Below are positions 1 through 64,000 of a stretch of 64,000 nt of DNA, piece by piece. The DNA is from a virus. The stretch's first letter is position 1. Every line of letters begins with the position of its first letter. Under the pieces are notes generated by a model. The model was not told where the DNA came from. It made no database searches and saw nothing but the letters and a program-made list of their open reading frames with translations. The position numbers and the translations under genes were made by a program. The stretch is from the IMG/VR virus record IMGVR_UViG_3300031758_000021, positions 39,152 through 103,151 of that record. One strand, written 5' to 3'.

Positions 1-1
1 A

Positions 2-274
2 AACACTAAAAAATTTACTCAGGTATTTCCATTTATGAATTTGATTAACCGTGAAGGTTTTCAATATTCTGAAACTGAGTTAAACCAACTTGTACAATTC
101 CTTGGAGAATTTTCATACAATGAGGTTGCTGAATTATTTAACAGATTACCATCTATTGTTACACAAGTAACTGATGCAGATGGTCAAGAGGTTGGTATTT
201 CAGGAGAACCAGAAGCAGCTGCTCCTAAAGCTGAGAAAAAAGCTAAAAAAGTTGAAGCTGAACCAGCAAACTAA
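2..274 (+). CDS. 3' end of an unidentified protein
   Basis: The frame is open from the left window edge, so the gene probably begins upstream. The first ATG is at 35 but has no A-rich leader of the kind seen before other genes here. The visible part is a short ordered segment followed by an Ala/Lys/Glu-rich tail typical of a flexible C-terminus. No family is recognised. It ends just before a hairpin and a palindromic regulatory site. Confidence 0.6.
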   Translation, partial: NTKKFTQVFPFMNLINREGFQYSETELNQLVQFLGEFSYNEVAELFNRLPSIVTQVTDADGQEVGISGEPEAAAPKAEKKAKKVEAEPAN

Positions 275-290
275 TTTATCTTAAACAACT

Positions 291-318
291 AGCAGGACGG
301 AAGCAATTCTATCCTGCT
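291..318 (+). terminator. hairpin after the first gene
   Basis: A 7-bp stem (AGCAGGA / TCCTGCT) with a 14-nt loop lies just after the stop codon. There is no strong T-run, so termination is less certain than at the other hairpins here. Confidence 0.4.
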
Positions 319-320
319 TA

Positions 321-380
321 AAGTTGTTAATAACTTTATCCTTAATTGTTTTTTATTTCACAATAAAATTATTATATTTG
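321..380 (+). promoter_or_regulatory. palindrome-type promoter of the sigma factor gene
   Basis: The palindrome AAGTTGTTAATAACTT starts at 321. A TTTT at 349-352 is followed after exactly 20 bp by TATATTTG (373-380), a perfect match to the Bacteroidota -7 element TAnnTTTG. The geometry is the same as at the other promoters in this window. Confidence 0.6.
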
Positions 381-418
381 TAAAATAATTAATCAACTAA
401 CTTAACCTAACAGTCTCT

Positions 419-1069
419 ATGGCACTAACTAAAAATTCTCAACAGCCTTCTATGTCAACTAAACCGAAATCACTTCAAGAAATGGGATTAGCATTTTTTG
501 AGTCAAGATCCGAAAGGGATTTTACAAATGTGTATCATCGCCTTCGCCCAAGCATCTCATATTACTTGAGAGAATTGGTTCCTAATCAAGATGATCGTAA
601 CGAGGTTATCGCAACAGCATTTGCTAAAGTTTGGCAAAAGATTCACCAGTATGATCCATATTGGAATTTCAGTACTTGGGTTTATCGTATTGCTCGAAAT
701 GAGGCTCTTCTATTTTTTAGAAGTAAAAAGAAAACATATTCATACGATGCTATGCAAGAGATGGGTATAAACATGGAAGCTAAAGGTCCTATTACTGAGT
801 CTGACGCTTTCTTATCTGATGAAGATCATCCAGTTGATTTGCTATATGATATGGCAGTTGAAGAAATTGGTAATCTTCCAGAATTATACAAAACAGTTTT
901 AACACTTCGTGAAATTGATAAAATGAAATATGAAGAAATTGCTGACCAACTTGGTTGGAAACACAATACTGTTAGAACTCGTATCCGTAAAGCTCGTGAA
1001 CTTGTTAGGGCTGGTCTTTTAAAGAAAGACCCTAATTTAGTTAAATTATACAATCAAGAAATATCATAA
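419..1069 (+). CDS. RNA polymerase ECF-type sigma factor
   Basis: This is a 216-residue sigma-70 family protein. A region 2-like part (about residues 30-100) contains the aromatic-rich stretch WNFSTWVYRIARNEAL, which binds the -10 element and core polymerase. A region 4-like helix-turn-helix (about residues 150-205) contains KMKYEEIADQLGWKHNTVRTRIRKARE. There is no region 1.1 or 3, as in ECF factors. It begins an operon with small membrane and coiled-coil genes leading into virion genes, so it may direct late transcription of the structural block (inference). It has its own palindrome-type promoter. Confidence 0.9.
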   Translation: MALTKNSQQPSMSTKPKSLQEMGLAFFESRSERDFTNVYHRLRPSISYYLRELVPNQDDRNEVIATAFAKVWQKIHQYDPYWNFSTWVYRIARNEALLFFRSKKKTYSYDAMQEMGINMEAKGPITESDAFLSDEDHPVDLLYDMAVEEIGNLPELYKTVLTLREIDKMKYEEIADQLGWKHNTVRTRIRKARELVRAGLLKKDPNLVKLYNQEIS

Positions 1070-1070
1070 T

Positions 1071-1526
1071 ATGAAACTATTCAGATTTAGAAATCTAAAA
1101 AACTTTCTACAGGATGTAAAAAATTACACTGTCCTTAGATTAGCTATTCGTAAGTACCGCGGTACACCGGATTGGGAAAGATTCAATTTACGAGTTGATT
1201 GGGTTGGCCGAATCTACACCGTGTTTAATCCAAGTCCAGCTGATGCAGGTGATGATAAACAAATGCTTGACATTAAACTTGGTGAGCGAATGATTCCTTG
1301 CCATAAGTTTATTGACACAATGGGATTAAGTGAAGTGGTTGCAGTATCCGGTGAAAAGATTCCTGACTCTGACTCTTATCTTATTGTGTATTATCCTATC
1401 TTTAAATACTTATCTGTTTGGAAAGTATTTTTAAATGCTTTCTATCTTACACTTATATTGATATTCCGTTCGAATATCGCAAGTGCAATTAACTGGGTTG
1501 TAGAATTATGCAAAACGCTAATCTAA
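1071..1526 (+). CDS. protein of unknown function with C-terminal membrane segment
   Basis: This 151-residue protein starts directly after the sigma factor stop, so it is co-transcribed and perhaps translationally coupled. The N-terminus is basic. The C-terminal third is hydrophobic (about residues 113-140) and could be a membrane anchor. No family is recognised. An association with the sigma factor is only suggested by position. Confidence 0.8.
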   Translation: MKLFRFRNLKNFLQDVKNYTVLRLAIRKYRGTPDWERFNLRVDWVGRIYTVFNPSPADAGDDKQMLDIKLGERMIPCHKFIDTMGLSEVVAVSGEKIPDSDSYLIVYYPIFKYLSVWKVFLNAFYLTLILIFRSNIASAINWVVELCKTLI

Positions 1527-1564
1527 ATTCACCAAGATATATAAATTAAGAAAAAACAAAAACC

Positions 1565-2122
1565 ATGACAAAAGAAGCAACTCTTACTATTGAGAAAGCA
1601 CCTGTTGATATTGACGGGAAATTAGAACAAAGACAAAAACTTGCAGCGGATCTTGAAAAGAAATTAAATAATTTCCGCGCAGAATTAGAAACAAAAACGT
1701 ATCTTGTAGAAGGTCAGATTACAACAGCAAAAGCTTTACATGACTTTATTACCAACGATGCTAAATGGAATTTTTCAGAATCAATGGGAATCATTGAAAC
1801 AAGAAAGCAGCTTGATGTTATCATCAAAGATCTTGAGACTGGAAAACGTAAAGAAATCATGTTATCTACATTAGCTCTTGAGGCTATTTACTATTTCTTA
1901 TCAAAAGAAACTGGTGTAGGATTAAGTTCAGCATTGCATTACTTTAACACAATCTTAAAACCTGTGACAGATGCTTTATCTCGCGCTAAACAAGATAAAG
2001 AAAAGAAAGATCAGTTGGAAAGAGATTTAGGACAAGTACAAAATGCTATTGACCAAGGAGCAGTATCAGAATATGAAGATCAACTTATTGCTGAAATTGC
2101 ATTAGAAAATGAAGCAGAATAA
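1565..2122 (+). CDS. coiled-coil protein of unknown function
   Basis: The 185-residue product is mostly charged and helical, with heptad-like Leu/Lys/Glu stretches near both ends (about 20-60 and 140-175) and a more globular middle. No catalytic motif is seen. It lies 2 bp from the next gene, which encodes a membrane-anchored coiled coil, so the two may interact (inference). Confidence 0.82.
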   Translation: MTKEATLTIEKAPVDIDGKLEQRQKLAADLEKKLNNFRAELETKTYLVEGQITTAKALHDFITNDAKWNFSESMGIIETRKQLDVIIKDLETGKRKEIMLSTLALEAIYYFLSKETGVGLSSALHYFNTILKPVTDALSRAKQDKEKKDQLERDLGQVQNAIDQGAVSEYEDQLIAEIALENEAE

Positions 2123-2124
2123 AA

Positions 2125-2415
2125 ATGAATAAAATAAACGAATTACTCGATAAACGTTTTCAACAGATTGCTATCATCTTATTGGTAGCAATCTTTGTGA
2201 GAACATGTGGTTCAGGTGATGTTAAAAGTATTAACAAAAGACTTGACAAAATAGAGGCAAGACTTGATTCTTGCGCATCTCAAAAGGATTTACAAATAGA
2301 AGGATTAAAAGCTGAAAAACGTATGATCCAATCTACTGACCGTAAGATCCTTGATGTTAATCGCCAAACAGCGATTGATGCTGAAATTACTAAACTTGAA
2401 AGTGAAAAAAGATAA
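2125..2415 (+). CDS. membrane-anchored coiled-coil protein
   Basis: This 96-residue protein has one N-terminal membrane segment (about residues 14-28) and then a charged helical part with heptad character. It looks like a spanin- or scaffold-sized anchored coiled coil, but no family is recognised. Its 3' end overlaps the next gene by 14 bp. Confidence 0.8.
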   Translation: MNKINELLDKRFQQIAIILLVAIFVRTCGSGDVKSINKRLDKIEARLDSCASQKDLQIEGLKAEKRMIQSTDRKILDVNRQTAIDAEITKLESEKR

Positions 2416-3277
2416 ATTACTACACGGATTCATAATTACAACTTTTGTAAGTTTGTATCTAATTGTGAGTGTTATTTCAACTATTCACGTTATTGATTTC
2501 TTTAGTTTATCGAATCCGCAATGGCTTTCTATTTCATTAGCGATTGCTTTTGAAATTGGAGCAGCTGCATCTCTTGCATCTCTTATAGTATTAGATAAAA
2601 TGAATAAGTCTCTAGTTTGGGGCTTATTCATTATTTTGACTTGTATGCAAATGATGGGTAATACATATTATGCCTTTACAAATTTACAAGACTACCAATC
2701 TTGGGTAGAATTATTTGGACTTGTAGATGAAGATCCTCTTTACCAAAAAAGAATCCTTTCTATTATAAGTGGTGCAATCTTACCACTTGTTGCTTTAGGT
2801 TTTATTAAGTCTCTTGTTGATTACATTCGTCCAGCGATTGAAGATGATGTAAACATACATGAACAACTACATGAAACTACGCAAGCACCTGATTTAAAAG
2901 CTGAACAAAAAAGAGTTGCACAAATCGTTGAAGATTTAAAAGCAGAAGGTAAACTGCCAACGGCAGATCATACCGATGATGAACCAACGGCTCTTGCTAA
3001 TTCTAAATATCGTTTAGAAGATAAAGAAGAACTTCCATTTATTGAAGATGCTTTAGAAATTAATGGTCTTGATGCCTTACCTGAAAAAGAAACTGAAATT
3101 GTTGCACATTTAGAAGATGCAAACGTTTTAACAGGAACTCCGGAAGAAGCAGTTAAAGAGACTAAAAAATTACCGCCAACTATTGCTCCGGTAAATCAAG
3201 AAGAGATTCTTAAAGAATTTCAAGAATCTTCGGAAATAGATAATATAAATGGTAGTGAAAAAAAAAGTTTGATTTAA
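2402..3277 (+). CDS. four-helix membrane protein with long acidic tail
   Basis: I place the start at GTG 2402, overlapping the upstream stop, because the sequence upstream in this frame only mirrors the previous gene. There are four predicted membrane segments (about residues 8-27, 41-64, 71-92 and 120-145), followed by about 145 residues of acidic, probably cytoplasmic tail. No family is recognised. The frame ends at a nine-A run. A -1 slip there adds 32 coding-like residues to 3363 (separate entry). Confidence 0.8.
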   Translation: MKKDKLLHGFIITTFVSLYLIVSVISTIHVIDFFSLSNPQWLSISLAIAFEIGAAASLASLIVLDKMNKSLVWGLFIILTCMQMMGNTYYAFTNLQDYQSWVELFGLVDEDPLYQKRILSIISGAILPLVALGFIKSLVDYIRPAIEDDVNIHEQLHETTQAPDLKAEQKRVAQIVEDLKAEGKLPTADHTDDEPTALANSKYRLEDKEELPFIEDALEINGLDALPEKETEIVAHLEDANVLTGTPEEAVKETKKLPPTIAPVNQEEILKEFQESSEIDNINGSEKKSLI

Positions 3278-3363
3278 ACTCTTACTTTGATTTAGAATAC
3301 ACGCCAGAACCAAAAGCAAAAAAGAAAGTTAATCCACAGGTTCGTCCTGGAGTTAATGCGTAA
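3258..3363 (+). other. possible -1 frameshift site and extension of the membrane protein
   Basis: The nine A at 3258-3266 contain the slippery heptamer A AAA AAA in the frame of the upstream gene. Slipping back one base continues for 32 codons to a stop at 3361-3363. The extension is Lys/Pro/Asp-rich, resembling the tail before it. In that frame a TGA lies just upstream and there is no start codon, so the stretch cannot be an independent gene. A miscounted A in the homopolymer would give the same picture. Confidence 0.45.
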
Positions 3364-3380
3364 AAAGATCACATACTATA

Positions 3381-4505
3381 ATGTCACTTAAACCACCTAT
3401 TGTTTGTCCTCCAGATTGGTCAATACTTGCATTCAGAATTTCTGAATGTAAATTAGCAAGCGTTGTGAAAGGGGTAAATAAACTTGCTGCCTTAGACCTT
3501 AATAATTTATATATTCCGATAGCTGAACACACAGAAGGAACATTAACTCTTAAAGGAGGAACGGAGCGTTTACTTAACATTGATGATATTGCTGAATACG
3601 GCCCTCTTAATGAGCAGTTCAGCTTTGACGCATTACTTGCAGCTAACCCAAACATTTTTGATGACGGAACATCTCATGAATATTCATTATATGATGAAAA
3701 CCTAAATTTCTTAGAGTCTTTATCATTTACTATTGATATAAATGATCCCGACTATAGTGACTTTCCAACAGCTCTTACTACCGCCTATGGTAATTCTACT
3801 GTAATCAAATCTAAAGTCACTTTTGATGCATCTACATCATTGACAACAGGTATATTAACTGTACGATCAATTACAAGAAACATTAAACTTCGCCACGTAT
3901 TCACATTTGATACTAGTGGTGTTGACTTACCTTCGCCAGGAACTTTACTTGTGCCTTACACAAAATATCCTAAAGGAAGAGTTAAGTATATTTTAGTTTT
4001 TCCCGATTATGATAAAGTAGATGTTACAACTTGCGGATGCGCAAATTCATCAGGTGATATGAAATCTAATCAAAAGTTTTTCCAATACGTTAATCGTGGA
4101 GAATATGATGAGGTGAATAATCCTGATACTAATGTAATACTTACAGTTGGTGCTACAAATGTTAATTGTGAATGGGATTATCCAGCAGTAACTGACCACA
4201 TTGGATATCATTTTGGTGTTAATAGTTTAATGAAAGTTGATAATGGTATTCCTTTTAGAGCTAACATAGAATATTTGAACGGTAAAGACATTCAGCTTGA
4301 CGCCCCAGTTAACATAGCATACGATGGAGAATTAATTTCAAATGTATACGGTCCTGCAACGCCAAGATGGAGAAACGTTGGGGATTTCTTATTCTTATCA
4401 GGAGCTACTGACATTGAAGATGCTGACCGTTGCTTTATAGAAACGATTATACTTAAAAACCCACATACCTTTGATATACCGATAAGATATATGATTGGTA
4501 GATAA
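3381..4505 (+). CDS. putative virion structural protein
   Basis: The 374-residue product is rich in beta-prone Thr/Asp/Asn stretches and has no signal peptide or enzyme motif. It contains a Cys-rich spot (TTCGCANSSG, about residues 214-223). It precedes a 105-residue partner and the collagen-like fibre genes, so a baseplate, tail or fibre-attachment role is likely from context. No specific family is recognised. Confidence 0.75.
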   Translation: MSLKPPIVCPPDWSILAFRISECKLASVVKGVNKLAALDLNNLYIPIAEHTEGTLTLKGGTERLLNIDDIAEYGPLNEQFSFDALLAANPNIFDDGTSHEYSLYDENLNFLESLSFTIDINDPDYSDFPTALTTAYGNSTVIKSKVTFDASTSLTTGILTVRSITRNIKLRHVFTFDTSGVDLPSPGTLLVPYTKYPKGRVKYILVFPDYDKVDVTTCGCANSSGDMKSNQKFFQYVNRGEYDEVNNPDTNVILTVGATNVNCEWDYPAVTDHIGYHFGVNSLMKVDNGIPFRANIEYLNGKDIQLDAPVNIAYDGELISNVYGPATPRWRNVGDFLFLSGATDIEDADRCFIETIILKNPHTFDIPIRYMIGR

Positions 4506-4517
4506 TACTAATGAATT

Positions 4518-4835
4518 ATGGCTATTATTGCATCTAAATATTATCCTATCTCTGACATATTTTTTAGAGATGGTGGTGTAAAACCTGTTAACCTAATACC
4601 AGGTGAATATATCATACACCATGATGAACCTTACATAACGGGTTTACATATTTTTAATTGGAGCCCAACATCTTGGTTAACAGTTGAAACCGTCACAGGA
4701 CAAGTTATTAGGTTCCCTGCTACATCTTTAGTAGAAGGAGCAATTTATTATTTGAAAATAAATAAACTTTGTGACGTTGGACCAAATTCTACCGAAACCC
4801 AGGTAATGGGGATTTCAACTTCTGAGCGCATATAG
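4518..4835 (+). CDS. small putative virion protein
   Basis: This 105-residue beta-rich protein starts 12 bp after the preceding structural gene. It looks like a small single-domain jelly-roll or Ig-like virion protein, but no motif identifies it. The role is inferred from its position between structural genes. Confidence 0.72.
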   Translation: MAIIASKYYPISDIFFRDGGVKPVNLIPGEYIIHHDEPYITGLHIFNWSPTSWLTVETVTGQVIRFPATSLVEGAIYYLKINKLCDVGPNSTETQVMGISTSERI

Positions 4836-4909
4836 GCAGCTTTACCTTTACCTTTTATTGTTTTCATACAGACTTCTATATTGATATATAGTAAAAATAG
4901 TGTTGTGTC

Positions 4910-11614
<6,705 letters not shown>

Positions 11615-11627
11615 TAAATTATAAGAT

Positions 11628-12674
11628 ATGGCAACAGTTATTTTAACATCAGCAACAACACGAGGTACCGCAAGAATGGTTACCTCAACTGAAGGGTTTC
11701 CACTAGATTCATGGGAAATAGACTGCCGCGACGGCGCGGGTGGTACGCCTACAGCAGCACAAGGTAATTTAAACGCGGGTGTTAATGTACAGGACACTTA
11801 TGTAAGTGGACTTGATTTAACTACTAGAAGATGCGGTAGATATTTCATGGCTTTTGATACTACTGCTTTAACTGAAACAGCACAATCCGCAATCTTATGG
11901 GTTTTTAAACAAACCACAGGATTAAATAACGGAGATATCATCCCAGTTAAAGCAACTGCCCCAACAACTACAACTAATATTGTTGGTACTGATTATAATG
12001 CTATTTTTCAATATGAAACGGGTTATGCTATGAACGCCAACACCGTTGGCAATGTTGTAGATTATGCAGATAGCGTAACCACAGTTTGGAACAATGGTTG
12101 GAACGCAATTCCGCTGAATGCGGCAGCAGTTGCAGACCTTAACACTTTAGCGCAATTTAAGTTAGCACTTGTTGACTATACATATGATTACTTATACACA
12201 AGCCCCACGCCAGGAGACCCTGGAACAAGTGTTGGTAATGCAATAAACGGAGGTACAAACGCTCCGTATTTAGAAATAGAAACTGGGTTAGGACAATATG
12301 TATTAAGTATTGATCCAAATGCCACATTAAAAGTTAATTCAGTGCCAAAGGCTAACATAAGACTTGTTAATCGTGTAGGTGCTTATACATTTTTTAGAGC
12401 AACAACTGGAGGTGCAAATAGTTCATTGAATCCAGGATGTCAAATACCGTTTCCTGGAACAACTCCTTTATATTGTACAGTTCCATATACAAGTCTTGCA
12501 GTAGGAAATTTTGTTTTTAATGATTATTTACTAACTTCTCCATTTAACGGTGGCGATCTATGGTTTGCTTTGTGGTTTAGAATTGGTGATAACGGTTGGA
12601 TTGATAGGTTATATCAAATATCAGCTACTGGCCAAATCACAAATATTTCTGCAGCTGGTGCTTGTCTATTCTAA
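11628..12674 (+). CDS. putative virion fibre or receptor-binding protein
   Basis: The 348-residue protein has an N-terminal beta-sandwich-like part (about 1-220), resembling DNRLRE or carbohydrate-binding jelly rolls. A second domain rich in Gly, aromatic and Cys residues follows (about 225-348). There is no signal peptide. It lies 14 bp after the giant fibre gene and ends the fibre operon, so it may be a fibre tip or chaperone (inference). Confidence 0.75.
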   Translation: MATVILTSATTRGTARMVTSTEGFPLDSWEIDCRDGAGGTPTAAQGNLNAGVNVQDTYVSGLDLTTRRCGRYFMAFDTTALTETAQSAILWVFKQTTGLNNGDIIPVKATAPTTTTNIVGTDYNAIFQYETGYAMNANTVGNVVDYADSVTTVWNNGWNAIPLNAAAVADLNTLAQFKLALVDYTYDYLYTSPTPGDPGTSVGNAINGGTNAPYLEIETGLGQYVLSIDPNATLKVNSVPKANIRLVNRVGAYTFFRATTGGANSSLNPGCQIPFPGTTPLYCTVPYTSLAVGNFVFNDYLLTSPFNGGDLWFALWFRIGDNGWIDRLYQISATGQITNISAAGACLF

Positions 12675-12714
12675 TAAGAGTAAAACTATTAAGGATTAAC
12701 TTAATATAAATAAC

Positions 12715-13293
12715 ATGACATACTATATACCAACGGGTGAATTTCCGTTATACATTAATCCGTATTTAGTCTTGATGGAAAAAGCAGGATACGCCAGGGA
12801 AGAAGATCCTAATGTAGCAGACTTCTTATTATTGCCAGGAGGTGCTGATATTGGAATGAGAGATGGTCGAGATGAATATGAAATCTATCTTTACAATAAA
12901 TACCGAGAATTAGAAAAACCTATTATAGGAATATGTAGAGGTTTGCAGTTAATGATTTATTTAAATGAAAAAGGACCAGGATTGCTTGAACACATTCCTG
13001 ATTACACAAAAGAAATACTTCACACAACCATCACAGGTGATTGGAAAGGTGAAAGCGCTTGGCACACAACAGAACTTGGATTATTTGTAAATTCGCGACA
13101 TCATCAAGGGATATTTCAAAAAGATGTATCTGAATATAAAGTTATAGATATGACAAGTGATAGAATCGTTGAAGCAATAGAGAATAAAGAAAGAAAAGAA
13201 TTTGCAGTACAGTGGCACCCCGAACATTCGGAAATGAATGACACTCCTGCACAAGAATGGTTTATATGCAAGTTACACAAAATACTCAATTAG
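12715..13293 (+). CDS. class I glutamine amidotransferase (peptidase C26 type)
   Basis: The 192-residue protein has the triad of class I amidotransferases and gamma-glutamyl hydrolases: Cys74 in GICRG, and His168 and Glu170 in QWHPEH. The preceding LLLPGG and the NSRHHQG stretch are typical of the PuuD/peptidase C26 branch, which hydrolyses gamma-glutamyl amides. A phage substrate is not obvious. Folylpolyglutamate, polyamine conjugates and virion-associated cleavage are all possible. It sits right after the fibre genes. Confidence 0.85.
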   Translation: MTYYIPTGEFPLYINPYLVLMEKAGYAREEDPNVADFLLLPGGADIGMRDGRDEYEIYLYNKYRELEKPIIGICRGLQLMIYLNEKGPGLLEHIPDYTKEILHTTITGDWKGESAWHTTELGLFVNSRHHQGIFQKDVSEYKVIDMTSDRIVEAIENKERKEFAVQWHPEHSEMNDTPAQEWFICKLHKILN

Positions 13294-13298
13294 ATGCA

Positions 13299-13607
13299 AT
13301 GAAATTATATACCGTAGATAAACCGATACCAAATTGGGTCCTTGAGCATAAAGAGGATATCTACCGTGATGTATTAATTCAATGTGAACAAAAACTCTTA
13401 AATCCCGACGGTTTTAATCGAGTAGAAGTTGCTTTACTTAAAACTGAAGCAGGAATAACAAAATTCATTATTAAAGATATCATAGGAATACTTGACTCAC
13501 TTGAGCGTTCTATGTTATACTTTGCTGATGTTGAACAATACGAGCTTGCGGCAAGGTCGCGTGATTGTATTGAGAATTGGAAAAAGATAAATACAACATG
13601 CCAATAA
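13299..13607 (+). CDS. small protein with UVR-like helical hairpin
   Basis: I choose ATG 13299, six bases after the upstream stop, over in-frame ATGs at 13257 and 13266 that overlap the amidotransferase gene. The roughly 102-residue product ends in a hairpin (VEQYELAARSRDCI) resembling the UVR motif, as in the protein at 4910. The function is unknown. It overlaps the next gene by 10 bp. Confidence 0.72.
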   Translation: MKLYTVDKPIPNWVLEHKEDIYRDVLIQCEQKLLNPDGFNRVEVALLKTEAGITKFIIKDIIGILDSLERSMLYFADVEQYELAARSRDCIENWKKINTTCQ

Positions 13608-14017
13608 CACTAACAGGAAGAAGTATAAACACCGGTAACGGTTCGCCAATGATACCTATCGTTGCGAACAATCCTGCGTTTAAAGTAGCAATCGTATCAG
13701 TAGACGGAGCGCTGGAAGAAAAACCTAGAGCAAAATCCGATGCAGCTCAACAAGACGCAATTAAAATAGGTGATTACATTTTTGGAGAAACTTTATCTGA
13801 TACTCGAGAAAAAGGTGAAGAAGCCTCAGGAAAAGTATTGGTTGTGTTAAGAAGTGGTCAAGAAGTATCTGGTTATAAAGTACTTGATAAAAATGGTAAA
13901 GAAGTAATCATTGACCCAACTACTGCAGTAAGAGATAATCACAATGGCCAAATGGATGACGTAGTTGAAACATACGTCCTATCATATGAAAATTGGTTAG
14001 CAGAGTCAAAGAAATAA
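13598..14017 (+). CDS. unknown protein, possibly structural
   Basis: I choose ATG 13598 (MPITLTGRSINTG) over the overlapping ATG at 13577. The 139-residue product is mixed alpha/beta with no signal or catalytic motif. It is the last gene before a terminator-promoter element and so closes the structural operon. Confidence 0.75.
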   Translation: MPITLTGRSINTGNGSPMIPIVANNPAFKVAIVSVDGALEEKPRAKSDAAQQDAIKIGDYIFGETLSDTREKGEEASGKVLVVLRSGQEVSGYKVLDKNGKEVIIDPTTAVRDNHNGQMDDVVETYVLSYENWLAESKK

Positions 14018-14020
14018 ATT

Positions 14021-14080
14021 AAGTTGTTAATAACTTTAGTCCTACAAATTTTTATTTGTAGGATTTTTTGTTTAATTTTA
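14021..14080 (+). promoter_or_regulatory. composite terminator-promoter with palindromic site
   Basis: The palindrome AAGTTGTTAATAACTT begins at 14021. The -33 TTTT (14049-14052) lies in the loop region of the terminator hairpin. After a 20-bp spacer that includes the T-tract comes TAATTTTA (14073-14080). It serves the gene at 14102. Confidence 0.6.
14040..14069 (+). terminator. intrinsic terminator overlapping a promoter
   Basis: A 10-bp stem (TCCTACAAAT / ATTTGTAGGA) with a 4-nt loop is followed by six T, a classical intrinsic terminator. It closes the operon that starts with the sigma factor gene. Confidence 0.85.
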
Positions 14081-14101
14081 ACTAATAATTAATTAATCAC
14101 T

Positions 14102-15145
14102 ATGAGAAACCCAGATTCATTATTCAATCATTTAGTTACCTTTATCAATTCTGTTGAAGAAGGGGAAATCTTTCAAGTATCTGATCTTATCAATAAGGTA
14201 GGACCACATGAAACTCCAAGTCGTTGGAAAAATTGGAATAACAATCCTTACTATACAACTAGGAGTTATCTATCACATGTTAAAAACGTAGAGAAATTCA
14301 TAACAAGAATTTCATACGGTAAATACAAAGTCATCAAACATTTTCCTGATTGGTTTGACTTAGGTCATTTATTATTCTTACGTGGTTATGGTGGATATGA
14401 CTGGGTGCAGGATGGCAATTACCGCAGAGAATTTCATAACAATTATAAAGGAATGACCGTTGCGGATATCCTTAATAAACTTGAAGGTAAAACTCCAGCG
14501 CCTGTAAAAAAATCACTTCCTAGATTATATAAAACTAATCGTCATGTATACAATCTTTTTATTAAACATGTGAATGCAAACGGACCTTTATTTTTTAGAA
14601 GTCAAAATGCTTTATACTGTTTTATAGAAGATTTAAAAAATCCTCAGAATAAAAGATACCAAAAGAACGGTGCACCTTACTATGCCGGGGATAAAAACTA
14701 CAGACCTATTATAGCACATTTAATTGCCGATGGTATCATTGAGCGTGGAAGTAATATAAATAATAGGTACACATTTAAAGTTAATCAAATTGCTTTAAAA
14801 GAACGCTACAGTGCCATCTATTTTACTACTGTAGAAAAAATTATTCCTAAAACTGAAAACTATATTGAAGATGTGAATAAAACTAATATCTCAATTTTAG
14901 CCGGAGAGGAATCTGAGTTCAAACCATCTACAGCAATTCCAGGTAATTCACAGTCTACCACAGATTATACTGAAGTACTTAAACTTGCTGCTGCAGAGAT
15001 CCACTTAACAAATGCAATTCGTGCGTTTCAGGCATGTTCTATAACAGACCAACATATGAATGCCCGTCTGTATAATGTGCAAGCCTTGACTCAAGATATT
15101 CGCGCAGCAATCATTGACAAAAAAGAATTCTTAATTAACCGATAA
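14102..15145 (+). CDS. unknown protein, possible DNA-binding repeats
   Basis: The 347-residue product seems to contain two or three winged-helix-sized segments (about 8-80, 130-215 and 285-345) with basic and aromatic residues, and no enzyme motif. It is first in an operon with a UV endonuclease and an AAA ATPase. A DNA-binding or repair role is only an inference. Confidence 0.78.
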   Translation: MRNPDSLFNHLVTFINSVEEGEIFQVSDLINKVGPHETPSRWKNWNNNPYYTTRSYLSHVKNVEKFITRISYGKYKVIKHFPDWFDLGHLLFLRGYGGYDWVQDGNYRREFHNNYKGMTVADILNKLEGKTPAPVKKSLPRLYKTNRHVYNLFIKHVNANGPLFFRSQNALYCFIEDLKNPQNKRYQKNGAPYYAGDKNYRPIIAHLIADGIIERGSNINNRYTFKVNQIALKERYSAIYFTTVEKIIPKTENYIEDVNKTNISILAGEESEFKPSTAIPGNSQSTTDYTEVLKLAAAEIHLTNAIRAFQACSITDQHMNARLYNVQALTQDIRAAIIDKKEFLINR

Positions 15146-15148
15146 TAT

Positions 15149-15442
15149 ATGAACTACCAATTTCAATCTCCTTACGGTAATAGCCGTTACACATTACAAA
15201 TTCAATACGGAACCTACAGAGAAGGTAACACATCTATGCAATTAATTGATTGTGCTGATGGATTTCCTTTTGCTACTGCAACCGTTAACTTACCAGGTTT
15301 AACCGAAGGCGAAGTTGCCATCAAGAACTATTCAGAAAATGAAGGTGTCTTGGATTTTCTACTTGAAAATAACATTGTTGAATTACCTCACCGCTATGTT
15401 GCAAGTGGGTTTGTAAATATTCCTGTATGCAAACTGAAGTAA
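15149..15442 (+). CDS. small protein of unknown function
   Basis: This 97-residue beta-rich protein ends VPVCKLK and overlaps the following UV endonuclease gene by 16 bp, suggesting coupled translation. No family is recognised. Confidence 0.75.
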   Translation: MNYQFQSPYGNSRYTLQIQYGTYREGNTSMQLIDCADGFPFATATVNLPGLTEGEVAIKNYSENEGVLDFLLENNIVELPHRYVASGFVNIPVCKLK

Positions 15443-16401
15443 TTCCATTTGACAAAAGAATCGGCTATGCTTGTATTAATACACAGCTATCCGCTAAAGG
15501 TATCACAACTAACCGTGATGCCATTAAAAGAACTTTTACCACTAAAGGATTACCTCACATCAGCAAACTTGCATTGGCAAATGTGACTGACCTACAAAAG
15601 GTAATTCATTGGAATGAAGAAAATGGAATTAAGTTTTATCGTATCTCTAGTGGATTATTTCCTTGGTGGACAGAATATAACTTTGAAGATTTACCAGACT
15701 GGCCCAAGATTAAAGGCATCTTGTTAAGTATTGGAAAAGACGCTACAAGATTTAATCAGCGTTTGGAATTTCACCCAAGTCATTTTACAATTTTAGCTTC
15801 ACCTACTGAGGCTACTGTTACTAAAGGTATGAAAGATCTTGAACAGCATTCTCGTGTGTTTGATGAAATGGGATTAGAACCTTCTCATTGGAATTGTATA
15901 AACATACATGTGGGTGGTGCTTACGGTGATAAAGAATCCGCAACTCAAAGATGGTGTGATAACTTTTTAAAACTTTCAGAAAACTGTCGTAAAAGAGTCG
16001 TTGTGGAAAATGATGACAAAGCCAATATGTATTCGGTTGCGGATCTTTATGAAATGATTTACTTAAAGGTTGGTGTTCCTATTACCTTTGATATTTTCCA
16101 TCATACATTTTGTACTGGTGAATTATCTGCGCAGGCTGCTGCATCATTAGCCGCAGATACTTGGAAAGATGCTCCTCTTGTTATACACTGGAGTTCATCA
16201 AAACAATTATATGAATCTTATGACTCAAAATCAGTAGCACACGCTGACTACATTTATGATGAACTAAATGATTGGGGAACTGCTGGCTGGTTTATGTGTG
16301 AATCCAAAGCCAAAGAATTAAGTATACAAGAATATTGGAAATCTGGCCCTCGCCCGCAAATAATTGTTAAAAAGAATGAAGAACAATTAGAACTTGCGTA
16401 A
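15427..16401 (+). CDS. uvsE: UV damage endonuclease, UvsE/UVDE family
   Basis: The 324-residue TIM-barrel enzyme of the UVDE family nicks 5' of UV photoproducts and starts alternative excision repair. Family features visible include GYACINTQL at the N-terminus, YRISSGLFP, the metal-ligand segments RLEFHPSH and INIHVGGAYGDK, VVVENDD, and FDIFHH. It probably protects phage DNA from sunlight damage. It overlaps the upstream gene by 16 bp. Confidence 0.93.
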   Translation: MQTEVIPFDKRIGYACINTQLSAKGITTNRDAIKRTFTTKGLPHISKLALANVTDLQKVIHWNEENGIKFYRISSGLFPWWTEYNFEDLPDWPKIKGILLSIGKDATRFNQRLEFHPSHFTILASPTEATVTKGMKDLEQHSRVFDEMGLEPSHWNCINIHVGGAYGDKESATQRWCDNFLKLSENCRKRVVVENDDKANMYSVADLYEMIYLKVGVPITFDIFHHTFCTGELSAQAAASLAADTWKDAPLVIHWSSSKQLYESYDSKSVAHADYIYDELNDWGTAGWFMCESKAKELSIQEYWKSGPRPQIIVKKNEEQLELA

Positions 16402-16421
16402 ATATAACATTAAACTAACCT

Positions 16422-17666
16422 ATGAAAGATATCGCTGATTTTACTCGACAGCTACATAATGTTGAGACTACTCCTGCTATCCAATTAGCATCTATGGGTC
16501 CAGCTCGACCTATGATGTTGGAACACCGTCAACTTTTTACAAGACTGTTTGGTACACCGGATATGCAAGCACATTATGTAACTACCAAGAAAACTTTTGA
16601 CGCAAATAAATTAATTGAAAAAGTTGAGGCTGATGGTTGGGTTCGGTTAGCTACACAATTCTATTGTATAATTGAGGAAAATAAACACAAACCAACAGAA
16701 TGCGTTTATGTAAGGGATAATATGTTGTTATTTTTTGGAATTAATTATCGTAAGAAAGAAGCAAATCAAAAAAGCGGTCCATATATGCTTGATGAACTTG
16801 AAGGAATTGCCGGAGATCTTGTTCAGACTGACCAATTAACTTTCCTTACACTATTTGATTCTAATTCTAAATATGATGATAAACCAATACTAAGTATTTC
16901 TGAGGCTCTTAAAGAAATGATTGTCCCTGATAGTACAAGTCCGTCTATTGGAATTATCTCTGTAGATAACGGTGATTTTTATGTAAAAAGATTTTCACTT
17001 GAAGGTAAGACACCAGATTTTACATACCCTGACTTACACTACGGTGAAGGCTTTGAGGAGTTTCATAAAAATCTGTTGGACCGTCTTGATAAGAATACCA
17101 AAGGTCTTGTTCTTTTACATGGAGATCCAGGCACAGGCAAGACACAATACATAAGATTATTACTTAAAGAATTAGCTGTCTTAAACAAGTCAATCATATA
17201 TGCGCCACCAAGTATCTCTGCAAATTTAACAGAACCTGCAATGATTGAGTTTATCAGTTCATGGATTATGGACGAGGAACGAGACTGCATCTTACTAATT
17301 GAAGATGCTGAACCATTATTAGAATCTCGAGATAATTCTGGAAGATCTACTGGAATTAGCAATTTACTTAATATGACTGATGGTCTTCTTAACGATATTT
17401 TAGGTCTGACAGTAATTGCCACTTTTAATACTCAGATATCAAAAATTGATAGCGCATTACTTAGGCCAAAACGTTTACTTGCCCGAAAAGAATTTAAGAA
17501 ACTTCCAAAAGAAATGTTTGTGACATTAGCGGAAACATTAAAAATGGACTTACCGGAAATTACTTATCCTGCATCACTTGCAGAGTTCTATTCATCAAAC
17601 ATTGAAAACACAGTCCTTACACACGGAGTCGTTGTTAAAGAAAATCGTTTAGGTTTCGGAAAGTAA
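16422..17666 (+). CDS. AAA ATPase
   Basis: The 414-residue protein has an unrecognised N-terminal half and a C-terminal AAA module. The module has Walker A GDPGTGKT (234-241), a Walker B-like CILLIEDAE (about 287-295) in which the usual DE is ED, and a sensor/arginine-finger region SALLRPKRLLAR. The closest general type is the BCS1/FtsH/proteasomal AAA class, probably a remodelling chaperone. It shares an operon with the UV endonuclease. The target is unknown. Confidence 0.9.
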   Translation: MKDIADFTRQLHNVETTPAIQLASMGPARPMMLEHRQLFTRLFGTPDMQAHYVTTKKTFDANKLIEKVEADGWVRLATQFYCIIEENKHKPTECVYVRDNMLLFFGINYRKKEANQKSGPYMLDELEGIAGDLVQTDQLTFLTLFDSNSKYDDKPILSISEALKEMIVPDSTSPSIGIISVDNGDFYVKRFSLEGKTPDFTYPDLHYGEGFEEFHKNLLDRLDKNTKGLVLLHGDPGTGKTQYIRLLLKELAVLNKSIIYAPPSISANLTEPAMIEFISSWIMDEERDCILLIEDAEPLLESRDNSGRSTGISNLLNMTDGLLNDILGLTVIATFNTQISKIDSALLRPKRLLARKEFKKLPKEMFVTLAETLKMDLPEITYPASLAEFYSSNIENTVLTHGVVVKENRLGFGK

Positions 17667-17686
17667 GCTGATATATAAAATAGTTA

Positions 17687-17700
17687 AAACTCAAGGGTAC
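17687..17700 (+). repeat. left arm of inverted repeat flanking Hsp20
   Basis: AAACTCAAGGGTAC here is the exact reverse complement of the 14-mer at 18197-18210 on the other side of the Hsp20 gene. Confidence 0.75.
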
Positions 17701-17759
17701 AACTAACGGCTTACCTTAAGGAAGCCAAAACATTAACTTTAAAAATAGATTTTAGAACT

Positions 17760-18191
17760 ATGACGCACATTACAACAAGAGATTTGGATGAATTTGATAT
17801 TCTATTCAAAAATTTTTTTAATAACGGATCATTATTTGCTCCTGTAATTGATAGACGCATTGGACATCCCGTAGACATTTACGAAAACGAAAGTGGTTTA
17901 CATTTTGAAATTGCAGGAAGCGGTTTAACAAAAGATGACATAAACATTTTAATTGAGGGCGACGTATTAAGAGTTTCTTATACAAAACCCGAAGATGATA
18001 AATGTTGCGAAGTAAACGATTGTAAATATTATCATAGAGGTATAAGTAAAAAGTCTTTTAACTTAGGCTATCGCATTCCTCTTGCAAAATACAATTTAGG
18101 TAAGGCGGAAGCAGCAATGGAACATGGTTTATTAAGAATAGACATTCCTATTACTAATGAAGCTAAACCTAAAACATTAAAAATTAAGTAA
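17760..18191 (+). CDS. small heat shock protein, Hsp20/alpha-crystallin
   Basis: The 143-residue protein has an alpha-crystallin domain (about 38-140): PVDIYENESGLHFEIAGSG, then an internal insertion with two Cys, then GLLRIDIP and KTLKIK. It is a holdase chaperone that probably aids folding of abundant virion proteins or stress tolerance during infection. It stands alone between gaps and is bracketed by a perfect 14-bp inverted repeat. Confidence 0.92.
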   Translation: MTHITTRDLDEFDILFKNFFNNGSLFAPVIDRRIGHPVDIYENESGLHFEIAGSGLTKDDINILIEGDVLRVSYTKPEDDKCCEVNDCKYYHRGISKKSFNLGYRIPLAKYNLGKAEAAMEHGLLRIDIPITNEAKPKTLKIK

Positions 18192-18196
18192 ACATA

Positions 18197-18210
18197 GTAC
18201 CCTTGAGTTT
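18197..18210 (+). repeat. right arm of inverted repeat flanking Hsp20
   Basis: GTACCCTTGAGTTT lies six bases after the Hsp20 stop and is complementary to 17687-17700. Confidence 0.75.
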
Positions 18211-18284
18211 ACTTTAACATATTAAATTAATACACTTGTAGGCAATTAGGCTAACAAATTAAAAACATAAAATGGAAGACCCCA

Positions 18285-18509
18285 GTGATAAAGAAAGTAA
18301 AACATGCAACCAAGAAGAACCTGGCGACCATAGTACTTATGATTGCAACATTCTTCAACCCGCTTGGATTCGATGCACTTTTCGCTCTTGTGATGAAGTG
18401 GACAGGTTCCTTTTGGATTACCGACGCTATTTTTTACTGCCTGTCAGCATCATTCTTTGGACTATATTATTTATTGCGCAAGCGTGAAAGATATAAAATT
18501 CAAGATTGA
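18285..18509 (+). CDS. small two-helix membrane protein
   Basis: The 74-residue product starts at GTG 18285. It has a basic N-terminus and two hydrophobic segments (about 13-37 and 44-63), ending in a basic tail. I prefer this frame to an overlapping one from 18272, whose translation is charged and Cys-rich without pattern. Function unknown. Confidence 0.6.
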   Translation: MIKKVKHATKKNLATIVLMIATFFNPLGFDALFALVMKWTGSFWITDAIFYCLSASFFGLYYLLRKRERYKIQD

Positions 18510-18532
18510 CTGATAACACTACAGATTAACTC

Positions 18533-18560
18533 AGGCTATCTAATGTACATTAGATAGCCT
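18533..18560 (+). terminator. perfect 28-bp palindrome, probable terminator
   Basis: A perfect palindrome with arms AGGCTATCTAATGT lies after the membrane gene. It can form a strong hairpin but is followed only by a weak T-rich stretch. It could also be a protein-binding site. Confidence 0.6.
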
Positions 18561-18663
18561 TAGTTGTTTATAATATAGATTACCATTACTTAATTATTGC
18601 CGTATCCTACAGGTAATAAGAACTACACGAATCATTCTGTATATAATCTTAAAGAATACAAAA

Positions 18664-18840
18664 ATGAAAAACAATCCCGAAGTTAGTGCTTTAATTTACT
18701 TACAGTTTATTCTTATCTTATTAAAGGTTACAAATGTTCAGCCGTTTGCTTCATATACATGGCTTTCACTTACAGCTATTTTTTGGATCCCAATGGTAAT
18801 AGGAACAGCTTTACTATTATTTAAAAGAAAGAAATCTTAA
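18664..18840 (+). CDS. small two-helix membrane protein
   Basis: The 58-residue protein has two hydrophobic helices (about 9-25 and 33-53) and a KRKKS tail. Its stop overlaps the start of the glycosyltransferase gene (TAATG), so the two are translationally coupled. It could anchor or assist that enzyme (inference). Confidence 0.7.
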   Translation: MKNNPEVSALIYLQFILILLKVTNVQPFASYTWLSLTAIFWIPMVIGTALLLFKRKKS

Positions 18841-20666
18841 TGCACAAGATAGCATTCATAACTCGCTGTACACGTCCGGATAATCTATTTAAGATTGCTG
18901 AGTCTTTAACGTTGTACAGACCTTTAGGACATGAATGGCATGTTATCATTGATGGAAACGTTGTACCTGAAATAGATGAGTACACGCAGCAAATCTTAAA
19001 TGCAAATGCAACATCATGGGAGATTAAAAAATCGGCGCCAGAAACTTATGGCTATGATCTTGTAAACTTTGTAACAGATAATCTTGATAGAGATCTGTGG
19101 ATTAATTTACTTGATGACGATAACTTACCAAATCCAAAAGTTTTTACTTGGTTTTCCGATAATCCTACAATCATTAACAGTTCATATGCAATAGTTTTTG
19201 GACAAGAGGTAGATGGTAAAGATTTCACAGGTCTTGATATTCGTGAGGCTAAACCGGAGAACATGCGTTTACAAGGCGTTGATGCTGCGCAAGTCTTTAT
19301 ACTAAATTACTTCTTACAAGAAAAAGGTGGTTGGGATATGGGTTACTGTGGAGACGGTCTTTTTATTGAGCGAGTTTATAAAGAAGACCCTACTAGGTTT
19401 TATCTTTCACAAGTTATTTTAACTTACTATAATAAATTGGAATTGCTTAAAGCTAAAAGAGGATCTTCTCCTAGAGTTTTATATGTAGGTGAATTGCCAG
19501 AGACAAAACAAACAGGAGGTAATCTATATGAATATGAATCTGATGAATTACTTGTTCAGCATATAGAAAATGATAATGAAATTGCAAAAGTAATCTATAC
19601 ATTTAATCCTGATGTAATTGTAACAAGATCCGAAGATTGGACAGATTTTCCAAGTCTTGCTCAAATGCCTATTGAGATTCGTAAAAAGTGGTTGCATTTC
19701 TCAAATGAGAAAGATGAGAATAACGGTAATGAAATTTATCATGCAGCAAATCATGGTATCTTAAATCGTAATACTGAACTAGCATCAATATTTACGTCAT
19801 CATATAATACAGGTGAAAAGATTTATAAGACGTACGAATCGTTAAAAAATCAAACGTATGTAAACTGGGAATGGGTTATTGTAAATGACTCAACAGATAC
19901 AACAATGGATCATTTACTTGAAGACATAGCAAAGAATGATCCTCGAGTTAAAGTGTATTCATTTTCTAAAAAGTCTGGTGGCATCATAGGTGAAGCAAAA
20001 TATAGAGCAGCAATGTTATGCGATGGAGAATATCTTATGGAATTAGATCATGATGATTATTTACTTCCTGACGCAGTTGAACTTATGGTTAAAGCATTCA
20101 CGGAATACCCAGACGCAGGATACGCTTATAGTGATTGTGTTGAATGCGACACTGACTTAAATTCATTATGTTATGGCGATGATTTTGCTTTCAGTTATGG
20201 ATCTTACTATAAGCAAATGTATAACGGCAAAGAACTTGATGTATGTGCTTGTACGCCAGTGAATCCTAAAACCATTCGTCATATCGTTGGGGTGCCAAAC
20301 CATTTTAGATCTTGGAGACGAAGCACATATCATGCTTTAGGTGGACACAACCGCAGATTAACTATTGCTGATGATTACGAAATAACAGTCAGAGCATTTT
20401 TAATGACAAGGTTTGTAAGAATACCTAAATGTTGTTACTTACAAATGTATGATGGCAATAATACACAAAACAGTGATGGCGGTAGAACAAGAAAAGACAT
20501 TCAACGTAGAGTCCGTTCTATTGCAGAAAAATATAATGAAGACATTAAGAATCGCTTTGAAGAAGTAGGCATGAAAGATTGGGCTTATGAATTTAACCCA
20601 GCATACCCTCTGATGGCGCCAAGTCAATTTGATAGCGGTGATTTTGCATATACTCTCAAACTATAA
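18840..20666 (+). CDS. two-domain glycosyltransferase, GT-A fold
   Basis: The 608-residue protein is a fusion of two glycosyltransferase-like parts. The N-terminal part (about 1-220) has a GT-A pattern with LDDDNLP near residues 91-97. The C-terminal part (about 320-560) is a clear family 2 domain: TSSYNTGEKIYKTYESLKNQ, IVNDSTDT and a metal-binding LDHDDYLLPDA near residue 402. It probably transfers sugars to a phage or host surface target. With the RmlC-type epimerase at 24894 it may glycosylate virion fibres (inference). Confidence 0.88.
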   Translation: MHKIAFITRCTRPDNLFKIAESLTLYRPLGHEWHVIIDGNVVPEIDEYTQQILNANATSWEIKKSAPETYGYDLVNFVTDNLDRDLWINLLDDDNLPNPKVFTWFSDNPTIINSSYAIVFGQEVDGKDFTGLDIREAKPENMRLQGVDAAQVFILNYFLQEKGGWDMGYCGDGLFIERVYKEDPTRFYLSQVILTYYNKLELLKAKRGSSPRVLYVGELPETKQTGGNLYEYESDELLVQHIENDNEIAKVIYTFNPDVIVTRSEDWTDFPSLAQMPIEIRKKWLHFSNEKDENNGNEIYHAANHGILNRNTELASIFTSSYNTGEKIYKTYESLKNQTYVNWEWVIVNDSTDTTMDHLLEDIAKNDPRVKVYSFSKKSGGIIGEAKYRAAMLCDGEYLMELDHDDYLLPDAVELMVKAFTEYPDAGYAYSDCVECDTDLNSLCYGDDFAFSYGSYYKQMYNGKELDVCACTPVNPKTIRHIVGVPNHFRSWRRSTYHALGGHNRRLTIADDYEITVRAFLMTRFVRIPKCCYLQMYDGNNTQNSDGGRTRKDIQRRVRSIAEKYNEDIKNRFEEVGMKDWAYEFNPAYPLMAPSQFDSGDFAYTLKL

Positions 20667-20725
20667 AGTTGTTAATAACTTATAGTCCCAGAGTTTGCTA
20701 CTCTGGGATTTTTTGTTTAATTTTA
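20666..20725 (+). promoter_or_regulatory. composite terminator-promoter, clearest example
   Basis: The palindrome AAGTTGTTAATAACTT (20666-20681) precedes a hairpin containing TTTG (20694-20697), whose first T can pair at the stem top. The T-tract lies in the 20-bp spacer, followed by TAATTTTA (20718-20725). It drives the small zinc protein and RNA ligase genes. Confidence 0.7.
20686..20714 (+). terminator. intrinsic terminator overlapping a promoter
   Basis: A 9-bp stem TCCCAGAGT / ACTCTGGGA with a 5-nt loop is followed by six T. It ends the glycosyltransferase transcript. Confidence 0.88.
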
Positions 20726-20750
20726 TACTTTAATAATAAATCTAAATCTT

Positions 20751-20870
20751 ATGGCAAGATGCGCTTATTGTGGTAAAACTGTAGAAAACGTAGGTTCCGG
20801 TCAAAACATGGGAACTCAATCAAAACCAATATGTGAACGTTGTTATGAACATGGCGGTGATGACGATTAA
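20751..20870 (+). CDS. 39-residue zinc-ribbon protein
   Basis: This very small protein has two knuckles, CAYC and CERC, spaced about 28 residues apart, so it should bind one zinc ion. It resembles orphan phage zinc ribbons that modify or bridge nucleic-acid enzymes. It is first in the transcript of the Rnl5-like RNA ligase. Confidence 0.75.
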   Translation: MARCAYCGKTVENVGSGQNMGTQSKPICERCYEHGGDDD

Positions 20871-20899
20871 TAAATTACAAAACTATAAAATCAAAAGTA

Positions 20900-21976
20900 A
20901 TGGAAAGGAAATTAGCTTCTTTGCAAATCATCAGTGATATCCAACCTATTGAAGGTGCTGATGCGATTGAACTTGCAATCGTAAACGGATGGAAAGTTGT
21001 AGTGGCTAAAAATGTTGGGCACAAAATTGGCAACATGGTTGTTTATTGCGAGATTGACTCTTTCTTACCAGTTCGTGAAGAATTTGAGTTCTTAAGAAAA
21101 AGTTCTTTCAAGAAAATGGGTGGCCAAGAAGGGTTCAGATTAAAAACAATTCGTTTAAGAGGACAGGTCTCTCAAGGACTTATTTTACCAATGAGTATCT
21201 TTGGTGATTTTGGTTGGACTGCATATGAAGGTCTTGACGTAACTGAAAGATTAGGAATTGTTAAATATGAACCACCAATGCCTGCTCAACTTTCTGGAGT
21301 TGCCAAAGGATACTTCCCAAGCTTCATAAGAAAGACTGATGAGGAAAGAGTTCAAAACTTAGCAAAAGAATACGCTGAAATGAAAACCCGTACATACTAC
21401 GTGACAGAAAAACTTGACGGTTCTTCTGCAACATATTACATGAAAGACGGTGAATTTGGAGTGTGCTCTCGTAATCTTGAACTAGCTGAACCTGAAGCAT
21501 TCGTTGAAGGTATGGTAATGTGTGAGGATGGAATTGAAAGACCACGCCAGCAAAACACATTTTGGAAAGTTGCCCAAGAAATGAAAATTAAAGAAAAACT
21601 TGAAAAGGCGTGTAAAGAACTAGGACGTAACTTATCAATTCAAGGTGAACTTATTGGTGAAGGTATTCAAGGAAATCCTTATAAACTTAAAGGACAAACT
21701 TTAAGACTGTATAATATCTTTGACATTGACAGTCAAGAATACTTTGGATTACCGATGTTCTTAGCCGCCGCTGAACATACATTGGATTTGCCAGTGGTGC
21801 CTGTTCTTGATACACACTTTCATTTACCAGAGACTATTGATGAATTAATCAAATATGCAGATGGTAAATCTGTTCTGCACGATAAGACAGATCGTGAAGG
21901 TGTGGTAATCCGTACTCTTGACCGTAAGTATTCTTTTAAAGCAATTAGTAACATCTTTCTTTTAGGAGAAAAGTAA
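20900..21976 (+). CDS. RNA ligase, Rnl5/DraRnl-like
   Basis: The 358-residue protein has an N-terminal OB-fold-like domain (about 1-120, with RGQVSQGLILP) and a nucleotidyltransferase domain. Motif I is TEKLDGSSATYY with adenylated Lys171. Downstream are the ligase-type motifs IQGELIGEGIQGN and EGVVIR. The domain order matches the Deinococcus DraRnl (Rnl5) type, which seals nicks with a 3'-OH RNA end. It probably works with the kinase at 26426 in RNA repair. Confidence 0.88.
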   Translation: MERKLASLQIISDIQPIEGADAIELAIVNGWKVVVAKNVGHKIGNMVVYCEIDSFLPVREEFEFLRKSSFKKMGGQEGFRLKTIRLRGQVSQGLILPMSIFGDFGWTAYEGLDVTERLGIVKYEPPMPAQLSGVAKGYFPSFIRKTDEERVQNLAKEYAEMKTRTYYVTEKLDGSSATYYMKDGEFGVCSRNLELAEPEAFVEGMVMCEDGIERPRQQNTFWKVAQEMKIKEKLEKACKELGRNLSIQGELIGEGIQGNPYKLKGQTLRLYNIFDIDSQEYFGLPMFLAAAEHTLDLPVVPVLDTHFHLPETIDELIKYADGKSVLHDKTDREGVVIRTLDRKYSFKAISNIFLLGEK

Positions 21977-21995
21977 AGATGTTAAAAACTTTAGA

Positions 21996-22035
21996 TTCCA
22001 GAGTTTTCTACTCTGGAATTTTTTGTTTAATTTTA
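21996..22035 (+). promoter_or_regulatory. composite terminator-promoter
   Basis: A 9-bp hairpin (TTCCAGAGT / ACTCTGGAA, 21996-22018) with a T-tract ends the ligase gene. TTTT at its loop side (22004-22007), a 20-bp spacer and TAATTTTA (22028-22035) form the next promoter. A degenerate palindrome (GATGTTAAAAACTTT) precedes it. Confidence 0.65.
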
Positions 22036-22061
22036 ACTATCAATCAAAAAACAATTAATTT

Positions 22062-22283
22062 ATGAGTCCAGAAACATTAAAAGAAGCAAAACATTTTAAA
22101 ACACAAGCAGGTTGGTGTGCATTACTTATGTGGGTTGCCTCTGCTGCAATGACGTACATGTCAATTAATAAACCAACTGATATGGATTGGGTGATTGTCC
22201 CAGTAGGTGCTGGTATTTTTACCGTCATATACTTTAACATGAGAAGTATGATTAATAAGTATGAATCTTTAACTAAAAAATAA
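22062..22283 (+). CDS. small membrane protein
   Basis: This 73-residue protein has two hydrophobic segments (about 16-34 and 42-60) separated by a short polar turn. Its stop overlaps the next start (TAATG). Function unknown. Confidence 0.72.
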   Translation: MSPETLKEAKHFKTQAGWCALLMWVASAAMTYMSINKPTDMDWVIVPVGAGIFTVIYFNMRSMINKYESLTKK

Positions 22284-22630
22284 TGATTGATACTACTTAC
22301 CCCCAAGAAGTTGAAACATACTTAAATGGTATTTATGAAAGTCTTGTAGATGACGGATTTTATTTTGATGAAGACATTGTAGAATTTGGTTATGAAGCAA
22401 CTCGTAAAGTTGCAGGACCAATGTTATTAGAACAATGGCTTAATGGTGAAATGAATTTTGAAGAAGACGGATGGTTTGAAAAAATGCTTAAGTTAATCAT
22501 AGTTCATGGACGAATGATGAGTCTTGAAAAGAAAGGATTCGTTGGTTCTATTGATGATGAACACGGTGACGAAGTATTCTTTGCAACTGAAAGCGGTAGA
22601 GAACTATTAAAGAAAATGGATAAGATCTAA
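22283..22630 (+). CDS. unknown protein
   Basis: The 115-residue, acidic, mostly helical protein is translationally coupled to the membrane gene before it. There is no recognised domain. Confidence 0.75.
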   Translation: MIDTTYPQEVETYLNGIYESLVDDGFYFDEDIVEFGYEATRKVAGPMLLEQWLNGEMNFEEDGWFEKMLKLIIVHGRMMSLEKKGFVGSIDDEHGDEVFFATESGRELLKKMDKI

Positions 22631-22632
22631 AG

Positions 22633-22689
22633 TTTAACAAAAATTTAACATTCAGAATTTGCTTTGTGTTTATATTTTGGTTAATTTTG
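22633..22689 (+). promoter_or_regulatory. TTTAACA-type promoter
   Basis: Two TTTAACA boxes start at 22633 and 22644 (11 bp apart). TTTG 22658-22661, 20-bp spacer, TAATTTTG 22682-22689, an exact Bacteroidota -7 match. Confidence 0.75.
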
Positions 22690-22714
22690 CTCTATAATTA
22701 AAAACAACATTATT

Positions 22715-23125
22715 ATGGCAGACGATAAATTCTTTTACAAAACAATTACACAAACAAGAGTAACTGTTCTTAATCGCAAAGCTACTACTATAATAGTAGA
22801 TAAAACTGAAGGTAATACTGAACTTGATTTTATATTGAGTTGTTATACACCCGCAAATGCTTTAGCCGGTTACACTGATTATGTAGATCATCGTAAAGAT
22901 ACGTTACCGCAGATTAAAAAATTGATTCGTGAAAGTGTTAAAACTCGTCAATGCCAAAATGGTTCTTATTACGATATTGACGGAGTTCCGTTTGATACGG
23001 TTTTGGTTTATTTAAGAAACGGATCTTGGTCTGCGTACCCTGCATGGTCTAACGGAAATACTGACTACTTTACAGAATCTCGTAAAAGAATTGCTGAGCA
23101 ATATAACCAAAGAAAAAGAAAATAA
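22715..23125 (+). CDS. unknown protein
   Basis: This 136-residue basic protein is first in its transcript, and the C-terminus ends in RKRK. The aromatic-rich middle (SWSAYPAWSNG) resembles small nucleic-acid-binding phage proteins only loosely. Function unknown. Confidence 0.75.
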   Translation: MADDKFFYKTITQTRVTVLNRKATTIIVDKTEGNTELDFILSCYTPANALAGYTDYVDHRKDTLPQIKKLIRESVKTRQCQNGSYYDIDGVPFDTVLVYLRNGSWSAYPAWSNGNTDYFTESRKRIAEQYNQRKRK

Positions 23126-23127
23126 TC

Positions 23128-23274
23128 ATGACTCAAGAAACAAAAATGGACTGGAAGAAAATGGGATTTGCTACTGAAGCGGATTACAAAAAATTCTTGG
23201 ATGACAAAATGAAATCTTTAAACGAAAAGATCATGGAGCACATTGATGTTTTCAAAAGATTAGCTGATCGTTAA
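23128..23274 (+). CDS. small helical protein
   Basis: The 48-residue charged, helix-rich protein lies 2 bp after the previous gene. No family is recognised. Confidence 0.65.
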   Translation: MTQETKMDWKKMGFATEADYKKFLDDKMKSLNEKIMEHIDVFKRLADR

Positions 23275-23291
23275 CAACTAAATCAAATCAT

Positions 23292-23459
23292 ATGTACGAA
23301 CATAAAGTAATTATTACAAAAGACGAATCTGTTATTAATGAAATGCTTGCCGCTGGATGGTTTGTGGTTTCAGTAACAGCTCAACATGTGGCTGTTTCTA
23401 CAGCATCAAGTTTAACGTCATCAATTAAAGGTGAATTTTGCTTTGTATTGAAAAAGTAA
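23292..23459 (+). CDS. small DUF4177-like protein
   Basis: The 55-residue protein has the pattern YEHKVIITKDESVINEML, then AAGWFVVSVT, which resembles the DUF4177 group of small beta-alpha-beta proteins. Their function is unknown. The assignment rests on a short stretch only. Confidence 0.6.
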   Translation: MYEHKVIITKDESVINEMLAAGWFVVSVTAQHVAVSTASSLTSSIKGEFCFVLKK

Positions 23460-23461
23460 AG

Positions 23462-23518
23462 TTTAACAAAAATTTAACATTTAGAATTTGCTTTGCTTCT
23501 TCTAATTGGTTAATTTTA
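23462..23518 (+). promoter_or_regulatory. TTTAACA-type promoter
   Basis: TTTAACA at 23462 and 23473; TTTG 23487-23490, 20-bp spacer, TAATTTTA 23511-23518. Confidence 0.72.
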
Positions 23519-23549
23519 ACTATCAATATTAATCAAACACAATTTAATT

Positions 23550-23747
23550 ATGAAAGTTACAATCTCTATTAAACATTTGCTATTAGGTATCTTATTTTTA
23601 ACTTTAGCTTATTTTACTGCTACTGGAACTGTTCAAAATTACATCCACTTTGCTGGCGGTAAAAATGAATTTGCTTTTCTTGCTTTATCCTCTGTCATGG
23701 GGTTTATGCTTGTAGTATTTTCTTTTGAAAAACCTGCAACAAAATAA
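23550..23747 (+). CDS. small membrane protein
   Basis: The 65-residue protein has two hydrophobic helices (about 7-27 and 40-58). It is first in the transcript that includes the DnaA-like protein. Function unknown. Confidence 0.72.
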   Translation: MKVTISIKHLLLGILFLTLAYFTATGTVQNYIHFAGGKNEFAFLALSSVMGFMLVVFSFEKPATK

Positions 23748-23796
23748 GAACTAATTAAAAGTTGAAGTATACAACCATTCTAATAAATTAATCATT

Positions 23797-24078
23797 ATGA
23801 ATATAGACCAAATCATTAAAATCGTTGCTGAGGAATCAGGAATCTCTGCTAAGGATATCATTAGTCAATCTCGTCGTCAAGATAGAGTTTTAGCTCGACA
23901 TTTGAGTATGTGGGCTTGCCGCTGGTATTCTGGTGCATCTTTACAAAAAATTGCAGCTGCACATAACCGAGTTCAACATGGTTCAGTAATACATGCGTCA
24001 ACCGCTATTGAAGACGCAATCAAATTTGATAAAAGAATAGCCGAACTTCAATCAAGAATACTAAACAGACTTAAATAA
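23797..24078 (+). CDS. DnaA domain IV-like DNA-binding protein
   Basis: The 93-residue protein closely follows the fold of the DnaA C-terminal DNA-binding domain. IIKIVAEESGISAKDIISQSRRQD is followed by RVLARHLSMW, then SLQKIAAAHN, and a signature-like RVQHGSVIHASTAIE where DnaA has DHTTVLHA. The AAA domain is absent. It could bind DnaA boxes to start phage replication or to interfere with host initiation (inference). Confidence 0.82.
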   Translation: MNIDQIIKIVAEESGISAKDIISQSRRQDRVLARHLSMWACRWYSGASLQKIAAAHNRVQHGSVIHASTAIEDAIKFDKRIAELQSRILNRLK

Positions 24079-24082
24079 ACCT

Positions 24083-24661
24083 ATGAAACACATTTCATTA
24101 CAACCGCAATCTGCAGAAACTTGCAGAAAACTTTATGTTAAAGAACACGCAAAATTTATTCACTCATCTTATACGATTGCTGAAGACCTTGGCAAGAAAG
24201 TTACTATTGATGATTTTGATTATACCATTGCAGGTATCTGGGACATTATTGGATTCAAGAAAAACATCTTACTTAAAGAAGTAGGCAAAGAAACAAGTTA
24301 TGCTTATGCTGATAGCAAAATAGTTGCCGAGGCTTTAGGATTTACAAATTATCGTAATCTTGTAACTGGTGAACAGGTCCCTTATGATATGGCTGCTGAG
24401 TTCCGCATCAAGAAAGCAAACAAATTTAAACTTGAAGCTCTTGAAGCTCTTGAGGATATTGAACCGGTTGTGGTTGATGAGTTTGAATCTATTGATGATG
24501 AGATTGATGAAGACGAAATAATCGTTGATGATGATACATTTGAAAATGATGATCTTGATGAAAATCCTGAAGATGAAGATGAAGATCTTGACCCTGTGGT
24601 AAAAGCATTACGTCAAGCAGACGATAATGAAGATTACTACAACGATAACGAAAATGAATAA
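24083..24661 (+). CDS. unknown protein with very acidic tail
   Basis: The 192-residue protein has a globular part (about 1-125) and a C-terminal 60 residues almost entirely Asp/Glu/Asn. Such tails occur in nucleic-acid mimics and in proteins binding basic partners. It lies 4 bp after the DnaA-like gene. No family is recognised. Confidence 0.78.
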   Translation: MKHISLQPQSAETCRKLYVKEHAKFIHSSYTIAEDLGKKVTIDDFDYTIAGIWDIIGFKKNILLKEVGKETSYAYADSKIVAEALGFTNYRNLVTGEQVPYDMAAEFRIKKANKFKLEALEALEDIEPVVVDEFESIDDEIDEDEIIVDDDTFENDDLDENPEDEDEDLDPVVKALRQADDNEDYYNDNENE

Positions 24662-24664
24662 TTA

Positions 24665-24892
24665 ATGGAAATCTTTGTAACTATAATTGCTACCGATGAG
24701 CAGAAAATGGATTTTGAAAAAGATCTAACAAGAAATAACATTTTATTAAGAATGATGACACCTGACATCGGCAATGAATACCATTATTCTTTAGAAGGTG
24801 ATTGGAATGGTTACGAAGAACTATTAAAAAATGTTGGTGCATACTCAGGTGACCGTTACACCATAACAAGTTTAGAACATTTTGAAGAATAA
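24665..24892 (+). CDS. small unknown protein
   Basis: The 75-residue alpha/beta protein lies 3 bp after the acidic-tail gene. No motif is recognised. Confidence 0.7.
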   Translation: MEIFVTIIATDEQKMDFEKDLTRNNILLRMMTPDIGNEYHYSLEGDWNGYEELLKNVGAYSGDRYTITSLEHFEE

Positions 24893-24893
24893 G

Positions 24894-25355
24894 ATGGAAA
24901 GAATAGAACATAAAACATTTAAAGATAACCGGGGTTCTTATACACCAATACTAACAAATCAATTAGACTTGTCATGGGACCAATGTTCAATTAGTATTAA
25001 TGAACAGGCATATACATTTAGAGGTCTTCATTATCAAACAGATCCACCGCAAACAAAATACATTAAAGTTATTCAAGGTTCAATCGTTGATTTTGCAGTT
25101 GACTTAAAAACAGGAGACGCTGAATTTCTTGCTATAGGATCCGATGATGCCGTGTTAATTCCAAATGATAAAGCACATGGGTTCTTAACACTAGAACCTA
25201 ATACAATTGTTGCATATCTTGTAGAAGGTGAGTATAATCCGCAATCTGAACATAGTATTGTTTGGACTACAAACGAAAAGGTTAAAGAAGTGGTAAACTT
25301 CTTTAGAAAAGATAACCCACTTATAATATCTGATAAAGATATGTTAGGAAAATAA
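24894..25355 (+). CDS. dTDP-4-dehydrorhamnose 3,5-epimerase-like protein (RmlC)
   Basis: The 153-residue cupin protein has the RmlC signature FRGLHYQTDP with catalytic His46, IKVIQGSIVDFAVDLKTG, and IPNDKAHGFLTLEP. This family epimerises dTDP-4-keto-6-deoxyglucose on the path to dTDP-rhamnose and related sugars. It is shorter than the usual 180 residues. I choose ATG 24894 over an upstream TTG. Its product could feed the glycosyltransferase at 18840. Confidence 0.85.
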   Translation: MERIEHKTFKDNRGSYTPILTNQLDLSWDQCSISINEQAYTFRGLHYQTDPPQTKYIKVIQGSIVDFAVDLKTGDAEFLAIGSDDAVLIPNDKAHGFLTLEPNTIVAYLVEGEYNPQSEHSIVWTTNEKVKEVVNFFRKDNPLIISDKDMLGK

Positions 25356-25362
25356 AGGAATT

Positions 25363-25968
25363 ATGATAAACAACATTGAACAAATCAAAGGACTTTTAAA
25401 TTTTGAAAAGCCTGGTGACTTCTATATGCTTTATGTATTTAAGCGTAAAAAAGATCAGCCTGTTGGTGAACGAGATAAACATCAGTCTGTAAGAACAATT
25501 AAAACTTACTGTATTGAAAGTGTTGAGCATTTAGAAAAACGTTATAATGAAGTTATTCAACTGTGTGAAATGTTTAAAGCGCGCGCGTATATTCATGTTC
25601 AGAAGCAGAATCACTTTGACGTTTCTTTAAATATGATGGTTGCTTTAGCACAAAGAATTCAAGATGGGAATAATAATCAAAAGGGTTTATTTGATTCTGT
25701 TGTTGGTCAAATCAAAACCCAAGAGAAGAGATGGATTGTTGACATCGATACAAAGGATTTTAAAACGTTAGTGTCAGTTGGTAATTTTATTGATGAACTT
25801 AGACCCGCTGGAAATAAAGTTGTAACTACTATTCCAACTAAAAATGGATTTCATTTAATTACGGAAAGATTTGATGTTAAAACTTTTAGTGAGAAATATC
25901 CTGACATTGATATACAAAAGAAGAATCCAACATTACTTTATTACCCAGATAGTTTAGACACAAATTAA
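25363..25968 (+). CDS. unknown protein, possibly primase-polymerase related
   Basis: The 201-residue protein has a DxD-like motif in RWIVDIDTKD and a later TIPTKNGFHLIT. Together they faintly resemble the catalytic and nucleotide-binding motifs of archaeo-eukaryotic primases, but the protein is short. The assignment is tentative. It is co-transcribed with the DnaA-like protein. Confidence 0.75.
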   Translation: MINNIEQIKGLLNFEKPGDFYMLYVFKRKKDQPVGERDKHQSVRTIKTYCIESVEHLEKRYNEVIQLCEMFKARAYIHVQKQNHFDVSLNMMVALAQRIQDGNNNQKGLFDSVVGQIKTQEKRWIVDIDTKDFKTLVSVGNFIDELRPAGNKVVTTIPTKNGFHLITERFDVKTFSEKYPDIDIQKKNPTLLYYPDSLDTN

Positions 25969-25978
25969 AATTTTTATT

Positions 25979-26350
25979 ATGAGTATTTACAGAGAAGAAA
26001 ACATTATTACATTGGTAACACATACAGAATATGAAAGACTGTATAACCATCCCACAGGTGAAACATGGAGAATTATATTTAATGATGAAGATTATGATTA
26101 CGTAAAAGATCATAGAACTTTAATAGACTTGGAGAAATCTTTAGTGGAATTGGAAATGGACAAGTTTTATGAAAACCCGGATTATGTAGTTCCTGCTGAA
26201 GTTGAAGATGGTCTTGCTGATGAGGCTGGATTACTTAGAGATTGGGATCACATTACAGAAACATATACTGAAACACAGCTGAAATGGTTAGAACGTCTAC
26301 ACGATTACTATAATCAAATGGATCCTTGGAATTTAGAAAACCTTGTGTAA
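25979..26350 (+). CDS. unknown acidic protein
   Basis: The 123-residue acidic protein is rich in Glu, Asp and Tyr, with no recognised motif. It is the last gene before a palindrome-type promoter. Confidence 0.72.
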   Translation: MSIYREENIITLVTHTEYERLYNHPTGETWRIIFNDEDYDYVKDHRTLIDLEKSLVELEMDKFYENPDYVVPAEVEDGLADEAGLLRDWDHITETYTETQLKWLERLHDYYNQMDPWNLENLV

Positions 26351-26408
26351 GTTGTTAATAACTTCATACGATTAAATTTGCCATTGTGAAAACTATTGGT
26401 TAATTTTA
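26349..26408 (+). promoter_or_regulatory. palindrome-type promoter
   Basis: AAGTTGTTAATAACTT at 26349-26364 overlaps the upstream stop. TTTG 26377-26380, 20-bp spacer, TAATTTTA 26401-26408. No terminator hairpin is present. Confidence 0.68.
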
Positions 26409-26425
26409 ACATATAATAATTAACT

Positions 26426-26812
26426 ATGGAAAAACATTTATTTTTATTAAGAGGCTTACCAGGCGCTGGGAAATCTACTTTAGCCAAAGAAATTGGCGGT
26501 GCACACTTTGAGGCTGATATGTTCTTTATGAAAAACGGCAAATACAAGTTTGATGCAACTAAACTTAAAGATGCTCACAACTGGTGTAGACATTCTGTAA
26601 TGGACGCAATGAAAGCCGGTGAACCTAAAGTTATTGTTTCTAACACATTTACTCAAGAATGGGAAATGGAAGCATACTACATTCTTGCTGAAGAATTGGG
26701 TTATACAGTGTTCTCATTAATTGTTGAGAACCGACATGGCGGTGTTAATGAACATGGAGTTCCACAAGAAGCTTTGGATAGAATGAAAGACCGTTTCCAA
26801 GTACAACTATAA
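26426..26812 (+). CDS. P-loop polynucleotide kinase-like protein
   Basis: The 128-residue protein has Walker A GLPGAGKST (10-18) and a downstream SNTFTQEWE pattern typical of the Pnkp/N4BP2 kinase branch. It lacks the phosphatase domain found in T4 Pnkp. It likely phosphorylates 5'-OH nucleic acid ends and would supply ends for the two RNA ligases in this window (inference). Confidence 0.85.
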   Translation: MEKHLFLLRGLPGAGKSTLAKEIGGAHFEADMFFMKNGKYKFDATKLKDAHNWCRHSVMDAMKAGEPKVIVSNTFTQEWEMEAYYILAEELGYTVFSLIVENRHGGVNEHGVPQEALDRMKDRFQVQL

Positions 26813-26815
26813 GAT

Positions 26816-27058
26816 ATGAAAACAAAAACTATAAAAATTAGATTCGTCAAGCACAATGATATCTTTATGATACAACGTAAAGCTTGGTTCGGGTGGACTT
26901 ACATTAGGTATGTTCTTGGTGGTGATGCTGGTAAAGCAAGTTTTATTTACACAGCTGAAAACAAAAAAGATTTGCTTGAATTAGTATTGGAAGGCTATTA
27001 CAGAGCGGACAAAAGATTCTTGACAATTAAAGAATACTCAACTATTAAAATTCACTAA
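26816..27058 (+). CDS. small basic unknown protein
   Basis: The 80-residue basic, aromatic-rich protein lies directly downstream of the kinase. No family is recognised. Confidence 0.7.
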   Translation: MKTKTIKIRFVKHNDIFMIQRKAWFGWTYIRYVLGGDAGKASFIYTAENKKDLLELVLEGYYRADKRFLTIKEYSTIKIH

Positions 27059-27059
27059 T

Positions 27060-27344
27060 ATGAAATTTGCAAATAGAAACTATCCGTACTTAGGTCTTAT
27101 CAATTTTGAAGGCGATGTGGTACGTGCTTACAAATTACCTAACGACCATTACACAATCGTTGACGATCATCATGAAATTATTGCTGAATGGGATTCTTTA
27201 GAACTAGCTGAATTTCTTGAAGGTGATATCGCTGTGACTACAAGTTATAATAAAACATACCGTTATACTGAAGAGCACCCAGGAGCAAAACCAACAAGTG
27301 TAAAGCTACAAGAATTTTTGGAACTAAAAGTAAATAAGTTTTGA
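27060..27344 (+). CDS. small unknown protein
   Basis: The 94-residue acidic protein starts one base after the previous stop. No motif is recognised. Confidence 0.7.
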   Translation: MKFANRNYPYLGLINFEGDVVRAYKLPNDHYTIVDDHHEIIAEWDSLELAEFLEGDIAVTTSYNKTYRYTEEHPGAKPTSVKLQEFLELKVNKF

Positions 27345-27697
27345 GTGAACACACTGACTTCGGAACAAATTCAATTAAGAAACATAAATTGCACCGTAGG
27401 ATAAAGAAAGAATATAAAGACGCTACTGCTCAAGAGATTTGGGAAGGTATTCGCGACAACTTTATATTTGGATTCCTTGGAGCAATTCTTGTTGTCTTTA
27501 TAGCAACCCGAACAGATATTGCTGTTCTTGGCGGTTATATAGTCTATTACTTCTTTATGGGAAGAATAGTGAACCGTCCAAAGTATGTAACTGAATTAGG
27601 ACAATTAATTGTGTTTCCTATTCCATCTGCATTAGGAGCATTTACAGGTTACAAGCTGTCTATTATAATCATTGACTTGATACAAACATATATATGA
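27341..27697 (+). CDS. membrane protein of unknown function
   Basis: The 118-residue protein starts at TTG 27341, overlapping the upstream stop by 4 bp. The N-terminus is basic and there are two or three hydrophobic stretches (about 41-75 and 92-115). It overlaps the thymidylate synthase start by 4 bp. Confidence 0.7.
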   Translation: MSEHTDFGTNSIKKHKLHRRIKKEYKDATAQEIWEGIRDNFIFGFLGAILVVFIATRTDIAVLGGYIVYYFFMGRIVNRPKYVTELGQLIVFPIPSALGAFTGYKLSIIIIDLIQTYI

Positions 27698-29001
27698 ATA
27701 AACTAAATACGTTAGATAAGCAATACACTGACTTATTAAAAACTATATTAGAACACGGTGTAGAAAAAGAAGACCGAACGGGAACGGGAACTAAAAGTAT
27801 TTTTGGTTATACAGTTCGTCACAATATGAAAGAAGGATTTCCAATACTTACAACAAAAAAGCTTCCTTGGAAATTAATCGTAACAGAATTATTATGGTTC
27901 TTACAAGGACGTACTGATTTACGATACTTATTAGAAAATGGTTGTCATATTTGGACCGGTGATGCTTACAAGGTTTATGATAAAGATTTTGACTGTGAAC
28001 ACCCACCGTTCAGTGGACCGTATCCTCTTCGCTTAACTCATAAAGAATTTGAAGAAAAGATTATGACTGACGATAACTTTAATAAAAGGTATGGCAGTCT
28101 TGGCCCTATTTATGGAGCACAGTGGAGATCTTGGAGAGTTGGTGAAGGAATACCGTCAACTCTAAAAGATAGCTTTGGAGAATCTTTAGATATTGCAGGT
28201 TCAAGATACATTGACCAATTTCAAGATGCAATAGATTTACTAAAAACAGATCCGGACTCTCGAAGAAACCGAGTAAGTGCTTGGAATGTTGGTGAATTAC
28301 ATCATATGACTTTGCCGCCTTGTCATACAGACTTTCAATTATATACTCGTGAATTGACTTTAAAGGAAAGAGTTGATTATGGTTCAGAAAGAGGGTTATG
28401 GAAATTAGGAACCACAATTAATTACATGCATTGTGATGAATTACGTATTCCTACTAGAGCAGTATCTTTAATGTGGAATCAGAGAAGTGTTGATACATTC
28501 CTTGGATTGCCTTTTAACATTGCATCTTACGGATTGCTTTTAAGTATCATTGGAGAAATCGTAAACATGGTTCCCGACCAACTTATCGGAAATCTTGGAG
28601 ATACACACTTATACTTAAATCATATAGACCAAGCTAAAGAACAAATTGGCAAAGAATATACTGATGAAGAATTAGAAGAAACCTACCCTGAATTAAAAAG
28701 ACTTCGTAAAATAAAGATAGACGAAATCAATAAACAAAACTATGGAGAGGCTGCTGCTGCAAGACAGGCTGAACGAGATTTACTTGAAACTATACTTCAA
28801 CGTTCAAGAACTCCATACCCTTTACCAAAACTTATAATGAATACCGAGTTTTGGAATCCTGGAACGGATGAAGGCTGCGGTATGGGTCCTGGTACTTATA
28901 CTGAAGGTATGAACGGTTTAATTGATAGTTTTGAAATCGAGGACTTTATGTTAAACGATTATAAAGCACATCCACATATTCCAGCACCTTTAAGTAATTA
29001 A
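27694..29001 (+). CDS. thyA: thymidylate synthase with helical insertion
   Basis: The 435-residue ThyA converts dUMP to dTMP using methylene-tetrahydrofolate. Family segments are DRTGTGTKSIFG, KKLPWKLIVTELLWFLQG, RRNRVSAWNV, catalytic Cys210 in LPPCHTDFQLY, and LPFNIASYGLL. It is much longer than the usual 264 residues. Extra residues lie around 98-170 and at about 320-365, where a UVR-like hairpin (INKQNYGEAAAARQAERDLL) is inserted before the C-terminal part. It supplies dTTP for AT-rich DNA. Confidence 0.95.
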   Translation: MNKLNTLDKQYTDLLKTILEHGVEKEDRTGTGTKSIFGYTVRHNMKEGFPILTTKKLPWKLIVTELLWFLQGRTDLRYLLENGCHIWTGDAYKVYDKDFDCEHPPFSGPYPLRLTHKEFEEKIMTDDNFNKRYGSLGPIYGAQWRSWRVGEGIPSTLKDSFGESLDIAGSRYIDQFQDAIDLLKTDPDSRRNRVSAWNVGELHHMTLPPCHTDFQLYTRELTLKERVDYGSERGLWKLGTTINYMHCDELRIPTRAVSLMWNQRSVDTFLGLPFNIASYGLLLSIIGEIVNMVPDQLIGNLGDTHLYLNHIDQAKEQIGKEYTDEELEETYPELKRLRKIKIDEINKQNYGEAAAARQAERDLLETILQRSRTPYPLPKLIMNTEFWNPGTDEGCGMGPGTYTEGMNGLIDSFEIEDFMLNDYKAHPHIPAPLSN

Positions 29002-29002
29002 A

Positions 29003-29161
29003 ATGAACACATTTGTAACAATAGTCCCTTTAGTTGGTTTTGCCGTTGTAACCATTGATTTTGAAAATCATTCATATGATTACATAATGAATCAACTTAA
29101 CAAGTATTTTCCTTTATGGAAAATTATAAATATGAAAACATATGATAAAGATAATTGTTAA
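29003..29161 (+). CDS. small unknown protein
   Basis: A 52-residue open frame directly after thyA has a hydrophobic N-terminus and overlaps the next gene by 20 bp. It fits the tight gene packing but has no homologue I recognise. Confidence 0.5.
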   Translation: MNTFVTIVPLVGFAVVTIDFENHSYDYIMNQLNKYFPLWKIINMKTYDKDNC

Positions 29162-29345
29162 AACTGTAGAACAGAAACAAGATCTGTTAAAGCAAAGCCA
29201 ATACATACACGATTTCTTGGTATGCCCAGGTGATGTAAAAGAGCTTGGTAAAAATTGGATTATAGGATTAGACAGTGATTGCGCTGGGACTCTTATGCAC
29301 TTATATACAGCTCCTCATATAATTGAAGTAAACCCAGATTTATAA
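29142..29345 (+). CDS. small unknown protein
   Basis: This 67-residue protein is coupled to the thioesterase gene by a one-base overlap. Function unknown. Confidence 0.65.
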   Translation: MIKIIVKTVEQKQDLLKQSQYIHDFLVCPGDVKELGKNWIIGLDSDCAGTLMHLYTAPHIIEVNPDL

Positions 29346-29737
29346 TGGAACTAATCTCAACACACCCAATTAAGAAATCTGATTTAGGATTTCATGGAAA
29401 TTTATTTGGCGGTAAACTTTTAGCTTGGTTAGATGCAGCTGCAGCGGCTTATGCAATGCAAGTTTGTGATACACCAAGAATGGTTACTGTAATGATTGAC
29501 CAATGTGTTTTTAAGAAACCTGCTAGAGAAGGCCAGCTAATTAAAATCTATGGTGAGGTCCGAGCAATAGGAACTACATCAATCACAATTTATATGGAAG
29601 CACGTTCGCACAATGTGTATTCGGGAACGCAATCAATTATACTATCAACAAACATGAAGTTTGTGAGAATAGATGAAGGCGGGGACGCAATTCCAATATC
29701 ACAAAAAGTAAAAGATCAATATAGTAAAGAACCTTAA
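29345..29737 (+). CDS. acyl-CoA thioesterase, hotdog fold
   Basis: The 130-residue protein matches the YciA/BACH acyl-CoA hydrolase group: HGNLFGGKLLAWLDAAAAAYA with catalytic Asp30, then VTVMIDQCVFKKPAREG. These enzymes cleave acyl-CoA thioesters. In a phage this could change host lipid or CoA pools during infection. It is unusual as a phage gene but is embedded in a phage operon, so it is probably functional. Confidence 0.9.
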   Translation: MELISTHPIKKSDLGFHGNLFGGKLLAWLDAAAAAYAMQVCDTPRMVTVMIDQCVFKKPAREGQLIKIYGEVRAIGTTSITIYMEARSHNVYSGTQSIILSTNMKFVRIDEGGDAIPISQKVKDQYSKEP

Positions 29738-29770
29738 GTCTAATTCTGAATATAACAATAAACTATTACT

Positions 29771-30028
29771 ATGGGAAAAAATAAAGAAAAGAAGATTAAG
29801 ATTGAGATTGAAATAAACGATGGTCACTACTTAGAGTTACTTGATAGAACACACGTTGTGTTATGTAATGTACAAGACCATTTAATAGATCATCCGTTAG
29901 CTCAGAAGAAAAAGAAGATCCGCAAAAAATTAGAAAATGCTGGAATGATTCTTGCAGATGCTTACCAAGACTTGGGGCATTTGCTGTCAAAGGCAGAAGC
30001 TAAAAAACATGATGATTTACCATTTTAA
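29771..30028 (+). CDS. small basic-acidic helical protein
   Basis: The 85-residue, strongly charged helical protein has many Lys and Glu residues. No family is recognised. Confidence 0.7.
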   Translation: MGKNKEKKIKIEIEINDGHYLELLDRTHVVLCNVQDHLIDHPLAQKKKKIRKKLENAGMILADAYQDLGHLLSKAEAKKHDDLPF

Positions 30029-30030
30029 TT

Positions 30031-30465
30031 ATGCCGGAACAAGTTAAGTTAATACCTGTCCTTAAAATAGGAGTAAGTAATGGAAATGACAGAATCTATA
30101 CTAAAGACGCTGCTAAAGAAATCGTATCTCAGTATAGAAAAACCCTTAATGACAATAAACCTATGTTTGGTGAATTACATTACCCATCGTACGTAGACGG
30201 TGAATCTTTCGGTGCAGTTGACCTTAGTAAAGCATCACACACGATTGACGACGTTTACATTAAAGAAGACATAGTTTTTGCTGACGCAACATTCCTTAAT
30301 AATATGAATGGCAAAACAGCATTAAGTATGCTTGAACATGGGTTTGCTGTTATGCGCCCAAGATGCGTCGGTTCTATTAATGACGATCACGAAGTAGAAA
30401 TTAAGCAAGTGATTGCGTTTGACATAATTGGCGCTAAAGACGATTCTTTTAAAGGTCTTATATAG
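30031..30465 (+). CDS. prohead protease-like protein without the usual catalytic Ser
   Basis: The 144-residue protein follows the layout of the T4 gp21/HK97 prohead protease fold: NDRIYTKDAAKEIV, FGELHYP (with the usual His), VDLSKASHTIDDVY, and AVMRPRCVGSI where active enzymes have VSSRGLGS. The expected Ser is replaced by Arg/Pro, so it may be inactive or use Cys. It lies among early genes rather than head genes. Confidence 0.6.
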   Translation: MPEQVKLIPVLKIGVSNGNDRIYTKDAAKEIVSQYRKTLNDNKPMFGELHYPSYVDGESFGAVDLSKASHTIDDVYIKEDIVFADATFLNNMNGKTALSMLEHGFAVMRPRCVGSINDDHEVEIKQVIAFDIIGAKDDSFKGLI

Positions 30466-30522
30466 TTGTTAATAACTTTGGATTAAAAAGTTTGCTTTAT
30501 TCAATTTAATTGGTTAATTTTG
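30464..30522 (+). promoter_or_regulatory. palindrome-type promoter
   Basis: AGTTGTTAATAACTT at 30464-30478; TTTG 30491-30494, 20-bp spacer, TAATTTTG 30515-30522 (exact -7 consensus). It drives the Rnl1-like ligase. Confidence 0.72.
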
Positions 30523-30546
30523 CTCTATAATTAAAACTGCATTATT

Positions 30547-31620
30547 ATGTTAATTGAAAAGCTAAACAAATACATAGAGGAAGGCTGGGTAATGAAACAA
30601 GTTCACCCAACCCTACCTCTTTCTATTTATAACTATACGCAAGCAACTCAATATGAGTCTTATTGGGACGAAATCACTTTAATGTGTAGAGGTCTTATTT
30701 TAGATAATGAAGGAAACATTATTGCTAAACCATTTGGTAAGTTTTTTAACTATGAAGAACTTGTTCACAAAAATGTCATTCCTTGGACAGAGTCTGAGCA
30801 TGTAACCGTTCAAGATAAGATGGACGGATCTTTAGGGATCTTGTTTAACTATGCTGGGAATTGGGTTATGGCAACTCGTGGATCTTTTACTTCTGACCAA
30901 GCAATTAAAGGTTTAAAAATTGTAAACGAAAACTGTGACCTATCCAGGTTTGACATTAATCTTGTTTACGTGGGTGAAATCATTTACCCAGAAAACAGAA
31001 TTGTAGTTGACTACGGGATTGAGGAAAAGTTCATATTCTTAAGTATCTTTAACGGTGAAGAAGAACTTACTTGGGAAGCTGCAAAGAAAGTTTTATATTC
31101 TTACAATGTAGAACAATACATTGTGAAATCCGAAGTTCATAAACCAATAGGTGATTCATTATATGAATTTCTTAAAGCTAAAAATGTTGAGAATGAAGAA
31201 GGTTATGTTTTAAGATTTTCACCATCTAACTTTAGAACTAAAATTAAGTTTACAGATTATGTTGCTTTGCACCGTATTTTAACTCAATGTTCTACTTACG
31301 ATATATATGAAAACCTAAAACTATTTGGGAAACTTCCAGAGGCTATGCTTGCTGATGTTCCTGATGAATTTTTTGATTGGGTTAAAGCAACTGAAACTTC
31401 TATCAAAAATCACTATGCTAAAATTGAAGACGAATACAAGTGGATCTTCAAAGTATTAATGAGAGCTGAAGGTATTGAAGATCGTGCTGTCTTTGCAAGT
31501 TTTGCAAAAAGATATAAGTACTCCGGTATCTTATTCTGTATGTATACTGAAAAAGACTATTCACAACACATTTGGAAATTAGTTAAACCAGCTTACGGTA
31601 GACCTTTTGCTGACAAATAA
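30547..31620 (+). CDS. RNA ligase, T4 Rnl1-like
   Basis: The 357-residue protein resembles T4 RnlA. It has an N-terminal segment with CRGLILD, motif I QDKMDGSLG with adenylated Lys91, then VYVGEIIYPENRIVVDY and EGYVLRF, and a helical C-terminal domain as in Rnl1. T4 Rnl1 repairs tRNA cut by host anticodon nucleases. This gene probably does the same with the kinase at 26426. Confidence 0.9.
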   Translation: MLIEKLNKYIEEGWVMKQVHPTLPLSIYNYTQATQYESYWDEITLMCRGLILDNEGNIIAKPFGKFFNYEELVHKNVIPWTESEHVTVQDKMDGSLGILFNYAGNWVMATRGSFTSDQAIKGLKIVNENCDLSRFDINLVYVGEIIYPENRIVVDYGIEEKFIFLSIFNGEEELTWEAAKKVLYSYNVEQYIVKSEVHKPIGDSLYEFLKAKNVENEEGYVLRFSPSNFRTKIKFTDYVALHRILTQCSTYDIYENLKLFGKLPEAMLADVPDEFFDWVKATETSIKNHYAKIEDEYKWIFKVLMRAEGIEDRAVFASFAKRYKYSGILFCMYTEKDYSQHIWKLVKPAYGRPFADK

Positions 31621-31631
31621 AAACAAAATCT

Positions 31632-32267
31632 ATGGAACCAGAAAAAGACATCTTTGAACAATGGGCTGAAGAAAGAGAAAAGAAATCTTGGATCGTAAAA
31701 AAGCTGCGATTCATTTCCCTTTGGTGGAATAATGACGGTAGGTATATGCATACAACATTTAAACGAGGAGTTAAAAGTGTTTGGTATTGGTTACCGATTA
31801 TTTGGAAAGACCGTCATTGGGATTCTCATTACATCTTCGAAATAATGAAGCACAAGCTATCAGCACAAGCTAATTACATCAGTAATAATGATAGACATAC
31901 AAGATCTCAAGAATACGCTCGTACTATGAGACTGTGTGTTAAACTGATGGGATTAGTTCAAGAAGAATTTTATAGTTCTGAGTATTTTAACTATCATAAA
32001 ACAAAACATTGGTTTGAAGATGTTCCAGATAAACCAGGTTATAGTTCTTGGGAGTCCAAAATAATTGAAGAGAATTTTAATGACTACTTTAAAAAATATC
32101 CACTAATCTACAGAAGGGTTCTAGCTGGTGAAGGTGTCTTTGGTAGAGAAGGGCGTGAAGACGATAATCAAATTGTTGCAATGAACATTGGGCGTATTAA
32201 CCATGATCGCGCAAGAAAACTTTTATTCAAATTAATGGAACAAAACCTTGAGCGCTGGGGTGATTAA
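31632..32267 (+). CDS. conserved phage protein of unknown function
   Basis: The 211-residue protein contains a WYWLPIIWKDRHWDSHYI segment and a charged helical remainder. This Trp-rich arrangement is recurrent in large phages, but I know no function. Confidence 0.78.
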   Translation: MEPEKDIFEQWAEEREKKSWIVKKLRFISLWWNNDGRYMHTTFKRGVKSVWYWLPIIWKDRHWDSHYIFEIMKHKLSAQANYISNNDRHTRSQEYARTMRLCVKLMGLVQEEFYSSEYFNYHKTKHWFEDVPDKPGYSSWESKIIEENFNDYFKKYPLIYRRVLAGEGVFGREGREDDNQIVAMNIGRINHDRARKLLFKLMEQNLERWGD

Positions 32268-32270
32268 AAG

Positions 32271-32327
32271 TTTAACAAAAATTTAACATTTAAAATTTGC
32301 TTTGCTTTGGTATTTTGGTTAATTTTA
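32271..32327 (+). promoter_or_regulatory. TTTAACA-type promoter
   Basis: TTTAACA at 32271 and 32282; TTTG 32296-32299, 20-bp spacer, TAATTTTA 32320-32327. Confidence 0.72.
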
Positions 32328-32354
32328 ACTATCAATATTAATCAAACACATATT

Positions 32355-32681
32355 ATGGATTCTTGCTCACCTTTCTCAAACTCGGATTATTCATTAGGAT
32401 TATCTAAAACTGAAATTCACAAATTATTTAGAACCGGGAACAAACTAATGGCCAAGGCTGTTAATGCAGTTATTTGTCCACTTGGTGATATTAACCTTAG
32501 CATTAGAAAATTTCAATCTTGGACTGAGGACCAACATTATTCTATAGCGGATTACTTTGAAAGAACCTTTATGGCGGAAGCTGAAATTGCTGCAAATAAT
32601 TATTACAGGCCTGTTACTAGAGGCAGAGACGGAATGCTTTATTCGCAATCTGATATGGATCACGCAATGATGAACTGTTAA
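32355..32681 (+). CDS. unknown protein
   Basis: I choose ATG 32355, because an in-frame start at 32307 would lie inside the promoter. The 108-residue product has no recognised motif. Confidence 0.72.
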   Translation: MDSCSPFSNSDYSLGLSKTEIHKLFRTGNKLMAKAVNAVICPLGDINLSIRKFQSWTEDQHYSIADYFERTFMAEAEIAANNYYRPVTRGRDGMLYSQSDMDHAMMNC

Positions 32682-32686
32682 TTTTA
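32679..32686 (+). promoter_or_regulatory. isolated -7-like element
   Basis: TAATTTTA followed by the usual leader AACTATCAATAAAAATTAAT occurs before 32710, but no TTTG lies 20 bp upstream. It may be a degenerate or alternative promoter, or an RNA leader motif. Confidence 0.35.
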
Positions 32687-32709
32687 ACTATCAATAAAAA
32701 TTAATCAAT

Positions 32710-32949
32710 ATGGCATTACAATCTGCAAATTTCAAAACAAACGACGTTACATTATTTTTATCAAGAAGCTTTCCTTATGCTGCACAATGCTTTGCTCAGG
32801 ACATGCTTAAACACGGTGATACTGTTCCTTCGTTGGAAGTTTCAAAATGGTTTGAAAGATATTTTCCATCGCCGCTTGGGTATAACACATTTCGTAATAT
32901 GGAATGTTTTGTAACTCAATATGCAAACTTTACCGAAGTCAATAACTAA
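32710..32949 (+). CDS. small unknown protein
   Basis: The 79-residue protein is rich in Phe and Ser, with no recognised family. Confidence 0.7.
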   Translation: MALQSANFKTNDVTLFLSRSFPYAAQCFAQDMLKHGDTVPSLEVSKWFERYFPSPLGYNTFRNMECFVTQYANFTEVNN

Positions 32950-32962
32950 ACATTTATTCTAT

Positions 32963-33538
32963 ATGAAAACTATTACTACTAATCTTTACAAGTTCTCTGA
33001 ATTATCAAAAGAAGTTCAAGAACAGCTTTTAGAAAAGAATCGTCATTACGAAACGGAATTTGATGATTGGCATGATCCTATAACTGAAGGATTTACTGAA
33101 GATATGACTGAAGCTGGATTTGCTGAAATTGAAACTCAATTTTCTGGGTTCTGGTCACAAGGTGATGGCGCTTGCTTTATGGGAAGAGTTACTGACTTAA
33201 GGTTATTTATGGAAAATTTTGAAAATCTTCCACAAGAAGTTAGAGACTTTGACGGAGCAATGGAAATCTCAATCATAAAACGCGGTACAACTTTTGCTTC
33301 TCGTTATTGTCACTCAAATACTATTGAGGCAAACATTGAAGTTTATGATATTCAAATGCCTGACTATATTCGTGCCTTTGAAACTACTGTAACCGAATGG
33401 GCAAGAACACAATCTGACAAATACTATGAGGACTTAGAAAACTACTATGAAGAATTAACTTCTGATGAAAGTGTTACAGAAATCTTAGAAGAAAAAGGAG
33501 AAGTGTTTTTAAAGGACGGCTCTTATTACACCGTATAA
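32963..33538 (+). CDS. conserved phage protein (FSGFWSQGDGACF family)
   Basis: I choose ATG 32963, after the previous stop. The 191-residue product has LYKFSELSKEVQEQLLEKNR, then FSGFWSQGDGACFMGRV, a widespread phage family sometimes annotated as antitoxin-like without experimental support. The C-terminus is acidic and helical. Confidence 0.8.
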   Translation: MKTITTNLYKFSELSKEVQEQLLEKNRHYETEFDDWHDPITEGFTEDMTEAGFAEIETQFSGFWSQGDGACFMGRVTDLRLFMENFENLPQEVRDFDGAMEISIIKRGTTFASRYCHSNTIEANIEVYDIQMPDYIRAFETTVTEWARTQSDKYYEDLENYYEELTSDESVTEILEEKGEVFLKDGSYYTV

Positions 33539-33582
33539 AACCATTGTGACATATGTGTATATAAAATCTAAATACACTATAT

Positions 33583-34128
33583 ATGTTAAATTACAATGAG
33601 TTTACTAACTCCAGCAAGTTAGAAGAAAAAAGCAATACATATGATTTTGGTTGTTCAATGGTTTATTTTGACTGCCCGGAGCTGGCAAAGATTCAAGAAC
33701 AAATAAATCCTGATGATTTGTATGCTGAAGAAGGTGACCAATATGGAATTGAAGATGAACATCACGTAACATTACTTTATGGATTACATTCTGAAGAAAT
33801 TGAAGAAGCTGATGTTATGCGTATCAGTGCTGGCCAAATTCCACCTATTCGTTTAGCAAATGCTTCTGCATTTGAAAATGAAAAATACGATGTACTAAAA
33901 TTTGACGCGGAATGCCCTAAGTTACATGAAATTAATAAAGAACTTAGTAAACTTCCTCATACAACAAATTTCCCAGACTATCACCCGCATGCTACGGTTG
34001 CTTATCTTAAGAAAGGAAAAGCAGCTGATTACATTAAACAACTAGAAGACATATCTTTTGAAGTTACACCGTCTAAGATTGTGTATTCAAAACCTGATGG
34101 TTCTAAAACAACGCAAGAACTTAATTAA
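33583..34128 (+). CDS. 2H phosphoesterase family protein
   Basis: The 181-residue protein has two H-x-T motifs, HVTLLYG (His61) and HATVAYL (His136), which form the active site of 2H phosphoesterases (LigT/2'-5' RNA ligase superfamily). Members open 2',3'-cyclic phosphates or cleave 2'-5' and cyclic oligonucleotides. In a phage it may process RNA ends for the ligases or destroy host signal nucleotides; T4 Acb1 is a 2H enzyme with the latter role. Confidence 0.88.
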   Translation: MLNYNEFTNSSKLEEKSNTYDFGCSMVYFDCPELAKIQEQINPDDLYAEEGDQYGIEDEHHVTLLYGLHSEEIEEADVMRISAGQIPPIRLANASAFENEKYDVLKFDAECPKLHEINKELSKLPHTTNFPDYHPHATVAYLKKGKAADYIKQLEDISFEVTPSKIVYSKPDGSKTTQELN

Positions 34129-34134
34129 CTAATA

Positions 34135-34362
34135 ATGGCAACACTTACAAAAGGTAGAATAATTGACGAAGGTACAAAATGGCAGTCTGTTGAATTTAAA
34201 GGAAAGTGGGAAACCTTGGAAGTATTTCATGCTGACAAAGAAGGTGACGTTGAGATCACTATGACAAATGGTGTTGACATATTTCTTACTTACTTAAATC
34301 AAGAAGATCTTAAATTATTAAGTGATCATTTGCTCAAGCAATTAAAGCCAGCAAAAGTTTAA
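34135..34362 (+). CDS. small unknown protein
   Basis: The 75-residue mixed alpha/beta protein lies 6 bp after the 2H gene and is probably co-transcribed. Function unknown. Confidence 0.7.
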   Translation: MATLTKGRIIDEGTKWQSVEFKGKWETLEVFHADKEGDVEITMTNGVDIFLTYLNQEDLKLLSDHLLKQLKPAKV

Positions 34363-34414
34363 CAAAAAATTAACATTTAGAATTTGCTTTGCTTCTTTAT
34401 TATGGTTAATTTTA
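34358..34414 (+). promoter_or_regulatory. TTTAACA-type promoter
   Basis: TTTAACA at 34358 and ATTAACA at 34369; TTTG 34383-34386, 20-bp spacer, TAATTTTA 34407-34414. Confidence 0.7.
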
Positions 34415-34437
34415 ACTATCTAATTAATAAAGGAAAT

Positions 34438-34641
34438 ATGTTTACAATATCAGACATCACAGAGAAATCAGAATTTAAAATCGAATCAGGGACTTCATTT
34501 ATTATCCATGAAATAACTCAGCATAAAACTTATACTGGTGTTTCATGTCATAACCCTGGACAAAGAGAAGGTTATTACCATAATGAAATTCAAGATCTTG
34601 TGAATTTTCTAAATGAAAACAATGCAACTAAAATTAACTAA
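34438..34641 (+). CDS. small unknown protein
   Basis: I choose ATG 34438, preceded by AAAGGAAAT, over an in-frame ATG at 34384 inside the promoter. The 67-residue protein has no recognised family. Confidence 0.7.
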   Translation: MFTISDITEKSEFKIESGTSFIIHEITQHKTYTGVSCHNPGQREGYYHNEIQDLVNFLNENNATKIN

Positions 34642-34644
34642 GAA

Positions 34645-35184
34645 ATGAAAACATTTAACGAAATCATTGAAGGAGCTCCTCATATCATCAAAAGAAAACT
34701 TGAGCAATTAAAGTTTCTTAGAGAGCGTCCTGACTTTCACCCAGAGCCTTCTGCGTTCCACCACATTGCAATCGTAACGGAAAGACTAATGCAAACGGAA
34801 AATCCTAACCTTATCATGTGCGGAGTTCTACACGACATCTGTAAATTTGATACGGTAAGAATGAACGAGAAAACCGGGTGGCCTACTTCTCCAGGACATG
34901 ACTCTGCTGCGCTTGTTCTTGTAATGGAAAACAATCAAGTAAGAGCATTCTGTGTTGAAAACGGGGCGGACCCTGATATCGTTGCTCAACTTTGCGGTGC
35001 ACACATGAGGTTCCACCAACTTGGAGATATGAGACCAGCTAAATCTGCTGCACAAGTTGACACTTGGAAATCTATGGGTATTTGGGATATGCTACAAATC
35101 ATGGGTGCTGCTGACAACATGCTTGAGGATTTTGATTTGGCAAACATTGAAAAATCTTTTAAATTCAACAGAACCAATGTTTAA
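34645..35184 (+). CDS. HD-domain phosphohydrolase
   Basis: The 179-residue protein has a metal-binding HD motif in GVLHDICKFD, an earlier His in FHHIAIVTERL, and later PGHDSAALVLV, the layout of HD hydrolases such as those in tRNA nucleotidyltransferases and dNTPases. The substrate is not clear. Nucleotides or cyclic nucleotides are plausible. Confidence 0.85.
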   Translation: MKTFNEIIEGAPHIIKRKLEQLKFLRERPDFHPEPSAFHHIAIVTERLMQTENPNLIMCGVLHDICKFDTVRMNEKTGWPTSPGHDSAALVLVMENNQVRAFCVENGADPDIVAQLCGAHMRFHQLGDMRPAKSAAQVDTWKSMGIWDMLQIMGAADNMLEDFDLANIEKSFKFNRTNV

Positions 35185-35188
35185 GGAA

Positions 35189-35401
35189 ATGACTATTATT
35201 GAATTAGAACAGCTTGCTGATTTTTACATTCTTGATGTCATTGATGTAATCAATGATAAAGTAGAATTTGTAAAACCAACAAGCTCTATTCATGGCTTAC
35301 ACCCTGAAGATGTGAGTGATGAAGACTTTAAGTCTATTGCTCAGTTTGGTCGCATCATAAAGAATTATCAAAAAATACAAACTAAATTAAAAGAAGTATG
35401 A
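35189..35401 (+). CDS. small unknown protein
   Basis: I choose ATG 35189, just after the HD gene stop. The alternative 35177 overlaps it. The 70-residue acidic protein overlaps the next gene start (ATGA). No family is recognised. Confidence 0.68.
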   Translation: MTIIELEQLADFYILDVIDVINDKVEFVKPTSSIHGLHPEDVSDEDFKSIAQFGRIIKNYQKIQTKLKEV

Positions 35402-35697
35402 ACGCAGGAAAAACTTTAATCCTTATTGGTCTATGTATGATAGCCTTAGGTGTATGTATGAAAGCATTTCTTGCTGGTGTTGAAACCACAAAAGAAAATC
35501 AATTTAAAGATAATAGTAAATCCTTTGCTATTGATAGCGTTGACTATCACCCATCAGGAAAAGACAACACTATGCAGTTTGATCCGTATTGGAAGTGTCA
35601 TCTTAAAGGTACAAATGTTTGGGTTACATCAAGGCAAAACCGTGAAGTTGGAGACAGTCTTGTAATGATTATTAAATACCAAGAATATGGCAAATGA
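35398..35697 (+). CDS. membrane-anchored small protein
   Basis: The 99-residue protein has one N-terminal hydrophobic segment (about 5-25) and then a polar part probably outside the cytoplasm. Function unknown. Confidence 0.7.
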   Translation: MNAGKTLILIGLCMIALGVCMKAFLAGVETTKENQFKDNSKSFAIDSVDYHPSGKDNTMQFDPYWKCHLKGTNVWVTSRQNREVGDSLVMIIKYQEYGK

Positions 35698-36118
35698 TAT
35701 GTTAGAAAAACTGAAAGCCTTTATGGAAAGTCCAGAAGGTGAAATTGCCATGCAAAAGTTTGGTGAGGAAATGAAACGTAAAGAAGAAAGGGAAACCGCT
35801 AATCGTTTACGAATGGAAAAGATGTTCACTGACCAAGAATCTTTTGACATTATTATGCACAAGATTTGTGATATGCACGATGATGCCTATGAAGATGCGT
35901 GTTATGCAAAAGGTTACATGCCTCATCCTAACAATGTTCTCTATGCAATGATGTCTGTGTTTGAAGAACACGGTTCAGATACACAACCACTCGATGGACT
36001 TACTGAAAGTTTTCCATCAGAACTTATTGAATACCGAGGCTGGCAAATTGCATATACTTTTGGACAAGGTACATGTATCTCTGTGTACAAAAATAAAGAA
36101 CTAATGGTCCGCCTTTAA
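35687..36118 (+). CDS. unknown protein
   Basis: The 143-residue charged protein overlaps the previous gene by 11 bp. It has a basic helical start, a His/Met/Cys-rich middle and a beta-prone C-terminal third (WQIAYTFGQGTCISVYKN). Confidence 0.72.
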   Translation: MANDMLEKLKAFMESPEGEIAMQKFGEEMKRKEERETANRLRMEKMFTDQESFDIIMHKICDMHDDAYEDACYAKGYMPHPNNVLYAMMSVFEEHGSDTQPLDGLTESFPSELIEYRGWQIAYTFGQGTCISVYKNKELMVRL

Positions 36119-36129
36119 ATATAATTAAT

Positions 36130-36453
36130 ATGGCAAAACAAACTACACCACAGACAAGAGAGGATCTAAAAGATAACATTAGAAAATCATTAAGAGAAAT
36201 CCCTACCACAACTCGAGTATTAGCTTGGGGCTTTCAAGTTGAAAAACAAAATTACGTAATCTTAAAATTTGTAAGTATGGGCATCAATCAAATTGAGATT
36301 TACGAATCAACTCGCGCAGGTCGAAGAACCGGCGAAAAACCAATCGTTGCTTTGAAACCTAGTAAAGACCACTTACTTGCTTTTGAACAAGCATTAGAAA
36401 TTTTAGTTCCACAAATTGAAGAAGAGGCTCCAGAAGATACTCCGGTTTCTTAA
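36130..36453 (+). CDS. unknown protein
   Basis: The 107-residue protein has a helical N-terminus and beta-prone middle. No motif is recognised. Confidence 0.72.
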   Translation: MAKQTTPQTREDLKDNIRKSLREIPTTTRVLAWGFQVEKQNYVILKFVSMGINQIEIYESTRAGRRTGEKPIVALKPSKDHLLAFEQALEILVPQIEEEAPEDTPVS

Positions 36454-36628
36454 ATACTTCGTTACTTGGTATTCACAAAACTTAGCCATACCCTTTTGGG
36501 TTATTGGCCATGTTCATTTAACAATGAATGTTTACCATGATCTTGTAGAATACGGTGCTTCATTAATTATGAATGTGCTCGTTGCTATAGGGTTTTATTT
36601 AGATTGGCGTGATTACAATAAGAAGTAA
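36416..36628 (+). CDS. small membrane protein
   Basis: The 70-residue product starts at TTG 36416 inside the end of the previous gene. No ATG occurs early in this frame. It has a basic N-terminus and two hydrophobic stretches (about 22-38 and 46-62). The exact start is uncertain. Confidence 0.55.
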   Translation: MKKRLQKILRFLKYFVTWYSQNLAIPFWVIGHVHLTMNVYHDLVEYGASLIMNVLVAIGFYLDWRDYNKK

Positions 36629-36630
36629 AG

Positions 36631-36687
36631 TTTAACAAAAATTTAACATTCTAAATTTGCTTTGCATGAGTATTTTGGTTAATTTTA
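36631..36687 (+). promoter_or_regulatory. TTTAACA-type promoter
   Basis: TTTAACA at 36631 and 36642; TTTG 36656-36659, 20-bp spacer, TAATTTTA 36680-36687. Confidence 0.72.
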
Positions 36688-36717
36688 ACTATCAATATTA
36701 ATCAAACATATATTATC

Positions 36718-37068
36718 ATGAGTATTCAAAAATTTGACGCAAGAAATTTAACAATGTTAAGATCTGAACTAGAGGCTGCTATTGCCGCTGTTTGTAACAA
36801 GCACGGAATCGTTGCTCCAACATTAGGAAGAATAAGTTATACTGACACTTCTTTTAATACATCAAAGTTGGTATTCCAAACTAAATCTAAAGTTGACACG
36901 GTATTAAACGCGGATCCTACATCTTTAATCGGAAAACGTTTTAAAGCAAACGGTAGAATCTTTACAATCAAATCTGATTACGGTGATGGAACTTTTGGTG
37001 CTACTACTCAACACGGTAAAGGTTTTAAACTAAGACTTGACCAAATTGCCACCATGATCTCTCTATAA
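36718..37068 (+). CDS. unknown protein
   Basis: The 116-residue protein has a C-terminal beta-rich part (LIGKRFKANGRIFTIKSDYG) resembling a small SH3- or KOW-like barrel. Its stop overlaps the next start (TAATG). Confidence 0.72.
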   Translation: MSIQKFDARNLTMLRSELEAAIAAVCNKHGIVAPTLGRISYTDTSFNTSKLVFQTKSKVDTVLNADPTSLIGKRFKANGRIFTIKSDYGDGTFGATTQHGKGFKLRLDQIATMISL

Positions 37069-37412
37069 TGGATAAGTCAATCTATACGTTCCCTCCGCAT
37101 AATCCATTTGGTATTCATTTCGGAATCGTAAAAACTCTATCAGGAACATATGTATGCCCGGGTTGGTATCCTGTTCCTGATGGAACTACTCGTGACCAGA
37201 TTCGTTTTGACATGACCGCTGTTATCGAAAAACCTAAAGAAGTGGTTCTAGAGTCAGAGATTAAACGCTGGGAAGTTCCGGGTTCTAAACCTGGAGTTTT
37301 ATACACAATCCTTCGTGGATTAGAGGATGACTTTACTTGTTCGTGCCCGGCATTCTCTTTTCGTCGTGGTGATTGTAAACATATCAAAGGAATTAAAGAC
37401 AGTTTAAAATAA
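37068..37412 (+). CDS. SWIM zinc-finger protein
   Basis: The 114-residue protein carries a C-terminal SWIM motif CSCPAFSFRRGDCKH (Cys91, Cys93, Cys103, His105), a zinc-binding module that contacts DNA or protein. Nothing enzymatic is seen. It is coupled to the gene before it. Confidence 0.85.
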   Translation: MDKSIYTFPPHNPFGIHFGIVKTLSGTYVCPGWYPVPDGTTRDQIRFDMTAVIEKPKEVVLESEIKRWEVPGSKPGVLYTILRGLEDDFTCSCPAFSFRRGDCKHIKGIKDSLK

Positions 37413-37522
37413 GGACATTAGAAGAACTTATTTAAATGTATATAGATTATCAAATACAAGTTAAACAAAAATAACCAGGGAGCCTCTATTGCCTTGGCAA
37501 ATCTTTAACAGACAATTATTAA

Positions 37523-37801
37523 ATGGAAACACTTGAAGATAAAGCAATACGCTTAGCCGCCCAGGCTGCCGCTGAAGAACAATTCATTTACAAGATATAT
37601 ACTTACGATGCTTATGGCAGTGTTCTTGTAAAACTATTAGGGCGTGACCGTACTTTTAAATCTATGCAAGCCGTTAAGGATTTCTTATACGGGGAAAAAG
37701 CCGGTAAGAACATTAAAAATGCAATGAAATACAAACAGCTGGTGATCTGCCAAAAATCAGACCGCTGGAGAATCGTGGAAATTATTGAACCAACTATATG
37801 A
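37523..37801 (+). CDS. unknown protein
   Basis: The 92-residue mixed alpha/beta protein lies after a 110-bp gap without a recognisable consensus promoter. It overlaps the next gene by 4 bp. Confidence 0.7.
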   Translation: METLEDKAIRLAAQAAAEEQFIYKIYTYDAYGSVLVKLLGRDRTFKSMQAVKDFLYGEKAGKNIKNAMKYKQLVICQKSDRWRIVEIIEPTI

Positions 37802-38280
37802 AAACTCTTATCTTAATACTTCTGTGCCTGACGGCAAATCTTCAGGCACAGATAAAGATAGACAAAGGCGGTGACCACTGGGACCGCGATGTTGAACTAG
37901 CATTAGACCGTATTTATGAAACTGATACCGTTGCTTACAATTTTGTTTATGAAAACGTTAGCCGTGTATCGATGTGGAACGGTGATCATTCTACTTCTGA
38001 AGGTGTAAGAGGTGGTAAAGGAACAATCATAATTGCCGCCAAAGATTTTGAACTGTGTTCAATTAACAACATTGCATGCGTCTTGGTTCACGAGGCATAT
38101 CACTTAATGATTTTCCGTAAACTTGGACGCCACACACAACCCTGTTCTGAAGAGATATCCGCTTATAAAACCGAGCTTGACTTTATTCTTAAACTTTCTG
38201 ACGCAGAAGCATTCCTCTACAAAAATGCTTTGACACAAATCAAGCACTACACTGAACAGCATCGTTTAGGTTGTAGATGA
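37798..38280 (+). CDS. secreted HExxH metallopeptidase-like protein
   Basis: The 160-residue protein has a cleavable signal peptide (about 1-18, ending LQAQ). Its zinc-site motif is VLVHEAYHL (HExxH at 98-102), with a later ISAYKTELDF whose Glu could be the third ligand. It may act in the periplasm or at the cell surface, for example on host proteins or during lysis. The substrate is unknown. Confidence 0.8.
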   Translation: MKTLILILLCLTANLQAQIKIDKGGDHWDRDVELALDRIYETDTVAYNFVYENVSRVSMWNGDHSTSEGVRGGKGTIIIAAKDFELCSINNIACVLVHEAYHLMIFRKLGRHTQPCSEEISAYKTELDFILKLSDAEAFLYKNALTQIKHYTEQHRLGCR

Positions 38281-38326
38281 TCCCACCTTTTTATGTAGAA
38301 TATATACATAAACATAGATCAAACTA

Positions 38327-38572
38327 ATGAAAGGTAAAATAATCAAAATATTACAGTACTTGTTAGGAGGAATAGGTTTTATAGTTGTATTACCTTTTGC
38401 GCTTCTATATTTTATTGCAACAATGTTTTGGGTGTTTTTTGGAACAACGCTCATAGCATTTATTACCATAATGTTATTAGGTGGGACCGACGAACAATGT
38501 ATAACATACGCTCCTGCACTTGGATTGCTAATCTCCATAATAAAGAAATTTCAAGAAGTATCTAAAAAATAA
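38327..38572 (+). CDS. small membrane protein
   Basis: The 81-residue protein has two long hydrophobic segments (about 8-31 and 34-50) and is the last gene before the gene-free region. Function unknown. Confidence 0.65.
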   Translation: MKGKIIKILQYLLGGIGFIVVLPFALLYFIATMFWVFFGTTLIAFITIMLLGGTDEQCITYAPALGLLISIIKKFQEVSKK

Positions 38573-38618
38573 CAAATGCTTACAGATTTGGTAGTCCTTG
38601 ACCACTAAACCCGGATCG

Positions 38619-38640
38619 GGGAGCTTAGGCTCCCTCTTCT
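38619..38640 (+). terminator. hairpin terminator
   Basis: Stem GGGAGC / GCTCCC with loop TTAG is followed by TCTTCT and more pyrimidines. It probably ends the transcript from upstream. Confidence 0.6.
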
Positions 38641-39447
38641 TTTCCCAATTTCTACCCAAAGCATTTCTCGGAGTCCGTGTTAGGACATTCCGGCCCGTGC
38701 GACTTTTCTGCAGATCCCCGGCACAGTATAAGTTAAAGAGACCCGTCAGATCTTCCTCAAGTAGGTCCCAAAGTAGTTCTTTAAGATCTTCTTACTCATC
38801 GGGATAGTGCAAAGATAATGGGATGATCCCACTCTCCTTATCACTATTAATTACTCTAACTATAATAAAGTCTCATATGTACAATAAAGCCGCTCCCTTT
38901 ATCAGCAATTTTTCAATTTACCATTTATTACCAATAGTAAATAGTAAACTCAAACAAGTTTGAAGTACAACTAATAGTAGTACAACCAATATTACCATAA
39001 TCAGTAATAACATACAATATTACCAATATCCGTAATAGCCACTAATAGGGTACTAATAGAATACTACTGCATAGGGAGGAATCTGTAGATCTGTTTCTCA
39101 GATCACAGGGTGAATCTGTAGAACTAGCTGCGTTCGCAACTGGTGTTCACATCACTCCCGGAACGGGATATCCCAAATTCCTGGGTACAACTGAAAAGAT
39201 GTTTTTGGCCTCCAGAAAAAATCTCAGAAAATTTTTTTAACTATGGGAAATCTGCACAAGTTTTAAATATGCAATATATGGGATAGAAGTCGACTGAGAA
39301 GAAACTGATGTAGAGACTGCTAAATGTACCGGAGCATTTTAAGAGCTTCTGCTATGCCCGGACTTTCATTTCTGGCGATTTATAATATATAGTCATTTCT
39401 AAAAGACCAAATTACATAAATGCAAAATTGTGATCTGTTGATAATGA

Positions 39448-39562
39448 CTACCACTAAAGCGCTACCGCCACTCAGAACCACTGCTACTACCACCGCTACT
39501 ACCACTACTCGGGTAGTCTACCACCACTACTACCACCGCTACTACTGCCACTACCACCACTA
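39448..39562 (+). repeat. TACCAC/TACCGC triplet-like tract
   Basis: About 115 bp are built from ACTACCACC-like triplets with variation. The strand is C/A/T-rich. No start codon or leader is present, so it is unlikely to be coding. Confidence 0.7.
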
Positions 39563-39743
39563 GCTACTCTCGTATAGGGTATAATAGTGATTGTAGGGTC
39601 TATACTATGCCATATATGGTCTCTATAGCGCTCGATGGCATGGCTCTACAGGGTCTATATGGCTCTACAAGGTCTATTTTGGCGCTATTTGTGTCTATTT
39701 TGGGTCTATTTTGGCTCTATACGGGTCTATTTTGGCTCTATAT

Positions 39744-39951
39744 GGGTCTATTCTATGCCTTATGGCGCTATTTGGGTCTATTTTGTGTCTTTTTTGGGTC
39801 ATTTTAGAGCCATTTGATACGGTATAGTGCTCTAAATGGCACTATATAGGGTCTATACGGGTCTATTCTATGCCTTATGGCGCTCAATAGTGCTCTAAAT
39901 GGCACTATTTGTGTCTTTTTTGGGTCATTTTAGAGCCATTTGATACGGTAT
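39744..39951 (+). repeat. nested long direct repeats
   Basis: A 26-bp unit recurs at 39744-39769 and 39859-39884. A 22-bp inverted-repeat unit (ATAGTGC...GCACTAT) recurs at 39824-39845 and 39887-39908. A 44-bp unit recurs exactly at 39782-39825 and 39908-39951. The order is shuffled between copies, pointing to repeated local rearrangement. Confidence 0.85.
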
Positions 39952-39955
39952 GGCT

Positions 39956-40005
39956 CTATTGGCGGCCAAATCTAGTGGTTATATGGGACATTTGGCCGCC
40001 AATAG
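39956..40005 (+). repeat. strong inverted repeat, 16-bp stem
   Basis: CTATTGGCGGCCAAAT (39956-39971) and its perfect reverse complement (39990-40005) flank an 18-nt loop. The GGCGGCC core is unusually GC-rich for this genome. Confidence 0.88.
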
Positions 40006-40064
40006 GGACTGATATAGAGCCCGCTATACGGGAATATCGCTAAAATGACGATTTTTAGGCAAAA

Positions 40065-40121
40065 TTTAACACAAATTTAACACTATTTATTTGCTTGGTA
40101 TGAAACTATTGGTTAATTTTA
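40065..40121 (+). promoter_or_regulatory. TTTAACA-type promoter
   Basis: TTTAACA at 40065 and 40076; TTTG 40090-40093, 20-bp spacer, TAATTTTA 40114-40121. It marks the end of the gene-free region. Confidence 0.7.
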
Positions 40122-40148
40122 ACTATCAATTTAAAACTACGCTATATA

Positions 40149-40508
40149 ATGGACGAATTAAACTGCACAATTACGGATCTTGAAATCGATGCTTTAAAAG
40201 CGATCACATATTCTGACTTTTATGAGAACGGTCGGGAATCTGTAGTATGGGATTATTCTGTATACGATGCTTGTGATATACCATCACGTTCGCGAGGAGG
40301 AGTATTTGCCTCTTTATCGACTAAAGGGATAATCACGATTTATGAAGGTGAGAAAAAGTTCATTATCAACCCCGATGGTACCAAGACCCGAAACCAATGG
40401 TGGTCGCAGGATGGTTTAAACTTTGGAACCATGTGTATAACACCGGAGGGATATGCCTTATTGGACAAACTACAACTAATTGACGAAAACGGATTTTTCA
40501 TTAAATAA
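40149..40508 (+). CDS. unknown protein
   Basis: The 119-residue protein is first after the repeat region. Its codons are more GC-rich than those of genes before 38 kb. No family is recognised. Confidence 0.72.
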   Translation: MDELNCTITDLEIDALKAITYSDFYENGRESVVWDYSVYDACDIPSRSRGGVFASLSTKGIITIYEGEKKFIINPDGTKTRNQWWSQDGLNFGTMCITPEGYALLDKLQLIDENGFFIK

Positions 40509-40513
40509 CAACT

Positions 40514-40684
40514 ATGAGAACATCAAAAACACACCTGATATGGTGGGCAAATTGCTCGGACGCTGTAAAACGGATTATATTGGCGGAAGTTTTTCCGGAG
40601 TTTACTATTGATATGGAAAAACTTACATCAGATAACATCCGCCATATCTGGATTAGACAACAGGATTTACCTTGCTATAACTAA
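40514..40684 (+). CDS. small unknown protein
   Basis: The 56-residue Trp- and Ile-rich protein lies 5 bp after the previous stop. No family is recognised. Confidence 0.6.
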   Translation: MRTSKTHLIWWANCSDAVKRIILAEVFPEFTIDMEKLTSDNIRHIWIRQQDLPCYN

Positions 40685-40695
40685 ACAATAACTAT

Positions 40696-41070
40696 ATGAC
40701 AGAAGCACAAAGAAAAACGGCCCTAGAAAGAATCGCGGAATTAACCAGTAGAAATACCGATCTGAACACAATCATCAATGTAAGTGAACTCTGGAATGCC
40801 TCTATACAGGTGTTACAGAATATCATTACTGAAAATGAAAAGACGATACAAGAACTGATAAAGGTTACCGATAAGCGCTATGAGTTCCTATTCAATTTTA
40901 AAGGTGGTGGTTGGAACAGCGAATGGGCGTATACTTTGGAAGAGGCACAGGAGCTGGCACGTAAAAACTATTCCGATCCCAAATACCGTGGAGTTTGTGA
41001 TCCAGACTACAGCACCTTCCGAGTGAGTACTCCGGCAGACTATCGCAATCTGATGTCTATGTTCTATTAA
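40696..41070 (+). CDS. unknown protein with coiled-coil start
   Basis: The 124-residue protein has a helical coiled-coil N-terminal half. The C-terminal half (FNFKGGGWNSEWAYTLEEA) resembles small phage proteins of unknown function. Confidence 0.72.
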   Translation: MTEAQRKTALERIAELTSRNTDLNTIINVSELWNASIQVLQNIITENEKTIQELIKVTDKRYEFLFNFKGGGWNSEWAYTLEEAQELARKNYSDPKYRGVCDPDYSTFRVSTPADYRNLMSMFY

Positions 41071-41072
41071 AA

Positions 41073-41129
41073 TTTAACAAAACTTTAACATTTAGAATTT
41101 GCTTAGTTCAAATATATTGGTTAATTTTA
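41073..41129 (+). promoter_or_regulatory. TTTAACA-type promoter
   Basis: TTTAACA at 41073 and 41084; TTTG 41098-41101, 20-bp spacer, TAATTTTA 41122-41129. Confidence 0.72.
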
Positions 41130-41170
41130 ACTATCAATAAAAAATTAATAATCATTTAAATACAAACATT

Positions 41171-41425
41171 ATGTCAAAAGGATCAAACAAAACAGTCGGA
41201 CAAATTCAGGATAACGTATTAAACGGATTCGCACACGCAATCAGAAACGCTAAATTCGATACTTTAGGTGGAATCGCGCCAAGCTTTGCTCCAACTAAAA
41301 CAATTGCTCGACCTGAACCTGCTAGAAGATTCTCGTTAAATGCTTGTACTCGACTAGGAGTTGCCACTATGCCTGCTGAACATGCATATTGCAAACCAAG
41401 AACAATCAAATCTAAAAAGAAATAA
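41171..41425 (+). CDS. small basic unknown protein
   Basis: The 84-residue basic protein ends in KSKKK. It could bind nucleic acid, but no motif is seen. Confidence 0.68.
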   Translation: MSKGSNKTVGQIQDNVLNGFAHAIRNAKFDTLGGIAPSFAPTKTIARPEPARRFSLNACTRLGVATMPAEHAYCKPRTIKSKKK

Positions 41426-41428
41426 TAT

Positions 41429-41737
41429 ATGGCAAAGAAAACCACCAAAGACTGTTTTGGAACTTCTTTCCATGATTACACGATTCGTGCTTCTTATAAC
41501 GATCTTGTTCAAGCCATAGGAGAACCTCAGTACGCTGAGAATACCGGAAGGGATAAAGTAAATTACCAATGGGATATGGAGACTTCATACGGTAACCTGT
41601 TTACTATTTATGATTGGAAAGAATACCGTTGTGTCCGTGACAACACAATCATTGAATGGCATATTGGAGCACTATCCTCAGAAGACTCAGCGCTTGCTCA
41701 AAACGAGCTAGAAAATCTACTTAGCGAAATATCTTAA
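41429..41737 (+). CDS. unknown protein
   Basis: The 102-residue protein has aromatic-rich beta segments (NYQWDMETSYGNLFTIYDWK), a pattern recurring in phage and mobile-element proteins of unknown function. Confidence 0.72.
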   Translation: MAKKTTKDCFGTSFHDYTIRASYNDLVQAIGEPQYAENTGRDKVNYQWDMETSYGNLFTIYDWKEYRCVRDNTIIEWHIGALSSEDSALAQNELENLLSEIS

Positions 41738-41747
41738 AACAAACAAT

Positions 41748-41873
41748 ATGAAATCTATGAATACCTTTAAGAAACGTCTACAAAAGGCATATGAAGCAAA
41801 AGACCATCAAGGTCCAATTTTCTTTCTTGTGATCATTGTGTTAAGTGTCTTACTCTATAAAACAATGGGATAA
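41748..41873 (+). CDS. 41-residue single-helix membrane protein
   Basis: It has a basic N-terminal half and one hydrophobic helix (about 22-37). Its stop overlaps the next start (TAATG). Confidence 0.62.
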   Translation: MKSMNTFKKRLQKAYEAKDHQGPIFFLVIIVLSVLLYKTMG

Positions 41874-42049
41874 TGGAAAACACATGGAAAAGAGTCAAGC
41901 TCCCAGAGCGTTCTCGACCTCAACTCAAAACCAAACAGAATACCTCGAATAATCCACTGACTTGGAATTGGACCGCTATCATAGCCTGGTCCCTAATCCT
42001 GTTTGTGGCGTACAACATATTCCGCGGTCTCTATCACTTAATCTTTTAA
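41873..42049 (+). CDS. 58-residue single-helix membrane protein
   Basis: A basic polar N-terminus is followed by one hydrophobic helix (about 34-49). It is coupled to the preceding small membrane protein. Confidence 0.62.
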   Translation: MENTWKRVKLPERSRPQLKTKQNTSNNPLTWNWTAIIAWSLILFVAYNIFRGLYHLIF

Positions 42050-42061
42050 AATCTCTATACT

Positions 42062-42238
42062 ATGCAATCAAACACAAACAGCCTTGATAACTCTAACCCG
42101 GTAGAAGATGAGGTCCTTGAAGGACAGGAACTCGGTGTATATGTGGATCCCATTTTGGGAACTACTTATGGGTTAAAGAATATAACTAATACAAGGGAAT
42201 ACTTGGAATACTTGGAGTTCCCTAACTTAAAACCTTAA
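42062..42238 (+). CDS. small acidic unknown protein
   Basis: The 58-residue acidic protein has no recognised motif. It sits 2 bp before the next gene. Confidence 0.6.
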   Translation: MQSNTNSLDNSNPVEDEVLEGQELGVYVDPILGTTYGLKNITNTREYLEYLEFPNLKP

Positions 42239-42240
42239 TC

Positions 42241-42567
42241 ATGGCAGGAACCTATACTGGAGAAAACGGAGCAGATGCTGCTCTCAATAAAATGATCAAA
42301 CATATGGACCGTAACGCACACCGCGGTCCTGCTAAAAAACAAACTATACTGTCTCAACTACAGGAGTTCTATCCTGATACTTGGCGGGAAGAACTTGCCG
42401 AGATGGTGAAGGAACGTGATGTGCCTGGCTATCTTGAGGCTAAGAAAGCTGCCAAGGCAGAGTTCACTCGAGAGTATTGGAACCAACCTCGTTATATGCT
42501 GGATGGCAATGATGGCGAGAAACGCTACGTGAGTAAAGCCATGGCTAAGTGGCAAGAAGAAAACTAA
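42241..42567 (+). CDS. unknown basic protein
   Basis: The 108-residue charged, Ala/Lys-rich helical protein could bind DNA, but no family is recognised. Confidence 0.7.
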   Translation: MAGTYTGENGADAALNKMIKHMDRNAHRGPAKKQTILSQLQEFYPDTWREELAEMVKERDVPGYLEAKKAAKAEFTREYWNQPRYMLDGNDGEKRYVSKAMAKWQEEN

Positions 42568-42871
42568 CTATTCAACTTCCGTTTTTATATACAGTATCGA
42601 AGTCGATTTGTATTGGAGGTTACCGGGGAAGCGGTACCGGGAGGGATCTTGGTACCGCGGTAGTCGGTTCTCAGGAGTTAGAAAACGGTACTCCAGATAC
42701 GCGAACACGATTAGTAACGGTACAGTACATTCAGAAAGTTACATTTATATACCATATATAAGATAATCTAAAGGACACAAAAAGAGTTTCGGTTTTTAAG
42801 TGTTTTTAACATTTGATTCCTTTAGAAGTATTCGCGAGATTAACAGATTAATAGTAGAACCAGGAACCGTA
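42568..42871 (+). other. gap with GGTACCG repeats and no clear gene
   Basis: About 300 bp include several GGTACCG-type units (42640-42660) and an AT-rich ATATACCATATATAAG stretch near 42750. A frame from 42549 crosses part of it but reads as low-quality sequence. The gap could hold a promoter for the next gene. Confidence 0.5.
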
Positions 42872-43270
42872 ATGGAAAAGTTGAAAAGTGTACCCGTGAA
42901 ACGGAGTGCCTTACCGCCACTATCAAAGAAGAATCGGGAGAGAGTGTACCGCGTACAGCGAGGACTCTCAGTTGGCTCAGAGGAGCTTTATAAGGCTGTA
43001 TTAGAGCGGAGCGAAATGAGTACTGCGGAGGCTAAATTGATTACTGATGAGCATAGTCTACTATTCAAGAGTATATGGCGTTATTGGTTGTATACGGATA
43101 GTCGATTGAATATATTGGATAGTATGCGTTATAGTAGTTTATTAAGTTGGCTAGTATTTTTTGTTTTTATACTACCTATATGGATATGGAATAGTATCAA
43201 GAGGTGGGAACTTTTGGGGTGGGTGAAACGGATCGTGAGAGATCGACTCGGCAGGAAGAATGTAGAATAA
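42872..43270 (+). CDS. membrane protein of unknown function
   Basis: I choose ATG 42872. An in-frame GTG at 42800 lies in the gap. The 132-residue product has a basic N-terminal part, one hydrophobic stretch (about 88-107), and a basic C-terminus. Codon use is GC-rich compared with the rest of the window. Confidence 0.65.
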   Translation: MEKLKSVPVKRSALPPLSKKNRERVYRVQRGLSVGSEELYKAVLERSEMSTAEAKLITDEHSLLFKSIWRYWLYTDSRLNILDSMRYSSLLSWLVFFVFILPIWIWNSIKRWELLGWVKRIVRDRLGRKNVE

Positions 43271-43290
43271 CAAATAAAAATTTTAGAGAT

Positions 43291-43533
43291 ATGAGCAAAG
43301 AATTTAAGGTCGTCATTGCACAAGATGAGAATGATACGGTTACGATTAGCGTAAGTTCCACAGGTTGGAATGATTACGAATTGGCAGGCATACAAGCCAA
43401 GTTGCCGAAGATAGTGGAAGATGCACTGCAGGAACAACATGCGGTGGTAGAGGAGGAAAAACGCAAGTGCTACTGTGGGCATACCACGACTTGTGAGTGC
43501 GAACCGATGAGAGATTCGAGTGATGAAGAGTAA
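43291..43533 (+). CDS. small protein with Cys cluster
   Basis: I choose ATG 43291. The 80-residue protein has a C-terminal CYCGHTTTCEC cluster that may bind zinc. It overlaps the next gene by 11 bp. Confidence 0.68.
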   Translation: MSKEFKVVIAQDENDTVTISVSSTGWNDYELAGIQAKLPKIVEDALQEQHAVVEEEKRKCYCGHTTTCECEPMRDSSDEE

Positions 43534-43675
43534 GGTCTTTTATACCAATCCCTATAACTTACAAGGTGAGTTGGATAAGTGGTTAGCAGAGGTCAGTTTT
43601 GATGTGGAGATCATGAGTATGACGCAGTCTGAATGTAAAGATTATGTGCTATTAACTATTCTGTATCGAGATTAA
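43523..43675 (+). CDS. small unknown protein
   Basis: This 50-residue frame overlaps the previous gene and ends just before a promoter. Function unknown. Confidence 0.58.
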   Translation: MKSKVFYTNPYNLQGELDKWLAEVSFDVEIMSMTQSECKDYVLLTILYRD

Positions 43676-43677
43676 AG

Positions 43678-43734
43678 TTTAACAAAAGTTTAACATAATT
43701 TGTTTGCTTGGCTTCTTGTTTTTGGTTAAATTTA
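43678..43734 (+). promoter_or_regulatory. TTTAACA-type promoter
   Basis: TTTAACA at 43678 and 43689; TTTG 43703-43706, 20-bp spacer, TAAATTTA 43727-43734. Confidence 0.7.
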
Positions 43735-43757
43735 TACTATAATTAAAAAACAACAAT

Positions 43758-44096
43758 ATGGAAAATTACACTCAACTATGCGTCTGGCCTGGAACTCTAT
43801 TAGGAGAAAATACACCGGCTGAAATGGAACAATGGTTCTTATCTGAAATGGGAGCTCGTATTAAGTATCACACGGAGGTTCAGACTCTGCCTGACTTGGA
43901 TAGTGATGGCAATCCTGTTCCTGATACGGGTGGTCGTAATGATATATTCTTTTATGTTCATGCTGATGATATTGCTGAGTTTGCTGTAAAAAGATTCGCT
44001 ATCGGTATTCGTTGGTGGGAAGATGTAGTCAAGTACAATGATAACAGCCATCTCTATACTGCAGAATTTTTGGCGGCTAATCCTACAACTTGGTAA
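43758..44096 (+). CDS. conserved phage protein of unknown function
   Basis: The 112-residue protein has WPGTLLGEN near the start, then DGNPVPDTGGRNDIFFYVHADD and GIRWWEDVVKYN. The same arrangement occurs in many large phages and mobile elements without known role. Confidence 0.8.
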   Translation: MENYTQLCVWPGTLLGENTPAEMEQWFLSEMGARIKYHTEVQTLPDLDSDGNPVPDTGGRNDIFFYVHADDIAEFAVKRFAIGIRWWEDVVKYNDNSHLYTAEFLAANPTTW

Positions 44097-44097
44097 T

Positions 44098-44607
44098 ATG
44101 AGCACAGCAACTCTTCCTATGGCAAAGTGCGAAAAGTGTAAAACTCCGTTCCCCACTCAACGTTACGAGATGGGTTATCGGAACTGTATAGAGTGCTCCG
44201 CGGAACCTAAATGGTCGGCGGTACCTGTGATTAATCACAAAACAGGTAATGAAGTTCAGATCGTCAAAGATCCTGAAGATGCTGCTGAGTTCCTTCATAA
44301 GAGTGCTCGTGTAGGCTTTGGAACTATGAGAGGTATGTCTTCTGGTTATAAACGCAAATCTAATGTTGTATCCGCACCAGCAGTGGTTCTTCCTGATGCG
44401 CCGCCCGCGGACAGAGTACTAAGTCGTAAGGCTCTACCTAATGAATATCCACAAGTAGGTGCCAAGGTTATGGCATATGTTGAGGCTGGGAAATGGGAAG
44501 AGGCAAGAGCTGAGATACAGACTGCTTTGGAAGAGAAAAGAATCTACGGTGTACATAGCCGCAGATTAACCGAAATACTTGATGCGCTTGAACTTAATAG
44601 GATATAA
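44098..44607 (+). CDS. zinc-finger-containing unknown protein
   Basis: I choose ATG 44098. The N-terminus holds a CEKC / CIEC pair likely to bind zinc. The remaining 169-residue chain is helical and basic. Function unknown. Confidence 0.75.
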   Translation: MSTATLPMAKCEKCKTPFPTQRYEMGYRNCIECSAEPKWSAVPVINHKTGNEVQIVKDPEDAAEFLHKSARVGFGTMRGMSSGYKRKSNVVSAPAVVLPDAPPADRVLSRKALPNEYPQVGAKVMAYVEAGKWEEARAEIQTALEEKRIYGVHSRRLTEILDALELNRI

Positions 44608-44813
44608 TGGAAAAGACTAAACTAATAGCCGATGAACTATGGGATCACTATAGCGGTCTACCTAGTCCTCTGTGGTATCAGCAACCTAACGAACCTGAAG
44701 ATGAAGAAAACAATACAGATCCTGTGGTTAATCCTGGACTTGATACTGCAAAAGATCAAGAGAAAAAGAAAAAGCAAATGGGATCTTTAATAGATAAACA
44801 AACTAAAAAATAA
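44607..44813 (+). CDS. small acidic/basic unknown protein
   Basis: The 68-residue protein has an acidic middle and a Lys-rich tail. It overlaps the previous stop by one base. Confidence 0.65.
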   Translation: MEKTKLIADELWDHYSGLPSPLWYQQPNEPEDEENNTDPVVNPGLDTAKDQEKKKKQMGSLIDKQTKK

Positions 44814-44815
44814 AT

Positions 44816-44986
44816 ATGAGACCACCGTGCCCTCCTTTTAGTCCTTGTTGGTGTGAACAGAATCCTACCAACCCAAGATGCTCAGAAACACTATTACTAT
44901 CAAGTGAAATATTTTCAGCAATAGTGTCTTTGTTAATAATATATGCAGTACATAAATTCCTTAAAAACAAATTAAAAAATGAGTAG
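44816..44986 (+). CDS. small Cys-rich membrane protein
   Basis: The 56-residue protein has a Cys/Pro-rich N-terminus (PPCPPFSPCWC) and one hydrophobic helix (about 31-45). It overlaps the lipoprotein gene by 8 bp. Confidence 0.6.
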   Translation: MRPPCPPFSPCWCEQNPTNPRCSETLLLSSEIFSAIVSLLIIYAVHKFLKNKLKNE

Positions 44987-45257
44987 TATAAAAATTTTAA
45001 CAATCCACATCCTATTATTACTTGCTATCACAGTAACATCATGTAACCCATTAGCGCCGTCTGAGCCACCTGGACCACCTAAACCTGTGGTAGTAACTAC
45101 AGAAAACCATAAAGCTAAAAATATTGAATACATTACCGGTGAATTACACACCACTGGACGTAGCCTTGGTTTATACAAAGTAACCTTAGAAGATGGTAGA
45201 GAAGTTCTACTATACAATGATGCTAGAGGTATTGCAATGGTACAACTTATTAAATAA
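44979..45257 (+). CDS. lipoprotein
   Basis: The 92-residue protein has a lipoprotein signal ending ITVTSC (Cys22 as lipidated residue), a Pro-rich spacer and a small beta-rich domain (about 45-92). It probably sits in the host envelope. Confidence 0.8.
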   Translation: MSSIKILTIHILLLLAITVTSCNPLAPSEPPGPPKPVVVTTENHKAKNIEYITGELHTTGRSLGLYKVTLEDGREVLLYNDARGIAMVQLIK

Positions 45258-45263
45258 TCTGAT

Positions 45264-45383
45264 ATGTTTTTAGCACTTACACCGCCTGGAGAAGGTATGG
45301 ACGCAAACACAACAATATTTATGTGTGTATTCTGGGTTTGCTTTGCGGCAATCATCATCACACTAATTAAAAGTAAAAGATAA
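45264..45383 (+). CDS. 39-residue single-helix membrane protein
   Basis: It has one hydrophobic helix (about 15-33) and a KSKR tail. Its stop overlaps the next start (TAATG). Confidence 0.6.
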   Translation: MFLALTPPGEGMDANTTIFMCVFWVCFAAIIITLIKSKR

Positions 45384-45508
45384 TGAAAGATTGGATAAAT
45401 TGGGATAAAGCAGTAGACATTGCTTTAATTGCGGGTATTGTGTATTTAGCAGCAACTGACAAAGATGGTTGGGGCTGGTTAGTTTTCCTATTACTTATAA
45501 AGAACTAA
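45383..45508 (+). CDS. 41-residue membrane protein
   Basis: It is Trp-rich, with two short hydrophobic helices (about 10-23 and 30-39). It is coupled on both sides by TAATG overlaps. Confidence 0.6.
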   Translation: MKDWINWDKAVDIALIAGIVYLAATDKDGWGWLVFLLLIKN

Positions 45509-45906
45509 TGAAAAAGAAACCTGACTTGGTTGTATGGGACGACGTAAAAGGTTATGACTCAAAGACAAAGGAGTACGGGACTTCTGTAAGTGCTCCGTCA
45601 TTTGATGTGCCTAATGTTCCGCTGTTCCGCAGTCAAGCATCTCAACGAATGATGCACGCTTTCAACCGTGAGCAGGAAGAGATTAAGCAAAAGATTGAAA
45701 AGATGTATGAAGAATACAATACGTCAATCATGGTATGGGAGGCAAAGATCTCGTTTGAGCCTATCATTGGCAAATCTTATTACCTATACAACTTTGACGG
45801 TGAACTATCTTTATCACTAATAGGACCAACTGAATGGAACCGCGGTGATAAGTTTGTTGGTGAATACGTCTTAAACCTAGATAATAAATGGATAGAAATA
45901 AAATAA
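45508..45906 (+). CDS. unknown protein
   Basis: I choose ATG 45508, overlapping the upstream stop. The 132-residue protein resembles phage proteins with a SFEPIIGKSYYLY segment that are usually annotated as GTP-binding-domain related without evidence. Confidence 0.72.
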   Translation: MKKKPDLVVWDDVKGYDSKTKEYGTSVSAPSFDVPNVPLFRSQASQRMMHAFNREQEEIKQKIEKMYEEYNTSIMVWEAKISFEPIIGKSYYLYNFDGELSLSLIGPTEWNRGDKFVGEYVLNLDNKWIEIK

Positions 45907-45907
45907 T

Positions 45908-46450
45908 ATGGAAGATACAAACTTTGAGCGCAGCGCTCACGACCACGTTGTAGGAATGATACGAGAAAAGATTGAAGAGATTAAGGAACTTGCAAAGAAG
46001 CAGTTTGTTATGGATTCCACTTCAATACACGGTTTTGACCACTGGGAACAAGTTCTGATAAATGGACTAATGCTTTCAATGCAAAGTGGCGTAGACCCAA
46101 TCGTAGTGGAATTATTTGCTTACCTACATGATTGTAAACGTGAAGATGATCATCAAGATCCTGAACACGGTGATCGCGCTGCTGATTATGTAATGGAATT
46201 ACGAGGCTCTGGTGATTTGGACTTCTTGACCCATTTACAGTATTCTTTACTGTGGGAGGCTTGCCGTTTACATCATACCGGAGTTACTTCTGATGAGCCC
46301 ACTATAGGTGCTTGCTTTGATGCAGACCGTATTGAGCTGATTCGTTGTGGAATTACTCCAAAGTCTTATTTAATGAGTACTGCTATGGGTATAAGAATTG
46401 CACAAAAACTTGAACAGCATAAAAAATTTATACACGTTAATGGAAACTAA
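45908..46450 (+). CDS. HD-domain phosphohydrolase
   Basis: The 180-residue protein has the successive HD-family metal motifs SIHGFDHWEQV, AYLHDCKRED, EHGDRAA and CRLHHTG, then CFDADRIELIR. It resembles stand-alone HD hydrolases acting on nucleotides. It differs from the other HD protein at 34645. Confidence 0.88.
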   Translation: MEDTNFERSAHDHVVGMIREKIEEIKELAKKQFVMDSTSIHGFDHWEQVLINGLMLSMQSGVDPIVVELFAYLHDCKREDDHQDPEHGDRAADYVMELRGSGDLDFLTHLQYSLLWEACRLHHTGVTSDEPTIGACFDADRIELIRCGITPKSYLMSTAMGIRIAQKLEQHKKFIHVNGN

Positions 46451-46489
46451 ACCGCATGCTCTTAATATAAACACTATACCAATTTAATC

Positions 46490-46594
46490 ATGAAAAGATC
46501 TGATAATACATTTGCAGCTGTTATGTTCATAGGGATGGTAATCTTATCGTGTATTGTTGGATATGTTGTGAACAACTTACTAAATAGTTTATAA
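46490..46594 (+). CDS. 34-residue single-helix membrane protein
   Basis: A very small frame with one hydrophobic helix (about 8-27) lies just before the tRNA-like sequences. It may be real but is short. Confidence 0.5.
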   Translation: MKRSDNTFAAVMFIGMVILSCIVGYVVNNLLNSL

Positions 46595-46605
46595 AATGAA
46601 AGAAG

Positions 46606-46628
46606 AAGGTTCAAGTCCTTGCCGACCG
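46606..46628 (+). other. orphan tRNA T-arm and acceptor 3' half
   Basis: AAGG TTCAAGT CCTT forms a T-arm, followed by GCCGACC and one base as a would-be acceptor strand. No matching 5' half is found upstream. It looks like the end of a deleted tRNA gene standing directly before a second tRNA-like sequence. Confidence 0.4.
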
Positions 46629-46632
46629 ATAA

Positions 46633-46715
46633 GGGTGAGTAATACGTAATGGCAAAATGGTATGTCACCCTGTGAAAAGGTCGTATTGTTACAGGTTCGA
46701 ATCCTGTCTCATCCA
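46633..46715 (+). tRNA. tRNA-like sequence with good ends but no normal anticodon arm
   Basis: Acceptor GGGTGAG (46633-46639) pairs with CTCATCC (46708-46714) with one G-U. T-arm ACAGG-TTCGAAT-CCTGT is perfect (46691-46707). A weak D-like stem ATAC/GTAT is possible. No 5-bp/7-nt anticodon arm forms, so no isotype can be given. Competing stems exist, such as AGGGTGA/TCACCCT and AATACG/CGTATT. It may be decayed or a tRNA mimic. Confidence 0.4.
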
Positions 46716-46731
46716 CTAAAACATTTAAAAT

Positions 46732-46872
46732 ATGAATAAAGAAGACGCAAAAACATATCTTATTGAGCTATATGAATCTCAAATAGCGGATTTAACTATG
46801 ATGTCAAAGATTGAGTTAGGTGATGATGTAATAGAAGAAATCATTAGACTTAAGAAAGTTATCAATGAATAA
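46732..46872 (+). CDS. small helical unknown protein
   Basis: The 46-residue acidic helical protein lies directly after the tRNA-like sequence and just before a secreted protein gene. Confidence 0.6.
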   Translation: MNKEDAKTYLIELYESQIADLTMMSKIELGDDVIEEIIRLKKVINE

Positions 46873-46873
46873 T

Positions 46874-47206
46874 ATGAAAAAAATCATTTACTTATTTTTG
46901 CTTGCAACAACAACACTGGTTGCACAAAAGAAAAAGGAAACTTATGAATTGCAAGTTGATGATGTGACATGCAAGATAGTAAAAAATCAAGTCATTATCA
47001 ATTCTGCTGTTCTTAAAGCTGATCGTCGAGTTTTGCTTATATCTGATAAAGATACTATTTATGATATTCGCAAAACGGGTAAGTTTCAGAAAACAGTCAC
47101 TATGAAAGAATTCCCTCTTGTTTTGGAAGTATATACATATAACAAAAATGGAGGTTGGTGTATGAAATCACAGTTTTATTGGACATACACAATGTATTAT
47201 GATTAA
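46874..47206 (+). CDS. small secreted protein
   Basis: I choose ATG 46874, so that a clean Sec signal peptide (about 1-17, ending LVAQ) starts the protein. The roughly 93-residue mature part is beta-rich and basic. An envelope-located product is likely. Function unknown. Confidence 0.75.
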   Translation: MKKIIYLFLLATTTLVAQKKKETYELQVDDVTCKIVKNQVIINSAVLKADRRVLLISDKDTIYDIRKTGKFQKTVTMKEFPLVLEVYTYNKNGGWCMKSQFYWTYTMYYD

Positions 47207-47209
47207 AAG

Positions 47210-47266
47210 TTTAACAAAAATTTAACATAATTTGTTTGCTTGGCATGTATATAATGGTTAATTTTG
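47210..47266 (+). promoter_or_regulatory. TTTAACA-type promoter
   Basis: TTTAACA at 47210 and 47221; TTTG 47235-47238, 20-bp spacer, TAATTTTG 47259-47266 (exact -7 consensus). Confidence 0.75.
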
Positions 47267-47293
47267 CTCTATAATTAAAAATAACCGTTATAC

Positions 47294-47617
47294 ATGAGAA
47301 AACGCCGTTCCGACAGAAATCATATCATTTACAAAATTGACAATACTTGTACTGGTGATTTCTATATAGGAGTAACTGTTTTAAGAGGCAAGGCTTATCT
47401 TGGGTCCATTAAATTGCGATTGAAACAACATATCAGTCGAGCACAAACTCAAGATCTTCAATGGGCGCTATGCGAATCTATTCGCACTTATGGACCGCAA
47501 TCATTTAGCATTTCAATGTTAGAGATCGTCCGCGGAAAGCGACCAGCTCATTCTCGAGAAACAGAACTTATAAAGGAAATGCAACCTCGTTTAAACACAA
47601 CATCAGTAAACATTTAA
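47294..47617 (+). CDS. GIY-YIG nuclease
   Basis: The 107-residue protein has HIIYKIDN and FYIGVTV at the positions of GIY and YIG, then the Arg/His motif RLKQHISRA and a late Glu in SRETELIKEMQPRLNT. It is a single-domain nuclease of the SegA-like or UvrC-type family without a DNA-binding tail. It is not inside another gene, so it is not obviously a homing endonuclease. Confidence 0.85.
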   Translation: MRKRRSDRNHIIYKIDNTCTGDFYIGVTVLRGKAYLGSIKLRLKQHISRAQTQDLQWALCESIRTYGPQSFSISMLEIVRGKRPAHSRETELIKEMQPRLNTTSVNI

Positions 47618-47629
47618 AAACAAAAGAAA

Positions 47630-47839
47630 ATGGTAAAAAGAAAAAACAGCGGAGGCATTGGAATTGGGATGATCCTATTCTTAATCTTCATGACATTAAA
47701 GTTAACAAAGCATATTGATTGGTCTTGGTGGTGGGTAACCGCTCCTTTATGGATTCCTGCACTACTTGTCTTAGGAATAACATTAATCACAATCGTGCTT
47801 GTGCTAATATTTGGTAACAATAAAAAACAATATAAATGA
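47630..47839 (+). CDS. small membrane protein
   Basis: The 69-residue protein has two hydrophobic helices (about 8-24 and 36-60) and basic ends. It overlaps the next gene by 4 bp. Confidence 0.68.
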   Translation: MVKRKNSGGIGIGMILFLIFMTLKLTKHIDWSWWWVTAPLWIPALLVLGITLITIVLVLIFGNNKKQYK

Positions 47840-48087
47840 GAACACTAAACGATTCAGTATCAGAAGCTATTAACACGGACCAAGTAGTTAAAACGCCAAA
47901 ACCACAAGAAAGACTGTTTGAGTGGAATGAAGTAGTTGCAATCGTATCGGAATTTGTATGGAGGGATGTACCGCCATTGGAAAGTGAAGATGAGGAAGAA
48001 ACTGCACACGCTTACCGATTAAGGCTGAATGATTATGCAGAACAAGAAGTTCTAAAGATTATGTATGCGCCAACGCCAGAAGTCTAA
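47836..48087 (+). CDS. small acidic unknown protein
   Basis: The 83-residue acidic protein is rich in Glu. No family is recognised. Confidence 0.68.
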   Translation: MRTLNDSVSEAINTDQVVKTPKPQERLFEWNEVVAIVSEFVWRDVPPLESEDEEETAHAYRLRLNDYAEQEVLKIMYAPTPEV

Positions 48088-48106
48088 ACATTAAAATTTA
48101 TCTAAA

Positions 48107-48553
48107 ATGAAATTAATCGAACAAATAAATGCTGACTACATTTCTGCATTTAAAGCAAAAGACGCAGTTACAAAGTCTGCTTTAAGTGGATTAAAAGCAA
48201 AAATACAAGATGCTGAAAAAGCAAAACATGCAGGACCAATCACAGATGACTTGGTGTTAAAAGCAATAATTTCAGCAGTAAAGACAAGATCGCAATCCAT
48301 TGCTGAATATGAAAAAGCAGGAAGAACTGACCTTGTTAACACAGAAAAGGCAGAATTAAAAGTTATTGAAAAGTACTTACCAGCTCAACTTAATCCTGAA
48401 GAATTAAGATCTGCGGTGCTTGAAGTTCTTGCTTCACTTCCTGAAGGACCAGCTCAAAAGAGAATTGGTATGGCAACTGGAGCTATGAATAAGAAGTACG
48501 CAGGGCAGTTTGATAATGCAAACTTACAAGAAGTACTTAAAGAACTTGTGTAA
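48107..48553 (+). CDS. GatB/YqeY domain protein
   Basis: The 148-residue all-helical protein matches the YqeY family: LKAKIQDAEKAK, a basic central helix, TEKAELKVIEKYLPAQLN, and the C-terminal MATGAMNKKYAGQFDNANLQ. The related GatB tail domain binds tRNA in the amidotransferase. A free YqeY in a phage may therefore bind or modify tRNA. The real role is unknown. Confidence 0.9.
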   Translation: MKLIEQINADYISAFKAKDAVTKSALSGLKAKIQDAEKAKHAGPITDDLVLKAIISAVKTRSQSIAEYEKAGRTDLVNTEKAELKVIEKYLPAQLNPEELRSAVLEVLASLPEGPAQKRIGMATGAMNKKYAGQFDNANLQEVLKELV

Positions 48554-48555
48554 AG

Positions 48556-48612
48556 TTTAACAAAATTTTAACATTTAGAATTTGCATGGTATGACCATTT
48601 TGGTTAATTTTA
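48556..48612 (+). promoter_or_regulatory. TTTAACA-type promoter
   Basis: TTTAACA at 48556 and 48567; TTTG 48581-48584, 20-bp spacer, TAATTTTA 48605-48612. Confidence 0.72.
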
Positions 48613-48635
48613 ACTATCAATAAAAATTAACCATT

Positions 48636-49022
48636 ATGGACAAATCAGAGTTAATCAGCAAGATCAAAACCAAAAACTATTCTCAAGAACAACTATTAGG
48701 TTGGATAAATGCTATGCCGGGTGGAACAACTACAAGAAAACCTATCAAGATTAAAAAAGGTGATGTATTCATGCACCCAGTTTTTCAACATCCGTATGTA
48801 TTCCTTGAAAAGAAAAATGGATTTTGGCTTTGTGGTTTAATCACATCTGAACCAACTTGCACAGAGATACTTGAACCTTGTAAGTCTAGGTTCTTCTCAA
48901 CTAACTATATAACTCGAGTATTCTTTACTCAGACTACCGCTGTGGGTTCCTTTGTAAATACTTATGATAATCCAAAACATCTTAAGGAAGTAACCGCTAA
49001 ACTAAAATCTATCATATCATAA
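48636..49022 (+). CDS. unknown protein
   Basis: The 128-residue basic protein has a central beta-rich part (KKGDVFMHPVFQHPYVFLEK) that looks like a small barrel. It is one base from the SLOG gene. Confidence 0.72.
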   Translation: MDKSELISKIKTKNYSQEQLLGWINAMPGGTTTRKPIKIKKGDVFMHPVFQHPYVFLEKKNGFWLCGLITSEPTCTEILEPCKSRFFSTNYITRVFFTQTTAVGSFVNTYDNPKHLKEVTAKLKSIIS

Positions 49023-49023
49023 T

Positions 49024-49371
49024 ATGAAATACATAATAGCCGGTGGGCGTAACTTTAGAGACTTCCCTCTTCTATGGGATACTTGTGAAAAGATTATCAT
49101 CAATGATACTGATGTAGAAATCGTAAGCGGAACTGCTAATGGCGCAGACAAACTTGGTGAACACTATGCCCGTCTTAAAGATTATCCTGTTAAGCAATTT
49201 CCTGCTGACTGGTCATTAGGTAAGCAAGGTGGTTACATTCGTAACGCAGAGATGGCTGACTATGCTGATATTCTGATAGCATATTGGGACGGTGAAAGCC
49301 GAGGCACCAGTCATATGATTAATCTTGCAAAAGATAAAGGACTGACTGTTCATGTGATACAATACTTATAA
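49024..49371 (+). CDS. SLOG/DUF2493 nucleotide-binding protein
   Basis: The 115-residue protein has AGGRNFRDFPLLW, then EIVSGTANGADKLGEHYAR, FPADWSLGKQGGYIRNAEMADYA and AYWDGESRGT. This is the DUF2493 branch of the SLOG superfamily, predicted to bind nucleotides or nucleotide-derived ligands and found near stress and conflict systems. Confidence 0.87.
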   Translation: MKYIIAGGRNFRDFPLLWDTCEKIIINDTDVEIVSGTANGADKLGEHYARLKDYPVKQFPADWSLGKQGGYIRNAEMADYADILIAYWDGESRGTSHMINLAKDKGLTVHVIQYL

Positions 49372-49377
49372 ATTTGT

Positions 49378-49385
49378 TAATTTTA
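49378..49385 (+). promoter_or_regulatory. isolated -7-like element
   Basis: TAATTTTA with the usual ACTATCTAA leader precedes the lipoprotein gene, but no TTTG lies 20 bp upstream. Confidence 0.35.
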
Positions 49386-49400
49386 ACTATCTAAATAAAA

Positions 49401-49646
49401 ATGAAAAAACTAATCTTATTATTTGCAGTTGCAGTATTAGCAACATCTTGCATGGAATATAAACCTGCACAAACTACATCTACTGAAGGAAACGGCTTTG
49501 CTGTTGAATATCTGTTTACCAAAGACAGTGTAAAGGTTTACCGCTTTCGTGATGGTGGAAGAACTCATTACTTCACCACAAGAGGAGAAACAATCACAAC
49601 ACAGAAGTCAGGCAAAAATTCACGCAGACCTGAAAACATTCAGTAA
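49401..49646 (+). CDS. lipoprotein
   Basis: The 81-residue protein has a signal ending VLATSC (Cys17 lipidated) and a small polar mature part. A second lipoprotein follows one base after its stop. Confidence 0.78.
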   Translation: MKKLILLFAVAVLATSCMEYKPAQTTSTEGNGFAVEYLFTKDSVKVYRFRDGGRTHYFTTRGETITTQKSGKNSRRPENIQ

Positions 49647-49647
49647 T

Positions 49648-49839
49648 ATGAAAAAACTTATCCTACTTGCTTTGCTTGCGACCAGTTGTTCAACAGTACA
49701 AGTTGCACAACAAAATAGAACTAAAAGATATCTTGACCGCAAGCTAGAAAATACGCGTAGGCAGTTTGCTATCGTGAATAACCAAATCATTATATTTGAA
49801 AATTCTCAAGTTAATGACAGTATAAACATAAACTTATAA
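49648..49839 (+). CDS. lipoprotein
   Basis: I choose ATG 49648. An in-frame upstream start would read through the previous gene. The 63-residue protein has a lipobox ALLATSC and a basic helical mature part. With its neighbour it may form an envelope pair, possibly for lysis or exclusion (inference). Confidence 0.72.
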   Translation: MKKLILLALLATSCSTVQVAQQNRTKRYLDRKLENTRRQFAIVNNQIIIFENSQVNDSININL

Positions 49840-49841
49840 TC

Positions 49842-50294
49842 ATGGAACTAATTTATTTTTTACTTATTACCTTTGGGTCAATTTACGTGATCTTTTCTTT
49901 CTCATCTATTATGGTGCAGATGCCAAAATACAAATTTTACAAACCAACGTATGAAGCTATCAAGTCAGGCACTTATGTGTTTGCTTCTCAGAGCGAATCA
50001 TATGTCACATTCAGACCGTCTGATAAAAAAGAAGAATGGTGGTCTGATGATGAGATCCTATTCTTTTATGACAAGTGGTCAAAGAAAAAAGAATCCATTA
50101 AACTTTTAGGAAATCGTAATTACATACACGGAGGTTTCTCTAATACGTTTGATCTTTACACTTCATATTGGTTTAATAAGTTACATAATCTTGCAAAAAC
50201 CAAAATAACAGCTCCTATTATGAAAGAAGCTGAATTACCTACCACAGATCTTGCGCATGAACCTGTTAAAGATAAGAGCAATATTCTACAATAA
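49842..50294 (+). CDS. membrane-anchored unknown protein
   Basis: The 150-residue protein has one N-terminal membrane helix (about 2-24), then a soluble part with WWSDDEILFFYDKW. Similar bitopic proteins occur in large phages. Function unknown. Confidence 0.72.
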   Translation: MELIYFLLITFGSIYVIFSFSSIMVQMPKYKFYKPTYEAIKSGTYVFASQSESYVTFRPSDKKEEWWSDDEILFFYDKWSKKKESIKLLGNRNYIHGGFSNTFDLYTSYWFNKLHNLAKTKITAPIMKEAELPTTDLAHEPVKDKSNILQ

Positions 50295-50337
50295 TCCAAT
50301 TAAATGTAAAGATATATAATAGAAATATTTTACATAG

Positions 50338-50553
50338 ATGAAAAAGACGGATTTTATTAATCGTCATAGCGGTCTACAAGTTAGTCAATCCGAACTTGAA
50401 AGAAAGTGGAGAATAATGCAAGAACAACAAGAAAATGACAATTTGTTAGAAGCATTACACTATCAAAATAACATTGCAATGGCAAATGGCACTGTTAACC
50501 CTTCCATAAATCTATTTATGGAAGATGATTACATTGATGATTATCTTTTATAA
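50338..50553 (+). CDS. small helical unknown protein
   Basis: The 71-residue Gln/Asn-rich helical protein has no recognised family. The gap before it holds GATATATAATAG, which could be an alternative promoter. Confidence 0.66.
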   Translation: MKKTDFINRHSGLQVSQSELERKWRIMQEQQENDNLLEALHYQNNIAMANGTVNPSINLFMEDDYIDDYLL

Positions 50554-50568
50554 AAATAAAAATACAAA

Positions 50569-50892
50569 ATGACTCATAAAATTACGGTTAGAAACATGGA
50601 ATATGTTGCCGATGACCAAAAGGCAATCATTGATGTTTCTTATAAGGTAACCTTCTACGAGAAGTATTTGCCAACACCTGAAAGCACAGAAGAAAGAACA
50701 GAGTACGCTACATACTTTGATACATTAATTCTTCAACCGCCAGGAGAAACTTTTATTCCTTTTGAGGATATCACAAAAGAAGTCCTAATAGAATGGATAG
50801 AAGAATACGGAGATTTGAGTAAACTTAAAGCGCAAGCTTATAAGGAAATACACTCTAAAATCTCAGGAATAAAATACAAAAGTTTTCTATGA
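50569..50892 (+). CDS. unknown protein at start of the Pro-Ala block
   Basis: The 107-residue beta-rich protein overlaps the next gene by 4 bp. Similar small proteins lie before fibre genes in other phages, so it may be a virion protein. Confidence 0.68.
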   Translation: MTHKITVRNMEYVADDQKAIIDVSYKVTFYEKYLPTPESTEERTEYATYFDTLILQPPGETFIPFEDITKEVLIEWIEEYGDLSKLKAQAYKEIHSKISGIKYKSFL

Positions 50893-51692
50893 GTTTAGTA
50901 ACAAGACAAGGCAAAGGAAGTAGATTAACTTCCCAAGAAATGGACAATAACTTGCTGTACTTGCAAGAATTAGGATATTCAAATAATCCTATTGTTCAAA
51001 CGTATCTGTTAGCAAAACAATACACACCGTACTTATATTTCACGGAACCTACATACACTATACCTTTTTCAGAATATGGTGTGTTTATACCATATCAAGA
51101 AGGTATGTTATTACCTGACACAGGATTTTATACTATTGCATCTGTGGAAACCAGTTTAAAACTTGCGGAAGCAATTTATCTAAACTCAAATAACAGTTTT
51201 AAATGGGAATTTGCTAAAAGATTATTTAAGATAGATTCTACAGCAAAGTCCTGCGGAGCTTCTGTTGAAACTTATCTTAAATTGGCTGAAGCTTACAGGA
51301 ATTGGGGTAATATAAAGACTAATTTCAATAAAGACTTTGTAGAAAGCTTTAAAAACCTCAAAGCTTTTGATGCAAAGACATTCGGAAATTATGAATATTT
51401 TGATAGAATCTTAGATAAAGGAATTGTGGAATGGGGAACTATAGGAGGTAAATCACAAATTGATACTCTAATTGAACTTACGTCAAAAATAGTTAGAACT
51501 AATCCACAAACGGGGGTTGAAAACCTTGATCGTATATTAGACCTTGGAATTGCTATTATAGACACAAGAAAGTTTCCAATTCTTACTGCTGAAGAAAATC
51601 CAGTTGGTCCTAGAAACGGACTATTAGTAATGAGCGTTGAACAATGTAACCGTTACTTGGAATCACAGTTACAAGACGCTGTACCAGTTTAA
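50889..51692 (+). CDS. putative virion protein, Pro-Ala block 1
   Basis: The 267-residue protein begins SLVTRQGKGSRLTSQEMDNN, a segment common at the N-termini of phage fibre and baseplate proteins. It contains two SVETxLKLAEA motifs, two DRILDxGI motifs and ends AVPV. No signal peptide is present. It shares motifs with the genes at 51707 and 53117. Confidence 0.75.
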   Translation: MSLVTRQGKGSRLTSQEMDNNLLYLQELGYSNNPIVQTYLLAKQYTPYLYFTEPTYTIPFSEYGVFIPYQEGMLLPDTGFYTIASVETSLKLAEAIYLNSNNSFKWEFAKRLFKIDSTAKSCGASVETYLKLAEAYRNWGNIKTNFNKDFVESFKNLKAFDAKTFGNYEYFDRILDKGIVEWGTIGGKSQIDTLIELTSKIVRTNPQTGVENLDRILDLGIAIIDTRKFPILTAEENPVGPRNGLLVMSVEQCNRYLESQLQDAVPV

Positions 51693-51706
51693 AAATACAA
51701 ATAAAT

Positions 51707-52069
51707 ATGAACATATTTGATTACATCAAAGACAATTTTTTAAATTACAATTCACAATCAGACTTAGATCGTGTATTGGATAAAGGATTTGTCATTCAGA
51801 ATGACGGTACGTATTTTAACATACCAGGGATTCAAACAGAAGATGGTAGTACGCTTTACTTAATATGTAGAGCTTCGCAAGGATATTATATTACAAACTT
51901 TTATCCAGAGTTAGCTGCATATCTTCCTAAAGAAGATGAAAGTGCGCCCGATACGTTTCCTATTGGGTTTTCACAAAAAATGAATTCTGTTAAGACAAAA
52001 AATTTAAAAATTAGCAGCTTTCCCGTGGGCATCAACATTGATGAAGGAAATGCATCAGTACCTGCATAA
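51707..52069 (+). CDS. putative virion protein, Pro-Ala block 2
   Basis: The 120-residue protein contains LDRVLDKGFVIQN, matching a motif in the gene before it, and ends SVPA. Function unknown, structural by context. Confidence 0.72.
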   Translation: MNIFDYIKDNFLNYNSQSDLDRVLDKGFVIQNDGTYFNIPGIQTEDGSTLYLICRASQGYYITNFYPELAAYLPKEDESAPDTFPIGFSQKMNSVKTKNLKISSFPVGINIDEGNASVPA

Positions 52070-52084
52070 AAATAAAATTAAAAT

Positions 52085-52876
52085 ATGAGCAGTATCACAG
52101 GAAATGTCAAATCCTTTGTATTTGACAAAAACAGAACAATAACTTTTTGGGCAAAAAATTCACAAGAGGCGACTAGAAATGAAATTGCGTGCATAGTTGG
52201 AAGTGTTGATGATAATCTTGAAGTGACAAGTTTTTCGCAGGAATACACAGCTTTGACATCAGAATCATCAAGTTCTTTTTTATTAGTTGATAATAAATTA
52301 TTTGCATTTGAAAAGATTTCATCAAATTCATTCATTATTGTAACATACGTTATTCAAAGCGGTTGGGCAAAAATTTTCTATAGAATTGGGACACTAAACA
52401 ATCTTAATTTAACATTTTCACCACAAGTAGAAATTAACAGAAATGAACTCAGAGGAGAAACTATTAAAATAGTACTTGTTAATAACAAAGCACATATTTT
52501 TTATGCGGGTAGAGAAGGTGAACTATTTAGTATTAATACAGACAGCGGCACTGAAACCGTTTGGGAGTTTAATGAAAACCAAATAACAGAATTTGCAGAA
52601 CACAAAATTGATGCAACATTTTTAAATAACAAATTAGTTCTTGTAGGCTATCAAGGAAACGGTACATATTCCCCAACAATATTAATTGCAAATTATGTAA
52701 ATGGCGCATTTATTACTGAGTCGGTTACTCTTATGAATGATGTAAAGGTTGCGGGAGGCCCTCTTTTTTATATTGAAGGAAACTTCTGTCCGCAACTATG
52801 CACTGGAGTTTTCTTTACAGAGACAAATAAGTTTTTCCTATCATTTGCGGATAATTTTGCAACATTCCCCGCATAA
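52085..52876 (+). CDS. putative virion protein, Pro-Ala block 3
   Basis: The 263-residue protein consists of repeated four-stranded units with NNKLVLVGYQGNG and NKLFAFEKI patterns, suggesting a beta-propeller of about five or six blades. It ends TFPA. It may recognise sugars or proteins. Confidence 0.72.
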   Translation: MSSITGNVKSFVFDKNRTITFWAKNSQEATRNEIACIVGSVDDNLEVTSFSQEYTALTSESSSSFLLVDNKLFAFEKISSNSFIIVTYVIQSGWAKIFYRIGTLNNLNLTFSPQVEINRNELRGETIKIVLVNNKAHIFYAGREGELFSINTDSGTETVWEFNENQITEFAEHKIDATFLNNKLVLVGYQGNGTYSPTILIANYVNGAFITESVTLMNDVKVAGGPLFYIEGNFCPQLCTGVFFTETNKFFLSFADNFATFPA

Positions 52877-52891
52877 AAATAAAATTACATT

Positions 52892-53101
52892 ATGAAAGCA
52901 TATTTTTTTAACATAGAAAAAGATACTGAAAATAAAGAAGTGCCTGTACTTGAAACTTATCAATCACTTGCTAGAACTCAGAATGAAGGTAGATCAGTCT
53001 GGGACAACAAGATTTTGCCATGTGAATTTAGTTATGACATTAAAACCGGAGAACTAATATTTACTAATTGGATAGCACAAACAGGGGCAGTACCTGCATA
53101 A
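52892..53101 (+). CDS. putative virion protein, Pro-Ala block 4
   Basis: The 69-residue single-domain protein ends AVPA. It is probably part of the same assembly as its neighbours. Confidence 0.68.
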   Translation: MKAYFFNIEKDTENKEVPVLETYQSLARTQNEGRSVWDNKILPCEFSYDIKTGELIFTNWIAQTGAVPA

Positions 53102-53116
53102 AAAATAAATTACAGT

Positions 53117-53590
53117 ATGATATCATATAAATTAGTAAACGGAAAATTTGAAAAGCAAGCAGATATAATTCATGCACAGTTTTCTTTTGATCAACAGATA
53201 AATACATCCAGTGAAGGTAATTCTGCTCGTGGCGGAGTGGATTCTTTACGAGACATATCACCTCTTCGGGATGGATTAGCGGTAATCACTACAAAACAAG
53301 GGCTATCTGTTATTCGTGCTAAAGATGCAAAGTTAACTGCTAACACTTTAACATTAAAAGAATTGCAAGATCAAATTAGAAATGATAATTCACAACCTGA
53401 AAGATACAATACTTATGAAGTATCAGGAACTTCACAATTTGATAAGTTGGGAGACATTTTTAGTTCTCAAATTTTACAAAAAGGTATTATGATCTATAAT
53501 CGTCCTGAAGATAATATTATTATGTTATCTTCAGTAGAAACGGGAATGAAACTAATTGAAGCGGTGAATTACACACCTTCGCCAGCATAA
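53117..53590 (+). CDS. putative virion protein, Pro-Ala block 5
   Basis: The 157-residue protein carries one SVETGMKLIEAV motif and ends PSPA. It is the last gene of the block and is followed by a composite terminator-promoter. Confidence 0.72.
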   Translation: MISYKLVNGKFEKQADIIHAQFSFDQQINTSSEGNSARGGVDSLRDISPLRDGLAVITTKQGLSVIRAKDAKLTANTLTLKELQDQIRNDNSQPERYNTYEVSGTSQFDKLGDIFSSQILQKGIMIYNRPEDNIIMLSSVETGMKLIEAVNYTPSPA

Positions 53591-53600
53591 ACATTTTTAA

Positions 53601-53658
53601 ATTGTTAATAACTTTAGACCCACAAATTTTTATTTGTGGGTTTTTTGTATTAATTTTA
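53601..53658 (+). promoter_or_regulatory. composite terminator-promoter
   Basis: ATTGTTAATAACTTT (53601-53615) precedes a hairpin whose loop side provides TTTT (53627-53630). A 20-bp spacer with the T-tract leads to TAATTTTA (53651-53658). Confidence 0.68.
53618..53646 (+). terminator. intrinsic terminator overlapping a promoter
   Basis: A 10-bp stem ACCCACAAAT / ATTTGTGGGT with a 4-nt loop is followed by a T-run. It ends the Pro-Ala block transcript. Confidence 0.88.
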
Positions 53659-53682
53659 ACTATCAAATTAAAACAACTCTAT

Positions 53683-53883
53683 ATGGAATCAATCGTGGTT
53701 ACTCTTACTGATGCTGCTGCTAAATCATTTCAAAAAGATCTTAGAGCAAATGCTATTGCATACCAAGGTCAGGTGGGAACATCTTACTACTTTTTGGAAA
53801 ACTCTCCTAAATTGCGAATGGCAATTCAACTTGTTAAAGAACGTTTTGGTTCTAGAGCAATTACTGTTAAACCTCTAGACTAA
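53683..53883 (+). CDS. small unknown protein
   Basis: I choose ATG 53683. An earlier in-frame start lies within the terminator. The 66-residue basic protein overlaps the next gene by one base. Confidence 0.7.
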   Translation: MESIVVTLTDAAAKSFQKDLRANAIAYQGQVGTSYYFLENSPKLRMAIQLVKERFGSRAITVKPLD

Positions 53884-54239
53884 TGAAAACTATCTACTTA
53901 CTTCTTACGTTTACTACATTTGCATTTGGGCAAAAGACTTACGTAAACGGTCAAGAAGGGATAGAGATGTTCTATAAAGGTAAAGACACAACTGTGGTTT
54001 ATCATCAACATCAAGCTAAGATGGAAATTCGTGGTGAGGTTGCTTTGTCAATCCTTAATGATTATCTTAAGACAAAGATGCCTGGTGGTATTAAAAAAGT
54101 TTGCACAAGTCGTGGTGAAGTAACTGGAATGTTAACGATAATTCGTAGACCAAAAATGGTCGTTTTGGATTTTCAATACATATCTATTCTATGGGATGAT
54201 GGAATCCTAGAAAAAGCAATAAAGAAAAAGAAACAATGA
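53883..54239 (+). CDS. small secreted protein
   Basis: The 118-residue protein has a Sec signal peptide (about 1-16, ending AFGQ). The mature part is basic and beta-rich. It overlaps the 2H-like gene by 4 bp. Confidence 0.75.
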   Translation: MKTIYLLLTFTTFAFGQKTYVNGQEGIEMFYKGKDTTVVYHQHQAKMEIRGEVALSILNDYLKTKMPGGIKKVCTSRGEVTGMLTIIRRPKMVVLDFQYISILWDDGILEKAIKKKKQ

Positions 54240-54757
54240 TATTTAAAGTAACCGGCATATTGGAATTTGCTCCCGAGAACAAAACTCGAAAGCACAATAG
54301 TCAAGCATCTTGGAAAAGAGTTGCTATGATTATGGTCCCCGGTGATCTTACATCATACTATTCTTGGTTTGTGAAAAAAAGATATAATTTAGAATTGAAC
54401 AAACCTATTCGTGGTGCCCACTTAACAATCATTAATGATGCTGACCGTGAAGCACCTATGTTTGAAGAAGCAAGAAAACTATATGATGGTAAAGAAGTCA
54501 GTTTTTATCTTGACCCATCTGTAAGAACCAATGGTGAACACTGGTGGTTACGTGCTTACTGTCCTGAAGGTGAAGATATTCGCGAGGCTTGCGGATTAAG
54601 ACGAGATCCGTACTTTCCATATCACTTGACTATCGGATATGCAAATGAAAAGGTACTACCGCATTCACAATACATACACGAGTGCATTCAATTCTTTGAG
54701 AACACTCAACCAAGATTATCTTTTGAAGAACACGAGATTTATGAATTTAAACTATAA
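54236..54757 (+). CDS. 2H phosphoesterase-like protein
   Basis: The 173-residue protein has two H-x-T motifs, GAHLTIIND (His62) and YHLTIGYAN (His130), placed as in 2H phosphoesterases. It differs clearly from the 2H protein at 33583. Cyclic-phosphate or cyclic-oligonucleotide cleavage is plausible. An Acb1-like counter-defence role is speculation. Confidence 0.8.
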   Translation: MIFKVTGILEFAPENKTRKHNSQASWKRVAMIMVPGDLTSYYSWFVKKRYNLELNKPIRGAHLTIINDADREAPMFEEARKLYDGKEVSFYLDPSVRTNGEHWWLRAYCPEGEDIREACGLRRDPYFPYHLTIGYANEKVLPHSQYIHECIQFFENTQPRLSFEEHEIYEFKL

Positions 54758-54761
54758 GAAA

Positions 54762-55016
54762 ATGAAACAAACATTTATCCACATCCTATTAGGATTTTTC
54801 ATTGCCACTACGATTGCGGCAGGAACTATGGCAGTAACAACTACTAAACCAGCTACACCTCGAGCAGTAATCATTAAAAATTTTGATAATTCTAGAGAAG
54901 CTGTTGAATATACACGAAAGGCTGTTGCTAAAGGTTGGATTATAAAATGTATCTCAACCAATGATGCAAGTAATGCTTCTTTTACCTCAACAATAATCGT
55001 ATTGGAAAGCTATTAA
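54762..55016 (+). CDS. small membrane or secreted protein
   Basis: I choose ATG 54762, after the previous stop. The 84-residue protein has an N-terminal hydrophobic segment (about 5-25, signal or anchor) and a small alpha/beta domain (NSREAVEYTRKAVAKGWIIK). Confidence 0.7.
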   Translation: MKQTFIHILLGFFIATTIAAGTMAVTTTKPATPRAVIIKNFDNSREAVEYTRKAVAKGWIIKCISTNDASNASFTSTIIVLESY

Positions 55017-55018
55017 AG

Positions 55019-55075
55019 TTTAACAAAATTTTAACATTTGGAATTTGCTTTGCTTCTTTATTATGGTTAAATTTA
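55019..55075 (+). promoter_or_regulatory. TTTAACA-type promoter
   Basis: TTTAACA at 55019 and 55030; TTTG 55044-55047, 20-bp spacer, TAAATTTA 55068-55075. Confidence 0.7.
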
Positions 55076-55101
55076 ACTATAATTTAAAAACAAAATATAA
55101 T

Positions 55102-55341
55102 ATGGGAACAATGGCACAGGACTTTGCGGAACTAATGAAAAAACAAGAGCAATTCATGAATGATACAATCGCTCAATTACCAGCTCCAAAAAACAAAGGT
55201 TACATGGGAAACAACATCGTTATCTTGGATTATTCTAAAGAAACATTTGCTACCGCTGTAGCCGCTACGGAAAAACTTGACTCAAACCAAATGAGAGTAA
55301 CTACTTTTCCAGCTAAGAACCGTATCTCTATCATATTCTAA
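55102..55341 (+). CDS. small unknown protein
   Basis: I choose ATG 55102. The in-frame ATG at 55045 is inside the promoter. The 79-residue protein has no recognised family. Confidence 0.7.
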   Translation: MGTMAQDFAELMKKQEQFMNDTIAQLPAPKNKGYMGNNIVILDYSKETFATAVAATEKLDSNQMRVTTFPAKNRISIIF

Positions 55342-55362
55342 TCAAACAATTTAAAACTATAC

Positions 55363-55653
55363 ATGACACCAGATTTTTTAACAGAGAAGGAAACAACTAA
55401 AAACGGATTAAGAGTTTTCAGAGATGAAAAAATTCGAACCACTTGGAAAGTATCATTTGCATCAGGTAGATTCTATCGAGATACTGATGATCTTTATGCA
55501 ACACAGGATATTAAATTTGATGCTGACTTGCCACAAGAAACTGTTTTAGAACAGCTTTATGAAAAAGCAACAAAGTATCGAAAAAGAGTGATTAAGGCTG
55601 GTGGCTGGAATGTTACAAACTGTTACGGCGGTTCAAGACATATAACTTTATAA
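55363..55653 (+). CDS. small basic unknown protein
   Basis: The 96-residue basic protein has mixed secondary structure and no recognised motif. Confidence 0.7.
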   Translation: MTPDFLTEKETTKNGLRVFRDEKIRTTWKVSFASGRFYRDTDDLYATQDIKFDADLPQETVLEQLYEKATKYRKRVIKAGGWNVTNCYGGSRHITL

Positions 55654-55662
55654 ATTAACTTT

Positions 55663-55803
55663 ATGAAAATAATTTACATGGAAGACACAATTAAATTGCT
55701 GTCTGTCAAAGATCCTGGCCACCTTAAAGAATTAGTTAAACACAACCCAATTCCAAAAGAAACCGAAACTGTTAAGTATTTTCTAATAGAAGAAAAAGAT
55801 TAA
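55663..55803 (+). CDS. 46-residue unknown protein
   Basis: A short charged frame lies 9 bp after the previous stop. It fits local gene packing. No family is recognised. Confidence 0.58.
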   Translation: MKIIYMEDTIKLLSVKDPGHLKELVKHNPIPKETETVKYFLIEEKD

Positions 55804-55988
55804 GAAAACAAGAACTTTTTAAACAATATTTAATATAATAAATACAGATTCTTATTGGTAGGATAAAACATTCCTCCAATTTATTCTGTATGATTACTTA
55901 ACTACATACGGGTATGTTAAACATTAAGTAAAATTCCGGGATAAGCCGAAAACCGTTATTAGAGTAGGCACAAAAATAAAACTAAAAT
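55804..55988 (+). other. 185-bp gap upstream of the beta-barrel gene
   Basis: No gene fits here. It contains ATAATAAATACAG, a possible T-rich hairpin and no TTTG-20-TAnnTTT element. It probably holds a different class of promoter for the outer-membrane protein gene. Confidence 0.45.
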
Positions 55989-56537
55989 ATGAAAAAATTC
56001 TTATTATTTGCGATGATGTTATTCGCATTTCAGTTGAGCTCTGCTCAAACATTCGCTAAAGGCGATACTTTTGTAGAGGGAACAGTAAAGTTTGTAACGT
56101 CGGACGATGTAAAAACTTTTAACTTTAATCCTTCAGTTGGTTACTTCTTAACTGACAAATTTGCTGCTGTGTTTAATATAAACACTCAAAGTACTAAAAC
56201 TGCAGGTGTACAAACATCCGATTCTTTTGGGGTTGGCGTTGCTGGTAGATGCTACTTCTTCAGTATTGGAGAACACTTCAGAGCATTTTCACAATTAGGA
56301 ATATCTACAAATGATGACAAAGCAGCTGATACAAAATCTACAAATATTAATTTAGGACTTGGTGCAAACTATTTCGTATCTAAGAACTTATCTTTAACTT
56401 TATCAGTGGTTGACTTAGCATCATATGCATCTGTTAAAACCGGCAATGCTTCTGCAGTAAACACCACAACTATAGGATTTTCAGGTGTAACGAATCCGTT
56501 TACAACTCCTACTTTCGGTTTGAACTACCGCTTCTAA
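55989..56537 (+). CDS. outer-membrane beta-barrel protein
   Basis: The 182-residue protein has a Sec signal peptide (about 1-20, ending SSAQ), alternating beta strands and a C-terminal NYRF ending with the aromatic residue typical of Bam-inserted barrels. About eight strands are expected. It resembles host OmpA/OprF-like small porins. It probably coats the host surface to change phage adsorption or stress tolerance (inference). It has its own terminator. Confidence 0.85.
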   Translation: MKKFLLFAMMLFAFQLSSAQTFAKGDTFVEGTVKFVTSDDVKTFNFNPSVGYFLTDKFAAVFNINTQSTKTAGVQTSDSFGVGVAGRCYFFSIGEHFRAFSQLGISTNDDKAADTKSTNINLGLGANYFVSKNLSLTLSVVDLASYASVKTGNASAVNTTTIGFSGVTNPFTTPTFGLNYRF

Positions 56538-56559
56538 TATATAAAAGAAAAACATACCC

Positions 56560-56592
56560 AAAAGCCTCAACTTAATTGTTGAGGCTTTTTTT
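56560..56592 (+). terminator. intrinsic terminator
   Basis: A perfect 12-bp stem AAAAGCCTCAAC / GTTGAGGCTTTT with loop TTAATT runs into seven T. A palindrome variant (AAGTTGTTAAAACT) follows at 56595-56608. Confidence 0.92.
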
Positions 56593-56648
56593 ATAAGTTG
56601 TTAAAACTGAATGCCATAGATTGAATATAAATACTAAATAACTACCTT

Positions 56649-56963
56649 ATGAACCACGAAGACTACGCACGCATGCAAAAGGAATTTAGAATTGCTAACT
56701 GGCTACTAGGTCTTGCTTTTATTTTTCTTGTAACAATTGGTATTACGTTATCGTGTACATCAATGAAAAACATTTGTGATGATGGAATTAAAAGAATAAA
56801 CGGTGAAGTTATTTACGCGGTTCCATCACTAAATAATCAAAGAACTGTTACGATTAAAACCGATACAGGATATGTTAAAATCTACAGAGTCCCTATGGAA
56901 CAGCCACTGGTTAATATCCCGGTCTGTAAGGCACATGGTAGATGGTATTGGGTTATGCCTTAA
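56649..56963 (+). CDS. membrane-anchored or lipoprotein-like unknown protein
   Basis: The 104-residue protein has a hydrophobic segment (about 18-36) running into LSCTS, which could be a lipobox after a long N-region. A small beta domain follows. Its surface location is uncertain. Confidence 0.7.
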   Translation: MNHEDYARMQKEFRIANWLLGLAFIFLVTIGITLSCTSMKNICDDGIKRINGEVIYAVPSLNNQRTVTIKTDTGYVKIYRVPMEQPLVNIPVCKAHGRWYWVMP

Positions 56964-57010
56964 CTCAATTTACTAAGTTCATTAAAAGTCATTAAAATAA
57001 CACAAATATT

Positions 57011-57211
57011 ATGTCAGTGGAGAAAACATCACAAGAATGGTATGATGAATTGCGCAAAACATCAAATATCACCATCATGGACCCGGACGGGTGGGACCGC
57101 ACAAACTACAAGTATTCATTTACTGAGGAACTTATCACTAAAGAAAAGTTTGAAGAAAGACTAGCTCAATCTACTGTTAAAGGTAATATTAATGAAATGC
57201 TAAAAAGTTAA
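57011..57211 (+). CDS. conserved small phage/plasmid protein
   Basis: The 66-residue protein contains MDPDGWDRTNYKYSFTEELI, a pattern seen in many small phage and plasmid proteins of unknown function. Confidence 0.75.
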   Translation: MSVEKTSQEWYDELRKTSNITIMDPDGWDRTNYKYSFTEELITKEKFEERLAQSTVKGNINEMLKS

Positions 57212-57213
57212 TT

Positions 57214-57510
57214 ATGAAAGAAGTACAAAGAATAAAAGAGTTGGTTGCTGAATATTTGAATAACACGGCAAATGGTAAAGCTCTCTTAAAAATGCATTCA
57301 TTAAAAGATAAAAGTATTTGGCAAATTTTTGGTGAAGATCCTGACTGTCATACACCGGGTGAAGTTAAACCCGAAGTTCTACTTACAACAGTCCAAGGAA
57401 CATTAGAACAAGCACTTAGAGTTGCTTGTTCGTTTCCATATTTTTATAAGATGGGTTGCGGCGGAAGAATAAATGAAGTAAAGATTAACATATCATATGA
57501 TAGCGTATAA
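57214..57510 (+). CDS. unknown protein
   Basis: The 98-residue mixed protein overlaps the next start by one base. No motif is recognised. Confidence 0.7.
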   Translation: MKEVQRIKELVAEYLNNTANGKALLKMHSLKDKSIWQIFGEDPDCHTPGEVKPEVLLTTVQGTLEQALRVACSFPYFYKMGCGGRINEVKINISYDSV

Positions 57511-57863
57511 TGGACTTAAAATTACTTAATTGGGATAAAATTGTAGACGCTTACACGGAAGAACTTGTTGGCAAAAAATTTGTGTATAAGTCAAAATACG
57601 GCGGATATACATTTGGTGAAGTTGCTAGTGTTTTTACCACCACTTCTATTATGTATGATAGCGAAACTACAAAACAATTTACATGGGCCGTAAAGCAAGC
57701 TAAAGGTAGAAAGACTGACGAGCCGAAACCTGTGCGTGATCCATCTGTTCCTAAGTTTAGCGCAAGTAATAACAAGATACAAATAAAGTCGACAAGCGGT
57801 AATGTTTATGAATTAAATGAATTATACTTTTTAAGTAAAGGACCAGAATATTCCACAGTATAA
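57510..57863 (+). CDS. unknown protein
   Basis: The 117-residue protein has beta-rich ends and a basic linker. No family is recognised. Confidence 0.72.
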   Translation: MDLKLLNWDKIVDAYTEELVGKKFVYKSKYGGYTFGEVASVFTTTSIMYDSETTKQFTWAVKQAKGRKTDEPKPVRDPSVPKFSASNNKIQIKSTSGNVYELNELYFLSKGPEYSTV

Positions 57864-57877
57864 CATAAAAGATAAAG

Positions 57878-58267
57878 ATGAATAAAACTTATATATGTAT
57901 AGATTTTGACGGAACGTTAGTAACACATGATTATCCAGAAGTAGGCCAAGAACTACCTGGCGCAGTTGAAACTTGTAAGGCACTTATTGCTGAAGGACAT
58001 CAACTTATACTTTGGACAATGCGAAGTGGAAAAGAATTACAAGATGCAGTTCAATGGTGTTTTGAAAGAGGGATAACTTTAGTAGGTGTGAACAAAAATC
58101 CTACACAAGAAAGCTGGACACAATCACCAAAAGCATATGCAAGTATTTACATTGATGATGCTGCTCTTGGTGCACCACTAAACTATAATCCTACTTTTCA
58201 TAGCCGCCCTTATGTAGACTGGGTTAGAGTAAAAGAACATTTAATTAATATGAATGCACTATCATAA
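57878..58267 (+). CDS. HAD-like phosphatase (BT0820 type)
   Basis: The 129-residue protein has the HAD motif I CIDFDGTLV with Asp9 and Asp11, ILWTMRSG, and IYIDDAALG near the end. The size and layout match the short, cap-less HAD group that includes Bacteroides BT0820. It probably dephosphorylates a small metabolite or nucleotide. Confidence 0.88.
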   Translation: MNKTYICIDFDGTLVTHDYPEVGQELPGAVETCKALIAEGHQLILWTMRSGKELQDAVQWCFERGITLVGVNKNPTQESWTQSPKAYASIYIDDAALGAPLNYNPTFHSRPYVDWVRVKEHLINMNALS

Positions 58268-58467
58268 TGGGATTCTATCTTAAGCAATTACCATCTGCTA
58301 AAAAACTTAAAGAAAAGAGAGAAGAACTACAAGACGATGATAAGTTTCTTACTTGGGTGTATGGAAAAAGTGATGCATTCATAGGTTCAATCAAATCATT
58401 TAAGTATTTAAAAAGAGTTAAGAATGAAAGGAAAACTAAGAATAAACAACATAACTCAGAAGTTTGA
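58267..58467 (+). CDS. small basic unknown protein
   Basis: The 66-residue Lys-rich helical protein overlaps the previous stop by one base and the next gene by 44 bp. Confidence 0.62.
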   Translation: MGFYLKQLPSAKKLKEKREELQDDDKFLTWVYGKSDAFIGSIKSFKYLKRVKNERKTKNKQHNSEV

Positions 58468-58867
58468 GATTTTAGCTGAAGATGGTAAAATCTATCCACT
58501 TGATGATAGATTCCAAGGTTGGCATTGGATATACGATGGATGTGAAGTAAATTATCATTTAACAAATAAGTACACGACTGATGATTCAAAATGTAAATGT
58601 TTAGACAAGTCTTATGAAGATACTTTAACTTGTAAACATTTTGTTGGCGGCGGCATAAATGACTGCATGCAAATTGATTCAATCATTCATAAAGTAGCCG
58701 CGCTTGAATGGCCAAGAATGACACTTGAAGAAATGGAAAGTGTTGATTCTTTTGTATTAGAGTTTCATAAGTTTGCAAGTAAGTATCCTGATGATGAACC
58801 AACAAATGAAGAAATCTTAAAAGAATTTAAAGAAATTAATGGACTTACTAAGCCAAGACTTTGGTAA
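58424..58867 (+). CDS. unknown protein with Cys/His cluster
   Basis: The 147-residue protein has KCKCLDKSYEDTLTCKH and a later Cys, a possible zinc site somewhat like the SWIM motif at 37068. The C-terminal third is acidic. Confidence 0.72.
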   Translation: MKGKLRINNITQKFEILAEDGKIYPLDDRFQGWHWIYDGCEVNYHLTNKYTTDDSKCKCLDKSYEDTLTCKHFVGGGINDCMQIDSIIHKVAALEWPRMTLEEMESVDSFVLEFHKFASKYPDDEPTNEEILKEFKEINGLTKPRLW

Positions 58868-59168
58868 ACTGCCACAAAAGACTCGAGTAGTCAATTTATA
58901 TAAAGAACCTTATGACATCTATATCGGTAGACCTGGTAAAGGTGTCAGCGGTTACTTTGGTAACCCAATCCCTCTCCGACCTGGAAATTCACGCGGTTCA
59001 ACTCTAGACCGCTTTCGAGAATACTTTTTTACAAGATTAGAACAAGATCCTGAATTTAAGGCTCATATAATGACATTAAAAGGTAAAACTTTAGGATGTT
59101 TTTGTAAACCCAATGCCTGCCACGGAGATATCATAGCAGAATACCTAAATTCTATGGATGATCTCTAA
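58839..59168 (+). CDS. DUF4326 protein
   Basis: The 109-residue protein has VVNLYKEPYDIYIGRPGKG, YFGNPIPL, then LGCFCKPNACHGDIIAEYL. This matches DUF4326, a phage- and bacteria-wide family of unknown function with a conserved CxC...CH site suggesting metal binding. Confidence 0.87.
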   Translation: MDLLSQDFGKLPQKTRVVNLYKEPYDIYIGRPGKGVSGYFGNPIPLRPGNSRGSTLDRFREYFFTRLEQDPEFKAHIMTLKGKTLGCFCKPNACHGDIIAEYLNSMDDL

Positions 59169-59178
59169 TTAACACAAT

Positions 59179-59220
59179 TTGCTTCCAAGATAAATAAATA
59201 AAGAAAATTAGAACTCAGAT

Positions 59221-59230
<10 letters not shown>
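59179..59230 (+). promoter_or_regulatory. inverted repeat covering the TTG start
   Basis: TTGCTTCCAA (59179-59188) is perfectly complementary to TTGGAAGCAA (59221-59230), which includes the start codon. The mRNA could fold over its own start. Confidence 0.5.
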
Positions 59231-60462
<1,232 letters not shown>

Positions 60463-60468
60463 AGAAAT

Positions 60469-61692
60469 ATGTCATATACTTACACAGATGAAATAAAATT
60501 TGCAAACACCACTAACTTTGATGCTTTTGGCAGGTTAAGGGTAAGTAACCCATTCACATTATTTGATTCAAGTAATAGGTTTGCTGATAACGGTCTTTGG
60601 TCTACAGCTACCGCTTCATCTGGAACTGCTACATTTAATTCTGCACAAGGGCTAGTTGATTTAACTGTAACTGCAGCTCCAGGCTCTGAGGTTATTAGAG
60701 AAACTACTAAAGTATTCTCATATCAGCCTGGCAAAAGTTTGTTAATACTTTCCACATTTGTAATGAATGCTGCTAAGACTAACCTTAGACAAAGAGTTGG
60801 TTATTATGGAACAGATAATGGCTATTATTTGGAACTTAACAACACCGCGGTAAGTTTTGTAGAAAGAAGTTTTGTTACAGGAGCGGTGATAAATACATCT
60901 GTTGCTCAAGCAAGTTGGAATGTTGACCCAATGAATGGTTCAGGACCAAGCGGTATAACGCTTGATTTAACAAAAGCACAGATCTTATTTATGGATCTTG
61001 AGTGGTTAGGCGTAGGTACAGTTAGAATAGGGTTTGTAATAGATGGCAAATTTTATGTTTGCCACAAGTTTCAACATGCTAATGTAATTGCATCAACTTA
61101 TATTACAACAGCTTCATTACCATTAAGATATGAAATAACAAATACCGGTGCTACAAGCGGAGTTAGTACATTAAAACAAATATGTTCCACTGTATTGTCT
61201 GAAGGTGGTTATGAACTTAATGGATTACAACAAGCTGTTGGTATTCCTATTAATGTCCCGAGAACATTAGGAACAGCAGGAACGTTCTATCCTGTGATAA
61301 GTATACGTTTAAAGACAACAAGATTAGACGGAATTGTTATTCTTTCTGCTATTTCTGCAATGCCAATTAGTCAAGGTAATTACAATTGGCAAATTATAGC
61401 AACAGGAACTACAACAGGTGGGTCTTGGGTAAGTGCAGGAACAAACTCTTGTGTAGAATATAATATAACCGGCTCCACTTTTGCAGGTGGTAGAATACTT
61501 GCAAGTGGATTTTTTAATGCAACAAATCAAGGATCAAGTCAGATTGATCTCTTAAAAGAAGCGTTATTTAAGTTTCAATTAGAAAGAGATGGTTTAACAT
61601 CTACACCATTTGAACTTACTCTTGTAATTGCTTCTGATAGTGCCAGTGATACAGTTGTTGCATCATTAGATTGGGAAGAAATATCACGATAA
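60469..61692 (+). CDS. virion surface or receptor-binding protein
   Basis: The 407-residue protein begins with NFDAFGRLRVSNPFTLFDS, a segment widespread in marine and freshwater phage structural proteins. It has concanavalin-like beta segments and no signal peptide. It starts 6 bp after a fibre gene and precedes another, so it is probably a tail or capsid surface protein. Confidence 0.82.
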   Translation: MSYTYTDEIKFANTTNFDAFGRLRVSNPFTLFDSSNRFADNGLWSTATASSGTATFNSAQGLVDLTVTAAPGSEVIRETTKVFSYQPGKSLLILSTFVMNAAKTNLRQRVGYYGTDNGYYLELNNTAVSFVERSFVTGAVINTSVAQASWNVDPMNGSGPSGITLDLTKAQILFMDLEWLGVGTVRIGFVIDGKFYVCHKFQHANVIASTYITTASLPLRYEITNTGATSGVSTLKQICSTVLSEGGYELNGLQQAVGIPINVPRTLGTAGTFYPVISIRLKTTRLDGIVILSAISAMPISQGNYNWQIIATGTTTGGSWVSAGTNSCVEYNITGSTFAGGRILASGFFNATNQGSSQIDLLKEALFKFQLERDGLTSTPFELTLVIASDSASDTVVASLDWEEISR

Positions 61693-61705
61693 AAAAGATT
61701 AAAGT

Positions 61706-64000
<2,295 letters not shown>

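Follow-up and report, generated by a model that had tools for sequence, protein, structure and literature searches.

The locus and its neighbours

The DNA analysed here, referred to as the window, is a stretch of 64,000 nucleotides that corresponds to positions 39152-103151 of an IMG/VR virus record of 103,151 bp. All coordinates are window positions, and the element described below, together with its features, is known from one contig. Codon-score gene calling places a gene-free gap of 1,576 bp at 38573-40148, ending directly before the next gene, and this gap is the longest in the whole 103-kb record. A preliminary description of this DNA had the coordinates and the rank of the gap right, save that its true end lies at 40148. 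The next apparent gap (42568-43757, 1,190 bp) contains atypical ORFs, one of which has a homologue in the related phage G002, and leaves only about 230 bp clearly free of genes; a short GC-rich non-coding stretch with several GGTACC/GGTACCG words lies upstream of these ORFs, at 42568-42800. The remaining gaps in the record are all shorter than 500 bp, with a median of about 30 bp.

None of the ORFs within the gap passes the codon score, the chance ORFs have no Pfam match, and a six-frame search for gene remnants against the relatives matched only at a promoter-like repeat. The suggestion that the region might encode conserved proteins in relatives, raised in the preliminary description as grounds for rejecting its view, was examined, and no such proteins were found. 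The region encodes no recognisable protein and would be a cis-acting DNA element of the phage, not a gene. The genes flanking it run in the same direction on both sides. The same description had the gap dividing AT-rich genes from a GC-richer block; the block instead extends over about 37-46 kb, with the gap inside it.

The gap, its two neighbours and the features discussed below are as follows.

38327..38572, strand +: left neighbour, 81-aa ORF, probable small membrane protein (judged from its sequence)
38573..38860: segment A, GC-richer (45.5%) unique sequence, fold z -0.98
38861..39070: segment B, AT-rich (28.6% GC), small repeats ACTAATAG, CAATATTACCA and NGTAATA
39071..39440: segment C, unique non-coding sequence, fold z -0.78
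39441..39570, strand +: segment D, degenerate ACC/ACT/GCT triplet tract, C over G (GC skew -0.58)
39594..39960, strand +: segment E, repeat array, 21 direct units of about 10.5 bp each
39744..39769, strand +: block a, 26 bp, exact copy at 39859..39884
39782..39825, strand +: block c, 44 bp, exact copy at 39908..39951
39824..39845, strand +: block b, 22 bp, with the dyad ATAGTGC/GCACTAT, exact copy at 39887..39908
39956..40005: perfect palindrome, 16-bp arms CTATTGGCGGCCAAAT and ATTTGGCCGCCAATAG, 18-nt loop
40061..40134, strand +: promoter-like repeat copy at the right edge of the gap, 1 of 20 copies in the record
40149..40508, strand +: right neighbour, 119-aa protein, orthologues (71, 63 and 45%) in other phage contigs

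The left neighbour has no PHROG or Pfam match. Further upstream, a 160-aa protein (37798-38280) has a VHEAYHLM motif that hints at a zinc metallopeptidase, a 40% homologue in G008 and no family match in PHROGs or Pfam, and a SWIM zinc-finger protein (37068-37412) scores above the Pfam cut-off. A GIY-YIG-like protein at 47294-47617 falls slightly below that cut-off.

The phage and its relatives

By its sequence, the source is a T4-related jumbo-type phage, and Bacteroidota are probably its hosts. The T4 type is indicated by a gp23-like major capsid protein in the left part of the record, which is 49% identical to that of an uncultured 462-kb phage and whose next matches are the Lak phages of Prevotella. 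The same part also holds ORFs that we read as characteristic of the tail sheath and replication core of T4-type phages. Within the window, genes encode RNA ligases, thymidylate synthase and an endonuclease as well as collagen-like tail fibres. Over 16.4 kb, the record (G000) is matched at 100% identity by a second contig (G004), which ends at window position 36905, short of the gap, and extends about 30 kb past the other end of the record, and the phage genome is therefore larger than 133 kb. Given this incompleteness, a gene for an initiator, a terminase or a filament protein may lie outside the sequence examined.

Relatives with shuffled gene order include G002 (294 kb), G008 (254 kb) and the pair L143 and L144 (430-434 kb), and by the gene to the right of the gap the nearest named phages are Sphingomonas phage PAU and Chryseobacterium phage MA9V-1. 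No tRNA genes were found in the window or in the record as a whole, and the far part of G004 and the contig G005 are likewise without them. Arrays of 25-35 tRNA genes each occur in the related phages G002 (63592-71268), G006, G007 and G010; in G006 and G010 they include a tRNA predicted to have a CUA anticodon.

Organisation of the gap

The preliminary description had the gap packed with repeats. Repeated 10-mers indeed cover 250 of its positions, far above 200 dinucleotide shuffles (mean 3.7, maximum 12), but they are dense only in the right-hand 600 bp or so, which hold the triplet tract, the array and the palindrome; 39571-40064 alone accounts for 207 such positions, against a mean of 1.0 and a maximum of 10 in shuffles. 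The few small repeats of segment B lie outside this dense part, and segments A and C (38573-38860 and 39071-39440) are essentially without repeats and fold no better than shuffles. A hairpin resembling a terminator (GGGGAGCTTAGGCTCCCT then CTTCTTTT) lies in segment A at 38618-38635. A decayed tRNA array was considered for this segment and dropped, given that nothing appeared in Rfam at E 10 and that relaxed ARAGORN output amounted to noise. Segment B could possibly serve as an unwinding element; GC as low as its own is found in 5.5% of the contig's 200-bp windows.

At the right-hand end, the hairpin and the triplet tract are as the preliminary description had them. The palindrome arms (39956-39971 and 39990-40005) are complementary at 16 of 16 positions, with a single-stranded DNA fold z of -5.7, and no T run follows. 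A promoter segment of 21% GC (40065-40148) begins 60 bp past the palindrome and carries a copy of the phage's promoter-like repeat, TTTAACAAAAATTTAACATTnAGAATTTGCTTTGnTTnnnTATTTTGGTTAATTTTAACTATCAAT, of about 60-90 bp. All 20 copies, which range from -22207 to 55027, lie on the + strand (positions include 22641, 23470, 32279, 34366, 36639, 40073, 41081 and 48564). G005 also has this repeat, and G002 shows a weaker match to it.

A helically phased repeat array

The units of segment E share the consensus TGG(G/C)TCTATWY and comprise the 21 direct copies and three inverted ones, at 39803, 39929 and 40013. A matrix scan places these 24 matches within about 430 bp and gives an outside rate of 1.05 per kb; since the matrix was trained on the array units, only that outside rate and the repeat shuffle test are independent. 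The iteron-like GGTCTAT word singled out earlier occurs nine times. The shuffled direct repeats of 20-44 bp proved to be exact repeats of 44, 26, 22 and 20 bp, the last at 39702/39723, with the larger blocks in the order a-c-b-a-b-c.

Spacings between units alternate between 10 and 11 bp, and most of the long gaps are near-multiples of one helical turn. The best period is 10.45 bp with a Rayleigh R of 0.865, compared with 0.69 for randomly placed units (99.9th percentile) and 0.81 for spacings jittered by up to 3 bp. Duplication of a 21-bp unit pair would by itself preserve such a phase, even without selection. TTT, GG and TAT within the array all show period peaks at 10.4-10.5 bp, and bent DNA would be expected to show such a shared period of T-tracts and GG steps.

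The curvature predicted for the array is in keeping with this expectation. Across about 1.78 Mb of this and related phages, the curvature maximum sits inside the array under two wedge models: a fuller one, with dinucleotide parameters after the Bolshoy set, and an A-tract-only one, which gives the same result. The array reaches a z of 6.5-8.4 in the fuller model, and its curvature of 14.7 compares with a maximum of 8.9 among 500 dinucleotide shuffles. As modelled, the array is intrinsically bent, with its repeats on a single face, and has the look of a structure made for wrapping protein. The strongest point is a structural one, namely that the helical phase has been kept despite block shuffling, together with the highest predicted curvature in the phage group.

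Search for similar elements

No homologue of the array was found in 50,697 annotated phages or 72,556 plasmids, and the unit patterns returned only chance tandems from IMG/VR and GTDB. The related contigs and the two named phages examined contain no comparable array, the parts of PAU and MA9V-1 that were read have no comparable gap, and in L004, L147 and L148 the DNA upstream of the gene orthologous to 40149 has no such repeats. The palindrome pattern has no match in IMG/VR. Within the data searched, the array is thus an orphan specific to this phage lineage.

Several candidates for a shared element were set aside. A triple-unit pattern occurred in 19 GTDB contigs and five viral stretches, nearly all of them short intergenic tandems of GGGTCTAT; among 396 Bacteroidota genomes the seed genome alone matched, and a permuted control matched in one too, so the GGGTCTAT tandems in bacteria are taken as chance. 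Of the earlier unit-pattern matches, the one inspected (L047) is coding by chance. Windows in relatives that looked alike by score, being repeat-rich or long and non-coding, turned out to be GOLLD RNA, tRNA clusters or AT-rich spacers.

These comparisons brought other RNAs to light. GOLLD RNA occurs in L121 (5124-5530, strand -, 325 bits) and L115 (13833-14237, strand -, 314 bits), and L115 also encodes a phage tmRNA at 13244-13664. The 430-kb relatives share a conserved non-coding element (L143, about 12396-13062; L144, about 13540-14570) that is 88-89% identical over about 820 nt, has complementary ends GCAGTTTTTAT...ATAAAACTGC and encloses a tRNA-like part, with an insert of about 370 nt bearing tRNA-like sequences in L144. 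Rfam gives tRNA pieces and no large RNA family for it, and the single-sequence fold z is -2.0; it is possibly a new large phage RNA.

Comparison with known systems and a tentative origin

The preliminary description had offered a replication origin, a packaging or recombination site, or an abundant structured RNA. The phasing and the predicted curvature favour an element that acts as DNA and binds protein, as an origin or a packaging site would; the RNA proposal, which has no Rfam match, is the weaker. The best reading by analogy would be an iteron-type replication origin, held tentatively and at less than even confidence because no initiator, clear adjacent unwinding element, clear skew switch or conservation was found. 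It is preferred given the T4-type precedent and the AT-rich sequence and promoter-like repeat that adjoin the array.

T4 oriE would be the nearest comparable element within the phage's own group. It contains evenly spaced short direct repeats, whose link with origin activity is not established, and oriE, oriF and oriG adjoin transcription divergences (PMC3016281). What the two loci share is a run of short, regularly spaced direct repeats within a T4-type phage; the oriE repeats, however, are 12 nt long, common to close relatives and near a transcription divergence, whereas the present array has some 24 units of 10.5 bp, is strongly curved by prediction, has no divergence nearby and is shared by no relative examined. 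Iteron origins of lambda and plasmids combine direct repeats, intrinsic bending by A-tracts and AT-rich DNA nearby (PMC7466680, PMC4980987). Direct repeats at whole-turn spacing (21 units, 10.45 bp) are found here, bending of the lambda type at the repeats is predicted by both wedge models, and AT-rich DNA lies in the neighbourhood, in segment B, 520 bp off, and in the promoter segment. In contrast to those origins, the units are about half as long, such that two of them make an iteron-size repeat of 21 bp, the copies are many more, no initiator gene is recognised, and no adjacent unwinding element is established.

Mechanistically, the working part would be the intrinsically curved array, in which each helical turn presents a short site, about 24 in all, towards the same face of the DNA. 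These sites would most likely be bound head to tail by a phage protein, which could wrap the curved segment of about 400 bp into a nucleoprotein complex. Such a complex may strain the neighbouring DNA so that the AT-rich promoter sequence or segment B opens, and synthesis might then be primed by the promoter transcript or by a primase; the palindrome could act as a start site on single strands or in the handling of forks. Protein binding, wrapping, melting and initiation at the array are all steps that we infer.

PHROGs and Pfam recognised no replication initiator among the neighbouring genes, though one of an unrecognised kind is possible there. The right-neighbour protein was considered as the binder of the array and rejected: its AlphaFold model was unusable (pLDDT 37) owing to too few relatives, and its orthologues lack arrays. 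The skew profile called for by the preliminary description gave no clear origin-like switch at the gap in GC or third-position (GC3) skew, and no DnaA boxes were found. An essential origin would, moreover, have had to evolve extremely fast, since the relatives examined and the orthologues of the downstream gene are without the array.

Alternative explanations

Somewhat less probable than the origin, and thus doubtful, is a broader proposal: a dedicated, curved array of about 24 units with one site per turn, acting as an orphan nucleoprotein scaffold (for origin, segregation or packaging) and read by an unrecognised phage protein family. A packaging-initiation (pac) site would have a ring-shaped small terminase select the bent segment and the large terminase cut nearby, by analogy with the SPP1-type small terminase, which has been proposed to select intrinsically bent pac DNA by a ring of weak HTHs (PMC4737164). 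The bend, predicted here, is the common feature, and a strongly curved segment of about 400 bp phased at 10.5 bp suits such wrapping; against it, PHROGs and Pfam recognised no terminase-like gene near the array among the flanking genes tested, and the array is unique to this phage. T4-type phages are not known to rely on a pac site of this kind. A pac site is quite unlikely here. For a centromere-like site of the parC/tubC kind, which would serve partition or positioning of phage DNA, the likeness lies in the architecture, as ParR binds arrays of about 10-bp direct repeats and wraps DNA (PMC5016525) and the unit size and number here match. However, no adjacent partition operon is recognised and no tubulin-family gene was found in the record and six related records, by a search that worked in 13 of 14 control genomes; this negative covers the tubulin family, the ParM search having had no positive control and the phage genome being incomplete. 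A centromere would be the least probable of the functions considered, and is highly unlikely.

Regulation is improbable, although slightly more credible than packaging. The array would here control the promoter at 40073, and a regulator from phage or host, or else the bend as such, would tune transcription of the GC-richer gene block that follows; segment E does end shortly upstream of one of the 20 promoter-like repeats. Regulators that bind head to tail at one site per helical turn exist, as in BldC (PMC5859096), whose operators share the one-unit-per-turn design but comprise two to four units against about 24 here; two dozen sites are many for an operator, no array cluster lies near the other 19 promoter-like copies, and the downstream-gene orthologues have just a short promoter region upstream. 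A structured, abundant non-coding RNA transcribed from the + strand would find support in the folding of 39560-40060 (z -6.7 against shuffles), in six terminator-like sites against 1.2 expected, and in the large RNAs, such as GOLLD, carried by relatives. The fold signal is nevertheless confined to the repeat part, where it follows from the repeats and their inverted copies, such sequences being bound to fold well; elsewhere the gap shows no unusual structure, and the one strong promoter-like copy sits downstream of the region. With no Rfam match either, this proposal is very unlikely. Finally, the region could be a neutral or slowly decaying spacer in a site of gene turnover, where slippage and recombination expanded a short repeat with no selected function. 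The tandem and shuffled block duplications, the lack of conservation in any relative, the background rate of short GGGTCTAT tandems in unrelated bacteria and the absence of anything above chance in segments A and C all agree with this. Yet phages seldom carry as much as 1.6 kb of idle DNA, and the median gap here is about 30 bp; the 10.45-bp phase persists despite shuffling and divergence (though pair duplication would preserve it), and no other part of the 1.78 Mb is predicted to be as curved. A spacer is about as improbable as the regulatory array.

Significance

Replication start in large T4-related phages is poorly known, and for the tentatively preferred origin the 400-bp element offers a compact and sharply defined candidate sequence. 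It likewise gives a testable sequence for an origin, packaging or scaffold function in the jumbo-type phages of Bacteroidota.
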